From Sporopachydermia quercuum (lineage: Eukaryota; Ascomycota; Sporopachydermiomycetes; Sporopachydermiales; Sporopachydermiaceae), in contig BCGN01000001.1 in the NCBI GenBank assembly GCA_001599295.1, forward strand, positions 310,001 to 374,000: a stretch of DNA of 64,000 nt, given 5' to 3'. A program made the translations under genes and the position numbers. Positions 1 through 64,000 of the stretch are shown here, in pieces. The notes under the pieces were generated by a model. It was given only the letters and a program-made list of their open reading frames with translations, was not told where the DNA came from and made no database searches. The stretch's first letter is position 1. Each line of letters opens with the position of its first letter.

Positions 1-2700
1 TCAATGCTTGTTCGTCCACCACTTAGCACAGCATTGAAAATCAAGGAAACTGTTCTACCATGGATAGAAGAATTAATGTATACTTCGCTCTCAAGCAAAC
101 CAGCTTCTGCTGCTTCTAATCTACCGGGCTTCTCTTCCTTGTCAATAGTTTGTCTATGGACCCATATCACAGGATTACTGTCAAATTTCTCTTTGACTAA
201 CTGGCCAAATGTTCAGTTTAACTTACAATTCAAATTATCGTCATCAACGCTTGTTGCCAACGAGCTTCTTATTTACTCAAATATTCTCTCATATTGGGCT
301 TCTAATAATCAACAGTACTACTATTCAATTGATTCCAGTGATTATATTCTACTATTATTCAAGCATTTACTTGATAATAATAGTAAGCATTTGCATAGCT
401 ATTTGATTTCTTTGCAGGCAATTGATCCTAGTAATTTAATTTTAACAGGATTAGGCCTTGGGATAGGGAACACTATAGGAGGAACAGGGTCTCTTAGCAA
501 TGATCTCTCTTACAAAATGTTTAAGAGCAAAAGAAAGAAGATAGTATTGAAGATAGTATTCAACATTGCCAGAATTAGTCATAGAAGGGAAGAACAAGAA
601 TATGACAGAGCAAATAATGAGAATAGCGATAGCGATAGCAACAATAATATCAATGAGAAGTATAATCGATATCTGGTGAAATATATAAAGGAGCTGCTAA
701 AAGTGATCAATCATCATATTGTTATTAGCAATGGTAATGAAGTGATAGTCGAATTAAGAAAAGAGGTAACTGAAATTTTAAGTAATGGATGTGATGAATG
801 GGTTAAAAAAGAGATTGAGGATATTCAACAGGGATCTTCTTTGCCGTTATATGAAAAATGGAGAAAGTGGGTTAGAAACAGTAATGAGAAGGCTGTTATT
901 GCAAATGGATTTGAAGATAGAAGCAATGGGATTACTAATTCCAACAGAGATAGTACTAGGGATGATGGTCCTGTTGATACTATCAATAATGATAACTTCC
1001 AAGTACGTTCTGCCAGTAGCGATACTGTTTCTGTCGATCNTGCGAGCGAAAGGGCTAGTGTTAGTCATATCAACCGTGCTATCAATAGCACTGACCATAA
1101 CAATGAGAGCATTGCCAGAAAGATTAGATCATCTATTACTTCTCCTTTTCCTATTTATGTCTTTCAATTATACAATTTTATTATTGAAACAATAATAATA
1201 TATGAATCAAGCACCAATACAAACAATAAGATAAAGAACAACAGAACTTCAATTATTGATACGTTAATTAGTACAGTAATTGAAGCTATTCAATTATTGC
1301 ATAACGAAAACATCTATTCTCCAATTGCAATACTTAATCCACTAATTATTACAGCAAAATTAGTAATAACGAGAATATTCAAGCAACATAAGAATTTGAG
1401 CAGAATCTCAAATAAAAACAATTCTGACGGCAATAATTACAGTAATCATAACGGTAACAGGAATGACAGAGCCAATAAGAATAGACCAGAAAATTCAATC
1501 GATTGGTTAATTATATGTGTCTTACTGGGCAGTTTTAAAGAGCTACTTACTGGAGAAATTCTGAGGGTAAATGATGAATTGATATTGGTGGTCAATGATA
1601 TGATAGATGTTGGGTCATTGTTAGTTGAACATTTCGATAGTACTGGTGGTCTGGATAATAATAGTACTAACAGTATTAACATTAATGGCGTTGGTGTTGG
1701 GATGACTGCTTTTGGGAGCAATATTCCTTCAGATGACCCACTGGCTGCTGAAACAAATAATCACAATCTGAAAGTAATCACGATTGGCCATTTTTACAAC
1801 ACCATCAACACTTTTATTCATTTTCTGTCCAGCAATCAGAAGAAAGAGTTCGTTTCAAGGCACCAATATCTATTGGTACAAGCGGAGAAATTGTGTCTTT
1901 TGTATGAACATAAACCTTGGTATTTTGATATTTCCACGTTTAACATGGTTATGACTGTTGATAAAGCTGGAGTGGTGACTCCTAATACTACAAATACTAG
2001 TATTTCACGGAAAACGATTAACGATGCCTTTAATACTGAATTATTGAGCATAGTGAAAATTTATGAGCCTATCAGTAAAACTAACGAAGAAGATGCAATT
2101 AGATCTGCTTTTTCTCAGTTTGTTTTGTTTATTCGCGTGTTTTCTCAAATTGAGGGGAGAACTATGATAGATGGCAGGAGAAAGAAGGAAGAGAAGTTGA
2201 ATAGAAAAATGAGAAAAACTAGAGAAAAATTGGAAGATATTATAAGGAGAAGAAGCAGAATAAACTACATGTATAGAGGTAACAGTAACAACAACATTGT
2301 CAATGATAAAGAGGATAACGTTATTGAGAGTAATAGAGTCATAGAGCTAAGAGAGCGATCAGCTTGTTATGAGGCAACAGATTATACACAGCAGGAAGAT
2401 CATTTGTTAAACAGTGTAATCAAATATCTTATGAAACAACAAATTGGAAGTGAATTCTACCAAGAAATTCAATCAACAGAAGAAATGGTAGCTGATAATG
2501 AAGACAATAATGGCGACAATANTAGGCAAGAACCTGAAGAAGTAGATATACAGGAGGAACAAGAATTATACGATGAGTTGTTGCTACAAGAGCAAGAATT
2601 ACAACATAAATTACAAGATTTACAAAGACCCCAACAGGGAATAATTCATGAGGATGAAGTTAATAGTCTTGAGGGGGTATTTAATGATATTGTACTATAG
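1..2700 (+). CDS. Unidentified large protein, 5' end cut by window edge
   Basis: The frame is open from base 1 to a TAG at 2698-2700. An ATG lies at base 4, but the codon before it (TCA) is also open, so the true start may be upstream. At least 898 residues are visible. The first ~150 residues look like helical-repeat sequence (alternating hydrophobic helices). Asn/Ser-rich linkers follow at about residues 200-215, 310-370 and 465-495, with further helical blocks between them. The last ~150 residues are basic, then strongly acidic and Gln/Glu-rich (near 840-885), which suggests a coiled coil. Two codons carry an 'n' (near 1040 and 2521). I do not recognise the family; a helical-repeat scaffold is an inference from composition only. 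It ends convergently with SWC4. Confidence 0.75.
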   Translation, partial: SMLVRPPLSTALKIKETVLPWIEELMYTSLSSKPASAASNLPGFSSLSIVCLWTHITGLLSNFSLTNWPNVQFNLQFKLSSSTLVANELLIYSNILSYWASNNQQYYYSIDSSDYILLLFKHLLDNNSKHLHSYLISLQAIDPSNLILTGLGLGIGNTIGGTGSLSNDLSYKMFKSKRKKIVLKIVFNIARISHRREEQEYDRANNENSDSDSNNNINEKYNRYLVKYIKELLKVINHHIVISNGNEVIVELRKEVTEILSNGCDEWVKKEIEDIQQGSSLPLYEKWRKWVRNSNEKAVIANGFEDRSNGITNSNRDSTRDDGPVDTINNDNFQVRSASSDTVSVDXASERASVSHINRAINSTDHNNESIARKIRSSITSPFPIYVFQLYNFIIETIIIYESSTNTNNKIKNNRTSIIDTLISTVIEAIQLLHNENIYSPIAILNPLIITAKLVITRIFKQHKNLSRISNKNNSDGNNYSNHNGNRNDRANKNRPENSIDWLIICVLLGSFKELLTGEILRVNDELILVVNDMIDVGSLLVEHFDSTGGLDNNSTNSININGVGVGMTAFGSNIPSDDPLAAETNNHNLKVITIGHFYNTINTFIHFLSSNQKKEFVSRHQYLLVQAEKLCLLYEHKPWYFDISTFNMVMTVDKAGVVTPNTTNTSISRKTINDAFNTELLSIVKIYEPISKTNEEDAIRSAFSQFVLFIRVFSQIEGRTMIDGRRKKEEKLNRKMRKTREKLEDIIRRRSRINYMYRGNSNNNIVNDKEDNVIESNRVIELRERSACYEATDYTQQEDHLLNSVIKYLMKQQIGSEFYQEIQSTEEMVADNEDNNGDNXRQEPEEVDIQEEQELYDELLLQEQELQHKLQDLQRPQQGIIHEDEVNSLEGVFNDIVL

Positions 2701-3293
2701 AAGTTTCATCTATTTGTTTATTAATTTATTTATTTATTTATTATTATTATTATTATTAGTATATTTTTAAACGTAGATTGAACTTATTTTGCAGAAAGAA
2801 TAGACACTATTATTGGTTGTATCATTTATTTTGACAGGAGTTGGAAGTTAGGAAGTTGCAAACTATCGTAACATTACCTTAATCAGTTGCTTTTATTGCC
2901 GTCGTATGATCATTAGTTTTTATAATCGCATTACAAAAACTATAGCCGTGTTCTATTAAGAGTTGCGTGCAAAAAAAATTAAAATATTGCACATAGAATA
3001 CTATAATTTTGAACTTATTTCAACATAAATTATCATTTATGCTGAGCACTAATTACAATCAATCGCATTCCCATAATTATTTCTATTGACAAGTTTTCAA
3101 CAGCAAAAAAACATGTCACCCCTCCTACAATAATTCCTTGTTAATTTTGCCATATATTGGTTTACTAAACCACATTCATTCACATAATCATCATTACCGG
3201 TCATTCATACCTAAATTTCAAATAACGTGAAAAGTGGTTCATCTCCTTTTCTTCTAGTACTATTATCATTACCTATTATTTGCCTTCCGTCTT
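2701..3293. other. Intergenic, convergent 3' ends
   Basis: This 593-base spacer lies between the unidentified gene and SWC4. It begins with a TTTA/TTA microsatellite at about 2717-2758, likely 3'-UTR or polyadenylation sequence. Nothing else was recognised. Confidence 0.6.
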
Positions 3294-5042
3294 CTATTCC
3301 TTTCTAGTTTCGTCAATCACTACAGCTTTCTGAGCTTTCAAAATCTTTACCTCAGCTTCTAATTTATCAGCTTGGCGTTTAGCTTCCAGTAGCACGTTTA
3401 TTGTTTGCAAGAAATTCTCAAATTTCGCAATTGTCTTACTGGTGGGCATTATAGGTTTCGGGGGTAAATTCAACTCTGCTAGTACAGTATTGATTTTATT
3501 TTGTAATGTAGGCTTAAACGTTGTTATCTTGCTTGATCTGAATTGGACACCAGGCGATAACTTATCATGGAAAGCAATTCCGAAGGCTGTTTCTTCCTGA
3601 GGAGTAAGCTTTTTGCTCAGTAGCTGAGAAACTAATGATGGCTCTTCTTGTTGAGGGGTAGATTCCGTTTTACGTGCTTTACTGTTAGCCGTGGCAACAG
3701 AGGAAGAATTGCTACTGTCGATTGCAGAAGTATTGTTGTTGGCATTTTCATTAGCGCCTACAAGATCATTAGCATCAGCCGAAGCACTTGCGTTCTCAGT
3801 TTTCACCTTTTCATCTTCCTTCTTATCCTTTCTATCTGACTTCTCTTTCTTGACCTTCGTGGACCCTCCTTTATCCTTATCGTCTAAGGCAGCATTAATA
3901 GAAGAAGCCTTTCGTTTTCTAGCTGCTGCCGCAGCAACATTGACGTTAGCCCCTGAGCTTGTAGAACTGCTACTTGAACCACCTGTAGCATTATTAGCTC
4001 CTCCACTACTCATGAGTGTATCAATAAGTTGCTGAAGACCATTGCTTGTTAGGTACTGTGAAATTGAGCCATTGGCCTGTGGAGAGTCCAAAAAGCTGAG
4101 CAAAGCAGCTCTTTCTTGTACAGTTTTCTTAGCAGCAAGCTCAAATCGCCTTGATTCTATCATCAATGATTCCTCTTCTGCTATTTCTGCCGGTGACCGA
4201 GCAAGTAGTCTTTCCAGGTACTTTTTTCTCGTGATTTCTTTCTCCTTATCAAACTGGAGTGCTTTCAAAAGCTCTGTCTCCTGTGGCGACCAGGGCATTC
4301 CTTTAGTATGACTAGCTTCTGTTATNGTCTTACAAATAATTAAGAAGCACTCTTTGAGGTCTTCGATATTGCGCGGTGGCCTTGGAGGGGTTTCAGTATT
4401 TGAGATTTCCGTTTTGATATTATCTACTTCCGTTTTTTCTTCCAATTTATTTGTATCTGACTGTACTCCTGCTTCACTTTCAATTTCTTTTGTGACATTT
4501 TTCCTCTCTCTATCTTCAGAACCTTTGCCATAAGCATATCGGTCATGAATCACAATCCATCGCAAATCGAACCTTCTACACAAATCAAATAAATATTTCG
4601 CTTCTTCGTAACTCCATTCGTTTNTACTTATTACATCAAGCTTTTCTAAGTGCTCTCTGTACTGTTTCTCATCAAATATCGGAAATGTTATGCTCTGATT
4701 ATATTGTTCAAACAAATACTTGTTATTCTGTTCACTGTTCGAGTCTGAGGCCAAATCAACAGTTCCCTTCACCCAGTGATGCAATTCAAGTCCGTCTTCA
4801 CGAACTCCGTTTGTAAAAGGAGCCCAATTCCAAGGAGTGACCTTTTTCACTAGATTCAATCTTTCTTTGTATCTGCTGTGTGGTTGATAGATTGCAGAAG
4901 GTGTGTTTTCTCCTAACAATGCAAAGAGCTCTCTTTGCATTACGTCTGATTTTTTTTGAGGAAGTTCATGTCTAAGCTTTTTCTTTGGTGGCTCATCATT
5001 GCGGGCTTTGATGTTTAACACATCAAATATATCAGATGACAT
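3294..5042 (-). CDS. SWC4: SWC4/EAF2, DMAP1-type subunit of SWR1 and NuA4 complexes
   Basis: This is the yeast DMAP1 homologue, shared by the SWR1 (H2A.Z exchange) and NuA4 (histone H4 acetylation) complexes in the nucleus. The start chosen is the ATG at 5042, giving 582 residues beginning MSSDIFDVLNI, the typical family start. The 27 in-frame codons upstream have no ATG. The PWNWAPFTN block is near residues 70-78. A SANT/Myb-like domain follows (about 140-185, with EWSYEEAKYLFDLCRRFDLRW). The second conserved block contains PWSPQETELLKAL. The C-terminal DMAP1 segment has GVQFRSSK and a closing helix. Between them lies a low-complexity stretch rich in Ala, Ser, Lys and Asn. Two codons carry 'n' (near 4326 and 4624). 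It is divergent from CUL3 across 934 bases. Identity is secure. Confidence 0.95.
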   Translation of the reverse strand: MSSDIFDVLNIKARNDEPPKKKLRHELPQKKSDVMQRELFALLGENTPSAIYQPHSRYKERLNLVKKVTPWNWAPFTNGVREDGLELHHWVKGTVDLASDSNSEQNNKYLFEQYNQSITFPIFDEKQYREHLEKLDVISXNEWSYEEAKYLFDLCRRFDLRWIVIHDRYAYGKGSEDRERKNVTKEIESEAGVQSDTNKLEEKTEVDNIKTEISNTETPPRPPRNIEDLKECFLIICKXITEASHTKGMPWSPQETELLKALQFDKEKEITRKKYLERLLARSPAEIAEEESLMIESRRFELAAKKTVQERAALLSFLDSPQANGSISQYLTSNGLQQLIDTLMSSGGANNATGGSSSSSTSSGANVNVAAAAARKRKASSINAALDDKDKGGSTKVKKEKSDRKDKKEDEKVKTENASASADANDLVGANENANNNTSAIDSSNSSSVATANSKARKTESTPQQEEPSLVSQLLSKKLTPQEETAFGIAFHDKLSPGVQFRSSKITTFKPTLQNKINTVLAELNLPPKPIMPTSKTIAKFENFLQTINVLLEAKRQADKLEAEVKILKAQKAVVIDETRKE

Positions 5043-5976
5043 CTTGGAATATATTGTAGAACTGCAAAAACATTGAATAGTAGGTAATGCAGAGGTAGCC
5101 TGGAAAAGTCTGACAAGATGCAACTAGAGAATAAAAACCTCTAGCTAAGTTTAAACCGCTATTCCCAGTATTTTTATCGATGGGGTCTATGCCAAGAATG
5201 TTGATATAAAGAAATATATATCAAACCAGGAGACAATGTGAGGAAAAGAGAGCAAACACCACACAGCAAATTTAGTAAAGTGTGACTGGGATGAGATGCA
5301 ATGTTCAAATATTGTAAGTTTGTGGGAACAGTTGTGTGGGTGTAACATGGGATCTTTGGAAGTAATTTTAGATGATGTAAGCCAAAACTCTTCACCACTT
5401 TCAGTCCTTTGGGTTTGTAGGTCCGGAATAACGATATCAACAAAATAGGATCTCCACAAACCTACAAACCAGATATCACAGATATAATTAATTACCACAA
5501 AACACAAATGCACAGAAAAAGCATTCAATAAATCTCCTCTGGTTCTACCTCCTCTGTTATTTCTATTAACTTCAGCATCAAGGGATTGGTAACGGCTTAT
5601 ATCAAGCAACAATCAAGTATTAAACTCCACATTATCATTGATCTGCTAGCTAGTGAGAACAGTTGGAGAGACCTTCTGGGAGCAGGGAATGTAAACAGCG
5701 AGCTGTCGCTACCTGCGCCTTGAATAACTTTCTGTTGTACTACTATCCTCACTGGTTATTTCTATTTACCTTATATACTAGTTATTTGATATGATCTGTT
5801 TGCGACAGAAATCTTAGTGGGCAATTGAGATATACTTTTCATACATTGCATATCAGCAGTATACACATCTACGCAGTATTTACACTTCAAATAAGCTATT
5901 TGCAAAATAAATACTACGGATCAGCAGCCAGTCGCANATCTATTGCTATTCCAACTCCTATCCACACGCATTATCC
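5043..5976. promoter_or_regulatory. Divergent intergenic region, SWC4/CUL3
   Basis: This 934-base region separates two genes transcribed apart. On the minus strand, about 5187-5612, there is a ~141-codon stretch without stops, but it has no ATG until near its end and resembles no family. I treat it as chance. No tRNA or clear TATA element was found. Confidence 0.5.
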
Positions 5977-8466
5977 ATGTCAGGCCTCAAAAGAACAAGA
6001 ATCCGACCACCTCGGAAAAACCTAGGTGGAGAAATTGACTTCAAAGCAGCGTGGGATATCCTCTCTTCAGCTATTCGTGAAATCCAAAGGAAAAACGCTT
6101 CTAAACTATCTTTTGAGCAACTTTATCGTACAGCATACACTTTAGTATTGAGAAAGCATGGGAAACAACTATATGAAAGTGTTTTAAGCCAGGTTTCTCA
6201 GCATTTGCTACGTGTTCGGAAAGATCAATTGTTACCTTTGGTCCGGAAATCTGGCGCGTACGATTTAGACCATGCAAATGTGTTTTTAAGAACAGTTCGA
6301 GATATTTGGGAAGATCATACGATATCCATGCGTATGATCAGTGATGTTTTGATGTATTTAGATAGGACTTACTGTAAGGAAAACAGGACTCCCCTGGTAT
6401 ACGATGCAAGCATGTCGGTATTTAGAGATAAAGTCATTCGAGAGGAACGCAATACAATTATGCAGTTTATCAATTTAGTGATCATCTCAGAAATCACTAG
6501 AGACCGTGATGGAGAAGTGGTTGACAAATTACTTATTAAGTCAGTGATCAATATGATTGAATCCTTGCCAGAGGATTCCAACAGCGAGTTTGAGAACGTT
6601 TATTTTGAATCATTTGAAGGACCTTTTTTAGATGAAAGCACAGCGTATTATCGTTCGAAAGCTAATGGTCTACTTGAGAGTAACGATGCTACTATTTACT
6701 TTCGTAAGGTGAAAGATTGGTTACAAGCAGAGGAAAACAGAGCTACATTGTATCTTCCAGAAACAACACTAGCGAAACTACGATACCAAATTGAAACAGA
6801 ACTCATAACAAACAACGCGCAAAAAGTAATGGAACTGAGAGGCAGTGGTTTGGCTTTCCTGGTGGAGAATAGCAAATACGACGACCTCCAATTGGTGTAC
6901 AATCTATTGCAACGAGTAGATCCACAGGGAAAGCTCTTGGGATACCAAATAGCAGGGTTGATTCTTGCTTCTGGAGACGAAATTAACAAGTCTGCTGAAA
7001 CTCAGATCACCCAGCTGAGGCTGCAGAAATCTACTCCCAAGGATAAGAAGAATAGTAGTCATAACAACAACGGTAGTGGCAATTTATCTCCTACTAGTAT
7101 AGTCATCCAATGGGTTATCGACGTCCTTGCATTACGTAAAAAGTATGATGTGATATTCCATAAGTGCTTTCACAGCAACAAAGATATGCAAGTGAGTATA
7201 GAAAAACCATTCACTGAATTCATCAATAGAAACGACAAAGTATCAGAGTATCTTTCATTGTTCATTGATGAAAACATGAAGAAAACATTCAAAGGCAAGT
7301 CAGAGGAAGAAATTGAAGCCTGTTTATCAGATGCTATTCTCCTCTTCAGATTTATAGCCGATAAAGACTTGTTTGAACGTTATTATAAAAACCATCTTGC
7401 CCGAAGACTTATCACTGGTAAAATGATATCTGAAGATGCAGAACGTAACATGATCGGTAAAATCAAGCTGGAAGTNGGCACATCGTTTACCTCTAAGCTA
7501 GAAGCAATGTTTAAAGATCTCAGAGTATCGTCAGACCTGTGTGATGAGTTTAAAGGACTCTCGTTGGCAGAATGGGACAAATCAACTGGTAAAAAGCCTG
7601 TGGAGTTGAAAATAGACGTGCTGACATCAAATTTCTGGCCAATGAATGCTCCCCAGGGAGCAAACAAAATCATATATCCACCACAACTTGAAGATATTAG
7701 GAGTAAGTTTGCTGCGTTTTATGGCAAGCGACACAGTGGCAGAGTCCTGACGTTTGCTCCTAACCATGGCACAGTAGATGTGAAAATAGTGTTCAAGAAA
7801 AGGTCCCACGAGATAAATATGCCCGTGTACGCATTCATCATAATGAGCCTATTTGCGGATCTTGGTGCGCATGAGTCACTGAGCTTTGAGGATATTGAAA
7901 CTGGAACCAATATTCCCCGTCAGGATCTAGTGCGGCAGTTGCAGTCCCTAGCAGTGGCTTCACGAACACGGTTACTGGTGAAAGAACCGAAATCCAAAGA
8001 TATCAAAGCTGGAGATCGGTTTTACTTCAATAGCGGGTTCGAAAGTCCTACAGTGAAAGTAAAGGTTCTGTCTGTATCATTAGCATCTTCAGTAGCAGCT
8101 TCTGCAGCAGCCAAAGGAAATAGTTCTGGTGGTAGCTCTAGAGCAGATATTGCTGCAGGCGATGGCTCTAGCGCAGGAATCGGTGCTAATGGTACAGCAA
8201 GGTTGGAAGATGATATGGAAAGAGGGCAGACTCTAGCAGCTATCCAGCAATCTAGAAGCTTTGAAACAGACGCAGCTATTGTAAGAGTAATGAAAAGCAG
8301 GAAACAGCTCAGTCATAATGATTTGATGGGTGAAGTGATCAAGTTGTTGAACTCTCGTTTCAAACCATCGCCACTAATGATTAAACAGCGGATACAGATA
8401 CTGTTGGAAAAGGAGTATTTGGAACGTGATAGAGACGATAGGGCTTTATACAGGTATTTGGCATAG
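5977..8466 (+). CDS. CUL3: Cullin-3, scaffold of a RING ubiquitin ligase
   Basis: Cullin scaffold that binds a substrate adaptor at its N-terminus and a RING protein at its C-terminus to ubiquitinate targets. It has 829 residues; the ATG at 5977 gives MSGLKRTRIRPP, matching the cullin-3 N-terminus. Cullin repeats cover about 20-340. The cullin homology domain follows (IADKDLFERYYKNHLARRL near 463, then FTSKLEAMFKD). A C-terminal winged-helix/Nedd8 domain ends in LYRYLA. The expected neddylation lysine is K773 in IVRVMKSRK. Two low-complexity insertions stand out: a Ser/Asn/Gly loop near 350-366 and an Ala/Ser/Gly linker near 700-745, just before the Nedd8 domain. An 'n' at 7475 lies in a GTN codon, where animal homologues often have Cys. 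It looks closer to animal and fission-yeast cullin-3 than to the divergent S. cerevisiae protein. Confidence 0.95.
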   Translation: MSGLKRTRIRPPRKNLGGEIDFKAAWDILSSAIREIQRKNASKLSFEQLYRTAYTLVLRKHGKQLYESVLSQVSQHLLRVRKDQLLPLVRKSGAYDLDHANVFLRTVRDIWEDHTISMRMISDVLMYLDRTYCKENRTPLVYDASMSVFRDKVIREERNTIMQFINLVIISEITRDRDGEVVDKLLIKSVINMIESLPEDSNSEFENVYFESFEGPFLDESTAYYRSKANGLLESNDATIYFRKVKDWLQAEENRATLYLPETTLAKLRYQIETELITNNAQKVMELRGSGLAFLVENSKYDDLQLVYNLLQRVDPQGKLLGYQIAGLILASGDEINKSAETQITQLRLQKSTPKDKKNSSHNNNGSGNLSPTSIVIQWVIDVLALRKKYDVIFHKCFHSNKDMQVSIEKPFTEFINRNDKVSEYLSLFIDENMKKTFKGKSEEEIEACLSDAILLFRFIADKDLFERYYKNHLARRLITGKMISEDAERNMIGKIKLEXGTSFTSKLEAMFKDLRVSSDLCDEFKGLSLAEWDKSTGKKPVELKIDVLTSNFWPMNAPQGANKIIYPPQLEDIRSKFAAFYGKRHSGRVLTFAPNHGTVDVKIVFKKRSHEINMPVYAFIIMSLFADLGAHESLSFEDIETGTNIPRQDLVRQLQSLAVASRTRLLVKEPKSKDIKAGDRFYFNSGFESPTVKVKVLSVSLASSVAASAAAKGNSSGGSSRADIAAGDGSSAGIGANGTARLEDDMERGQTLAAIQQSRSFETDAAIVRVMKSRKQLSHNDLMGEVIKLLNSRFKPSPLMIKQRIQILLEKEYLERDRDDRALYRYLA

Positions 8467-9460
8467 GCATTTTGATGTTACTATGGGAGTCTGTTTAGGC
8501 GTCGTAGTTACTTTGGTTACATTTTGAACCAAGAAACGTTATTTCAAGCGGAATAGTTTTAACTATGTGGTGGCATGAACAGAATGGGTGCTGTGTTTGT
8601 AAGCAGGTGCATTGTGTGAACCTGAAGTCTGAACCTCAATTGTCGACTCAATTTATGATAGATATAAATTCAATTTAACTGATGTTGGTAAAGAATGNTG
8701 ATTTGAATTGTCAACAATGACTTTCCCTTTCCATAAGATTATTATTCTCTGTTATATGAAATAATTGCATGGTAAAAGGATGAAAGTATCATTGAACTGA
8801 TGATCTCACTACAATACATCTAGTTCTTATAGGGAATGCCTGTATCCGATTGATGTTCAACAATCGTTTATCTTTGAAATGACTAGGGTTAAGACTTAAG
8901 ATAGGCTGTTGTAGAACGATTACTGCCCGGCGATTCTCCATAACTGGTGAATAATCACCAATTGGGTTTTATAGGAAAATGAATATGTGTGAATGAATAT
9001 TCAACTGTTTTTACAACAAGATTAACGCTTGNACTCATAAGTACCGTTTGGGTCAATTATTATCAGACTTTGTAGAAGGAAAGGCCTACTGGTTTTAATT
9101 GGATGTCAACTGAGAGTAAGAAAATCAACATGCGAAATATGGAATAACATGGGAATAGTCCTATTTTTTTTATTTTCATGAATTATCTTCACCTCTGATG
9201 TTTCCCACATCTAGTTATACCATAATTAGTTGTGAAAATACAGTCAGTATAGTCAAATTCATATTGGATATTCTATTATCTCATGTATACCTTTTCATTA
9301 CAGCATCTACACTAATAAGTACACTCATCATCCATTAGATTTACTAAAAATATTCATCCCTCATATTTCCTCATTCTCATCTCATTTCGCATACTATTAA
9401 ATCTAGTTTCCTTCAGCTCCAATGNGTTTTTATTACATCGCTTGATTCTTTTTTTAGTTA
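8467..9460. other. Intergenic, convergent
   Basis: This 994-base spacer lies between CUL3 and the minus-strand unknown gene. T-arm-like GTTCRA strings were checked and none has a pairing stem, so no tRNA is called. Three isolated 'n' bases occur (8698, 9032, 9425). Nothing else was recognised. Confidence 0.5.
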
Positions 9461-10744
9461 TCAATTGCTTTCTCCGAATGACAGGGAGCTCTTCTTACGG
9501 CGGTCCACTTGCTCCATGAAAACTCTTTCCCGTCTCAAATCCCGTAAAAACAAATCCCGTTCCAATCGCCAAAATTCCTGCTTATCTTTCAGATGTACTA
9601 TCTTTTCATCAACATCAACATCTTCTCCCCCTGACGTGGTGGGTCCTATCTTCAAGAAAGAAGGATTCCACGACCATATATTCTTTCCACTATTGCTATT
9701 GTTAACATGNTGATGATGAGTCTTGATCATTGCCAAATAAGGACGTTTATAATCTGAGCATCGCCTTCTAAGTCTTTCATTCATAGATAAGATTCCTGGA
9801 AGATTATTTACTGNATAACTAGAGAATGACCTTGATCTTCTACCTCTGACATAAGGATAACCAACGTTATACTTTTTATTAGGATCATAATCATTAGGAA
9901 TAGCTAGTTGTAGTTCTTGAGGATGCGCAATATTTTGTAGCAGGAGTCTCTCATTATTGCCTTCCAATGGGTCATCAGCAGAGCTTGGTAACATGCTGCT
10001 AGTTTTTCTGAATGCTCTGAGGAACTTCAATGATGAAGGAGAAAGCAATGGAAATTTCATATTAGTTTGGCTCGTAGAGAACCACGCGGGGTATTTCAAT
10101 CTTAGTGATACATTATTGCCTAGTAGTTTGGTGATTTCGTTGTTATTATCGTCAGAGTCTGTCTCTGATTCTTTTATGACATAAGGATGTGAAAGTTCTA
10201 ATGCAAATGGTGATTCTCTTGGTAATTTTCCTTCTGACAATGATAGCGAGCGAAACTTCGGTCTTCTTGTTGATACAGCAGAGGAAGATGATCTTCTTCT
10301 TCGCACGGGAGATAATAAAGTATTTGTAGCACTATTAACACTGATGCTAGCATTATGATTAGCATTGTCAGAATGAAGATGAACTATACTGTCATCAATA
10401 CTAATACCACCGGGAATTTGTTGTAAGCTATTAGAGTCAGTTCTAACATTTTGCACAGCACGATCAAGCCGTGCTTGCTCTATCTTGAGCTTCCGTAGCA
10501 TTCGGGCATCTTGATTTTCTTGTCGTATTCTCTCTTCATGCTTCAATGTGTTTAGGGAAGATGTGATTCCAGAGGGAACAGAAGGAAGAATGTGCGGGTT
10601 TCTAACGAAACGATCTACTGCTGTTTGGGGTATAGGAGATTTCGGTAGTGATTCTGATGATTGAGAGAAAGAGGTTGGCTTGGTGAAAGTTGGAGAGTTC
10701 GGAGCTGAGAGGGAACTTAACTGTCGGCTATAAGAAAAACTCAT
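9461..10744 (-). CDS. Unknown Ser-rich, largely disordered protein
   Basis: A 427-residue frame with an ATG at 10744. The N-terminus is Ser/Pro-rich (SRQLSSLSAPNSPTF), with many S-P and R-x-x-S sites that kinases could use. A short charged helix follows at about 70-100 (HEERIRQENQDARMLRKLK). Basic Arg/Ser segments sit in the middle (PVRRRRSSSSAVSTRRPKF). The C-terminal ~60 residues form the most ordered-looking part: a charged helix with LKDKQEFWRLERDLFLRDLRRER, likely coiled coil. Codons near 9710 and 9814 carry 'n'. No known family was recognised. Length, normal codon use and a clean start make it a real gene; its function is unknown. Confidence 0.75.
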   Translation of the reverse strand: MSFSYSRQLSSLSAPNSPTFTKPTSFSQSSESLPKSPIPQTAVDRFVRNPHILPSVPSGITSSLNTLKHEERIRQENQDARMLRKLKIEQARLDRAVQNVRTDSNSLQQIPGGISIDDSIVHLHSDNANHNASISVNSATNTLLSPVRRRRSSSSAVSTRRPKFRSLSLSEGKLPRESPFALELSHPYVIKESETDSDDNNNEITKLLGNNVSLRLKYPAWFSTSQTNMKFPLLSPSSLKFLRAFRKTSSMLPSSADDPLEGNNERLLLQNIAHPQELQLAIPNDYDPNKKYNVGYPYVRGRRSRSFSSYXVNNLPGILSMNERLRRRCSDYKRPYLAMIKTHHXHVNNSNSGKNIWSWNPSFLKIGPTTSGGEDVDVDEKIVHLKDKQEFWRLERDLFLRDLRRERVFMEQVDRRKKSSLSFGESN

Positions 10745-12122
10745 TTTGCGGATTTTGAAGTGTGAGGGGTTGAAATATGTCGCCTGTTTATGACTTTTTA
10801 CTGTTATTGGTGATTTACTTTGCGTTTAAATGATTTTATGGTTATTACTTCGTACTACACCTTCTTGCTGATTTAGTAGTTGCTCACCAAATTGATAGCT
10901 TCGAGAAAACTTGACTACTTCGTTTGAGTAATTGTTATCACATATAGGAGGTAAGACTCAAGCTCTTCTAAATGCATACAAAGTCTTAGTATGGTTCTCT
11001 TTATATTTATTTGCTTAAGCTGCTAATTCTTTTTGCAATTGTTGTTTGATTTTTATAGTCGCACTTGGTGTCTGATGAGATATCCACTCTTTCCTATATC
11101 ATAATCATGGCATTCCAGTTGGAAGCTTTGTAGACTCGTGTTCTTGAGAGGACTATGAGTACTTCTCGACTAAGTCTTAGGTGAATAATGCGAACAGCTG
11201 AACACTGCTTCACTATGTTACTATTCAAAGGAATATGCTGTGAAATGCTTTGTTTACTTAATGCTAAGTAGTCGAATGCTACTATTGTATAGCGTCCTCA
11301 ATTGTAGAACTGCTTGGTGTTTCAAATCCAACAGAGAATTATACAGTATCTTGTAATAGTGTTCTATCCTTTATTGGCTAATAAGTTCTATAGTTGAGTA
11401 GCATATAAAGAGATGTAAACAGATACAAACGGGAAGAAAGAGGAGAAGGAAATCAACGAGTGAGTTTGGTAGATTCACAGAAGGGAAAGATGATTTTTGT
11501 GTTTGTACCTGTGTGCGGTCACTATAATAAAGCGGAGAAGATGCAGAGAAAATTCTGGGGTGATTGTTTCCGGAGTTATAAATGAAATATTTGAAGGTTT
11601 GAGGGGACAATAGAGAGAGACACTTACTTGAACGGATCAACTGTAATATTAACTATAGTAAGACTTAAATTGCACGGGAGTGTATTCGAGATTCAATCCA
11701 TTTTGGAACAATTGGGGAGTATCTCTAGGTCGCTTTAAAACTAGTTAGCCAATCCTTTTTGATTTCAGCAGGGGGATTACAAACAGATGAGAGTTAATAT
11801 AAGGTTGAGACCGCAAAAATCAAATAAGTATTACATAATCAGAAAAGGTATTTTTCAATGAAATCTAATATGATGTAATCAAAAAACCATAACATTGGCA
11901 AACAAAGCCATTAATTGTTACATCATCTACAAATAAATCATGATTCCAAACTATCGTATTTATTTCATAAACGAGCTAGTCTATAACATTCGTACATACT
12001 TTGTTCGTTGTCAAACAATATTGAATACATATATTCATTGCGTTCGAATTTACTATTCATGGTGAACTGTAGACTTTATCTATTAGCACTATTATGTCTC
12101 TCATTCCATTACGTCTAGTCAT
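10745..12122. other. Intergenic region upstream of the 9.5-10.7 kb gene
   Basis: This 1,378-base stretch contains a GTAAGT on the minus strand at about 11632-11637. It could mark a 5'-UTR intron of the downstream minus-strand gene, but no matching branch site was evident. No coding sequence was supported. Confidence 0.4.
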
Positions 12123-14945
12123 TCACTTCTTCACTATCAATCCACTGAAATCAACGTTACTTGGAATGACGTTGATAGGTATTCGACAATAGAAATCCAA
12201 GCATTCCATAACAGGAACTCCCCCATAAACTGTTCCAAGTATATCGTTATATACTGGTCGTAATAAGTTGTTCTCCTCGTACTTTTTCATTGTTCCTTCA
12301 CTATTTCTTCTATCATTCACTTCTACCTCTCTTCTGTCATCTTCAGTGTTGTCGCTGTTGTTTTTCTCGGTAGCTGTACCTTCAGGATCTCTTTCACGAG
12401 TTAACAGAACCAAATTTAATCCTAAATACCAATTGAACTTGAAATCCTGCATGCTGAAAGTCGGCGTAGCATTCAATGGAATATTCAAATCCATAGTGAC
12501 CAGTTCTACACCATGGCAAGATACTGATGCTCTGTCATATTCTTTTTTGGTTTTATAGCTGACTTCCCGTGCTGTCCAAAACGGTTCCTCTGAAGTATGA
12601 GTGTTCTCATCTTCGCCAGTACCGCTTGTCGCATTTTCCAATCCCTCATTTTCATCCCGTTCGGATTCACTCTTGCGAATCAGTCCCGGCAAAACATCCT
12701 CTGAGGTCTCCAAACTTAGTACAGCGGTACAACAATCAAATTTGTACTTACTACTGTTCAATTGTAATGATACAGCCACCCGGTCGCCCACACGATAAAA
12801 ATTACGTAGTAGTGTCAATGTGGTAACCTTTGAGCCCATATATGATATCTCAAACTGGTTCTTGCTTGCTGCATAGTAGGGATTGATAGTGGAGTTACTG
12901 GATCTGAGCGTTCTTTTCATTACTAGTTTTTGCATTAGCAACCCGATGTTTTCTTTGACTGTGTTTGTCGGTTTCTTAATGGAATCGTTGTTGCTGTCTT
13001 CCAAAGAATAAGAAGGTCGTGAAATGTCAATAGAACGTGTAGGGCTTAGAGGGTTGTTGGCATTGAGTGCTGGTGACAAAATTTGAGTGTTGGCAGTAGC
13101 AGAACTGGTATTGGTACCATTATTGCTATGATGATGGTCATTAGAAACAGAAGAAGTGTTAGGCGAGCTTTCATTAGGAATTTCTGAACAACCAAGCCAA
13201 AACTTATGACTTGTTTCCGATTCTGCAATGTTTTTACTCCTGTTTCCACTCTTATATCTATCCTTTCCTTCATAGCTTATACTGTAAAACGTTTCAATGT
13301 TTTCTATTAATTCTTTCTTTTCCAACTCCTGCTGCTGATCATTTCCTTCATTTTCAACGATTACTCTGTTTCTACTACTACCACCACCACCTCCTCCTCC
13401 TCCTCCTCCGTGCTTGCTCAAATAACGAAAACTGACATTAGGACCTTCGATAGCCTTCAATACACACTTATCTTTAAGCTGAATTAGTGGTGACTTCAGC
13501 TTATACTGATAAGGATATCCATCAGAGTCCATAAAACCCATGACTCTCAAAGGATATGTTACATAATAAGCTTGAGGCAAATTACTATCAATACTTCTTT
13601 CTGATCCGACGATTAAATCATACGCAATAGAAAGGGCTTTTCCTTGGCTATAAGATGGTGGAAGTACCTTTGGAAGGTCTATTTTATATAGAAAAGATTT
13701 AGACTGACCAGGAGTTAGATTTAGTATGGTGAAAGCTAGAGATCTAGGAGTTGAATAGATGGGAATGATAGAATCCAAGCTGTGCAATTTAAAAAGAGGC
13801 TCGTGATGTCTTGCATGGTTATTTAGATTGTTGGGAAAGACATTGGAGGTCGAATGAGACCCGAAAGCTGATTCCGGGTCAAACCTCATTAGTAGGGACC
13901 CAATTCCTGCCGTGATGTCATGGAAGAAACCTTTGTTGTCATTATTTCCGATTTCTAAGCCGTCAATACCAGCTAAGGTTCCGCCGATTATCGTTGATTT
14001 CTGGATTGGTACCAATTGATCCAGATCTATCAATTCCTTGTCGTGGATGACTAAATAGCCGAACAGCTGCACGTAACCGGAAAGTAAGGTTTCTGTGTTC
14101 GGAATTCGTTCCGAATTAGGTAGGATGTTTTCCTTTTCGGGTTCCCACTTAGGAGAAATTGAAGAGTTGATGCTGTTGTTTTGTGGATCAATAGCAGAAC
14201 TGATAAAAGGGGACTCAATGATTTCATGACCAAGTTCTCGGGATGGGGTGGAAATTTCTTGGGGTATTATTGGTATTGTTTCTCGTTTGAGAGATAGATT
14301 CGGATTTTCTGGTCTGTTTTCGTTTATTGCGGAACCCTTGCCAGTGTTTGAAATATTGCCTCCGTTATTGTCTCCAGTATCTTTTCCAGCTATCTCCGAC
14401 GAGGTCGAGGGTGTACTAGGACCAGAATCCTCTTGTTCCGTGATGTTCTCCAAAAATCGTCCGCGATCTTCCGCTAATCCACATTGACTTACAGAAGCTG
14501 CTACTGAGCTTCCGNCCCGATTTTCTCCGTTAATAGAACTATTCAATTTGTTGTTGTTCAGCTCCCCATACGAAACAGACCGAGACGGTGGGGCCGAAAT
14601 CGTGTTTTCTGCTGAAACACTAGTAATATTAATAGAGTTCACTGAGCCTCGCCGAAGATTTTCTCCACTTTTAGCCATTATCTCCGTTCCGATATTTTCC
14701 TGACTGCTGTTGAAAAGAAACCCTGAACCTAACCCCGGAATCGGATGTCTCGGTATAGCCCCAGTAGGTTTTCGGAGTGTTTTCCCCTGTCCCGAACTCC
14801 CCAAAACTTTCTCTGCATTTCGAAACTTGATTATAGCACATAGAGAGTCACCAGCAAAAACCGGTGTAGACTCAAATATAACTTCCACCCGAATATGAGG
14901 AAATGCCGGAGAAAGCGATTGTGAGTATACTGTATGAGAGATCAT
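12123..14945 (-). CDS. RGP1: RGP1-like subunit of the Ric1-Rgp1 exchange factor
   Basis: Rgp1 pairs with Ric1 to activate the Golgi Rab Ypt6 and is needed for endosome-to-Golgi traffic. Start ATG at 14945, 940 residues. An arrestin-like N-terminal strand is visible (HIRVEVIFESTPVFAGDSL, residues 16-34). The signature LPPSYSQGKALSIAYDLIVG lies in the middle, followed by PLRVMGFMDSDGYPYQYKL, and a C-terminal beta-rich domain near 680-940. The protein is much longer than the ~660-residue S. cerevisiae one because of Ser/Asn-rich insertions at about 90-280 and 510-640. The second of these contains an uninterrupted Gly tract encoded at 13388-13412. An 'n' lies at 14515. Identification rests on the LPPSY block and domain order. 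Confidence 0.9.
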   Translation of the reverse strand: MISHTVYSQSLSPAFPHIRVEVIFESTPVFAGDSLCAIIKFRNAEKVLGSSGQGKTLRKPTGAIPRHPIPGLGSGFLFNSSQENIGTEIMAKSGENLRRGSVNSINITSVSAENTISAPPSRSVSYGELNNNKLNSSINGENRXGSSVAASVSQCGLAEDRGRFLENITEQEDSGPSTPSTSSEIAGKDTGDNNGGNISNTGKGSAINENRPENPNLSLKRETIPIIPQEISTPSRELGHEIIESPFISSAIDPQNNSINSSISPKWEPEKENILPNSERIPNTETLLSGYVQLFGYLVIHDKELIDLDQLVPIQKSTIIGGTLAGIDGLEIGNNDNKGFFHDITAGIGSLLMRFDPESAFGSHSTSNVFPNNLNNHARHHEPLFKLHSLDSIIPIYSTPRSLAFTILNLTPGQSKSFLYKIDLPKVLPPSYSQGKALSIAYDLIVGSERSIDSNLPQAYYVTYPLRVMGFMDSDGYPYQYKLKSPLIQLKDKCVLKAIEGPNVSFRYLSKHGGGGGGGGGGSSRNRVIVENEGNDQQQELEKKELIENIETFYSISYEGKDRYKSGNRSKNIAESETSHKFWLGCSEIPNESSPNTSSVSNDHHHSNNGTNTSSATANTQILSPALNANNPLSPTRSIDISRPSYSLEDSNNDSIKKPTNTVKENIGLLMQKLVMKRTLRSSNSTINPYYAASKNQFEISYMGSKVTTLTLLRNFYRVGDRVAVSLQLNSSKYKFDCCTAVLSLETSEDVLPGLIRKSESERDENEGLENATSGTGEDENTHTSEEPFWTAREVSYKTKKEYDRASVSCHGVELVTMDLNIPLNATPTFSMQDFKFNWYLGLNLVLLTRERDPEGTATEKNNSDNTEDDRREVEVNDRRNSEGTMKKYEENNLLRPVYNDILGTVYGGVPVMECLDFYCRIPINVIPSNVDFSGLIVKK

Positions 14946-15971
14946 TGCATTTGCATTTGGGAACAGATTTGTAGTTTTATATTGTTGATTTAATAATCAA
15001 AACTAACAATTCAGGTCAGTTCTCAATTCGAATGCTAAAATATGGGATTTACTGTATAGATAAAAACCATTTGCGTTGACAGTTGAGTATCGAGTTGCTA
15101 CTATAAGAGTAGGTAAGCAATGCAGCTTAGAGAGGGGATAGGGACAACGCAACACGGTGAAAATGTCGCCATAAAAGCCAATTAGACGATATGCCGCGCT
15201 TCGATAGGTTTCAAAGGTAAACTGAATGCAAATGACGTGGAATAATTAGTAAGAGATAGATAATATATGTAATTAACAAGCATTGTTGATAGATTGAAGT
15301 TGAAGCGCAAAGAAAAGGATGAATGTTGGATTTTAGAAAAAGACACACCGGAAATAATAGAAGCATATTGCGGAAACTATATTAAAGTCAATTCTGAGCT
15401 TATGCATAATTCTGCAATCTTGACGTAGGTCTATACATAAGGTTTAGACCTTTAAGAAGCCTAGTTCATTACTAAGTCTTTCGTTTTTGGGGAAAGACCA
15501 GAACTGGGTATGATGTTCATAAAGACATCTCAACTTCAAAGTAGTAGCTTCCATAAACTTGAGAAACTGGTGTATATGTATCACCAGCTCTAGATCTATA
15601 CACCATAGCCAACTTCTCTCTACTCTATAACTTATTTGGTTTAGCTAATTTTGATTCCCTATTTTCAGATTACGAAATCTTTCTTTTTCTTCTGGCAAAC
15701 CTTCCTTCTTTCTGAATCCGGAAACCTCTTCCCCAAACTTAAAACCTTCTCCATTATTCAAATCTGCCATCGTCTCCTTTGCTACATGGAGCATCGGCTG
15801 ATTACTGATTACTGGTTACAGCTTTGAAAATTCCCAAAGACGAAAGCAAGAAATCTACAATTTCTATACAAATAGACTCTCAACTCACAAGATTTCAACG
15901 TTTCAAGCCGGTTAGTGCTCTTGTTTGTTGTTACTTTAACGAAACTGATCCTGATTACTAAAGACTTCACA
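14946..15971. promoter_or_regulatory. Divergent intergenic region RGP1/AHP1 with Yap1-type sites
   Basis: This 1,026-base region separates RGP1 and AHP1. It holds three TTACTAA or TTAGTAA sequences matching the Yap1 response element: 15246-15252, 15469-15475 and 15955-15961 (the last within the AHP1 leader). No RNA gene was seen. Confidence 0.5.
15469..15475 (+). promoter_or_regulatory. Yap1-type element (TTACTAA) upstream of AHP1
   Basis: The sequence TTACTAA lies about 500 bases before the AHP1 start. AHP1 is a known Yap1/Cad1 target in S. cerevisiae. The match is exact, but the motif is short and AT-rich, so chance is possible. Confidence 0.4.
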
Positions 15972-16499
15972 ATGACTATCAAACCAGGTGATCCATTCCC
16001 TCCAAAAGTAGGATTTTCTTATATTCCTTATAAGGAGAGCGAAGACTCGGTTCTAGCTTGCGGCATACCCAGAAAACTCAGCATGGACTTGTTTTTACCT
16101 GGGAAGAAAGTGATCATTGTTTCTGTGCCAGGTGCTTTCACCCCTACATGCACAGCTAACCATATACCGCCATACGTTGAAAAGCTGGGAAAACTAGTAG
16201 AGAAAGAAGTTGATACTATAATTGTTATATCCAGTAATGATGCCTTTGTTTTGAATGCTTGGGGAAAGGCGTTGAATGCTTTGCAAAAGGAAAAATTCAT
16301 CTTCGCCAGTGATGCCAACGCGGAGTTCTCTGGGAAATTGGGAGATGAGTTTGTAGTCGATGGCTCAGCCCATGGTATGGGAATAAGAACAGCTAGATAT
16401 GCTTTAATTGTCGATAATGGTATTATCATATATGTTGGCCGTGAGACTAAAAGAGAGGTGTCTGTTAGTGGTGTCGATGCTGTTCTTGCTAAGTTGTAA
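15972..16499 (+). CDS. AHP1: Thiol peroxidase, type-II (PRX5-like) peroxiredoxin
   Basis: Reduces alkyl hydroperoxides using thioredoxin; mainly cytosolic. The start chosen is the ATG at 15972, giving 175 residues beginning MTIKPGDPFPP, essentially the length of S. cerevisiae Ahp1 (176). An upstream in-frame ATG at 15915 would add 19 hydrophobic residues not typical of the family. The peroxidatic cysteine is C60 in PGAFTPTCT. C30 (SVLACGIP) matches the Ahp1-type resolving cysteine position, so the Ahp1 dimer mechanism is expected rather than the 1-Cys form. The FASDANAEF block and a C-terminal Rossmann-like strand are intact. It is divergent from RGP1 and convergent with the dehydrogenase gene. 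Confidence 0.93.
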   Translation: MTIKPGDPFPPKVGFSYIPYKESEDSVLACGIPRKLSMDLFLPGKKVIIVSVPGAFTPTCTANHIPPYVEKLGKLVEKEVDTIIVISSNDAFVLNAWGKALNALQKEKFIFASDANAEFSGKLGDEFVVDGSAHGMGIRTARYALIVDNGIIIYVGRETKREVSVSGVDAVLAKL

Positions 16500-17144
16500 T
16501 TGAAAAAGAGAGAGATTGTTACATGATGATATATGGTCTATCTGCTGCACTTTTTCTGATCAATTAGAAGCAAAACTAGAGATCGTTTAGCATTCCAAAA
16601 AAAAAGAGGAAATGAAGAAATTCGATACTTTAGCAGAAGTTAAATCATTCTATTCAGTTGTTGCTAGTAGGAAACACAACAGTAGGAATTTTGAAAGGCA
16701 TTAGAACCGGAAAATACCAATGTAGCGTACTTAGCATAGTAGTTAGTAAGTTTCATTCAAATACACACATCAGTAAATGAATATTCTATAATCCACAATG
16801 TCTACAATATAACTTGTATCAAATCAGTAATATTTATGGTTCTCTCATAAAAAAAATATTCAAGGGTTTCGAGTAAATATATTAAGTATCAATACTTTAG
16901 GTATTTTTTGCTGGTTATACAATGATGGAACACAATTAGGTATTGCAGAGCTGGATAATTAATCTGACTACCAATTGCAATAACTATTGTTCCCTCCAAA
17001 GGTTTAATTGACCCGTAATAACTCACGACGATCCTTTTTTGACATATTGTACACCATCAAGTTGCCTGGCTATGCAGTATCATATGCCTTCTACCATTGT
17101 TTTTACTATATACAGTAGCTAAGCCATCGATTCTAATTCTAGCT
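16500..17144. other. Intergenic, convergent 3' ends
   Basis: This 645-base spacer is AT-rich. A TACTAAC lies on the minus strand at 16742-16748 with no supporting exon, so it is not called as an intron. Nothing else was seen. Confidence 0.5.
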
Positions 17145-18152
17145 CTACGGCCCTATTGGCTTATAATAAGGCTCAATAGCACTTTCACAGTATTCCCAAA
17201 ACCTTTTGGCTCCTCCTTGCTCCATATTTTCTTTAACACTCCTTTTAATAATTCCAAATTGACCCCATGGGATAACGTATCTGCCATTGTCAGCAGGGGT
17301 TATCTCAGGACTTAAGGCAGCAAACAACTCAGTGTATGCTCCATAAATAGCTGGATACATTAAAGTTTTAAAGAGGTAATTGCTGAACCAGCCAAAATAT
17401 CTTCCTAAACTTGTTGCTAAATACCCAGGATGAACAGCTAAACTAACAATATTTGACTCATCATTATGAGCAATTGGCCAATAATACGATTGAAATAAAC
17501 AGCCAACCTTACTCTGAGAGTACAATTCCGTAGGATCATCGTTTCCTTTCTTTTCGCCATTTATATCATCGAAATTGACCCCACCTGATGTTTTGCCCAA
17601 TTGATGAGCTGCTGAGCTTAGCCAGACTATTCTACATGGATAGTTAGATACACTGATATTAGGCTTGAAATCATCAACAGCTTTGAATATGAAAGGATCA
17701 AGATATTTTTGCAATAATTGATGACCTAAACAATTGACACCTAGTTGTAAATCAAATCCCTGTTTAGTCTTTGATCCTTTCGGTGGCATCATAACGCCAG
17801 CATTATGAATAATAATGTGGACTTTTGATTCTAGTTTACTGAATTCATTTATAGCATCAGGAATTGTTGTTAAGTCACTTAAATCTACGTTGATAAAGCC
17901 AATTTCAGCATCTGGAGTTTCTTTTCTGATCTCGTTTATCACATTCAATGATTTTTCTTCATCTCTTGTGAAAATGTACACTCTTGTACCTTTGCTTATA
18001 AGGAGTTTTACAACTTCTTTACCAATGCCAGAATTGCCACCAGTGACAATGGCTATTCTATTGTGAAGATCGGGATAGTTCTCAGGCAAAAAGCTTGGTC
18101 TTTTAGGCCAAAAATGTGAGATTACTTGCCATTGTTCACGGATGTAGTTCAT
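17145..18152 (-). CDS. Short-chain dehydrogenase/reductase, retinol-dehydrogenase-like
   Basis: Classical SDR oxidoreductase using NAD(P)(H). The start chosen is the ATG at 18152, giving 335 residues; fungal relatives begin in the same way, with a W...P-x-P-x-F segment before the first strand. The 37 upstream in-frame codons lack an ATG. Cofactor motif TGGNSGIG is at about 37-44, NAG motif at IIHNAGVMMPP, catalytic Tyr/Lys in YSQSKVG, and the PG turn in VHPGYLATSLG. A hydrophobic C-terminal segment after the PG turn could associate with membrane. The substrate is unknown; lipid or carbonyl reduction is plausible for this subgroup (ENV9-like proteins in yeast are relatives). Confidence 0.9.
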   Translation of the reverse strand: MNYIREQWQVISHFWPKRPSFLPENYPDLHNRIAIVTGGNSGIGKEVVKLLISKGTRVYIFTRDEEKSLNVINEIRKETPDAEIGFINVDLSDLTTIPDAINEFSKLESKVHIIIHNAGVMMPPKGSKTKQGFDLQLGVNCLGHQLLQKYLDPFIFKAVDDFKPNISVSNYPCRIVWLSSAAHQLGKTSGGVNFDDINGEKKGNDDPTELYSQSKVGCLFQSYYWPIAHNDESNIVSLAVHPGYLATSLGRYFGWFSNYLFKTLMYPAIYGAYTELFAALSPEITPADNGRYVIPWGQFGIIKRSVKENMEQGGAKRFWEYCESAIEPYYKPIGP

Positions 18153-20536
18153 AGCGAAAAGCAATTGACGAAAACGCAGATAGATACTAGCCTGAGAAGA
18201 TACACGTAGGTTGAGACGTCTGTACAGTACTAGTTGATATAACTCAAATCTTAAAAAAGACAAATGATTACCGTTTTTTCAATATGATCTGCCATTCTTT
18301 CTATATGCTTCTATAATTAAAGCGTATCTCCAAGCCATTTTCCTATGCTTCGGGGGTGCCTTGCATCCCTCCAGTTAGAGGAAGAAATGAATGCATCAAA
18401 TGTATGAACATATATGTCGTTGGTTGAATATGCCGAATGAGGTAATGTTTGGAAAAGAAGATAAACTTAAAACTTAGGTTCGAGTTACATATACCAAAGG
18501 GTTAAAGTTAATATTACTCAATTTGGTATAAGTCAAGTGCTTTGAAAGTTTTCAGTTGGAGCGTACTAGCATGGTGGGAACTTGTTGATAGTCGATAGGA
18601 TTAGGGTATGATTATAGAAGTGAAATAAGAAAAAGTTTGGCAAATATCAGAAGGATTGTATAATATCTGAACAGCTTCTTTGTACTTGGGCTGTATTCGT
18701 TTGATATGAGTAATCACTAAAGTTTCAGGCCTTATTGTTCGTTTACTTATACATGTGAGTGTATGGACTGAGATACATATTTACCTTGGTTCAAGTACAT
18801 ACTCTGTGTCAGTCCCAGTGGCTGTACATTTTTCAAAACCTGATGAAGTTGTAAGGTTTTTGATATTATCAACCCACCATTTAGAAGATGCAAGAAGGTT
18901 TTGTAGAAGATCATACAATTACTTCGCTACACAAGAGAATATTTGCCAAGTATTCTCAACTGTCTCATTCTTTCATTGAATGTTCTCGACCAATAGATTA
19001 CTCCTGCTANTAGAGATATAAATCTCAGTACCTAAGTATAAGAAAAGAACTTTTCACTCATCGTCCTACTCTTAATTAAGATGAACTCAGATACTTATCT
19101 CAATTACTGGTCTTGGACTGCCGTTTACTGCTTTAATTAAAGAATTGACCAATAGAATGTGACCTAAACATAATCTTAACCCTAAGTGTCCACTAATATA
19201 TGAATCATATGAATAACAATCAATAGGGACTACAATTGTCCGTTGTAACCAGGTAATACAGATCATAAATGCATTGGATTCTTCAGAATGGATGCTTGTC
19301 TTAGCAGAAACAGAAAGCACCAATCAATCAAAAGCTTGAGATTAGTAGTTTCAAATCAAGTCCAGTCCAGATCAGATCAGAGCAGATCCTTGAGCATACT
19401 AAATACTAACTCTTAACCCTCCCTCTTCGGGGCTCCTAATTCTCGACTCGCTCCTAAATCTCCTTCGTACTACTTTTCCACGTCCATATTGGTAACTTCT
19501 TCAATCAGTAATTTTACAGATCATAATGGTTATCTAATATTTTATACATCTTCTTTATTTCATTATTGGTTCTCTCCTTCCTTCCTCCCTTCCTGCCTTT
19601 CCTCTAAATACCATAGAAAAGCTATGGTCGTCATTCCATCCCAATTCGAACAAGAACCTACCACAAGGGACTTTAGGTTTCGTACAATGATCGAGTAGAA
19701 CTTTTTTTTTAAGGTTTTGGGCTAAATACCTGACTAACCATTTCGGGTTATGGCCAACTTAGTTTTACAGTTTTGGCACCTTAAACTAAAACAAAGATTT
19801 CTATGGAAGAATGATGGATGAACAAAAGTATGACGAAGATGAGAATGGAGCCTCCTAAAAGGAAGGTATTCTAAGCATGCGCCAGTAGAGTCGAAAGATG
19901 ATTTCCTACCATGTTGATACTAAGTTTAGTAATAGAAAACCGTAGGATAAAGTATTTTAGCATCTATCTACTGTGAGAGATATGTGGAGAATAGTCCCAA
20001 CTAACTACTAGGGAATATGACCAACATGTACATTGTTACTTGCAACTCAACTATTTATGTTATTGTATTTCAAATACATATGCAGTTTCTAAAGACAGTT
20101 AGGTTCACCAACTGGTTTTACAATAATATGCGAACCTTATTCATTTAACTAATAAACCAATCGCTCAGGCATAGGATAGGATGTTCATCTCTTTTTACCT
20201 TGGAAATCCATATTCATGTCATTAGAATCAATTCCTACAGCCATAAAATATTATCACGTACTTACGAAGTTGGATGGATAAACTAGAACTTCATTCTTCC
20301 GTCAAAATCAATCGTTACAAAATATTATATTAAATTAATTTTTCATTATCCTTTTAATCGTTCTCCCCATTGAAAACGAAACGAACCAATAACCTTAGAT
20401 ATCCTATATAATGACGAAAAAATAAACTCAACAAACTACTGCATTAATGTTGACTTGAGGCTGCGGCTCAATATCACTAGTAACACATAATATGTAGAGT
20501 TGTCTATCCTTAATGTAGTTTAAAGAGAAACCAAAC
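18153..20536. other. 2.4-kb gene-poor region
   Basis: No ATG-initiated frame here resembles a protein, and no tRNA T-arm pairs correctly. Visible small structures are a 12-base perfect palindrome CTTTAATTAAAG at 19131-19142, a short CCAGATCAGATCAG-type repeat near 19358-19390, and a pyrimidine-rich stretch near 19560-19605. Function is unknown. Confidence 0.4.
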
Positions 20537-20923
20537 TTACAATAAGTAAGCAGCAACGGCAACAGCACCAGCCAAAGCACCAGGAACGACCTTACCAGCG
20601 GCACCAGTAGCAGTAGGAACAACAGGAGTGGTTTCCTCGGTCTTTTCAGTGGTAACTGGACCAGAAGTAACAGGGCAGACAGTGGTGGTAACAACAGTCT
20701 TAGATAATGTGCAAGGGCAGTCGGTGATGGTCAAGGTGGTAGGACCAGTAACAGTGTAGGTCTTGTTACCCTCAGTTAAAGTAGTTGCTTCAGGGCAGTA
20801 GGTGGTGTACTCAGTGACAACAGTTGGAATAACAGTGGTGTAAGTAGAGGTAGTTTCATTGCTGTAACCAGCGGCAAAAGCGCCAGCAGCGAAGGCAACA
20901 GAGGTAGCGACAGTGAACTTCAT
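20537..20923 (-). CDS. Small GPI-anchored cell wall protein, SPI1/SED1-like
   Basis: A 128-residue structural wall protein. It has a signal peptide ([19 protein letters not shown]), a Thr/Val-rich body, and a SED1-type repeat unit with [11 protein letters not shown] then [10 protein letters not shown], whose Cys pairs are conserved in Sed1 and Spi1. The C-terminus is small-residue/hydrophobic ([15 protein letters not shown]), typical of a GPI signal, with a likely omega site in the preceding TGAAG. Two N-x-T/S glycosylation sequons are visible (NET, NKT). In S. cerevisiae, Spi1 (148 residues) is stress and weak-acid induced. Codons look strongly preferred (GTT, ACC, GCC), suggesting high expression, and the upstream TATA agrees. 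SED1 versus SPI1 cannot be separated here. Confidence 0.87.
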
Positions 20924-21091
20924 TTTGATTATTTATGATATTTAGTTTATTCGTTGAGATCGAATGTATTAAGCGAATGTAATTATTTGGTTAATGACTA
21001 CGGTTAATGACTAAGATAAATAACGATAAATCATTAGAATGAAGTAGAAGGGAATGAAAAGAAGAAGAGAAGAAAAGGTGGGTTTGGCGCC

Positions 21092-21101
21092 ATATATATA
21101 T
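21092..21101 (-). promoter_or_regulatory. TATA element of the SPI1/SED1-like gene
   Basis: A TATATATAT run lies about 170 bases upstream of the ATG at 20923. It is followed on the coding strand by a long pyrimidine-rich stretch (complement of 21043-21078), as is usual before start sites of strongly expressed yeast genes. Confidence 0.6.
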
Positions 21102-22472
21102 TCTTTAGAAAGAACAATTGATTAAATGATGGCTAAAAGAAAATACATTAGTGGACAATTAAACTTCAGCTATAGAAAAGGTTTTCATTATAATCAAGCA
21201 TTCCTCTGCAATGTACTTTAACTTTATTTAAGGCTCCAATTGTGATTGTTTGTTACGTCCCTCTGTTGTACAAAGAATAATAACGACAGAGGTTTTTGAC
21301 CGGCCAACCAATAATTAAGGTTTCCAGGAACAGAATTCTTTAGCTTCGAAAGCCAGGTACAATTTCAAGTCCACATCTAAAAAATATAGTTTAGGAATTC
21401 TTCCCTTTTTCGTATTGAAATGTATCAAACCCGTTCCTTAGCCAGCTTCGATAGTTACTTGTGTCATAGATATCCGAGAAACTATATTGATAGTATAATA
21501 ATAGGAAAAGAAAATATGTATATACCCTAAGTACATCTTTGTTACAAGGTGAGAATTTCAGATAAATAAGTGTCTTAATACAATTTACTCTCCTCTCTTT
21601 TATCGATCAATCTAGTGCCATCAAAAATACTGATATTTTCCAAACAAACGAACTTTATTAAGCATATCCAATCCCAATTTAATCAAACATCCAATTTTCG
21701 TTTTTTTCTATTGAGGATAAAAAATTCTATGCATTCCTAACTTTATTTTAAGCTTTGCCATTCAGTTTCAGTTTCAAGTCTATTTTTAGCCTCTTAGTAC
21801 ATTATTCATTCGCAATATAGATTGGATACGAGTAACATCTACTGTTTTTTATCAGTAACTTATAGGTCCAGTTCGTAAAAGAAAAAAGTACGGCAGTTCA
21901 ATGGAGACCTTCAAAAGCTCGTGAAAGTGAGGTCAAATAATGATGTAAGTCAGTAAACAAATAAATACTGGTTGCAATGAGCAATTGTGATTGATCTGTT
22001 GAGCTTATGCCGCCGTGAGTTGGAGAAGACAGCCGTCGTGACAATGATAGTGGAATATTCTGACGTATATAATTGTCGTCTAACTGATGGCCCCACTAAT
22101 TAGTTTCTATTAATATCTCACTTCGCTCAATCATAACCTATCATAGTAGGTCAACGGACAACGTACATACTAATACTTCTACATAATGGATATACTGGGT
22201 ATCTATTCATAAAATTTGTTTCATTTCTACTATGTTAAATATTATTCATCAAAACTAAAACAATCTACTGTAATAATCAAACACTATTTCTGCAGCGTTT
22301 GGCGGCTTTTTCTGGAGCAAATTGATTTAATTAAACTCTGACTAAATAAACAACAACCAAAGGACGGATTAGATTCCTGTATGATAGTTCATCGTTTGTT
22401 AAATGTCAATGATTCTTTATGATCATTTACTGATCATTAATCTATTGAAAAAATGTAGATTGGGTGATAATC

Positions 22473-22494
22473 AAACCGAATTTCAATTCGGTTT
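22473..22494. repeat. 22-base inverted repeat containing CCG-N10-CGG
   Basis: Two 10-base arms, AAACCGAATT and AATTCGGTTT, are separated by TC. The core is an everted CCG/CGG pair, a layout bound by Zn2Cys6 factors. A TATA-like run (about 22502-22511) follows directly on the plus strand. Confidence 0.5.
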
Positions 22495-24555
22495 CATCCT
22501 ATATATATAAATATCTACAGAAACACCTGTGAACCATTTCATGTATCTCTTTCAGTTTGTTTCACTCATTCAGGCACTTATCAAATTTATGATTTTATTC
22601 TGGCCAATTGTTGGTACCATCTTGATGTAAAAATCAGCATAGTATTTATTATTGGTTGTACTGAATAAAACAAAGAGAATTGAATTCTTGAATCTCTTGT
22701 TCCTATGCATAATATAGTCAGCTTCTGCCTACTGGCACCTGCTCACTATTCATTTAATACTCATAACTTCCTCGTTGATTCCTGTTTCATCCATTGATAT
22801 TCGAACGGTATGTATGAATCACATAGTTTGTCTTTTTCATGATAAGGGAAATTGGACTATAGATTCCATATGCCAATCAAAGGCTCTAACATCATCACTA
22901 TCTATCTATATTATTCAATTCAATTAGTGAATCATTTTATTTATTTTTAAGATTTACTGATTCTTCACTCGAAAAGAGATTAATGAATTTATTCCCAATT
23001 CATTATAGATGTCAAATTCTAATAAGCTGTTGTATTCCAGCAGTAGTAGCTACTTAGTTTGCAGGGTATCTGAAAACTCCAACTTTGAATTTCTAACAAC
23101 GATGGGATTTCTTAGGAAGAAAGTAAACACAACATGCTTCATTTCATATTATGTAACAATGAACCATCATTTGTCTTAATCGTTGAAAAAACATTTTATG
23201 GCGGAAAGATTTGTGGATGTTTATGGCTTCAATTATGTANAAAAAGCATGATTAATAGTAGTTTGGTAGTGATTAGTAAAGGAATAGATAGGTAGAGGAA
23301 CTGGCACAGGACACATCATCTATTCACATAAAGTAATAGAGTCTGAGGGCTTGAGAGACTCAATAACAGAGAAAGATTGTCTATGTAAAGTTAGAAACAG
23401 TAGAAAATGAGTGAAATTATATTACTAATTAGACCTGTGATACTTGAATATATTTATTGATTATCTATCATTGATTATCTACTGAATCAATTAATTGTAA
23501 ACAGTAGATATGTATTCTCTTGAGTAATCGCCTTGAGGTAAGATGGTCAAACAGATCAGCCTTTCCGATTTACAATTGAAATCAAAGGTAATGTTCCCTC
23601 CAGGACAGCAGATCGTACTTGTATTGAATAGTTTTGTTACAACCTCAGAAAATTACCAACTTGCCTACTTTTGCTCTCATATACGCTGCACTGGGTGAAT
23701 GATCCATATGGTAAAATCAATGAGCTACCATGACATTCAAGCAAGCTACTCTTCGAGCTTCTCCTCCTTGACAAACTACGGGAACTATTTGAGACTTGTT
23801 TGAGTCCACACGACGTCTATTGAATTATTCCTCTTCCAGCATTCTGTCATTCCCTTCGTAGTTCCTTTTAGTAATAATAGTAACTAGTTTTCTGGTTTGG
23901 TCCTCTCTCCATTGGAACTTTTTGAAAACCCTTTTTAGCGTAACTTGGTGTTAAGGTTGCGATCAAAATTCCCAAATTTGTTAACTTTATTCATGTTTTT
24001 GGTAGTTGACTTTCATTTAGAGTTAACATTTGCAAACAAGCATTTTGCTTAAGGTTAACTCTAATTGACTTCGAATCTTAATCTGGCCTTCTCCGAATTC
24101 ATCAAAGAATTAAGTAGTGTTCAAGTGATGTTAATAGTTGCGTATTACAAGATAGATGGGTATCATGTTGGTAAAAATAACCGAAATTGCATAGATATCT
24201 GAGGACATATGTAGAACAGTAATTGAAGATTATGGCTGAATGTAAATAATAAGGAATTCTAAATGTCTATTGTATAAATTCAATGGTTAATCGGTTTGTA
24301 CAAAATGTACTCTCGTCAGGTATACTGTTTTGAGATGTTACAATAAGATCTCAGTATTGATTTAAATAAGTAGACATGTTAGTTTTATGTACCTAAATAT
24401 TCTATGCTTACTTTTGGTAGTTCATATCACCAAAATACTTGTTGTGAGAATGCGTACTGACTTTTCTTGCAGTATGCCTTTAATATGTGATGCTCATGTA
24501 TTATAATGTATTATGCATTGACTCCTGTCGACGTCAGACAATGAACCTCATCTAG

Positions 24556-25947
24556 TCAATCCGTAAAAATTATGTCTTCTGTTTGTATGAATGAATCTTC
24601 CAAATCATCTACCTCATTAATTATTTCCTCTGGCTCAACTGATAGTCTCAGTACAGCATCTGCACCAGGCTCTTCCATTAAATAAACGCCAGGTTCTCCT
24701 GCATTCTCTATATGTTTCTTATTTGCAGTATTATCACTTTGGGACAGTTGTTTATCAGAATATACAGCACTAGTATCAATATCAAGTTCAGTTTGTGTAG
24801 AATTTTCATTAGCCATTAACATCAATCCTGACGAAGAGGGAGGAAGTATCAAACTTGGATTGTAATAATGTATAATTAGGTCCCATAATTCCGTCTCTAT
24901 GTCTGTAATCCCTTCATCGGTAATTCTAAATAGCGTAATTGTTCTCAGTTTGAAGTGAGATATCGAATCAAAGTGCTTGATGAATGCATGTCTGTAAGAA
25001 ACATATATTAGGTCAGATGCTAATGGCCAAGAGTTTCCATAAGTATACTCATTGGAAACCCATGGCAACGATTTCACAACTTTGGGCGTTGATTCTGATT
25101 TAATAGCTTCTTCAGGTAAGGCGATCCAATCCTGATATAAATATATTCTACTACTTATTAATGAGTTCCAAGGTGACTTCTCATTGAGTGAAGGGTTCAT
25201 TAGAAGTTCAGTTTCCTGATTTTGTTGTGCTTGTGAAGAAGGATTCAAATAAGAATCTTGCAGCCGTTGTAGTGAGGTCTTCATAGCAGTTAGGAGAATA
25301 AATGTAGTGTTGAACTTGCTATTGATGGTTGACATCAATGCTAGAATATCATGGGTTGGTGATCTCTTATTGTTCTTTCCCGAATGAAGACCAATTATTG
25401 ATTGGTTTATGTTTAAGCAAGTAGAGAATCCGTCAATTACCACAAGATTGTATGTATTATTGACAAGCATTGACTTCAATAAAACAACTAGTTCACTCAG
25501 ATTATAACAGTATAATCGTGTCAATCTATTCAATACTTCTGTCGACAGATTCCATTTTTGAAGATGCTGGACAGGAATTTGACTTAAACAGTCTACCCAC
25601 AGCACATTCTTAGCGTTGATTTTCACACAGTTTATAGCTATATATAATGCAAGTGTAGTTTTACCTGATCCTGGTGGTCCGCATATGTCATATATCTTGC
25701 CAAACGAAATTCCACCATTCAACGAGTCATCCATAAAACTTGAACCTGTTTTGATACATTCTGGTGAGGACTCGTTTAAAAGATCAAACATAGACACCTG
25801 AGGTAATCTATGAGGCAACGAGCTTGGAATATCATCGTGATTATGGGTATAATTATGATTATGTTCCGGTATTGATTCATTGTCAAGGTCGGCTTCAGGA
25901 CTCGATCCCTTTGATTGTGAGTTTCCTGTTGGTCCAGAATTTTTCAT
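24556..25947 (-). CDS. RAD55: RAD55-like Rad51 paralogue, recombinational repair
   Basis: RecA-fold ATPase that works with Rad57 to stabilise Rad51 filaments during homologous recombination. 463 residues from the ATG at 25947. Walker A is GPPGSGKT at residues 90-97, and the Walker B strand NLVVIDGF is at about 167-174. The layout around them (GGISFGKIYDICGPPGSGKT, then a WVDCLSQIP segment) matches Rad55 rather than Rad57. The later RIYLYQDWIALP segment corresponds to the Rad55 arginine/tryptophan strand. The N-terminal 50 residues and the acidic C-terminal tail look disordered. A G1/S-type box lies about 340 bases upstream. Rad55 evolves fast, so a different Rad51 paralogue is a minor alternative. 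Confidence 0.87.
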   Translation of the reverse strand: MKNSGPTGNSQSKGSSPEADLDNESIPEHNHNYTHNHDDIPSSLPHRLPQVSMFDLLNESSPECIKTGSSFMDDSLNGGISFGKIYDICGPPGSGKTTLALYIAINCVKINAKNVLWVDCLSQIPVQHLQKWNLSTEVLNRLTRLYCYNLSELVVLLKSMLVNNTYNLVVIDGFSTCLNINQSIIGLHSGKNNKRSPTHDILALMSTINSKFNTTFILLTAMKTSLQRLQDSYLNPSSQAQQNQETELLMNPSLNEKSPWNSLISSRIYLYQDWIALPEEAIKSESTPKVVKSLPWVSNEYTYGNSWPLASDLIYVSYRHAFIKHFDSISHFKLRTITLFRITDEGITDIETELWDLIIHYYNPSLILPPSSSGLMLMANENSTQTELDIDTSAVYSDKQLSQSDNTANKKHIENAGEPGVYLMEEPGADAVLRLSVEPEEIINEVDDLEDSFIQTEDIIFTD

Positions 25948-28900
25948 TCTTTATTGTAATTTCATGTTTTGTATGAAAATCTGTTCATTTTGAAGTGGAC
26001 TTGTGATTAGTGTAGCTATTGTATATATAGTAGTATTTGTACTAGTATTGACGGGGATTCTATTGCTGATTGTACTTGATAGAAAATGTCTAGTGAAAAA
26101 TTGTTGTACAAATGGGTTTGGAAAAATGGTCATAAAGAATGATGATCTGATAGATCTTACAGAATCTTGCAGGATCTTTATTAATTCAGGAATACGATCC
26201 TTTTAATCTCTGCTTAACATACCGTAGAAGGCAGTTTCTTATTGTTGATACAACTATAATGAACAATCAATAGCTAACCTTCTGTGACGCGTGTCATTGA
26301 GTCCCTATTTAAACGATTACGTGATCTTTTGCTTGAGTTGGTTGGAGAATAGGAAATTCACATGAGTGAAAGAGAAATTGCCTTGAAATATTGCTCTGAG
26401 GTTGTATAATAGATCGTCTGTCGGTAATATAGTTGCTGAATTTTGATGGGGATCAGCTTGTGCACTGTTCATCAATTGGNTTTTTGTGCATGACCGATTA
26501 TTTTGAGAGTCTGTTGCGGGACTCGTGATTGATAGATCAAAGGTTATGGGAGAAATACACCTCAAATACGATGTACAGAAAAAGTAGCAGTGAGACAATT
26601 GAATACTCAATTGAATCAACAAATCGTTACTTCCTAAATTCAACATTTCATCTTTCATAATCCACAGTAGTTACTTGCTCCCGTGCATCATATCATCATA
26701 TCAATAATGGGTAATGATTTTCAAGAGCTTCGCAGTTGTTTACGGTACCATCCACTGACGAGTACCATTCTCTCTATTTTATAGAAACATAATTACAATG
26801 AACTAGTTCTTCATTAATATAGCTTTATTCGATTCTTTTGTCTTGGCTGTCGGTTGTATAGCTTTCTTTTCATTATACTCTTTCTACCCTGTACACCAAT
26901 AAGAAACGTCAAGTATTGAAAAAATTCATTGCATATGATTCCAACTTCCAGATCAAGTAACTTAATTTCGTATCGGTTGTTACCTTTATCTTTTATTTCT
27001 GACGTTTTTTCAACTGTCTTTTCGTATCCTAGATTCAATGATCTTCGTTTGAACTTCCTTAACTCCTTCTCCAGAATATTTACCGGCCAATAAACAGTGT
27101 CAATAGTAATACCGTTAATCGGCTTTTGGTTAATCGATGAGCTTTACTGTCTGATTTAAGCTTAAACTATCAAGCTATCAAACTTTAACTCCGAAAAAAA
27201 GAAATCATCACGGACAGGAGCACTTACCGGACACTAGTTGTTTGTTATAACCCTGATTCTCTGCTTGAGAAGAACTNTGTGGTCTCTAATGTCATTATTA
27301 TAAGAAGATCTTTTAGATCTGAACTGGTGAGCTATATAAAAGATTGAGAAAAGAAAATGAACAAAGAAGATCAAAAATTTGGTCGACCACATTGTATAGA
27401 AAACAGGGAGAGCTAGTTTGGGACCGTATAGAGAGAGAATAATAATTTCAGAGAAAGATGTTGTTATTAACATAAAATCATTAGATTGTGGTAATGATAA
27501 ACAATGCCCAATTCAGTTCCAACGTGTACAAGATGAATGAGTATGAACTAACAGCTTACTAGGAGGTAGGATTATCAAGAACTAAGTCTTGGAGTTATTT
27601 ATATTTAGTTAATGACTATCCAATTCTAATACCAGAATTTAATATTTCAGACAAAGTAGACGAATAACTCTCCCTTACGGTACATAACAAATAATAAATG
27701 AGAATTAAGAAATAAGAAATAAGGAATTAAACAATAACAAAGTCAGGGGTCAGAAAGTCATTTCTTTTAGTTAATGCCTATTACATATCATGCAATTTGC
27801 TTCGTTTGATTCGAGGACACGACCGTAGCCAATGATGAACCAGTGTACTAACCCCTGAATAAATTGTTAACATGATGAAATTACCAATGCAATGAATTGA
27901 CAGAAATAATGGTAATTGCTAGACGAAAAATAAGAGAGTAACTAGCACATTAACCAATTATTCAAATTTTTATGATAGTTCGTGTGATATTACGGAGAAT
28001 TGGGCATGGCTAAAGTAAAATTGAGTTATACACTCTAGCTGTAGAATATCAAGAGAGATCTAACATCCCGAACCATCTTACTATTTACCAATCATGACTG
28101 AGAAGTGACAAGGATAGGAATACTGAAGCATCAGATGAAGATATTCTTGTCAAGCTATTTAGATCATCAAGAAAGCAATCGTAACTATATTAATTGATAA
28201 ATTTCAAAAAAGAAATCTTTATCTAATCCATCAGTTTGTTTATCATATCAACTTTTTCCATTTACGTTATCAACCCCTGAATGAGGACGATGAGCTTGCT
28301 GAGCTGTTGGGAGATTCGAGTCCATATAGTCAAAACGAATAAAATTTATGAATAGGAAAGTATACGAGATTATTATCTTTCCTTAACCAAGCATTTGAGA
28401 CGATCTTGATATTCAGGATATACCATTATCATAAACAACAGACTAATAGTTATTTNCAATCAAATTACAATGAAGCCTTTGAAATTCTTCTCTCTTATTC
28501 AACCCTCTTTCCCGATAAAACAAACAATATAAACACTGCGTGTGTGTCTATAGATAACACTTTCCCAAGATAAGCTTACCACCCGTTCAAAACTACAACC
28601 AAGTAAATACGAAGCTCGCAATCCTTTTATTCCCGTCCATCGCAAAATATCATATCATATCACAATCATCTTTTATCTTTCCTTCTAGTACCTTATTCAC
28701 TTTCTTATTGCTTATCATTTGCCTTTGAATCCCCCATCGGACAGCGAGTTGGAAACTTTGTGAAGCCTTCTGAAAATGGCTTTCAATTCCCTGCAGTATT
28801 TCCATCCTCTCCTTAACTCCTTCTAAAACATCTCTACGACATTGCACCAAAAGTAAAGTTGAACAAACTCCCACCTTTTATATATCAATGAAAAATATTT

Positions 28901-30070
28901 ATATTCCTTCTTCCTTTCAGTTCATCGGATTTTTAATCGTTTATTTCACCGTTTCTTTAAGCCTCGTCTATTGTTTATTCTTTATGCATAAGACCTATGT
29001 CCCTTATATAAAGGCATGGTGATACTCTACGTACAAAAATGCTATATTCAAATAACTGAAAAGCCGTTATGTACTTAAGAACGGAAATAAGAGAGAGAGT
29101 AAATGAAGAGTCATAATAAGAATACACATAAATATATAACGAATTCAACATTTTAGAAACTACTTACTAATTTTCGAGTAAATGATCTCCATCAATAGCG
29201 TAATCTATCTTCTCAATGAAATAATTATATCTATAAATTATATACGTAAACTAACCCTACTATATGTTCCGCTCTTCATTTACACATACTTGGTGGATCA
29301 ATTGCTTACGTATATTTCAATTCACTCACCGCCGAATACAAAACTGACTTTTTGGCCATTTCATAGTTTTTTTTCTTCCTTCAAGTCTAACAAGTTCACA
29401 GAAAAATCAATCTAGATATTCATCTATCAAAGATATTGTGAATTACTACAATTTACTAGCACCATATCTAATAACATTATTTACTTCTATCAACAAATTG
29501 GAGATTGATCGAAGTGGATGTCGTTAAAGTTGGTTATTATTGTCAAGGAAACAGTAATTTTCATCAGCCTGTGACAAAGAAGTTCGAACCAGAATTGTCA
29601 AGTCATNATAATTGTTAGAACATTATCTATAACAGTGAAGTAAAATCAGACACCGATATCGATTTGAATAAGCCAGCAGATCTGTTTGTTTAGGATACTT
29701 GATCTACGCTTGCACAACGACAAGAAGCTCCTGGTTTTTGGTTCATAGTGACGACAATTCTGTTACATGGAAATTGAGTTGCTCGCAGTACTAGACTAAC
29801 GCCACGGCACATTGAACATCATTTTGATTGATTTTGATTGATGGAACTGAACATTACAGTGTCATCAGGCATTGAAACGAATGAAAATCAACGAGAGTCA
29901 TTACGAAAATACGATTGATTCGATTGTTTTTATTTTCTTGCATTCATATTGATCTCAATACATAACCTCTCTCTCCACTTATTTCTGCAAATTGATAAGA
30001 AAATCAAAAATACCAGAAAAAAAATTTAAAAGTTAACACCAAATCATACATCAAACGGAAAATAAAGACA
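25948..30070. other. 4.1-kb gene-poor region between RAD55 and mitoferrin
   Basis: Several short stop-free frames occur on the minus strand (26317-26658 with ATG; 26814-27143 without ATG; 27234-27473 with ATG; 28650-28874 without a starting ATG). None resembles a known family and none could be joined by convincing splice signals. A perfect TACTAAC at 27846-27852 (+) has no coding exon after it. ATTTTGATTG is repeated in tandem at 29821-29840. Four 'n' bases occur. No tRNA was found. Confidence 0.4.
26287..26292. promoter_or_regulatory. MCB-type G1/S box upstream of RAD55
   Basis: ACGCGT, the MBF core, sits about 340 bases upstream of the RAD55 start. DNA repair and replication genes often carry it in yeasts. 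This is a single copy. Confidence 0.4.
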
Positions 30071-31444
30071 ATGTCAGTCGAAGCAATTCAACTACCAGTT
30101 GCGCCAGGCTCAGATACAGTATTCAGCGGAAAAGGATCAAAGTCTGGCCATCTAGAAAACGATATGGCACTATCATTAGCATCAGCAACCTCCCAATCGC
30201 AGTCAGAAGCAGCATCAGCAACACCTTCAATACCACCATCATCATCAGCAACACCTCCATCAGGAAATGCATCATCACCATCTAATCCACAAGGTATTGA
30301 ACTCGACGAAATTGACTATGAGTCTCTACCAGAGACATCACCATTGATTGCTCATTTGGCTGCTGGCGCCTTTGCAGGTATAATGGAACACAGTGTGATG
30401 TTCCCTATTGATGCCATCAAAACCAGAATGCAAGTATCTTCATCTGCAGCATTAGGAGAAACATATACAGGCCTTTTGTCATCTATAACGCGGATCAGTG
30501 CTTCCGAAGGACTGTTTTCTCTATGGCGAGGTGTAACATCTGTGATTTTAGGAGCAGGTCCTGCTCATGCAGTTCATTTTGCAGTTTACGAGTCCACAAA
30601 GTCGTCTTTATTGAAACTATTAGATAAAAGCGATAAAGTAAGTATAGCTAGTGCTTATAACCCTACAATTCATGGTAATCAATGGGTATTTGATGATCAA
30701 CATCCAGTTGTCACCAGTTTGGCAGGCGCCAGTGCAGTAATTGCTAGCGACTTCTTAATGAATCCTTTTGACGTGATTAAGCAAAGAATGCAGGCCCAAT
30801 CACAATTCTCGGAAGCTCGTGGCACGGGGCCAGCCCACAGTACAGCTCAAAATATCTCTAAAGTTTCAACATCAACATCATCAGCATCCACAAAATCTCT
30901 ACTCAAATATAAAAACTTTTACGATTGTACAAAACAAATCATCCTACACGAAGGAGGAATTAGAACGTTCTACTTATCTTACCCCACAACAGTAATGATG
31001 GATATTCCCTTCTCAGTTATCAATTTCACAATCTATGAAAGCTCTCTCAAGTTTTTCAACCCATCGAAAGAATATAATCCTTTAGTTCATTGCATTTGCG
31101 GTGGAATTGCTGGAGCCAGTGCTGCTGCATTTACTACACCATTAGATGTGATTAAAACATTACTACAAACCAAAGGATTACAAATTGCTAGTAATAGTGA
31201 TAATTCTAATTATCTTAGGAAAGTCAATTCTCTATATGCTGCTGCAAGATATATTTATAGAGGAGGATTGGCACAACAGCTACAAAAAGATGGACACACA
31301 CGACTTACTACTATCGACAGACTAAGAGCATATGGAAGCTTTTTTAGCGGCTGGAAACCAAGAATTATTGCCAATATTCCTTCTACAGCAATCAGTTGGA
31401 CTTGTTACGAAATGGCAAAGAAATACCTGATCAATTCAAACTGA
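30071..31444 (+). CDS. MRS3: Mitoferrin, mitochondrial iron carrier (MRS3/MRS4)
   Basis: Inner-membrane carrier that imports Fe2+ for haem and Fe-S cluster synthesis. 457 residues, start ATG at 30071. Three carrier repeats carry the signature at FPIDAIKTRMQ (from 111), NPFDVIKQRMQ (from 231) and TPLDVIKTLLQ (from 356). The substrate-region string GAGPAHAVHF (161-170) is typical of mitoferrins, as are MDIPFSVINF and the matching repeat-3 segment. Unusual points are an ~88-residue Ser/Ala/Pro-rich N-terminal extension and a Ser/Thr-rich loop of ~35 residues between repeats (about 245-278). These explain the length against ~300 in S. cerevisiae. MRS3 and MRS4 cannot be distinguished. Confidence 0.95.
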   Translation: MSVEAIQLPVAPGSDTVFSGKGSKSGHLENDMALSLASATSQSQSEAASATPSIPPSSSATPPSGNASSPSNPQGIELDEIDYESLPETSPLIAHLAAGAFAGIMEHSVMFPIDAIKTRMQVSSSAALGETYTGLLSSITRISASEGLFSLWRGVTSVILGAGPAHAVHFAVYESTKSSLLKLLDKSDKVSIASAYNPTIHGNQWVFDDQHPVVTSLAGASAVIASDFLMNPFDVIKQRMQAQSQFSEARGTGPAHSTAQNISKVSTSTSSASTKSLLKYKNFYDCTKQIILHEGGIRTFYLSYPTTVMMDIPFSVINFTIYESSLKFFNPSKEYNPLVHCICGGIAGASAAAFTTPLDVIKTLLQTKGLQIASNSDNSNYLRKVNSLYAAARYIYRGGLAQQLQKDGHTRLTTIDRLRAYGSFFSGWKPRIIANIPSTAISWTCYEMAKKYLINSN

Positions 31445-32483
31445 ATTTGGAAAAGAAAACATCATTTAGGATATTCTCACACTTTCTTTTTAGTTCATGT
31501 CTACCTCAGATTTAATGATTCATGTTATTAATGTACTACTTAATGTCATTTCTTATACACTTTCTTATTTGATATCAGTTCGTTCGTTCTACATTGAACT
31601 CAACATGTGACGCAACAGAAAAAAAACTCAACGTTTCAAGATTCAATCATTTATTTTTTATTATCTTTTCATCCTTTTGTTCCTTCAACGATGGCTTTTT
31701 ATATTTTCACTGTTTTACTTGTTTTATTTCTATTGTCTTCTCACTTTTATTTTTATTTTTATGTTCTATTTTGTTGAACTTAAATTCATCTACGCCAGTT
31801 ATTTCATTTTCATTTTGCTTATGATTTTTATTCATTATTAATTCCATCACGTATTTGATGGACTTGTTGTACGTACTTTCATATACCTGTATATATCATG
31901 TTATGATGAAAAGAAATTAGTTTCTTTATATGATAAAATCTTGGCGTAGCATAACTATTTTCGAAGATATGACGCTATTCGATCAGCCTAGATAGAACAC
32001 AGCACGGGTCACCATTGTGAGAACGAAAATTATGTTGAAATGATCTCGATCAGAAACTTCAGCATAGACACAGCTAGCTAGGCGCTACGTTGAAAGCAAT
32101 ATGACAACGTACAGTACGTGAAATCACATATCGGAAGTAATCCAACTGCCTGGAGATCATTCAGTTTTTCTAATGATCAAAATGGAAAATACAAACAGCC
32201 TTTAGTTCCTGTTTCGATATTTGACCATGGCAGAATAGGCTTGTTAGTGGAAACAGCTATTAATTGCAGATTATTCATTTCACTATGACTGTGGACATAT
32301 AAGTCAAATAATTCACGAGACAATTATGAAGTCATCAGATTTTCACTCTTAGTAGAATCTCTGAACTGAAATCGTACGACCTTAATTGCAAGGATCTACA
32401 TGATAAGTAATTTTATGCATCTTTCAGCACATCTGATGCAGCTACAATGAGAAAACACAGGAAGCAATATAAAACTCATTGGC
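31445..32483. other. Intergenic, convergent
   Basis: This 1,039-base spacer has a T-rich first 400 bases (mitoferrin 3' flank). No RNA gene, splice-linked exon or notable repeat was seen. Confidence 0.5.
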
Positions 32484-32798
32484 TCACAGTTTCAATCCGC
32501 CGAATTCCAACATGCCGCTCAACATATCCTTCTTTAATTCCTTCTTTCTAACCTCTTCCTTCTCGTAGATCTTCTTTACTCCCTCTAAACTTGATTTTCC
32601 TAACCGTTTTTCTGTTTTGTAAATCAAATCAATATCAAAATCATCATCAATTTTGCTTCTTTGTATGTTTGTTTGAGCCCTTTTCGCTTGGCTTCCACTT
32701 TTCTTGGTTTTTGTTCGAATCTTACCGCTGCCACTACTACCTTTCGATTTCACTTTTGACACACCTTTCTTAACACATCCTTTCTTACCCACAGTCAT
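32484..32798 (-). CDS. Small Lys-rich protein, unknown; possible ribosome-biogenesis factor
   Basis: 104 residues from the first ATG at 32798 (MTVGKKGCVKKG). About 42 further upstream codons are open but contain no ATG. The N-terminal half is extremely basic (Lys/Ser/Gly), like nucleolar proteins. The C-terminal half is a charged helix (EKEEVRKKELKKDML) ending in GMLEFGGLKL. No family was recognised. It is divergent from KRR1 across 551 bases that contain RRPE and PAC boxes, so shared regulation with ribosome assembly is a reasonable inference. It could instead be a fast-evolving chromatin protein. Confidence 0.6.
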   Translation of the reverse strand: MTVGKKGCVKKGVSKVKSKGSSGSGKIRTKTKKSGSQAKRAQTNIQRSKIDDDFDIDLIYKTEKRLGKSSLEGVKKIYEKEEVRKKELKKDMLSGMLEFGGLKL

Positions 32799-33349
32799 TC
32801 TAGCAATATTACTGTTACTAGCTCTAATCACACGTTCTAGAACAGTAAAGTTAATGAAAGCGATACGAGTTAGCGCTTCAAAGTTTTCCTTTACTGTTGA
32901 ACCTATTTGTACTACACCTCTCTAATGCCATTTGATAAGAAGCGTTTCCTTTGCTCTTTCATCAAAGATTCTCAACTCCTACAGTTATAAGAATTCATTT
33001 AGTAGTGAATAAAGCAGCACTGAGTAAANTTTGGCACTAAATAAATAATGGAGTTTTCAATATACACCTTTATGTTTAATCTTTAACTAACAGACCTTTT
33101 TAAGCTTCAAACCTAATATGAGCATTATGTCTCCTTTTGGTATTAGTAGGTATTTTCTTCTCCCTTGTCATTACAAAATTTTTTAATTACTATGAACTAT
33201 GAGGATAAAAAAGTGAGAAATGTAAAATATGCGAGAGCTTTTAATAAGATGAGCAAATCGATTGGGGATTGACATTGGAGTTGGAAAAGATTACTTTACT
33301 TTACCATTTTCATTAGTTTTATTCGCACTCATACATTAATTTAATCATC
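32799..33349. promoter_or_regulatory. Divergent promoter with RRPE and PAC boxes
   Basis: AAAATTTTTT at 33175-33184 fits the RRPE core, and GATGAG at 33248-33253 fits the PAC core, about 97 bases before KRR1. This pair marks ribosome-biogenesis promoters in yeasts. An 'n' is at 33030. Confidence 0.5.
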
Positions 33350-34495
<1,146 letters not shown>

Positions 34496-34933
34496 ATACT
34501 TAAAGAGTACAATTTATATTTATGTACAGTCTGTAGTAGAATACATAATTAGTGAATGTATTGGACTGTTCACATCGCTGAGCAGAGATACCAAATATTT
34601 CTCGTTTATATCGTATAATCTCTTCTTTTGAGAGGAGATTCGAAGCGATACACAATCTCGAAAAAATAGGAAGATTCTGGCACGTGACGTTTGTTTAGCT
34701 TACGCGAAACTCTGTGTACTCATCTCGTTTACGCGTTAATTTAGTGTTTCTTGCTGTTTGTTTTTCATATCATAATCAGTCATTGTTGTTATTCATCCTT
34801 TGGAAGTTCCCATCTTCATCACCAAATAGTCAAATGCTTCCTTAGTGGAGATATGTAATCAATCATTAGTTTCATTGATATCGAATTTGTCATTGATCAC
34901 TAATGTGCATTCCACAGAGCGCGTCTTCCCACA
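34496..34933. promoter_or_regulatory. KRR1-MRC1 intergenic region with G1/S boxes
   Basis: This 438-base spacer contains CACGTGAC at 34681-34688, an SCB-type CGCGAAA at 34703-34709 and an MCB ACGCGT at 34731-34736, about 200-250 bases before MRC1. Confidence 0.55.
34731..34736. promoter_or_regulatory. MCB box upstream of MRC1
   Basis: ACGCGT lies 198 bases before the MRC1 ATG, with an SCB core (CGCGAAA) 22 bases further upstream. This fits S-phase expression of a replication checkpoint gene. Confidence 0.55.
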
Positions 34934-37900
34934 ATGAATATCATTGAAAGCTTAGAAGAGCTAAATACCACTACGCCTAAAGTGCGAAAAACCTATTCAA
35001 TAGTAATCAATCAATCCAAAAAAAATGAAGAAGCAGACAAGGAAAATCAAAGTCCGAGCGTAAAACGTTCACATCTGTCTTCATTCAGTTCAATGGATTT
35101 GAATGATATGCTGTTTGCTAACGGGACTGATAGTATTCAGGACAACACTCATAATGAATCTGTATTCTCATCCGATGGATTATCTGATACAACTAATTTA
35201 GCTACATCACCAGAAATCTTCAAAGCTGACAAAACATATAATAATGCCTCTCTGACTATTGAGAAAATTAAACAGCGAATGGCGAACAGTAGTAGGAGTA
35301 CCAATATAAGAGACAATACTACTCCTAAAGATAATCAATCAAACGATGAACATACCACCACTGACTCAGCTGAACGAAAATATTATCAAGAAGAAGCCAG
35401 TAGAGGAGAGAGTGATAACTTTAAAATTGTTGAAACTATTATTCCTATGGGTACTAGTATGTCAGGGTCAAATACAGATGTAACTACAAATTCAACTACT
35501 GATCGAACTGCAGATATCCAATCTGATAACGCCATTGAGCCAGTCAAACAACTAATACCCTCAGCAACAAAAGCCTCAAACTCAGAACCTATATCTCAAA
35601 GTAAGAACACATCTGAGCTGTTTAAATACTCGGCTCAACAATTAGATGACCCTGATTCAGACTCTGGCGATGATATTATCTCCAAAGCTCTTTATAGAAG
35701 AAGCAGAGCCAATAGTCATCAAATCAAATTTAAGAGATCTAATCTGTTTGTTGAGTCAGATGATGGCTTAGAAAATGAGAATGAATCTCAGGTTGAAACT
35801 GAAGGTGACTTAAAAATGCATTCAGATGAAAGATTAACTTCTAGAAGTCATAGAGGAGAGAAAAAAGAAGCGTATTTGGAAGTTGAATTAGATGATTATC
35901 AACGTGGAACTGAATCAAATGTTTTCTTACCTTCATCGCCAATCAAATTATCAACCAAGACAAAGCATACCAATGGCTTAGTTCTACCGAATGAGAACAA
36001 CTCCAATTCTACCAATGGTATTAATTCTGATGATGAATCAGATTCAGAAGCTGCACGGGTGCTTCAATCGCGGAAGCAAAGAATCGATAATTTGATCCAA
36101 CAAAGAAAAGTCGAAAAACAGAACGATTTGCCGGCTCATGACGACAACGCCAATTCTTCACAGGGACAATCAGACTCAGGATCAGATGATGAGAATGATG
36201 ATAGAATGATAAGTTCTGAAATCAGAGCCAAGAAGAAACTGACGAAGAAGCAATTAGAGGCTTTAACCAAAGAGTCCCAAAGGATTGAAATGTCAAGAAC
36301 TGGTACTTTAAAATCAAGAACTAACGTTACTTTTGCTAAATCTTCTTTATTATCTAAGTTTGGCTTTTCTTCCAAGAATGAAGACAAGAATAACAGTGGC
36401 AACGACGAAAATAACGACTATAGTCATCACAACAACAATAACTATAAAGATAAAGACATTGATGTGAATCCCATCGCAGGTGACAGTAACGATGAAAATG
36501 TTAATGAATCCAATCAAACCAAGTATACTCCTACCAAACATAAGGCTCCTACTCCGATCGTGGTTGGATCTAAGTCTCTTAAGAACAGTGTGAATCATCC
36601 TAGTACTATTGAGCTTGATTCTGACGAAGATTCGGACAAAGAATCAATCAACACTTTGAAACAAGAACTAAGGGACCCTCTTGCCAGAATAACTTTCTTA
36701 AAGGCTAGAAACAAAGCAATCAAACAGAATGAACATATTTCTAATAAACAGCTATGGAAAACTCTTGAATCAAAAATCCGTAATCAAGTTAAAGAGCTAT
36801 CGACAAAGCTAGTGATCCTTACTGAAGATATTCAAAAAGAAGAAGATGTTATAGATAATTTGTTAGAGAAAGAGATCATGAGAGCCAAGAAGATCAGAGA
36901 CCGTGAAAAGGCTAGAAGAAAATCAGGAAGTAAAGATGTAGACGAAGTTGATGAGAGTGAAGAAGATCAGGATGAAGACGAAGAGGATGAAATCAGAGTC
37001 GATTTTGATTACGAAATTCAAGATGAAATACCAGAGAGTGAAAATGATGAGGATGAAGGTGAAGATGAAGGTGAAGATGAAGAAGAAGAGAACGAAGAAG
37101 AAAAACAAGAAGAAGAAGATGATGATGATGAGGAGCGCATTGAATTAGCAGAATGTGAAACAGAAGAACCTAATGAGGATGATGAAACAAACAATGGAAT
37201 CCATATTCATAAGCAAAGAAAAAGGAGTATCATTACTGACGATATAAATGATGAAACCGAAGAGTCAGAATTAAATGATTTACCTGAAAACATAGAAAAT
37301 GATCAAATTGATCGCAACCCTTTCAATTCTAGCCTGGAAATTGAACCAAACCCTCAAGAATTGGACACTCTAAAAGCAACGAAGCTTCTATTCAATAAAG
37401 CAAACATCAACAGCAGAGCTGTTGACCCTGTTAATATTAATACTTTCAAGTCACCAATACGCTTATCACAAGTCTTTGGAATGTCAATTGGAACTCCATT
37501 AAAGTCTTCTTCAAACACCAAATCACTGCAAGAAAACAACTCTCAGTTAATGTTCGATGAATTGAGAATGAAACAGCTGGACTCTTTGAATTCTCAATCT
37601 GACGATATGGAATTACAGCAATTGACCTCTCAGAGCCAATCATCAATGATTTGTAAGAAAATTAGTGACCATGCAAATAGCAATGATATTATCAAAATGG
37701 ATGAAGGAACTATGCCTAATAGTACATTACCTGTTGAAAGCACATTGGCTGTCAATAATGGTGATGATAATGTTGATGGTGACTGTTATGAAGAGACACA
37801 GTTAGTTAATGATAGCATCAACGATAGCATCGGTATCAGCAATGGCATTATTGATGGTAGCATTATCGATAATTCTACAACTGCTATAACTACTAGAAAC

Positions 37901-39649
37901 CAAAATATCTCCAGATTTCCTTCTACGCTCCCAATTGATGAGACTACTAACAGTGTATCATCAAAATCTATTCCTCCAAGTGACAAGTCATCAGATTTAT
38001 CTTCATCACCTTCTTCACCTGCTCCTTTAACAGAAGAAGAACGGCAGACAATTATAGCGCAGTTCAAACTGCAACGGAAAAAAGAGAGAGAACAATTGCG
38101 AAGACAACGAAAACTAAGAAAAATTATTGATCAAGAAGCAGAGGAATCAGAAGATGAATGGCAAGGCATGGGTGGGTACGATACGGATGAAAATAGTTCT
38201 AATGATGATGATAAATTGGATTCTGATTTAGAAGAAATGCTTAATGATAGGAATAATGAAGAATTAAATGAAGGAGCAATTAGAGCCGTTATCGCTCAGA
38301 ATGAACTTGATGCCGATAGGAAAGCAGTTGAGGAGTTATTGGATGCTATTAAGAATANGAAACTACGGAAAAGAAGAGGAAGAGGAGGTATGGAGTTGGA
38401 GCTGAGTAGTGATGAGGAAGAGGAACAGAGAATGAGAGAATTTGCTAGAATTCGAAGAGAAAGGCAACGTCAGAAAATTCTCGAAGATGAGAATTTATCA
38501 TCGTTAGCAAGTAATCCTAAACGACAAGCGTTTTTCAACTCTATGATGGAGGATAAAGCAGAAAAGGAGCTAGCCAAATTTGCTTTCCAAGGTGTAGTTG
38601 AAGAAGAGGATGAGGAGGATAGGGACGCTGAAGAGGATAAAGAAAGAGAGAAACAAGCAACAGAAAAGGACATAGGATACTCAATAGCAAAAGGTGAAGC
38701 TTATAGTAGAAATGGGTCATCTACAATAGCAGCGACGCCAAATGGCACGGTAAAAAACTCCCTAGATTCTGAGAAATCAACTGATAGTGTTAATAGGAAG
38801 AAGAGAACAATAGGGGTTGATTTTATTAAGAAGGCAATGAGCTCTTTGTTTGATCTTGATGATGGTAATAATAATAATGTACTGGAAGAATTATTTGACC
38901 AGGATACTGATATTGATGATGAGATCCTCACTTATATCAATGATAGTAATAATAATACTAACAACTATGAAAACATTGATGATGATGTTAATAATAATAT
39001 TAATATTAATCCAGGTGACACCCAAGAGTTAGAAAGTACGAATTATAAACATTGTACTAGTGGCAGTCGTGGTCATAGTCATAGTCATAAGCTTATCTCT
39101 ACAGACTCTGCATCAGGCAACGAATTAACCCAAGAATCTGAACCAGAAGATACTCAGGATCTTAATACTATTCAGACTATTGATTTAACTAATTTACAAT
39201 CTGGCAGCAATAAGAGACCTCACAGCTTAATCTCTGTTAATGGTTTTGACGAGGATGACGATGACGATACTTTACCATTTGCTTCGAGATCCAATTCAAG
39301 AACCAGTCTGATATCCAGATTCTCATCTAGTAATAGTATCACTAATAGCGATAATAGCAATAGTAAAAGCGCTACTTCTATGAAGTCGTTTACTGACACT
39401 GTTAATGTGCAAGTGTCGTCAGGGGCATCAATAGCTAAGACATCTAAGGCATCGATTACATATAATTCTAGTAAAAGCTCATCTGTGGGTGGGAAAAAAG
39501 TGATCCGATCAATAGTGCAGGGAACGCAACACCAGGTGATGGAAATAAGGGAGAAGAGTAAGAATGGATGTAGAAAAGGTGAGATCAAGAAGAGTGTTAG
39601 TAGAAGAGGATTTTTATATCATCAAGTGTCAAGAGGGTCTTTTGATTAG
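34934..39649 (+). CDS. MRC1: MRC1, replication checkpoint mediator (Claspin homologue)
   Basis: Fork protein that links Mec1 to Rad53 activation and supports replisome speed. 1,571 residues from the ATG at 34934. The diagnostic MRC1-like domain lies at about 1030-1180: QEAEESEDEWQGMGGYD, then an acidic stretch, NPKRQAFFNSMMED and flanking basic helices. SQ/TQ sites suited to Mec1 are scattered, including a C-terminal group with DTQELES, LTQESE and EDTQDL. A very acidic Glu/Asp block sits near 670-735. Asn-rich runs are abundant and the protein is longer than S. cerevisiae Mrc1 (1,096), so insertions in disordered regions are likely. An 'n' is at 38358. G1/S boxes lie upstream. Confidence 0.93.
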   Translation: MNIIESLEELNTTTPKVRKTYSIVINQSKKNEEADKENQSPSVKRSHLSSFSSMDLNDMLFANGTDSIQDNTHNESVFSSDGLSDTTNLATSPEIFKADKTYNNASLTIEKIKQRMANSSRSTNIRDNTTPKDNQSNDEHTTTDSAERKYYQEEASRGESDNFKIVETIIPMGTSMSGSNTDVTTNSTTDRTADIQSDNAIEPVKQLIPSATKASNSEPISQSKNTSELFKYSAQQLDDPDSDSGDDIISKALYRRSRANSHQIKFKRSNLFVESDDGLENENESQVETEGDLKMHSDERLTSRSHRGEKKEAYLEVELDDYQRGTESNVFLPSSPIKLSTKTKHTNGLVLPNENNSNSTNGINSDDESDSEAARVLQSRKQRIDNLIQQRKVEKQNDLPAHDDNANSSQGQSDSGSDDENDDRMISSEIRAKKKLTKKQLEALTKESQRIEMSRTGTLKSRTNVTFAKSSLLSKFGFSSKNEDKNNSGNDENNDYSHHNNNNYKDKDIDVNPIAGDSNDENVNESNQTKYTPTKHKAPTPIVVGSKSLKNSVNHPSTIELDSDEDSDKESINTLKQELRDPLARITFLKARNKAIKQNEHISNKQLWKTLESKIRNQVKELSTKLVILTEDIQKEEDVIDNLLEKEIMRAKKIRDREKARRKSGSKDVDEVDESEEDQDEDEEDEIRVDFDYEIQDEIPESENDEDEGEDEGEDEEEENEEEKQEEEDDDDEERIELAECETEEPNEDDETNNGIHIHKQRKRSIITDDINDETEESELNDLPENIENDQIDRNPFNSSLEIEPNPQELDTLKATKLLFNKANINSRAVDPVNINTFKSPIRLSQVFGMSIGTPLKSSSNTKSLQENNSQLMFDELRMKQLDSLNSQSDDMELQQLTSQSQSSMICKKISDHANSNDIIKMDEGTMPNSTLPVESTLAVNNGDDNVDGDCYEETQLVNDSINDSIGISNGIIDGSIIDNSTTAITTRNQNISRFPSTLPIDETTNSVSSKSIPPSDKSSDLSSSPSSPAPLTEEERQTIIAQFKLQRKKEREQLRRQRKLRKIIDQEAEESEDEWQGMGGYDTDENSSNDDDKLDSDLEEMLNDRNNEELNEGAIRAVIAQNELDADRKAVEELLDAIKNXKLRKRRGRGGMELELSSDEEEEQRMREFARIRRERQRQKILEDENLSSLASNPKRQAFFNSMMEDKAEKELAKFAFQGVVEEEDEEDRDAEEDKEREKQATEKDIGYSIAKGEAYSRNGSSTIAATPNGTVKNSLDSEKSTDSVNRKKRTIGVDFIKKAMSSLFDLDDGNNNNVLEELFDQDTDIDDEILTYINDSNNNTNNYENIDDDVNNNININPGDTQELESTNYKHCTSGSRGHSHSHKLISTDSASGNELTQESEPEDTQDLNTIQTIDLTNLQSGSNKRPHSLISVNGFDEDDDDDTLPFASRSNSRTSLISRFSSSNSITNSDNSNSKSATSMKSFTDTVNVQVSSGASIAKTSKASITYNSSKSSSVGGKKVIRSIVQGTQHQVMEIREKSKNGCRKGEIKKSVSRRGFLYHQVSRGSFD

Positions 39650-39698
39650 TCCTCAACTGAAAATGAAATAAGAATAATATACGATAATTACTACAACC

Positions 39699-39732
<34 letters not shown>
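39699..39732. repeat. (AGT)n microsatellite, about 11 copies
   Basis: An uninterrupted AGT trinucleotide run in the short convergent spacer between MRC1 and the minus-strand gene at 39857. It is likely length-variable. Confidence 0.9.
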
Positions 39733-39856
39733 TTACATTCCATTATATCTATTAACTCTGATATCATTATTGTATTAAATTACTAATTGTCTTATACCAA
39801 CCTAAATATTCACAATATTCATACATCTCCTTTCATTTACTTTCCTTTATCATTAA

Positions 39857-42133
39857 TCAATACATATCGCCAGATAAATCTGAGCATAACGCATCTCTTA
39901 AAGCAGCATGAGAAACTCTAGAGACAACAACAGACTGTTCGCTGTTCACCCGAGTGGGAATCGCTATAGGAACAGAACGGGCAAAAATACCTTTATCACT
40001 ATTTCTTCTATCACTTATCTTTAATTCAGCCGTCTCATGAATCTTACTTAGGCTATCTCTATCACCTAAACTATCTTTATATGCCTTTAAGATATCCCAT
40101 GTTTGATTAGGCAGTAAAAAATGATCATCACCATGAGTGATATCAACAGAAGTATTGACATTACTAATACTTTTGCTATGAGCTGCGACAAGAGTAGCAT
40201 TAGATCGAAGTATACTTGATGTTACAGGATACACTGCCGGAATAGTTTTGTTCTTACTCCATCTACCATTTGAGATAATTCCATGACCGTTCCTTCCATT
40301 TATTACTTGTTCAGCGGTCTTTTCGACAAACAAACCACTAGCACGAGTTGTTGATTTGGAAATGTTTGGTGCTCTTTCAACTTTTGGTCGTAATGAGAGT
40401 GCTAATGCTTGACGACTGAAATAAAACTCATCATTATATATCTCTTTCAGGGATTCTAGTTGTGTTGGTGATAGTTGAAGGTCTAATGAGTAATTTGAAA
40501 GACTGTTTAGATTTGTTGTGATGGAACTTGTCGGTTTGCTAGTGTGGTTAACAGCTGTAGTAGCAGGGTCAGTAGTAATACGAGGTATATTGCTGTCATT
40601 ACTAGTATCACTATTGTGGTGATTCTTATCATTATCTTTTCTATCACATATTCTATAGTTGCTATTACTATTTATGCTATGTTCAACATCTGTACTCTTA
40701 TTATCAACTGACTTAATCCTCCATTTAGTTGGTGTTAAATCATTAGAACCTATTGACTCTATAGAGTCAATTGAAGTTATTGAATTATGATGATCACTTT
40801 GCTTTCGTCTTCTATCAATACCAAACGTCCTTCTAAAATCAACTGCACTTGATCGGTAGTTTTCTGTAAATGGTAGAACAAGTTTCGGTGGTAACAGATT
40901 CTTCCTATTCTTTATGCTACTCCTTTCATTCTTATCAGTACTTATACTACTATTGAAAACAGCGATAGCATCCCTATTAATACTGTTAGCCATATCGTCA
41001 TAATCTGTTGAACATCCACTAGGTGAAGAAGATAAAGATGAAGAAGAATTCAAATGAATTTCCTTATTTTCATTCTCGTTTTCAAACATCGAGTCAAATG
41101 AACAAAACGATTCCGAGTGTGCGTTATACCGTTTATTATTGAGAGCAGACTCATGGGATTTGAAATGCCGTAAAGCAAACTTAAAGTTAGGGTTTGAGTT
41201 TGAGCTTTTTTGCTTTGGTGAATTTGATAGTTTGAACGATACATATTTGCTTTTCTCTGCAGATGGTCTCGATGTGTTGTCAGCGAACGAAGGATGCAAT
41301 GGTTGAGAAGGACTTGTAGCACCAGAAATGACTTCAATTTTGTTGAGGTCGTAAATCGAGGGTTTCTTTTTCAGTTTCAGGTTCATAAGAAGTTTTGATT
41401 GTTTCTTCTTCAATTTTCTTAGTTCTGGTGAGGGATTCGCTGTGATTTGAGTAATTCTTTTTCCTAAGTTCCTGGTGTCTTCGTTATTAATATTATTATT
41501 ATTACTATTATTATCACTATCATCATCACTGTCGAAATCCCTCAAATCCCTGATCTTACTTTCATTATTGCTCAGTTCAATCTCCATCCCATCTGCATTC
41601 CCCATTTCGCAATGTTCATCTGTAAAATCTGCATTATACCCATTCGAACATCCTATTCCTATAGTTATATCATTTAACTTCTTCTTTTGACTCTTATCAA
41701 ATTGCTGTTGGAGTCCTTGTAGTTCCAGTCGTAGAATGTCTAAGGCGTTCTCCGTTATTCTCATATCAGAATCAAAGTATGATTCTATCTCATTTCCTGT
41801 CCCTTTGCCATCTCCAAAGTAAAAGGGTGATTCTTCATAATCATCATCTGTATCAGTAAATTTATACTCTTTCCATTTTTTTGTTGACGATAGAATGTCT
41901 AGCTGGGATTCAAAGTACTCTGATCTCAGTGACAGTGATCCTAATTTTGAGAGACACACTTGTGATTGGGTGATTTTTGTTGATAGGAGCTCTATGCTTG
42001 AATCCGCTTCCGTTAGGTTGTTATTCAGAACATTCAAATCATTTAATAGTAATTGATTTTCATAAATAATGGCAGCATTTTGTTGAGCTAGCAACGATAG
42101 CTTCTGGCTCATTAGTTCAATATTCACTTGCAT
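39857..42133 (-). CDS. Unknown protein: N-terminal coiled coil, long disordered body
   Basis: 758 residues from the ATG at 42133 (MQVNIELMSQK). The first ~75 residues form a clear Leu/Asn heptad coiled coil (LSLLAQQNAAIIYENQLLL). A second short coiled segment occurs near 120-150 (ALDILRLELQGLQQQF). The remainder is Ser/Asn-rich and basic, with many possible phosphosites. The C-terminal ~60 residues look conserved rather than random, ending SRVSHAALRDALCSDL. No family was recognised. The layout resembles cytoskeletal or spindle-pole scaffold proteins, but that is only by shape. Confidence 0.8.
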   Translation of the reverse strand: MQVNIELMSQKLSLLAQQNAAIIYENQLLLNDLNVLNNNLTEADSSIELLSTKITQSQVCLSKLGSLSLRSEYFESQLDILSSTKKWKEYKFTDTDDDYEESPFYFGDGKGTGNEIESYFDSDMRITENALDILRLELQGLQQQFDKSQKKKLNDITIGIGCSNGYNADFTDEHCEMGNADGMEIELSNNESKIRDLRDFDSDDDSDNNSNNNNINNEDTRNLGKRITQITANPSPELRKLKKKQSKLLMNLKLKKKPSIYDLNKIEVISGATSPSQPLHPSFADNTSRPSAEKSKYVSFKLSNSPKQKSSNSNPNFKFALRHFKSHESALNNKRYNAHSESFCSFDSMFENENENKEIHLNSSSSLSSSPSGCSTDYDDMANSINRDAIAVFNSSISTDKNERSSIKNRKNLLPPKLVLPFTENYRSSAVDFRRTFGIDRRRKQSDHHNSITSIDSIESIGSNDLTPTKWRIKSVDNKSTDVEHSINSNSNYRICDRKDNDKNHHNSDTSNDSNIPRITTDPATTAVNHTSKPTSSITTNLNSLSNYSLDLQLSPTQLESLKEIYNDEFYFSRQALALSLRPKVERAPNISKSTTRASGLFVEKTAEQVINGRNGHGIISNGRWSKNKTIPAVYPVTSSILRSNATLVAAHSKSISNVNTSVDITHGDDHFLLPNQTWDILKAYKDSLGDRDSLSKIHETAELKISDRRNSDKGIFARSVPIAIPTRVNSEQSVVVSRVSHAALRDALCSDLSGDMY

Positions 42134-44069
42134 TATGTTAATGATAGATAGTCGCAAAGATTATGGGTCATTTTAATTGTGAAACCCTGTAATCTAAAAG
42201 TTGAGTCAGCCTTATGATGAACAATAGTACCCTGCTACCAATGAAAGCCAATGTTCGGTAATCACCTCTAAGTTCTGTGAATAAAAGTAGTTTTTGTTAT
42301 ACTTCGGTTAATTCTTAACCTACTATTCCGCTTCTTGGAAAGAACCGAACAAAAGTCTTATCTGCCTGATTGAATATCAAAGAACTCTTTTCAACACCTA
42401 GAGTCTATTCTCTAGTAGTTAATAAATAACAAGTTAAAAATTATATTCTTCTTATGTTCCTNTATTACCTATCGGTTGATCGCTCTTTTCATACTATGAT
42501 CAAACAACAAGCGCTGGAGAACAATCAATCTAGCTTAGAATGAAACCTGTTTGCAGTTTAGACTTTTACTTGTTTATTTCTCTAATACCTATGAAATAAA
42601 GACGTTTGATATCTGACTACTCCGTTACTCTAGATATCTGAAATAGCCAAATAGAGATGTTGATAGAGGAGCACTTGATTCACAGCTTAGTGCTTTTTAC
42701 TATTTAACATCGGACTGTACTGTTTTGATTGTGCTTGAAGATTTTCATGCTGCACAAAGATATATGTTTATGTTTGTTCAATGTTCAATTGGGTAAAGGA
42801 TTAAAGTTGACTGGTTGTTAAGGGAAGATTTTCTGGAAATGGAAGAAAGTGGCTTTCCAGTAACGGATAGTATCAAATAAAAAAAGTTTAAATATATGAT
42901 ACATGTGAATAAAACTTTTGAGTTCAACATATAGATCCATAAAAGTTAAGGTTGGAACTTAAAGTTAAGATGAAAGACAAACCGATAGTAGGTGAGTATG
43001 ATTTGGGATAACCATATATTTAATTATAGGGCGCTGAGAATCTGGGTGTTATAAACTAGAAAGGTAGCTGCGTTATATTTGATCATTCGATCTAACAGTT
43101 TCGATATTGACTAATGCGTTTTTGTTGGAATTATAAGAGTTTTCGTTGAACTAGTTTTATAATATAACGAATGCCCTTTAAAATGAAACTGCTTAAAAAA
43201 TTTGAACCTTACTTTAAAGCATTTCCTAAACACAGTTCTGATGTTTGACAACGATTTATAAGCATGATTGAATAGTTATTTTTTAACAAAAGTTCAGAAA
43301 CTCAGCAACATTTTTCTGCAGCTGTCAATTTCCATTTATATTGCAGATCTATCATTTACTCTTGGATTTAAATAGTTCCTAAACTTCATTCTTCAATATT
43401 GAAATAACGTTTTGAACTCAAACTTCGATTGCATAATAATTATATAAGCGTTAAACTTTAATGACACAATTAATTGTCTATTTAACGATTTGATTGATTA
43501 ATGAACGAGTGGGTATCGAAGATTTTCTTTACTCGCTGCTGATGGAATACTATTTTGTTGGCAGCACATGCAAATAATCAATTAAACCGAGAATTAGGAT
43601 CATTTCAAGTTTTGAATTGATATTGGAAACTTATGACATAGATGAGTTGTTCACTGGACTGATTGATAACTGGGAATATAATATCCTAGACTCCTGTTCG
43701 TTGCAATATTGGCTTACCTATTGGTTAATGATATGGAATTCCTATTCTAAAAAGCCAGCAAATGACTTATAAACTTTTATTTTCAGGGTGACGATACTCG
43801 CATAGACAGTTCCTTCCAAGTGTAAATACAAATAGTTCAAGCTGGATACTGATGATACGTCCCGTAAGACGTCTATGACCCCTAAGGGCACAATATAATG
43901 AGCAAGATGAGAGAGTTTTCATGGAATATGAAACCACGGATTGTACTAGAATTTACGAAAATAGAAAGCACAGGTCATGTAGAAGTTATATTTTATTCCG
44001 TCTTTTGGTAACTAAACCAAGAACAACCGTTGATAGTTGATTCTTCGTTATGCTCTCTCACTGAATTTC
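42134..44069. other. 1.9-kb gene-poor region
   Basis: Intergenic DNA upstream of the coiled-coil gene and downstream of PRM1. No coding frame, tRNA or splice-linked exon was supported. One 'n' is at 42462. Nothing notable was seen. Confidence 0.45.
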
Positions 44070-46727
44070 TTACATTTCTATATGAGTATGAGGTGAAGCT
44101 TGTTGAAGCCTGAAGGAAATGCTCTGATGAAACTCGTTATACCAACTACTAGCAGAATCTCTAAATCTTTGTGGTTCTTGATGATCTGTTATATCAATTT
44201 CTTGTAATGTAACAGTATCATTAGCTGTGACTGATTTTTCACAGGATTCATATTGCTCTTCATTCAGTTCATAATAGCTATGAACAAAATTCTTATTATT
44301 TTTGGTAAGGGTACTATTCGGTAGAACATTGACAGCAAAATCTTTACAGTTTTCATTTTCGGCGCTGATGATACCATCTTTTGCACTATTATTACTATTC
44401 AGCTTTCTATTCCTGTTTCTCCATACAAGCATTACCATTCCTATCAAGAAGTTCAAAAACCATAGAGATAAAGTTACTAATGATACTTTTAATTCAAACA
44501 TTAATAATGATTTATACTGTTCAATGATATCTCTAATTAGATCACTGACTGATTCAACTAATTCTTCAATCGATCCTGTATCGTCAAATGTTCGCTTGAC
44601 TAGTTCATTGGTGAATACTTCAAAGTCAGAATTAATAGAATCATATGTTCTAGTATTATTAGTACTAATGGTTTCATTAATATGAGCGGTACTATTATCA
44701 TCATTAATTTCTCTATCTCCTTTCATTATATTATCAATATAACTATCGTTCACTCTTGGCAAAGTAATGAAACTATTTTCATTGACCCAAGTTAGCCCTT
44801 TGATAATATTATCGATTTTTCTACCAATAGTACAATAGACTACATCATCAATTACTGACTGTAAAAAAGTATCTCCGAAAACACTATTGATAGAATCATT
44901 GATATCATCTGATATTCTTGTAATGGTACTGTNAATCTCACTGGTTGACTTTCTTATCATTGAGAACAGCTTATCGTTTATATCTGATTCTGTATAATTC
45001 ATGTGGTTGTTGATATCATTTGTCCATTGATTAGACGTCTGGCTTATGATATCTTGAGCATTATAAGCAGAATTATTGATATTTTCTTGTAGTGAGGGTA
45101 GTAAGCCAGTAATTTGACTGAGGATCAAATATTGCAGTAAAAACATCAAGATACCGGCCAAAGCAATAAACAGAATAGTCAGCGGTTTTGATGATAATGA
45201 ATAATGGTTTAGCCAAATAGCATTTGATTTCTGTTCAGGGTTTTTCATATATTTGTTGATCAAATAATCGGCAAAACGTACAACAGGCTGCTGCATGTTT
45301 TCATAGCTTTCAATCAAACTATGACATCGGATAGTAGAAGAATTATTCTTATTAGGATCTCGAACAGTAAATGAACTAGGAAAACTTTCATTGTTACTGA
45401 AGCATATAGCTTCGTTATCATACTCATTTTCAATAAATTCTTTTCCCAAATTGTTGTTCATATTTCCATTAAAAACCTTCTCCTCAAACTTTTTGATTTT
45501 TTTCCAAGTTCTGTATTCCACAAATGAATAATAAACTATAGTGACTACAATAAACATTCCTAGAATCATCATGATCACTTTACTGATACTTCTAATAGCA
45601 TCTTCAGCTTTCGAGTAGAATAATTCAAACTCAATATTCTCGCAGAACTTATATTCTTGTAATTGCTCTTCCATATCTGTATTAACGCCATTATTCATCC
45701 TACTGTTGAATCCCATTTCATCTAACACGATTCCTTCCATTACTTCTTTCTTCAGTACTCTAAATGGTTTCCTTATCAAGTCCTCGGTACGATTCATTAC
45801 ATCGTCATAATTCCAAACAGAAGATTTGATTTTGTCTAAAGTACTGAAAACACTATCCGGTATTGAAACATTACTTAACTTACCAACTGACAAGTGGATT
45901 CTGTCAACTTCATCTTCTGCTTTGGTTGAATATTTCACTCCATTCTTTTGATAGCTGAAGTAGCCAGCACCTTCGTCTACCAAATCAGCCAAATCGTCAA
46001 TAACATCAGCTAAAGCATTCAGACCATCATCAATAGTATTAACTACATCTGATATAGTCTCATTAACAAAAGAGAGTACCCGTTCAGAAGCACTGATACC
46101 AACCGAAACAGTTCCTTGAATCATGGATGTCAAGAGACAAGCATAAGTTCCAATGAAAAGTTCAATCATAAAAACCAAAATATTCTCAATACCAGTAATA
46201 GTTAATAAGAGCATTTTCTGAAATCCTTTGATACTTTGATCAATACCTTGAACGAGCACTGTAGATACAGCGTCACCCATATAGTCTGGTAGTTTGATCA
46301 TCCACGGCAAGAGTTTCTCCACAGAGTTACATAGTAGCTCTGAATAGCTTCTAGTATTAGATAAAGCAGAGATTAAGCTTTTGGTAAAAAGAAAGATCTT
46401 CAATATCAACAAAACCATTATCAAGGAGTACTGATTAAGCCATACTTGAGACATTCTCTCCCATAAATTGAGGTATCTTCTTGGAGGAGGATGGGATTGA
46501 TAAATTTGTCTTTGAAAGCTTTGTTGATCATGTAATAAGTTTGAAATTTGGGTTGAAGTTTGAATTGGAGCTTCGCTATCGTTTTCCTGAACATTTTGTT
46601 GCTGGTTGTTCAATAAATACGGATTCGAAGACTGAGTTGAATACTCCTTTTCTTTGTAGATTCCGTTCGAAATATTCCCTTTGTTTATAGATTTTTTGAT
46701 TCTAGTCTTCAATACTTCGAAGAACAT
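44070..46727 (-). CDS. PRM1: PRM1, plasma-membrane fusion protein for mating
   Basis: Pheromone-induced membrane protein that promotes fusion of mating partners at the cell-contact zone. 885 residues from the ATG at 46727. The N-terminal conserved block WLNQYSLIMVLLILKIFLF contains membrane segment 1 (about 100-120). Further membrane segments lie near 170-210, 380-405, 515-535 and 745-775. Between them are two long extracellular-type regions rich in N-x-S/T sites, with predicted helical hairpins (SERVLSFVNETISDVVNTID). This order matches Prm1; S. cerevisiae Prm1 is shorter (661), so loops are extended here. An 'n' is at 44933. Pheromone-response elements lie about 300 bases upstream, which supports the call. 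Confidence 0.93.
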   Translation of the reverse strand: MFFEVLKTRIKKSINKGNISNGIYKEKEYSTQSSNPYLLNNQQQNVQENDSEAPIQTSTQISNLLHDQQSFQRQIYQSHPPPRRYLNLWERMSQVWLNQYSLIMVLLILKIFLFTKSLISALSNTRSYSELLCNSVEKLLPWMIKLPDYMGDAVSTVLVQGIDQSIKGFQKMLLLTITGIENILVFMIELFIGTYACLLTSMIQGTVSVGISASERVLSFVNETISDVVNTIDDGLNALADVIDDLADLVDEGAGYFSYQKNGVKYSTKAEDEVDRIHLSVGKLSNVSIPDSVFSTLDKIKSSVWNYDDVMNRTEDLIRKPFRVLKKEVMEGIVLDEMGFNSRMNNGVNTDMEEQLQEYKFCENIEFELFYSKAEDAIRSISKVIMMILGMFIVVTIVYYSFVEYRTWKKIKKFEEKVFNGNMNNNLGKEFIENEYDNEAICFSNNESFPSSFTVRDPNKNNSSTIRCHSLIESYENMQQPVVRFADYLINKYMKNPEQKSNAIWLNHYSLSSKPLTILFIALAGILMFLLQYLILSQITGLLPSLQENINNSAYNAQDIISQTSNQWTNDINNHMNYTESDINDKLFSMIRKSTSEIXSTITRISDDINDSINSVFGDTFLQSVIDDVVYCTIGRKIDNIIKGLTWVNENSFITLPRVNDSYIDNIMKGDREINDDNSTAHINETISTNNTRTYDSINSDFEVFTNELVKRTFDDTGSIEELVESVSDLIRDIIEQYKSLLMFELKVSLVTLSLWFLNFLIGMVMLVWRNRNRKLNSNNSAKDGIISAENENCKDFAVNVLPNSTLTKNNKNFVHSYYELNEEQYESCEKSVTANDTVTLQEIDITDHQEPQRFRDSASSWYNEFHQSISFRLQQASPHTHIEM

Positions 46728-47572
46728 AATTGACAATTTTCTTAGATATTATAAGTAGGAAATTCTATGCGGCGTGCTTGCTTATTGCTATGTCATATGA
46801 CTGTGATCTCAATAATTTAAAAGAAACTATGAGAGCGTCTGTTTTGTTTGATTTATGTGGAAACAATTGCTCGCTGGGTTGTTTGATTTAACTCGCACAA
46901 GAATTGAAATGCTTTTTATCATTCTTAGGATATATTGAATCTTAATTGGTATCGGTTATCCTAAATCTTGTATGGTATTCGCTTTCTCAATCAATATTCT
47001 ATCGTCTGAACAGTTCCATTCATATTGTTTCACTTCATAAGTGTTTGATAGATGTTTCGCTCCATTAAATAAAGTTTTGGTTTCTCGCTTAACTCTAATA
47101 TGATTACCCATTAAGGTATCACGACTCAACTAATAGCATAGATAGGGTTTACGTACAAATCAAATGTACTGAATTTGCCTTTACTCGCTTTGAAAAAGAA
47201 GATTATTTGTACTAATCGAAATTCAACCTGGGGCTTATAAGAAGGAAAAAAGGATAACAGATTAGCAGGCGTGACTAAGGACGACAATAACTATATCATC
47301 ATCTTTCTTTTCTTGTTTCGCGATAAATATGTCGTACTAGACGCTGATAAATGGAAGTAAAATGCAATTGAAAGGAGGCATCTGCGGTCATCAATTAATG
47401 ANCAATAACAAATAAGTTAATGAGAATGCAAATAAAGTCATATACAAGATAGGAGTGTTAAATAGCAATTTCGACTTTTCAACATGATTCGGAATTCAGC
47501 ATAGCTGATGAAATCCAACTTGAAACGATTTACTGCTGATAAGCTTTGAACTCGATATTATGTATCAATTAA
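46728..47572. promoter_or_regulatory. PRM1 upstream region
   Basis: This 845-base spacer contains the PRE-like sites described separately. One 'n' is at 47402. No RNA gene was seen. Confidence 0.5.
47026..47059 (-). promoter_or_regulatory. Pair of pheromone-response elements upstream of PRM1
   Basis: On the PRM1 strand, a perfect Ste12-type TGAAACA lies at 47026-47032, and a one-mismatch copy, CGAAACA, at 47053-47059. The spacing is 27 bases start to start and the position is about 300 bases before the ATG. Paired PREs are usual for mating-induced genes. Confidence 0.5.
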
Positions 47573-47989
47573 TCAATGGACATGAGCAGTGCCCGTTCCC
47601 GCTTTCGGAGGATAGCTATCTTTACTGGTTCCTAAATGATCATCACAAGTACACCTATCAGAAACAAATGTTAGCCTACACTGGTTTACTGAGAGCTGAA
47701 TCTCCAAACAAACCTCTTAAAGCATTCATTCCATCAATTTGATTTCCTCAAACTCGTCACACGATTAACTTACCATTCAGATTTAGGAGTTATGTCCATA
47801 ACTCTGGCAATATGATTTCCACAACCAGTCCAACTTTTCTTATCTACGAAAATAAATGACGTTAGTATACAATATATCTAATTGAATAGCTGCCGATTCT
47901 TTTCTCTTGTAATCATAAGGGTTTCAAATAATGGCCAATTTGGGGTGTCAATACTTACTACAAATAGGACAAATAGATGTTTGACACAT
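47573..47989 (-). CDS. Three-exon gene for a 60-residue Cys-rich zinc-finger-like protein
   Basis: Found by reading splice signals; its exons are too short to stand out alone. Exon 1 is 47959-47989 (ATG at 47989), exon 2 is 47774-47843 and exon 3 is 47573-47654 with TGA. Intron 1 (115 nt) starts GTAAGT, has a perfect TACTAAC (47861-47867) and ends TAG. Intron 2 (119 nt) starts GTAAGT, has GGCTAAC and ends TAG. Coding length is 183 nt, 60 residues plus stop, with phases joining exactly. The protein starts MCQTSICPICNKKSWTGCG, so C2, C7, C10 and C18 are followed by H21 and later C35-x-C37 in EWCTC; it ends with a YPPKAGTGTA tail. The C-x2-C-x-K-x-S/T-W-x-GCG-x-H pattern is that of a small conserved family in fungi and bacteria with unknown function. 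Metal binding is inferred from Cys/His spacing. Confidence 0.88.
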
Positions 47990-48997
47990 TCTTAATATGA
48001 GCACGAGTTGATTTATAATGCTGAGGCAAGTATTCCCTTGATTTCGTTTTGATAAAGCAGTCTTTGATAAACCGCGTAAAAAATACAATTCACTCAACAA
48101 AGCTTTTCAGATTTTCTTTTACAGGTTTCCAAGTGGGAAAATGACTCGCTTTATATGGATTTATTTCACCCTAGATTTTCGCATCCTTTGAGTAATATCC
48201 CCTAAATGAAATTATAGTAACTGTTTAATATCTACCATTAGAGTCTCACTGGTATGATTTATTGTTCACCTATGAGCAAGCATCACTCTGCATTAAAATT
48301 AATGTTTATGGGCGTCTATTGATAGTTCATTTACTGGTTTGGTTTAAGAACAAGACCTAATGAGGCGTGATGCTTATGACTTTTCAAGGATACATGGAAG
48401 CCAGAAGGACGAAGTATTCGCTGTTCTGTTCGATAAGTATCTTCAGAGATAGACTTGCGGAAATAAATATCAATTGCTATGGAATAAAATTAGACAACAC
48501 ATGATAATTTTGTGATTAAAGATCCATGATTTCAAACTAGTTATTCGTCTGGGCCGTTATGTTTTGATCAAGGAATTAGTCTGGACATTGGTTCTTTCCN
48601 AGATTTAAACTAGAATAAAGTTTATGCACNCCAGATTGTTTTTCCAAGTCAAAAGTATAAATTTGGAAACAGGCAATAATCCATATCCGTTGTTGTTAAG
48701 TGAAAGGAGGTGGGAGTGAGTATTAAATTGATAAGATAAATGGATTGGTTATAGTGATAATTATAAGAATACTTTTTTGAAATAATGAGAGTAAATAATG
48801 AGGTTTTATTGCTTGGCCTTCTGACCAGAATGTATTTTATTTATTTTGTTCTTTAATTTTTCGCTGCATGAAAGAAACACTAACAAGATGCAAAATGTGA
48901 ACAACACCACTTTGAATTGCATGCTGAAATTTTGGAATGATAAGCAACGTGGATATTTCAGTTGATTAACAAGAATTTTCTAACCTATATTTTGTTT
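47990..48997. other. Intergenic region
   Basis: This 1,008-base spacer lies upstream of the three-exon gene and downstream of the 265-residue gene. Two 'n' bases at 48600 and 48630 are unusually close. No gene or structured element was recognised. Confidence 0.45.
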
Positions 48998-49795
48998 TTA
49001 GACTTGCGCTTTTTCGGAAGCCAAAACATTCACAGTAGTAATCTCTGGCTCCGATGCTTGTGTTGTACTAACGAATTCCGAAGGTTCTGTGACTTCAATT
49101 CCCTCTGCGGTTGAGACACTTCCTTGAACAAATGTAGGTCCTGTAGTATCGGTATCATCTCCAAAGCCCCATTGACTAATCATGGCAATAAAAGCAGTTG
49201 AGATTGCAACGTCAGGGTCAATTAGTGTCTCATCAACAAGAAGTTCAAAATCCAACCTAAATCTTCTCATCAATTTTGCTCTCGCTACACGAATCCTTGT
49301 TTCTTCGATACCACCACCGGGATTGATAACTTTTTCTAAATATTTAGAAGCTCTTGACCACTCATACCTTGCGCCATCATCCAGATAAAATGACATTGTT
49401 TGTCCTGTGATCCCCATACTAGGGATTAATCTCCGGTGCTCAATTTGCGGATGTTCGTGGAACTCAACATCTTTATTCCATAATCCAGTTCGGATGGAGA
49501 TTACTTCCCTTCTCTCTGGGACAGTCAAGACGCTCCAATTAGGATATAATCTTGTTTTTCTTTCAATAGAGTAGATCTTCGAAGAAGCTTCGAAGACATT
49601 GGCTACACGATTACTATCCCTAGAGTCTCTTCGGATATGGAATCTTCTGGTATTAGTTGACAATGGAAGAGTGTTTCCAATGTGATTATTCCAATGTGAT
49701 ACATATCTTCTTATTCCAGATATTTCTAAGGTGAATGCACCTATTGTCAACCCTGCACTGATGGCATCAACAACAGCAGCTTCTAAGATAGGCAT
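48998..49795 (-). CDS. Unknown protein, possible tubby-C-terminal-like (LURP/scramblase) fold
   Basis: 265 residues from the ATG at 49795 (MPILEAAVVDAISAGLTIGAF). The N-terminus is a small-residue hydrophobic helix that could touch membrane. Residues ~70-215 alternate short beta strands: KIYSIERKTRLYPNWSVL, then RREVISIRTGLW, then TMSFYLDDGARYEWSR and a closing hydrophobic helix (DPDVAISTAFIAMISQWG). Strands around a central C-terminal helix, with the Y-x-W-x-R pattern, resemble the tubby-like/LURP-one barrel. That is a fold-level inference only. The last 45 residues are Thr/Glu-rich and disordered. The gene is surely coding; its function is unknown. Confidence 0.8.
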   Translation of the reverse strand: MPILEAAVVDAISAGLTIGAFTLEISGIRRYVSHWNNHIGNTLPLSTNTRRFHIRRDSRDSNRVANVFEASSKIYSIERKTRLYPNWSVLTVPERREVISIRTGLWNKDVEFHEHPQIEHRRLIPSMGITGQTMSFYLDDGARYEWSRASKYLEKVINPGGGIEETRIRVARAKLMRRFRLDFELLVDETLIDPDVAISTAFIAMISQWGFGDDTDTTGPTFVQGSVSTAEGIEVTEPSEFVSTTQASEPEITTVNVLASEKAQV

Positions 49796-50550
49796 TTCTG
49801 TTAAAATTTAATTGATGTTGCAAATTATTCTCAATTGGTTACTACTATTCTTGATGAAACTTTGACAACGTATCCAGTTTCTATTTGAAATTCAAATTTC
49901 TTTTGATTTGTTTTGCTTCATCGGCGGCTGTTTTGGACTTCTCTTCAACAAATTTGTCTCACTATTTGTTTTTGAATGCAGAGAAAGAAGCAACGAGAAC
50001 AAGGATTTTAAAAGCATTTATAACAATCAATTTACTACACACAGACACAATATGATGTGTGTCACATGGGAATTTGGTATGTGATACACAGAATCGAGAA
50101 TGAAGTTTTGTGAGTTTGCTCAAATTGTATGATTCTCGTTCAAACTTTGCTACAATTGTAGAGAGTAGGCAGAAACTGCTTTGATTTACGCTTGATACAA
50201 ACCCATTTAAGTGTTTGTTACTCTGTATTACCACTCTAAATTTGGTTGATCGTCAGATGTTGAGCAACCAATATCTCACTCATCAACTTCGTTGTAATCT
50301 TGATGCTAAATAAGATAGAATTTCTAAATCCATTTGAGTTTGCAATTTGTAACTTTATTTCAAAACTCAAGGCTTATTTGACTATCAAGCTCTCGCAACC
50401 TCAAACGAAATAAATTGAATATAGAACTATATGAAAAACGTCAGAAAATGAGCTACAATATATATAAACAAATGGAAACAATAAGTTAAATTATTATAAT
50501 TGAATCTGAATAGTATAACTCCTTTCTCCTTAAAAAATCTAATTAGTTAA

Positions 50551-50601
50551 GCCTTCAAAACCGTTTCTCAGGCTTCAGCCCGTAACTGAGCGGTTTTCGG
50601 C
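50551..50601 (-). other. GC-rich stem-loop in the PDC1 3' flank
   Basis: Arms pair GCC/GGC (50551-50553 with 50599-50601), AAAACCG/CGGTTTT (50557-50563 with 50591-50597) and CTCAG/CTGAG (50567-50571 with 50586-50590), with small bulges and a 14-nt loop. It lies 70-120 nt after the PDC1 stop, on its transcript strand, in otherwise AT-rich DNA. Confidence 0.55.
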
Positions 50602-50608
50602 TGTTTTT

Positions 50609-50632
50609 ATTTCTGGTTTCAATTCCAGAAAT
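50609..50632 (-). other. Perfect 8-bp hairpin in the PDC1 3' flank
   Basis: ATTTCTGG (50609-50616) and CCAGAAAT (50625-50632) pair perfectly around an 8-nt loop, 39-62 nt after the PDC1 stop codon and directly before the larger stem-loop in transcript order. Confidence 0.55.
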
Positions 50633-50670
50633 TCAGCAAAACGATATAAAAAAGTTTCAACGTTAACTAT

Positions 50671-52380
50671 CTAATTAACGCTGTTTAATTTGTCAGACAT
50701 TTCAGCTTGTTTGATTAAATTGCTTGGGGCATCCATTTGAGGTAGCATGAGTTCCACCAATTGAATCTTGGTAGGATTGGAAAATTCACTATCGTGGAAT
50801 AACCTGTCTAGTTCACCAGTGGTACTAACTGTAACAGAAAAACCATCCTTTGAGCCAAAAGTCTTTAGAATGTCGGTATGTCTCCAGCTTTGAATATCAT
50901 TGTAAGAGGCCTTAGGACCATGAATCAGACGTTCAATAGTGTAACCGTCGTTGTTAAGAATGAAGAGGATAGGTTTCAAGCCCCATTTGATCATGGTGGA
51001 GATTTCTTGAACTGTCAATTGAAGAGAACCATCTCCAACAAATAAGATAACTCTCTTCTTCTTATCAATTTCTTCGGCAGCTAAAGTGGCACCAAGAGCT
51101 GAACCAACTGAATAACCAATAGAACCCCAAAGAACTTGAGAAATACCGGTGGTGTCAGGTGGGAATTGCGTCTGAACAATACCGAAAGATGAGGTACCTG
51201 TTTCGGTAATAACTACATCACCAGGACGTAACCAAGTTGATAATCTGGTCCATAACCAAGGTTGAGTTAATGGCTGTTCAGCGGCAGCAGGAGTGTTCAA
51301 GACAAACGGTCTTGGAACACGAACCGGCTTATAATCAGAAATGTATCCACCAATGGAAGCCAATAGTTTCTTGAGGACGAACTTCATCTTAACACCTTCG
51401 TAGGTGGCATTCTTAATCTTACAGTGGTCTGAGTGTAATTCAACAACGTTTTTGGTCTTATAGGAATAAGAGAAGGAACCAGTGTTGAAATCAGATAATA
51501 TACCACCGACACTCAAAACAAGATCAGCAGATTCAACGGCATCCTTTACTTCAGGATAAGACAAAGAGCCAACGTACACACCACCAAATCTCGGGTTGTG
51601 TTCATTGAAAGATCCCTTACCCATAGGAGTAGTGAAAACTGGGAACTGAGTGATTTCAACCAACTTGGCTGTCTCATCCTTAACATTATGTCTAGTAGCA
51701 CAGGCATCAACTAAGATAACAGGGTTCTTTGCCTTTGAAACCAATTCCAAAATATCTGTTACAACTTCTTCTTCAATATCTGGGTCATTAGGAGCCAAAC
51801 TAAGGTTTAATGGGGTTAATAACCTGGATTCTTGAACCGGTAGATCAACTAAATTTGCTGGTAAAGCGATATACACAGGTTTTTGATAGATATAAGCGTC
51901 AGCAATAACTCTATCGATATCTTCACAAGCATGAGAGATATCTCTAATAACGACAGTGGTCTGACTGATGTTCTTTGAGATTCTATGGAAAACGGTAAAA
52001 TCACCATTACCTAATGTATGATGTAACAACAATTGCTTGTTTTGTGAAGATACGGATGGGACACCAACAACGTGAACAAGACCAACATGTTCAGCGTAAG
52101 CACCAGCGATGGCTGCAACTGCAGACAGTTCACCAACACCAAAAGTAGTGATAATGCAACTCAATCTTTTAACTCTAGAATAACCATCAGCAGCATAACC
52201 TGCATTCAATTCATTGGCATTACCGATCCATCTTAAACCTGGGACGTTATCGATATAATCCAATAGGGCTAGATTGAAATCACCTGGTACACCAAAGATG
52301 GAATCAACCTCCAGTTGTTTCAATCTTGAGAACAAATAAGTACCTAGGGTAATTTGACCATCTGCTAATTGAGTAACCAT
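50671..52380 (-). CDS. PDC1: Pyruvate decarboxylase
   Basis: Thiamine-diphosphate enzyme that converts pyruvate to acetaldehyde and CO2 in the cytosol, the committed step of ethanol fermentation. 569 residues, ATG at 52380. The N-terminus is six residues longer than S. cerevisiae Pdc1. Catalytic residues are visible: E57 (NANELNAGYAADGY), the His pair in LLLHHTLGNGDF (H120/H121), and the ThDP motif GDGSLQLTVQEIS...LNN. C227 in VDACATRHN matches the S. cerevisiae pyruvate-sensing C221; the neighbouring C222 is Ala here. The C-terminal NDGYTIERLIHGPKASYN is typical. Tandem TATATAA-type sequences lie ~230 bases upstream. Strong codon bias suggests high expression. Confidence 0.98.
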   Translation of the reverse strand: MVTQLADGQITLGTYLFSRLKQLEVDSIFGVPGDFNLALLDYIDNVPGLRWIGNANELNAGYAADGYSRVKRLSCIITTFGVGELSAVAAIAGAYAEHVGLVHVVGVPSVSSQNKQLLLHHTLGNGDFTVFHRISKNISQTTVVIRDISHACEDIDRVIADAYIYQKPVYIALPANLVDLPVQESRLLTPLNLSLAPNDPDIEEEVVTDILELVSKAKNPVILVDACATRHNVKDETAKLVEITQFPVFTTPMGKGSFNEHNPRFGGVYVGSLSYPEVKDAVESADLVLSVGGILSDFNTGSFSYSYKTKNVVELHSDHCKIKNATYEGVKMKFVLKKLLASIGGYISDYKPVRVPRPFVLNTPAAAEQPLTQPWLWTRLSTWLRPGDVVITETGTSSFGIVQTQFPPDTTGISQVLWGSIGYSVGSALGATLAAEEIDKKKRVILFVGDGSLQLTVQEISTMIKWGLKPILFILNNDGYTIERLIHGPKASYNDIQSWRHTDILKTFGSKDGFSVTVSTTGELDRLFHDSEFSNPTKIQLVELMLPQMDAPSNLIKQAEMSDKLNSVN

Positions 52381-55300
52381 TGTTGTGGAGTTAACACTAC
52401 TTTATTAGTTTAATATTATTGAATTTTACTTTCAATACAAAGGTTTGTTTGCTATGAAACGTTTTTTGTCTTCAGTCGTTTAAATGCAGATGACAACCGA
52501 GATTCAATTGTTTTGCATCAAACGTCTAATCGAAGTCTTTCAAGACACTGTTTATATCGAGTATAGATAAAATTACTGATTGTTCTTCTGGTCTTAGATC
52601 AATTTATATAATTTATATAACATAAACAAATCAATCACTAGAAGAAAAATCCGATCAACAGGAAAAAGAAAGACAACAGTCTATATATGTGTCTGAATTT
52701 CACCTCCCAACACGAACAAGGACGAGCCAGTTTCCTCTGTAGAAATGAACGCCCCAGTACAAGGGGACTTATAGTATCTTTAAAGTTTTTGTAAAATAGA
52801 ATTATACGGTAGAATTAAAAATTAATCTTATCCGAAAGGGGATAGGTGATGGGATAATATGGTCCCTAATCAGGGTAGTAATGTAATGAGTAAATAGATT
52901 TTGGAGTACAGAAAGATGGAGAATCTTGAGAATCTGAGTATTGGAATAGCAATTCATTAGCTTCATAATAAGACTAAAAACTCCTATTTTAATTCCAAAT
53001 TTATTCATTTTCATTGAACACACAATTTTGTTTTGATTTGACAACATGTTCAGAAAAAAACTAAAGTTAGACTTTGGAGTTTTCCCGAAAGCTAAATGAA
53101 CTTTATTCAGCTTATTGTTCCGTACAAGTGTATGATGATAACACCTGATCCTGCAATGCTCTCTTTCTACCACCGTTTATCGAATCAAGCAAAAGACAAG
53201 AGTTCATGGGTACTAGTATTTGTGATTCACCTTTGCATTAATTGTAGTGATGAATTTATTGGCGTGAAAGGGAAAGAAAAAAAACAACAAAAAAAGTAGA
53301 ATCTAATGTGCTTTTGTAATAAAATAAATAATACAAGGACCTAATGCACTTACTTACTGATGCACAGAAACTTTTTCTCAATTGCTACCTTGTATACTTT
53401 CTTTTTGCGGATGAATAGTTAGGACTCATTCGTGAGGATGGAATGACTATCAGATATTTGACGTATTTAGATCATAATCATAAAAAGAAAAATGATAAAA
53501 GAGCAAGGAATTTAAAAGTACTATCTTTCCCTAAACTATTGTATATTTCAATATCACTGAATTGAGTTGGCTTCTACTGAACAATCAATATATTTTTCAT
53601 CCACTAACTCTACACTACAGTATGGTATCAATCTTTATTGGAAGCAACGAGCAGCACCATGGCTTTTTTATTTCAATTGACATTGATTGTCTTGTATTTG
53701 ATACGGTTGAATAATTTCACGCATTCAGTCCTTGCATTACAGTTATTTTAGTTGCAATGAGATGCAGCCTCCTTAGAATTCACTGTAAAATTAAATCATA
53801 ACTGTCTGTATAATATGTATACGTAAGGTTCTAATTTTCAGCTTTCCCCGGCAGCTAAGAATTAATAGTGCTTTGTGTATCAGACAAATCCAGTTATTCA
53901 ATTTTCTCATCTCGAAGAGTGGAAACGTCATCAAAGTAGTTAACGAAGGAAGGAACATAAGGATACATGGGAAGTCTATGCTACCTCTTACATCTTCCAA
54001 GTATATTACAATCCTCAACTGTTTATGCTCCCAGTGTACATCAGTAGCAGACATCAAAAAGAATCCTAGAAATACAACTAAAAAATGATACGTAAGAACA
54101 GGGATCTTTAATAATAATTGTTCAAGTCTCAGGGGCAGGTGATTTTCTACATCTTAACTAATCTCATGTTGAAGGTTGACGGTTGACATTGAGACACTGA
54201 TGTATATAGCAAAGCGTTTTCTGTATTTTTCACTTTCGAGGATTGATGCCTTCCTAATTGCTAAGCTATGCAGATAAAAGGGATAGAATCACTCTTTGGA
54301 TTACATGTATGGTGACTTTCCATGCAGAAACATACAGAAACATACATATAGAACATACTAAGTATCGGAAAAACCAAAGTCGAGGTGAAACACCGTTATT
54401 TCACGGTCATCTTGTATTTTTCCGGCAATCTACTGAAAATAAGTAATGTTATCTTCGAAAACTGCCTTTGCTTAGGGTTTAAAATGAAGAATGAATTTAA
54501 CACCGTGATTAGTAATGGCGATGACCTAAAACAATGTTAACTTGAGCAACTCCCAATTCACTTATCTAACCTCCAGCGGCACACCGTCAGTCAAAATGAT
54601 CCTGAAATTTTCACATCTAATCACAGATGCTTCTTTTAGCATATTCAATATATACTGAAATCAAGTAAGATCTCCTCAACTCTTCAATTCCTTCATCACA
54701 TACCTTCAACCACAAGTGTCCAATATCCCTTATGCAGAACATTAAATAATTATCTCCAAAAATTTTCTCTGCCGTCCTATCGTTACCTCCCAACAGCCNT
54801 CCACGTGACTGAAGTCAATGATTCTGAAGCATAATGCCGGTTTTGAGCTATTCACCAGATGAAAGAACATTTGTGCTTTTTCGGTAAGTCTACGATTAAG
54901 ACTAAATGTAGATTGGGATTACCTACCTATCTTCTAGTATGAATCAGGTGCAGAGCACAGCGTTGGAATGGACAGTGGGTGAGACTCGAAGCAAAGCAAC
55001 TAATTCAGTAAATACCAAGTATCTATAACCGTGTTTCCAGGCAAACCGAGTCAATACTGGAGGCAATGAGCCAATGTATCTATATTAAATGGTAAATCAG
55101 AAGGTAATAGTAGCTTGAAATTATGGATACTAAAGTCTAAGAATACAGTGCAATATCAATGCATAAAGTATGATCCGCCCAGATCACGTGAAATTAACTA
55201 CAGTTTCGAATATTGAGAAGCCAGAAACACTTCAGGGAGCCCGTAGAATTGGTTCCAACTCTCCTTGATTACTATTGCTAGAGCTGTCTATGTTTTACTC

Positions 55301-55784
55301 ATATTGAGCTAAACCTTAACGAATCACACAGCATATATGCCCACAGTATACTGCTTTTAAAAGTAATGACGAAAGAAAGAAAAGGGAATTATAAGATCAA
55401 TTCCTTGAATGTATCAATTAATAAATTAAATTGTGATTTAATTAGAATCCCTCTTTAATTTATCAGAGGAACTAACTTGTGAATGTAGATTCTCTGTTCA
55501 TTTTAAATCAATCTATCAATACCTCATTCATATTATCTTCGACATTGGTAGATATAACTTAACATTGAAACTAGTAATTAGTAATCAACCACGTTATTTG
55601 ACTTTTTGTCTTGAATATCAAACACCTAGAGATTTACTTATACTTACAAATACTTCTATAAATCCCTACGTTATTGATTATTTACTTCTCTCTATCTATA
55701 CTTACTACTTATTTATTTAGATATACATATTTCAGTATTTGCAGGAACCTAACTTTCTTACCCGTAGTTTCATCGCACACTACC
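52381..55784. other. 3.4-kb gene-poor region
   Basis: It contains the PDC1 promoter (52381 to about 52750) and two E-boxes, TCACGTG-type at 54802-54808 and 55184-55190. A tandem AGAAACATAC repeat lies near 54325-54345. On the plus strand a stop-free frame of ~80 codons (53842-54088) has no initial ATG. A small ATG frame at 54834 runs into GTAAGT. None of these is supported as a gene. No tRNA was found. One 'n' is at 54799. Confidence 0.4.
52601..52620 (-). promoter_or_regulatory. Tandem TATA elements of PDC1
   Basis: On the PDC1 strand the sequence reads as two adjacent TATATAAAT-type boxes, about 220-240 bases upstream of the start, as expected for a strongly expressed TATA-containing glycolytic promoter. 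Confidence 0.5.
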
Positions 55785-56588
55785 ATGTCTCAAACCATAG
55801 GTTTTATTGGAGTCGGCCAAATTGGCGGCAATGCAGCTCAATTGGCTGTCAATGCTGGCTACAAGGTGGTGCTTAGCAATAGCAGAGGCCCTGATTCTCT
55901 AACTGATCTTGTTCAGAGTTTAGGCGGAGCACCAACAGCATCAGCAGATACCGCAGATAATATTACTAAAAACCGTGATNTTAAAACTGTAGTGCTTTCG
56001 GTACCTTTAAAAATTATTCCATCTTTACTTCGCTCATTAGGAGGGTTAAGAGACAAACTAATTCTCGATACAAACAACTACTATCCAGATAGGGATGGTC
56101 ATATTGAGGTATTGGATACCCGTCAAATGACCACTGCGGAATATATTGCTCAATACGTTGACAATTCTTCCAAGATCGTGAGAGTTTTCAATAATATCCT
56201 TGCTTCACATTTAAAAGTTCTGGCCACCAGTGACCCAGAATACCAAACCATACTTCCAATTGCTGGAGATGATATTCAGGCAAAACACTTAGCCAGTGAG
56301 TTCATCCATACCCTCGGATTCAAGACCATCGATGCAGGAACTTTGAGTGACACCTGGAAACTCGAGCCCCACACTCCTATCTATTGCGTTCCTTATATAC
56401 CAAAAATCCCTTCAAACCTCGACGAGAAACAAGAATTGGAGTACTTTGAAAATCACGCTGCTACTCCTCTTACTGTACTGCAAGCTCAAGACCTTATCAA
56501 TGCAGCTACTAAGGATACTCCTGTAGGTGGTACTGTCGGCGCATTTGCGATTAACCTCCGCAAGGCAAGCCAACAGGGACAGCGTTAG
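55785..56588 (+). CDS. Bacterial-type NADP oxidoreductase (F420-dependent-reductase family)
   Basis: Rossmann-fold reductase of the NADP/coenzyme-F420 oxidoreductase family. The start chosen is the ATG at 55785, giving 267 residues (MSQTIGFIGVGQIGG); the 37 codons upstream look like leader. The dinucleotide motif GFIGVGQIGG is followed by VVLSNSRGPDSL, whose Ser/Arg after strand 2 favour NADP(H). Further motifs are LDTNNYYPDRDGHI, FNNILASHL, LPIAGDD, and DAGTLSDTWKLEPHTPIY. All closely follow bacterial members. Budding yeasts lack F420, so the enzyme is expected to use NADPH directly; its substrate is unknown. An 'n' at 55980 affects one residue. Horizontal acquisition is possible but needs a tree. 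Confidence 0.9.
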   Translation: MSQTIGFIGVGQIGGNAAQLAVNAGYKVVLSNSRGPDSLTDLVQSLGGAPTASADTADNITKNRDXKTVVLSVPLKIIPSLLRSLGGLRDKLILDTNNYYPDRDGHIEVLDTRQMTTAEYIAQYVDNSSKIVRVFNNILASHLKVLATSDPEYQTILPIAGDDIQAKHLASEFIHTLGFKTIDAGTLSDTWKLEPHTPIYCVPYIPKIPSNLDEKQELEYFENHAATPLTVLQAQDLINAATKDTPVGGTVGAFAINLRKASQQGQR

Positions 56589-56932
56589 TTTAGATAATGT
56601 CAAAGCCAACAATATCCAATATCAAACTCAGCAGGCTCTTGATAAAACCAAACTGATTCTCAGTGATTACTCCATACAGAGCACAAGTCATCTCTATCTT
56701 TCTACCCTTCTGTTCTCTCAACACATAAATATATAAATTCATAAATATAATCTAACAAGCATATTTTCTTTAAGCTGATTTCAGAACATCAGTTCTTTCA
56801 AATCCAAATCAAGCACCCCACCATCTACTTAAGTCTCCTGTTTTATTCACACTGGCTTCTCTTCTGTAAAGGTAATTAGTTTATTGTTGTACTGCGTCAT
56901 TTGGCATAACATCCTAACTTTAACCCTCACAA

Positions 56933-57003
56933 GCATAGCACAGTACAGCACAGCACAGCGGCAAAGAAAACCTAGCACAACCTAGCACACAGCAGAGCAC
57001 GCA
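56933..57003. repeat. Degenerate AGCAC-rich repeat cluster
   Basis: About eight AGCAC or CAGCACAG units within 70 bases, locally GC-richer than the surroundings. Confidence 0.6.
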
Positions 57004-57438
57004 CATGGCATAGGTAATAAGCAAATCAGTTACAACAATTCAACTGTAAGCTGGAGATTAATTCACTTGGCAACTGATATTTCATTTGTTTATTCAATTC
57101 AACCCATTTTCAAAGTATAATAGTAAGAGAAAATTTCATTATCATTCATTAACTATTTCAACATATTTTGACTTATTATTTATTCCTCTGTATAATTCAT
57201 CATTCGCACGCTCTTTTCACTGTAAACAATTCCAAGGTCCTTCCCTCCTTCCCTCCTCCCCTCCAGTAAAGGTAAATGAAATGCTCAGAACTTATACAGA
57301 ACCGGAAAGTTAAAGTCGAAAAACTGGGAATCGGAAATTACAACTGGGTTGAATTAAAGTCCTGTGTTTTATGTAATTATTATTTACATGGTAGATTACC
57401 GTTTAGATTAAAGACAGCTTAGTGCCCTTGATTAGTTT

Positions 57439-57464
57439 TATATTATATTATATTATATTATATT
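57439..57464. repeat. Pentanucleotide (TATTA)n microsatellite
   Basis: About five perfect copies of TATTA in the SKY1 upstream region. Confidence 0.8.
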
Positions 57465-58207
57465 TCTATAATTCCCTTCAGTTATAAGATCATTCAAATT
57501 GGAAAAGGAATGAACAAAGTCATCGAAACTGAAGAAATACTTACTGGAGGCACGACTACTGCATTTACTCTGTGATTTCTGATGATTATTTGTAGAAATA
57601 CAAGTAAATCATAAGCAAAAAGGATAGAATATTTTGTTTGCTGTTTTCAAAGGGTGTAAATATAGGAACAACAACTATAGTGACAGTTATTATAACTGAT
57701 AAAGAGAGAAGACAAGTAAAAAAGACAAGTGGAAAAAGTTGTAGGTGATAAGGCGGACGAAGTGGAAGTGATCGCGGAGAAATTACAAGGAATCACTAGC
57801 GTAGAGCACGGGAACTGAGTATTAGAATTACGAACAGAGAAGCAAGGATCAAAGAGCTGAAAAGGAAGGATCTGAACTGAATTATTACACTGAGATAAAC
57901 TGATAAACTGTTTGTTTTTTATTGGAACTTTGGATTCCTCTGTTGGGTTTCAAACCTTTCTAGTGAGTTTGTTTTATAATTTGTTGATCAAACGAACTAG
58001 GAAACAACAGGCAAGAAGTCAGAGGAAAGATTTAAGAAGGGGAAGTAATCAAAACTTCAGGGAAAGCTTAAAACAATACTACGAAGGGAACTGCCAATTT
58101 CAGAGATCGCTATCTCTGTATTGTTTATCTCAATTCCATATCAGCATCAGTACTAATATATCTGGTTCTTTTGTTCACACATATCTTCTGTTCGTTATCT
58201 CCAAATA

Positions 58208-60670
<2,463 letters not shown>

Positions 60671-60970
60671 TTTTAAATGTGTAAGCTACGATAGAGTAGG
60701 GATAGTATATTAGTTGTGCGGTATTATTAATTTAGGAGTATGTAACTGAAGGTTTTCCGCTTGTATAAATGATTAAGTTTTGCGATGCCAATAAAATTCT
60801 GTAGCCTCAATGTTGATGAAACCATATTTATTATCAGATGTTTTCCCATTTTGATGTCTTACTATAATCCAACCATGCATACTTAATATGCTTTCCTTGC
60901 AAATTTTACTAGACTTAAAGCATACATGTACCAATTATATTACAATTGAATTAGCTATTTAACTAATCAT
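60671..60970. other. Convergent spacer SKY1/GAS3
   Basis: 300 bases of AT-rich 3' flanking sequence. Nothing notable was seen. Confidence 0.6.
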
Positions 60971-62416
60971 CTAAAATAAGGAAAATAAAAAAAAGGCAAA
61001 TAAACCACTAACACCAGTCAAAGGTTTAATCATCATGGCACCATCTTCGGAAGTCTCAGTTTCTGACGTTGTACTAGAAACAGTAGTGCTGCTTTCACTT
61101 TCTCCACCAGTCTGTAAACCGCTTGGTGAATTGATCTCATTGTCAGAGCTAAATGTTACAGAAATGTTGCTGATTTCATCACCATTAACATCATAGATAC
61201 TGTATTTGGATTTATTGGTGTCTAGTTGGATAATTTTACCACGATTAGTAAGACTAGTACCATTTACTAGTAATTCATCCAACCCACCTGGTTGTTCAGG
61301 TAATTGAAAGTCAGCGTCAAAACCAGAATATAAAGATTCGATGTATGAGGAAGAACAGTTGCTTGGCTCGTTAACAGTAACGTCGTCTTCATAAACAACA
61401 GCTAAATCAATCTTGTTGTATTGACTCTGTAGATTAAGGAAATCTTCTAACAATTTTACAGAACCATCATCTTGAATTTCAACAAGGCCATAGTTTGATA
61501 CTTCTTCATTATATTCATAAATGAGACCACCGGAGAAGGAATCATTCAAACCAGCATACAGACCCTCGGAGACTTCATCAAAAGTTCTAGGTGATTGCGT
61601 GTTACAACCATATTCAGAGAAGAAAACAGGAATTGAGGAATTTTGAAAGGTTTCATGCAAATCTTCATAACCAGAAGAAGTCCAGTCAGAAATACCAGAA
61701 CACCATTCATATGAGTTGAGTCCGAAGAAATCAGAGGATGAATTAGTATCACCGCACTGTAGGTAATCCCATGTGGCAATTCTAAGAGTTTTTTCATCAG
61801 CAGCAGAATATCCAACAGGGATGGTTCTATTAGCATGGTTAGCAATATATTGTTTCATATCCCTTTGAACAGCTCTAATGTACTTAGGGTCAACAGCTGC
61901 TGACTTTTCATCATTGATAACTTCATTGCCAGAGAAAAAACCTGCAACATTAGGATAATCTTTAAAAGCATCAATCACTTTAAAAACACGATCCAAATAC
62001 CACCAATTATAACTTGAAGAAGGATCATATCTGTGAATGGATTCATTATCTCCTGGAGCGTTAACGTCTAGGAAAACGTAGATGCCAGCATTATTAAGGA
62101 TTGTCATACATGCATCGTGATTCAAATCAGGATTCACAGTATAAACACGGATGGTGTTTACACCAAGCTGCTGGAGAACAAAAACATCTCTCAAACAAAT
62201 TTCTTCATCTGATAAAACATCAGATCCCGAATCAGAATCGTAGCCTGAGGATCCACCAGGTTGGTAATCAACTCCAATAATGGAGAATACTTCACCTTGA
62301 TCATTAGCATCTAAAGCAGGTCTAATAAATCTATTTCCCTTGATTTCTAAGGGAATCAACGCGTTTGCTAATGAAAGCAAACTGGCGGCGCCAATAAGTA
62401 AGCTTTTCTTGAACAT
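60971..62416 (-). CDS. GAS3: GAS3-type beta-1,3-glucanosyltransferase (GH72)
   Basis: GPI-anchored cell-wall enzyme that cuts and rejoins beta-1,3-glucan chains. The start chosen is the ATG at 62416, giving 481 residues; an upstream in-frame TTG is not used. Signal peptide about 1-19 (LLIGAASLLSLANA). The GH72 domain contains GVDYQPGGSSGYD, NTIRVYTVNPDLNHD, the acid/base E165 in GFFSGNEV and the nucleophile E268 in FFSEYGCN. There is no C-terminal cysteine-rich CBM43 module, placing it with the short GAS3/GAS5 type. The LIPLEIKGNRFIRP start and VNPDLNHDACMTI string match GAS3 best. The C-terminus has a Ser/Thr stretch and a hydrophobic GPI signal. S. cerevisiae Gas3 shows little activity, so activity here is uncertain despite both catalytic Glu. 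Confidence 0.95.
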   Translation of the reverse strand: MFKKSLLIGAASLLSLANALIPLEIKGNRFIRPALDANDQGEVFSIIGVDYQPGGSSGYDSDSGSDVLSDEEICLRDVFVLQQLGVNTIRVYTVNPDLNHDACMTILNNAGIYVFLDVNAPGDNESIHRYDPSSSYNWWYLDRVFKVIDAFKDYPNVAGFFSGNEVINDEKSAAVDPKYIRAVQRDMKQYIANHANRTIPVGYSAADEKTLRIATWDYLQCGDTNSSSDFFGLNSYEWCSGISDWTSSGYEDLHETFQNSSIPVFFSEYGCNTQSPRTFDEVSEGLYAGLNDSFSGGLIYEYNEEVSNYGLVEIQDDGSVKLLEDFLNLQSQYNKIDLAVVYEDDVTVNEPSNCSSSYIESLYSGFDADFQLPEQPGGLDELLVNGTSLTNRGKIIQLDTNKSKYSIYDVNGDEISNISVTFSSDNEINSPSGLQTGGESESSTTVSSTTSETETSEDGAMMIKPLTGVSGLFAFFLFSLF

Positions 62417-64000
62417 CCTTTTGAGCAATCTTGCAGTATTGTTAAATAGCGAATTGCTTTTCCTGGATCCATCAAAAGGTACTAATGCAAAAAACGAACG
62501 CGTAACAACTGATGATCAACATAAACTAGCAACACAGGAAAATAATCGAACCTCTAACTTCGGTTGTCTATACTGATTTGAATACAGCTATTTAAGAACC
62601 ATACTTTAATCAAAACGTAGAATATAAACAATTATTAACGCACCATTACATAAAGAAGAGAGAAGGTATTTACCATTTGTTGTTGTTGAGAATAGAAAAG
62701 AGAAAGTAAAATTGTATTGAGAATTAGGTTGGAATTAAGGTTCTGAGAAGGGAGACTAAACTCGCGTTTTGAAGTAAGTTATGCAGAGGAGTTGCTTTGA
62801 ATGTTAAAGTTTATTAAAGAGACGAGAAATGTGACGATTGTTTATTGAAAGAGTTGGGTAAGGAAAGAATATTGACAAGATATTAGTATTGGTACAATAA
62901 AGAAATAGAAATTTATTGCTTAGGTTCAACCAATGTCGAGTCTAGAAAAGAAACTAATTTGCTACCACTTTGAAAGAGTAATAATAGTGTATAACAAACG
63001 CACTGAATTATTGGTTAACAATCGCATAAGCGATATAGTGCTCTTTGGAATAAATTGATTTACACAAAAGAAAGCTTTTTGCTTCCAGCATGAGATGAAA
63101 CTACTACTCAATTATTTGCAATCAATGGAAAATCTACTATAAACTACTAGTTGATTGTTTGATTTCAAGTAACGGGTAAGGTAGGTTCATTACGTTCTTA
63201 CGATAGTCATTGATGATTTTAGTTAACCATTGCCCTGCATTTTTTTCTTACCTGCATTAGTTACTCACATATTTTTGTGTGAGGTAGATTTTCTGAGGGT
63301 GTGAGCAGAGACATCATATCACTTAGTCTGAAACTCCTAGAAGAAAATCATATCAGGGACCTATTTTTGGATCTGTTGTCAATCTTAGGAGCATTTTACT
63401 CTCTTGTAACTGAGAACCTATCGAATAACGTTCTCAGATTCGGGATAATGCAGAAATGTAATTTCTTCTATCTCCCAAAATGCGCTACCAAATTCCTTGC
63501 TATCAGATAATCATAAAGAACGTTATGAGATTATTCGAACAAAATGATTCAACTAGTATAAATTTCTTTTTAAATACTAAACCTCCGTTGGTACTCTTAG
63601 AGATGAAATATCAATAACAATGTGAATCCTACCTATCTCACATTGTTCAAAATGATTAAGATTCCAGAAGCACCAAAACGTACCTCAAGTTCAAAACCGT
63701 TAGCTTCTTCAAACTCATGCATACTCAATGCAAGAGAACTTTCTTACTTGCAAAGTTTCTTTAGATGACATAATCACTTTTATTTTTGATCTTCAGACTT
63801 ACTGCCTGTCTCTATATCTTACTTTTATTCCTACCTGCAGTAATTAGGCAGAAAAAAACATATATATATATATATTCTTTATGAATATCCTATCCTTTCT
63901 TTCTTCTTGCGCAGCTAGATAAATGGCAAAACATCCCAATTGTGCAAATATAGTCTACCAATAAGGAGCTAATAGCTCGAATCTTTTTGCATTATAGTAT
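62417..64000. other. GAS3 upstream and window end, no gene seen
   Basis: 1,584 bases. An ACGCGT (MBF core) lies at 62498-62503, 82 bases before the GAS3 start. A short (TA)n run lies near 63860-63874. A ~69-codon frame near 63301 lacks an ATG and is not supported. No tRNA was found. Confidence 0.45.

Follow-up and report, generated by a model that had tools for sequence, protein, structure and literature searches.

The closest described counterparts of the gene family reported here are two bacterial sulfur gene sets, the cst operon of Staphylococcus aureus (PMC5480029) and the PDO-TauE-RHOD-CsoR genes of Streptomyces coelicolor (PMC7533328). As given in the available parts of these papers, both sets overlap the neighbourhood of the family in bacteria, and the CstR and ScCsoR circuits share with the bacterial family loci the repressor cysteines (Cys31/Cys60 in CstR, PMC5480029; Cys37/Cys66 in ScCsoR, PMC7533328) and the ATACC-N6-GGTAT operator. 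ScCsoR binds ATACCn6GGTAT and lets go of it in polysulfide, and the available part of that paper describes the S. coelicolor circuit with four genes (PDO, TauE, RHOD, and a CsoR-like regulator), mentioning no small Cys-rich protein (PMC7533328). The C(P)XCG zinc finger micro-proteins of Haloferax volcanii are, in the portions of the reports at hand (PMC6562870, PMC11241148), likewise shorter than 70 residues, Cys-rich, single-domain, and stress-linked. Unlike these proteins, which have two motifs, the family described below has one C-x2-C, a GCG-x-H, and a C-x-C or later His, and is thus set apart by description; a second C(P)XCG motif was sought in the product of our locus and none was found. 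MymT, the copper metallothionein of mycobacteria, is also small and Cys-rich and under CsoR-family control; compared with it by description, the neighbours and repressor type of the family point to persulfide, not copper.

The present locus lies in the window, that is, the whole 64-kb stretch of Sporopachydermia quercuum DNA that was analysed, in an interval that looks empty when single reading frames are considered. It illustrates that short multi-exon genes can hide in seemingly empty yeast intervals and can be recovered through distant homology.

A three-exon gene model and its support

The computed gene occupies 47989–47573 of the window on the minus strand. The earlier note had proposed three exons joined exactly in phase across two introns with GTAAGT donors, the first with a TACTAAC box, and this model turned out to be exact on the minus strand. 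Exon 1 (47959..47989, 31 nt) starts with the ATG at 47989 and encodes residues 1–10 plus the first base of codon 11. Intron 1 (47844..47958, 115 nt, phase 1, GTAAGT...TAG) contains the TACTAAC branch-point consensus, read directly, at 47861..47867, 17 nt before the intron end. Exon 2 (47774..47843, 70 nt), which carries W-x-GCG-x-H, is followed by intron 2 (47655..47773, 119 nt, GTAAGT...TAG) with a CTAAC branch-point-like site, also read directly, at 47670..47674, and exon 3 (47573..47654) supplies the last bases of codon 34, C35-x-C37, a YPPK tail, and the stop TGA, all these features being on the minus strand. The joined frame encodes the 60-residue product MCQTSICPICNKKSWTGCGNHIARVMDITPKSEWCTCDDHLGTSKDSYPPKAGTGTAHVH.

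Spliced models were enumerated on both strands of the window with donors GT[AG][AT]GT, acceptors [CT]AG, one or two introns of 45–250 nt, and products of 45–120 aa, which gave 48 distinct products. Six of them reached E <= 10 with a profile built from 59 bacterial members, all starting at 47989, and the same start was common to all six models that matched a profile of 43 fungal members (E <= 10). The proposed junctions scored best of the 48 with both profiles (E 3.6e-18 and 3.1e-23, respectively). For intron 2, ten other acceptors within 270 nt likewise leave the product open, thus the choice of the 119-nt intron rests on homology, not on sequence signals alone. Using the spliced product in tblastn, matches were obtained in actinobacterial plasmid DNA (best E 2e-6, 44% identity).

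The own genome (16.39 Mb in 12 contigs, the window being on contig 1) contains a second family locus at C2:1022723 (G000:C2:1022576-1022860, corresponding to 1354–1638 of the fetched locus L124), the product of which is MCKPATCDTCGGATWWGCGSHIPAAMTAAPKDKWCTCLYPDGSKQEFPPKQGTGVKA. To give this product, the paralogue needs one 111-nt intron, which matches intron 1 of the window gene in codon and phase; it lacks the second intron and has G in place of K12. The earlier note had looked to conserved intron positions in related yeasts for support, and this held for intron 1, in the paralogue and, by the evidence given below, presumably in other fungi. Possible splice sites are abundant in low-GC intergenic DNA, and a chance splice of non-coding sequence has to be weighed on this account; set against the profile scores, the paralogue with the shared intron, and the homologues in other fungi, its probability is negligible. 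On these comparisons, we regard the 47989–47573 locus as a genuine gene that is spliced and encodes a microprotein of 60 residues.

Family members, conserved residues, and predicted fold

The note had placed the family in both fungi and bacteria, and homologues were indeed found in the two groups. A DNA pattern search matched at least 120 loci; the titles of the 120 listed name 117 Actinobacteria, two Acidobacteria, and one Thermoflexus MAG, and Streptomyces appears in none of them. From 117 of the pattern loci, 124 members were kept, four matches with no start or stop in the locus being dropped. Counted by genomes, the family is present in at least 36 of 296 Actinomycetota (the phylum of Arthrobacter), at least 5 of 201 in the phylum of Thermoflexus, and at least 7 of 199 in that of the Acidobacteria, all lower bounds with only the best candidates scored. 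A profile search counted 2623 bacterial-type protein clusters, of which 120 were listed, and nearly every homologue name shown is “hypothetical,” “uncharacterized,” or “unnamed.” The spliced product was expected to hit proteins sharing C-x2-C ... W-x-GCG-x-H, and the homologues do share it; in protein searches they were found via alignments, either with the bacterial members or with the paralogue plus two composites. As a single sequence the product found nothing in the protein search, too few exact words being shared.

The window product has the full family signature, that is, an M-C start, C7-x2-C10, W15-x-GCG-x-H21, C35, and C37. C2, C7, C10, W15, GCG, H21, and C35 were invariant in 120/120 listed bacterial and 43/43 full-length fungal homologues, a count drawn from database matches that were not bound by the DNA pattern. 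C37 is Cys in all 43 full-length fungal and in 106 of the 120 listed bacterial homologues; where it is absent, a His lies no more than three residues further on in 13 of the 14 listed database matches and in 51 of 51 pattern members (C-x-G-H in 47, C-x-G-x-H in three, and C-x-x-x-H in one). Such a Cys/His substitution is more readily explained if the residue binds a metal than if it is a thiol that carries sulfur. Of the eight patterned Cys/His positions claimed previously, the pattern itself stood and the number did not, as seven are conserved (C2, C7, C10, C18, H21, C35, and C37); the conserved tail was borne out as Y/F-P-P in fungi.

The statement that the family has no assigned role agrees with all further searches. 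Searched up to E 10, the window product had no match in Pfam or NCBIfam, and 59 bacterial members gave scattered weak matches to these collections (best E 0.0034), no single family being matched by more than three of the 59. No family match was obtained in the sequence search of the PDB, tblastn against phages gave weak scattered matches (best E 0.02, to an unannotated record), and literature searches in one open-access library turned up no report of this family or of a connection between it and sulfur.

The AF2 model of the Dipodascopsis protein (95 rows, pLDDT 89) has strands at residues 3–6 and 13–16 and a helix at 22–26, and a bacterial family member was modelled at pLDDT 74. The fold class weighed for the family was the treble clef zinc finger, for which a zinc knuckle, a hairpin, and a helix with two ligands around a bound zinc would be expected. 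Neither model matched a PDB fold in Foldseek and VIA; the sole Foldseek row for the better model was the small zinc finger YacG (1lv3), which at E 8.3 is not significant. Apart from the Cys core, a C-terminal amphipathic tail is seen, FFxRLFGR-like in bacteria and SWLxxxFGG-like in some longer fungal members (P0122, P0144), and it is possibly a membrane or partner anchor. Based on the predicted hairpin and helix, the family could be read as a small zinc-finger adaptor or regulator that binds a protein or nucleic acid in sulfur stress and docks or anchors through this tail. The aromatic/basic tail motif ends 89 of the 120 listed bacterial matches and a similar tail occurs in some fungal members above 62 aa, but 42 of the 124 members are shorter than 48 aa and have no room for a tail; we consider such an adaptor unlikely. 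Several bacterial loci of 6–8 kb contain two or three family genes (L018, L020, L022, L032, L080, and L084).

Fungal homologues and a probably old intron

The profile search with the paralogue and two composites in the alignment gave 69 mostly fungal clusters. All organism-named ones among them are fungal, with no function named, and the highest identity among the named fungal homologues, 58%, belongs to Dipodascopsis tothii. Forty-three of the 69 are full-length, and the other 26, which do not have the full N-terminal block, were left out of the residue counts: seven have no block and 19 enter the W-x-GCG block from non-homologous sequence. In 19/19 of these read-through ORFs, which include near-copies (e.g., P0166/P0172 and P0175/P0176), position 12 is preceded by D, E, G, or A. 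The codons of these residues start with G, which fits an AG acceptor read through in phase 1. Exon 1 is kept in nine of the 19, and in 9/9 C10 is followed by G, S, R, or C, as the four NGT codons would give at a phase-1 GT donor. From the 19 ORFs we infer that intron 1 is shared, in phase 1, by other fungi. P0168 is the same as the Umbelopsis protein P0137 (Mucoromycota) except for the insert, suggesting that intron 1 is probably older than the split of the Umbelopsis lineage from the Ascomycota.

In a tree of 168 rows and 42 columns, the 44 fungal rows, including both sequences of this genome, lie on one side of a branch (97/88) and are placed among bacterial, mostly actinobacterial, sequences. 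With few columns, unsettled bootstrap, and no root, the direction of transfer cannot be read from this tree. The window gene has the features of the fungal branch, intron 1 at codon 11 in phase 1 and the Y/F-P-P tail. The tree pairs the paralogue with the unnamed metagenomic sequence P0132, and two old types of yeast paralogues may exist.

Linkage to persulfide-clearance genes in bacteria

Genes neighbouring the family were called by codon scoring and the clusters were named from one representative each; longest-ORF calling was rejected for the false frames it produced in GC-rich DNA. In the 117 loci, the neighbours included a DUF156/CsoR-like repressor (39), CoA-disulfide reductase with a rhodanese domain (22), rhodanese (22), thioredoxin (21), a metallo-beta-lactamase/rhodanese protein of the persulfide-dioxygenase kind (18), and TauE (16), and gene order and strand suggest that many family genes sit in operons. 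Five core genes were defined, the CstR-type repressor, the persulfide-dioxygenase-like protein, CoA-disulfide reductase, rhodanese, and TauE. Of the 72 full windows in the discovery set, 44 had at least one of them (65 of 124 when truncated windows are included), a figure that is circular. Linkage was tested by running profiles from the discovery clusters on windows of 1.5 kb on either side of the family gene in 29 independent loci, which were the best-scoring ones of the Actinomycetota genome search rather than a random sample of its matches and from which one locus shared with the discovery set was left out. At least one core gene was present in 13/29 loci versus 6/240 control tiles (Fisher p 2.8e-10), and at least two in 9/29 versus 0/240. 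The 240 control tiles, each 3.2 kb, came from 40 stretches taken in 20 of the 36 genomes where the family had been matched, and in all six positive tiles only the CoA-disulfide reductase profile gave a match. Thioredoxin, a common neighbour in the discovery loci, was seen in 0/29 independent loci, and core genes were near the family in 3/8 loci of the Thermoflexus phylum and 0/7 of the Acidobacteria phylum. In bacteria, family genes frequently belong to CstR-type sulfane-sulfur gene sets. This link to persulfide-clearance genes is new here and gives an orphan family its first testable role. DUF302 proteins also recur near the family (L107, L112, L116, L011, and L076), in the first three loci together with a CstR-like repressor nearby, and they may belong to persulfide clusters too.

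TusA is the sulfur carrier in other sulfur systems, and the frequency of rhodanese-domain and dioxygenase-like partners, together with the five invariant Cys and a C37 kept in most members, would suit a carrier whose thiols, not a metal, matter and which takes persulfide sulfur from a rhodanese or CoA-persulfide to the persulfide dioxygenase. A carrier thiol, however, would not allow the replacement of C37 by a nearby His seen above, and the invariant His, Gly, and Trp look structural; we consider such a carrier improbable.

The nearby repressors are of the CstR type. Their first Cys is present in 40/40 and the second, 29 positions on, in 39/40 (one gap), matching the Cys31/Cys60 pair, and at the position in the alignment that we take to be that of the copper-site His, a His occurs in 0/40 (one a gap). 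This bears on a further alternative, according to which the protein is a copper-responsive, metallothionein-like one under a CsoR/RicR-type repressor and its sulfur neighbours are incidental. A Cys-rich microprotein under RicR does exist in mycobacteria, but in addition to the repressors lacking the copper His, no copper family was seen among the top 25 of the 120 Pfam families identified in neighbours of unlinked members, 96 of the 102 listed neighbours being covered.

A CstR-type operator upstream of family genes

A CsoR/CstR-type palindrome, the candidate operator, was tested as TACCCC-N2-GGGGTA. When one mismatch was allowed, 48 of the 124 members had it no more than 160 bp upstream, namely 23 of the 65 members with core neighbours and 25 of the 59 without, where the latter class includes loci cut short, such as L027, beside which L228 shows a CstR-like gene. 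When spacing was left free and an upstream stretch of 100 bp or more was required, it preceded 50/122 family genes and 38/133 core genes and thioredoxins versus 26/662 other neighbouring genes and 0/122 shuffles. It was also upstream in 5/29 independent loci, while none was found in 800 kb of control DNA and in 15 loci of the Thermoflexus and Acidobacteria phyla (0/15). Core neighbours, operator, or both were seen in 56 of the 72 full windows and neither in 16; among the independent loci 15/29 had neither.

Across 11 Actinomycetota genomes, two genomes from outside this phylum being left out, the perfect palindrome occurs 29 times and a reversed control pattern not once. Ten of the 29 sites precede a family gene by no more than 160 bp, and four others by 1.7–3.7 kb. 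In the eight genomes drawn before the operator idea arose, 11/22 perfect sites are placed in this way. Of the three genomes included later, two were chosen for the site at their family gene (L027, L109), and the third, Corynebacterium gallinarum, had 0/3 so placed. The three perfect sites of Arthrobacter sp. Bz4 are upstream of its two family genes and ahead of its dioxygenase gene, the last one inside a TauE-rhodanese-dioxygenase cluster. For the 29 sites, 19 operator-centred loci were fetched, 14 of which hold a family or core gene and five neither; these five perfect operators have no such gene within ~1.5 kb (L218, L220, L222, L225, and L227).

The tested palindrome has the same form as the ScCsoR site ATACC-N6-GGTAT. 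According to the available part of the S. coelicolor report, that site is close to the copper CsoR and RicR sites (PMC7533328), so the operator alone cannot separate CstR from CsoR, and this likeness speaks for copper control. The surroundings of the operator do not, as the P-type ATPase signature DKTGT was in none of the 19 operator-centred loci, most of which contain family or sulfur core genes. Considering the repressors, the neighbours, and these loci together, regulation by copper is very unlikely.

Proposed role of the microprotein

The reading that we favour, and hold to be probable though far from certain, is that of a persulfide-induced zinc-thiolate microprotein in a CstR-type regulon, the fungal copy having the same chemistry with no CstR. 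The seven conserved Cys/His side chains would in all likelihood coordinate one or two zinc ions within a small knuckle-hairpin-helix fold. In Actinomycetota, where the family was most often found here, the gene would commonly belong to the persulfide regulon: on build-up of per- or polysulfide, the dithiol repressor would be modified and leave its ATACC-N6-GGTAT operator, and the microprotein would be made together with persulfide dioxygenase, rhodanese, CoA-disulfide/persulfide reductase, and sulfite exporter. It could then keep zinc and thiolates functional during sulfane-sulfur stress, its zinc-thiolate site either taking up sulfane sulfur or releasing and buffering zinc, and thus acting as acceptor, buffer, or switch for a partner. 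Sulfide elicits a zinc-limitation response in Staphylococcus aureus, as reported in the available part of PMC5480029, which makes a zinc-linked role reasonable. That the family was found in only 36 of the 296 Actinomycetota genomes mentioned above, a lower bound, indicates that it is not essential to the persulfide system.

The computations establish the gene structure, the family, its conserved residues, the linkage in bacteria, and the operators; we infer persulfide induction, metal binding, the biochemical action, and their carry-over to fungi, and the role of the yeast gene would follow by homology only. Fungi would represent one branch of the family with an old intron, and the yeast copy would probably have kept the chemistry without CstR. 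A wider proposal, which is possible but doubtful, would make the family a zinc-thiolate microprotein class not recognised before and a core persulfide effector of actinobacteria, which was passed once to an early fungal ancestor, gained the intron shared by Mucoromycota and Ascomycota, and gave fungi an unlooked-for persulfide/zinc activity. The assignment to a regulon makes the function of the family directly testable, and if it is true in fungi, the protein would be an added component of eukaryotic persulfide or zinc homeostasis.

Genomic surroundings in S. quercuum

A ZIP zinc transporter gene lies tail-to-tail with the paralogue, 139 bp apart (L124 1778 onward, minus strand), and the C-terminal part of an ABCB/Atm1-like half transporter ends 0.9 kb before it (L124 up to 460, plus strand); being one instance in a eukaryote, these neighbours prove nothing. 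A further pattern match in this genome, G000:C4:917033, was taken as a chance hit, being another frame of a long membrane-protein-like ORF, and a Pyr_redox_2 search of the genome gave 11 matches. No tRNA genes were found in the 64-kb window. CTG read as leucine fits 3/3 CTG positions of a pyruvate decarboxylase gene compared with the solved enzyme (partners V, L, and L), and a GAS-type glucanosyltransferase and an MRC1 domain protein were also identified, which together suggest an ascomycete yeast. Over 1–64000, which includes 29 N bases, long ORFs are sparse (27 of at least 100 aa from ATG, several of them nested), and the window may hold other hidden short spliced genes.
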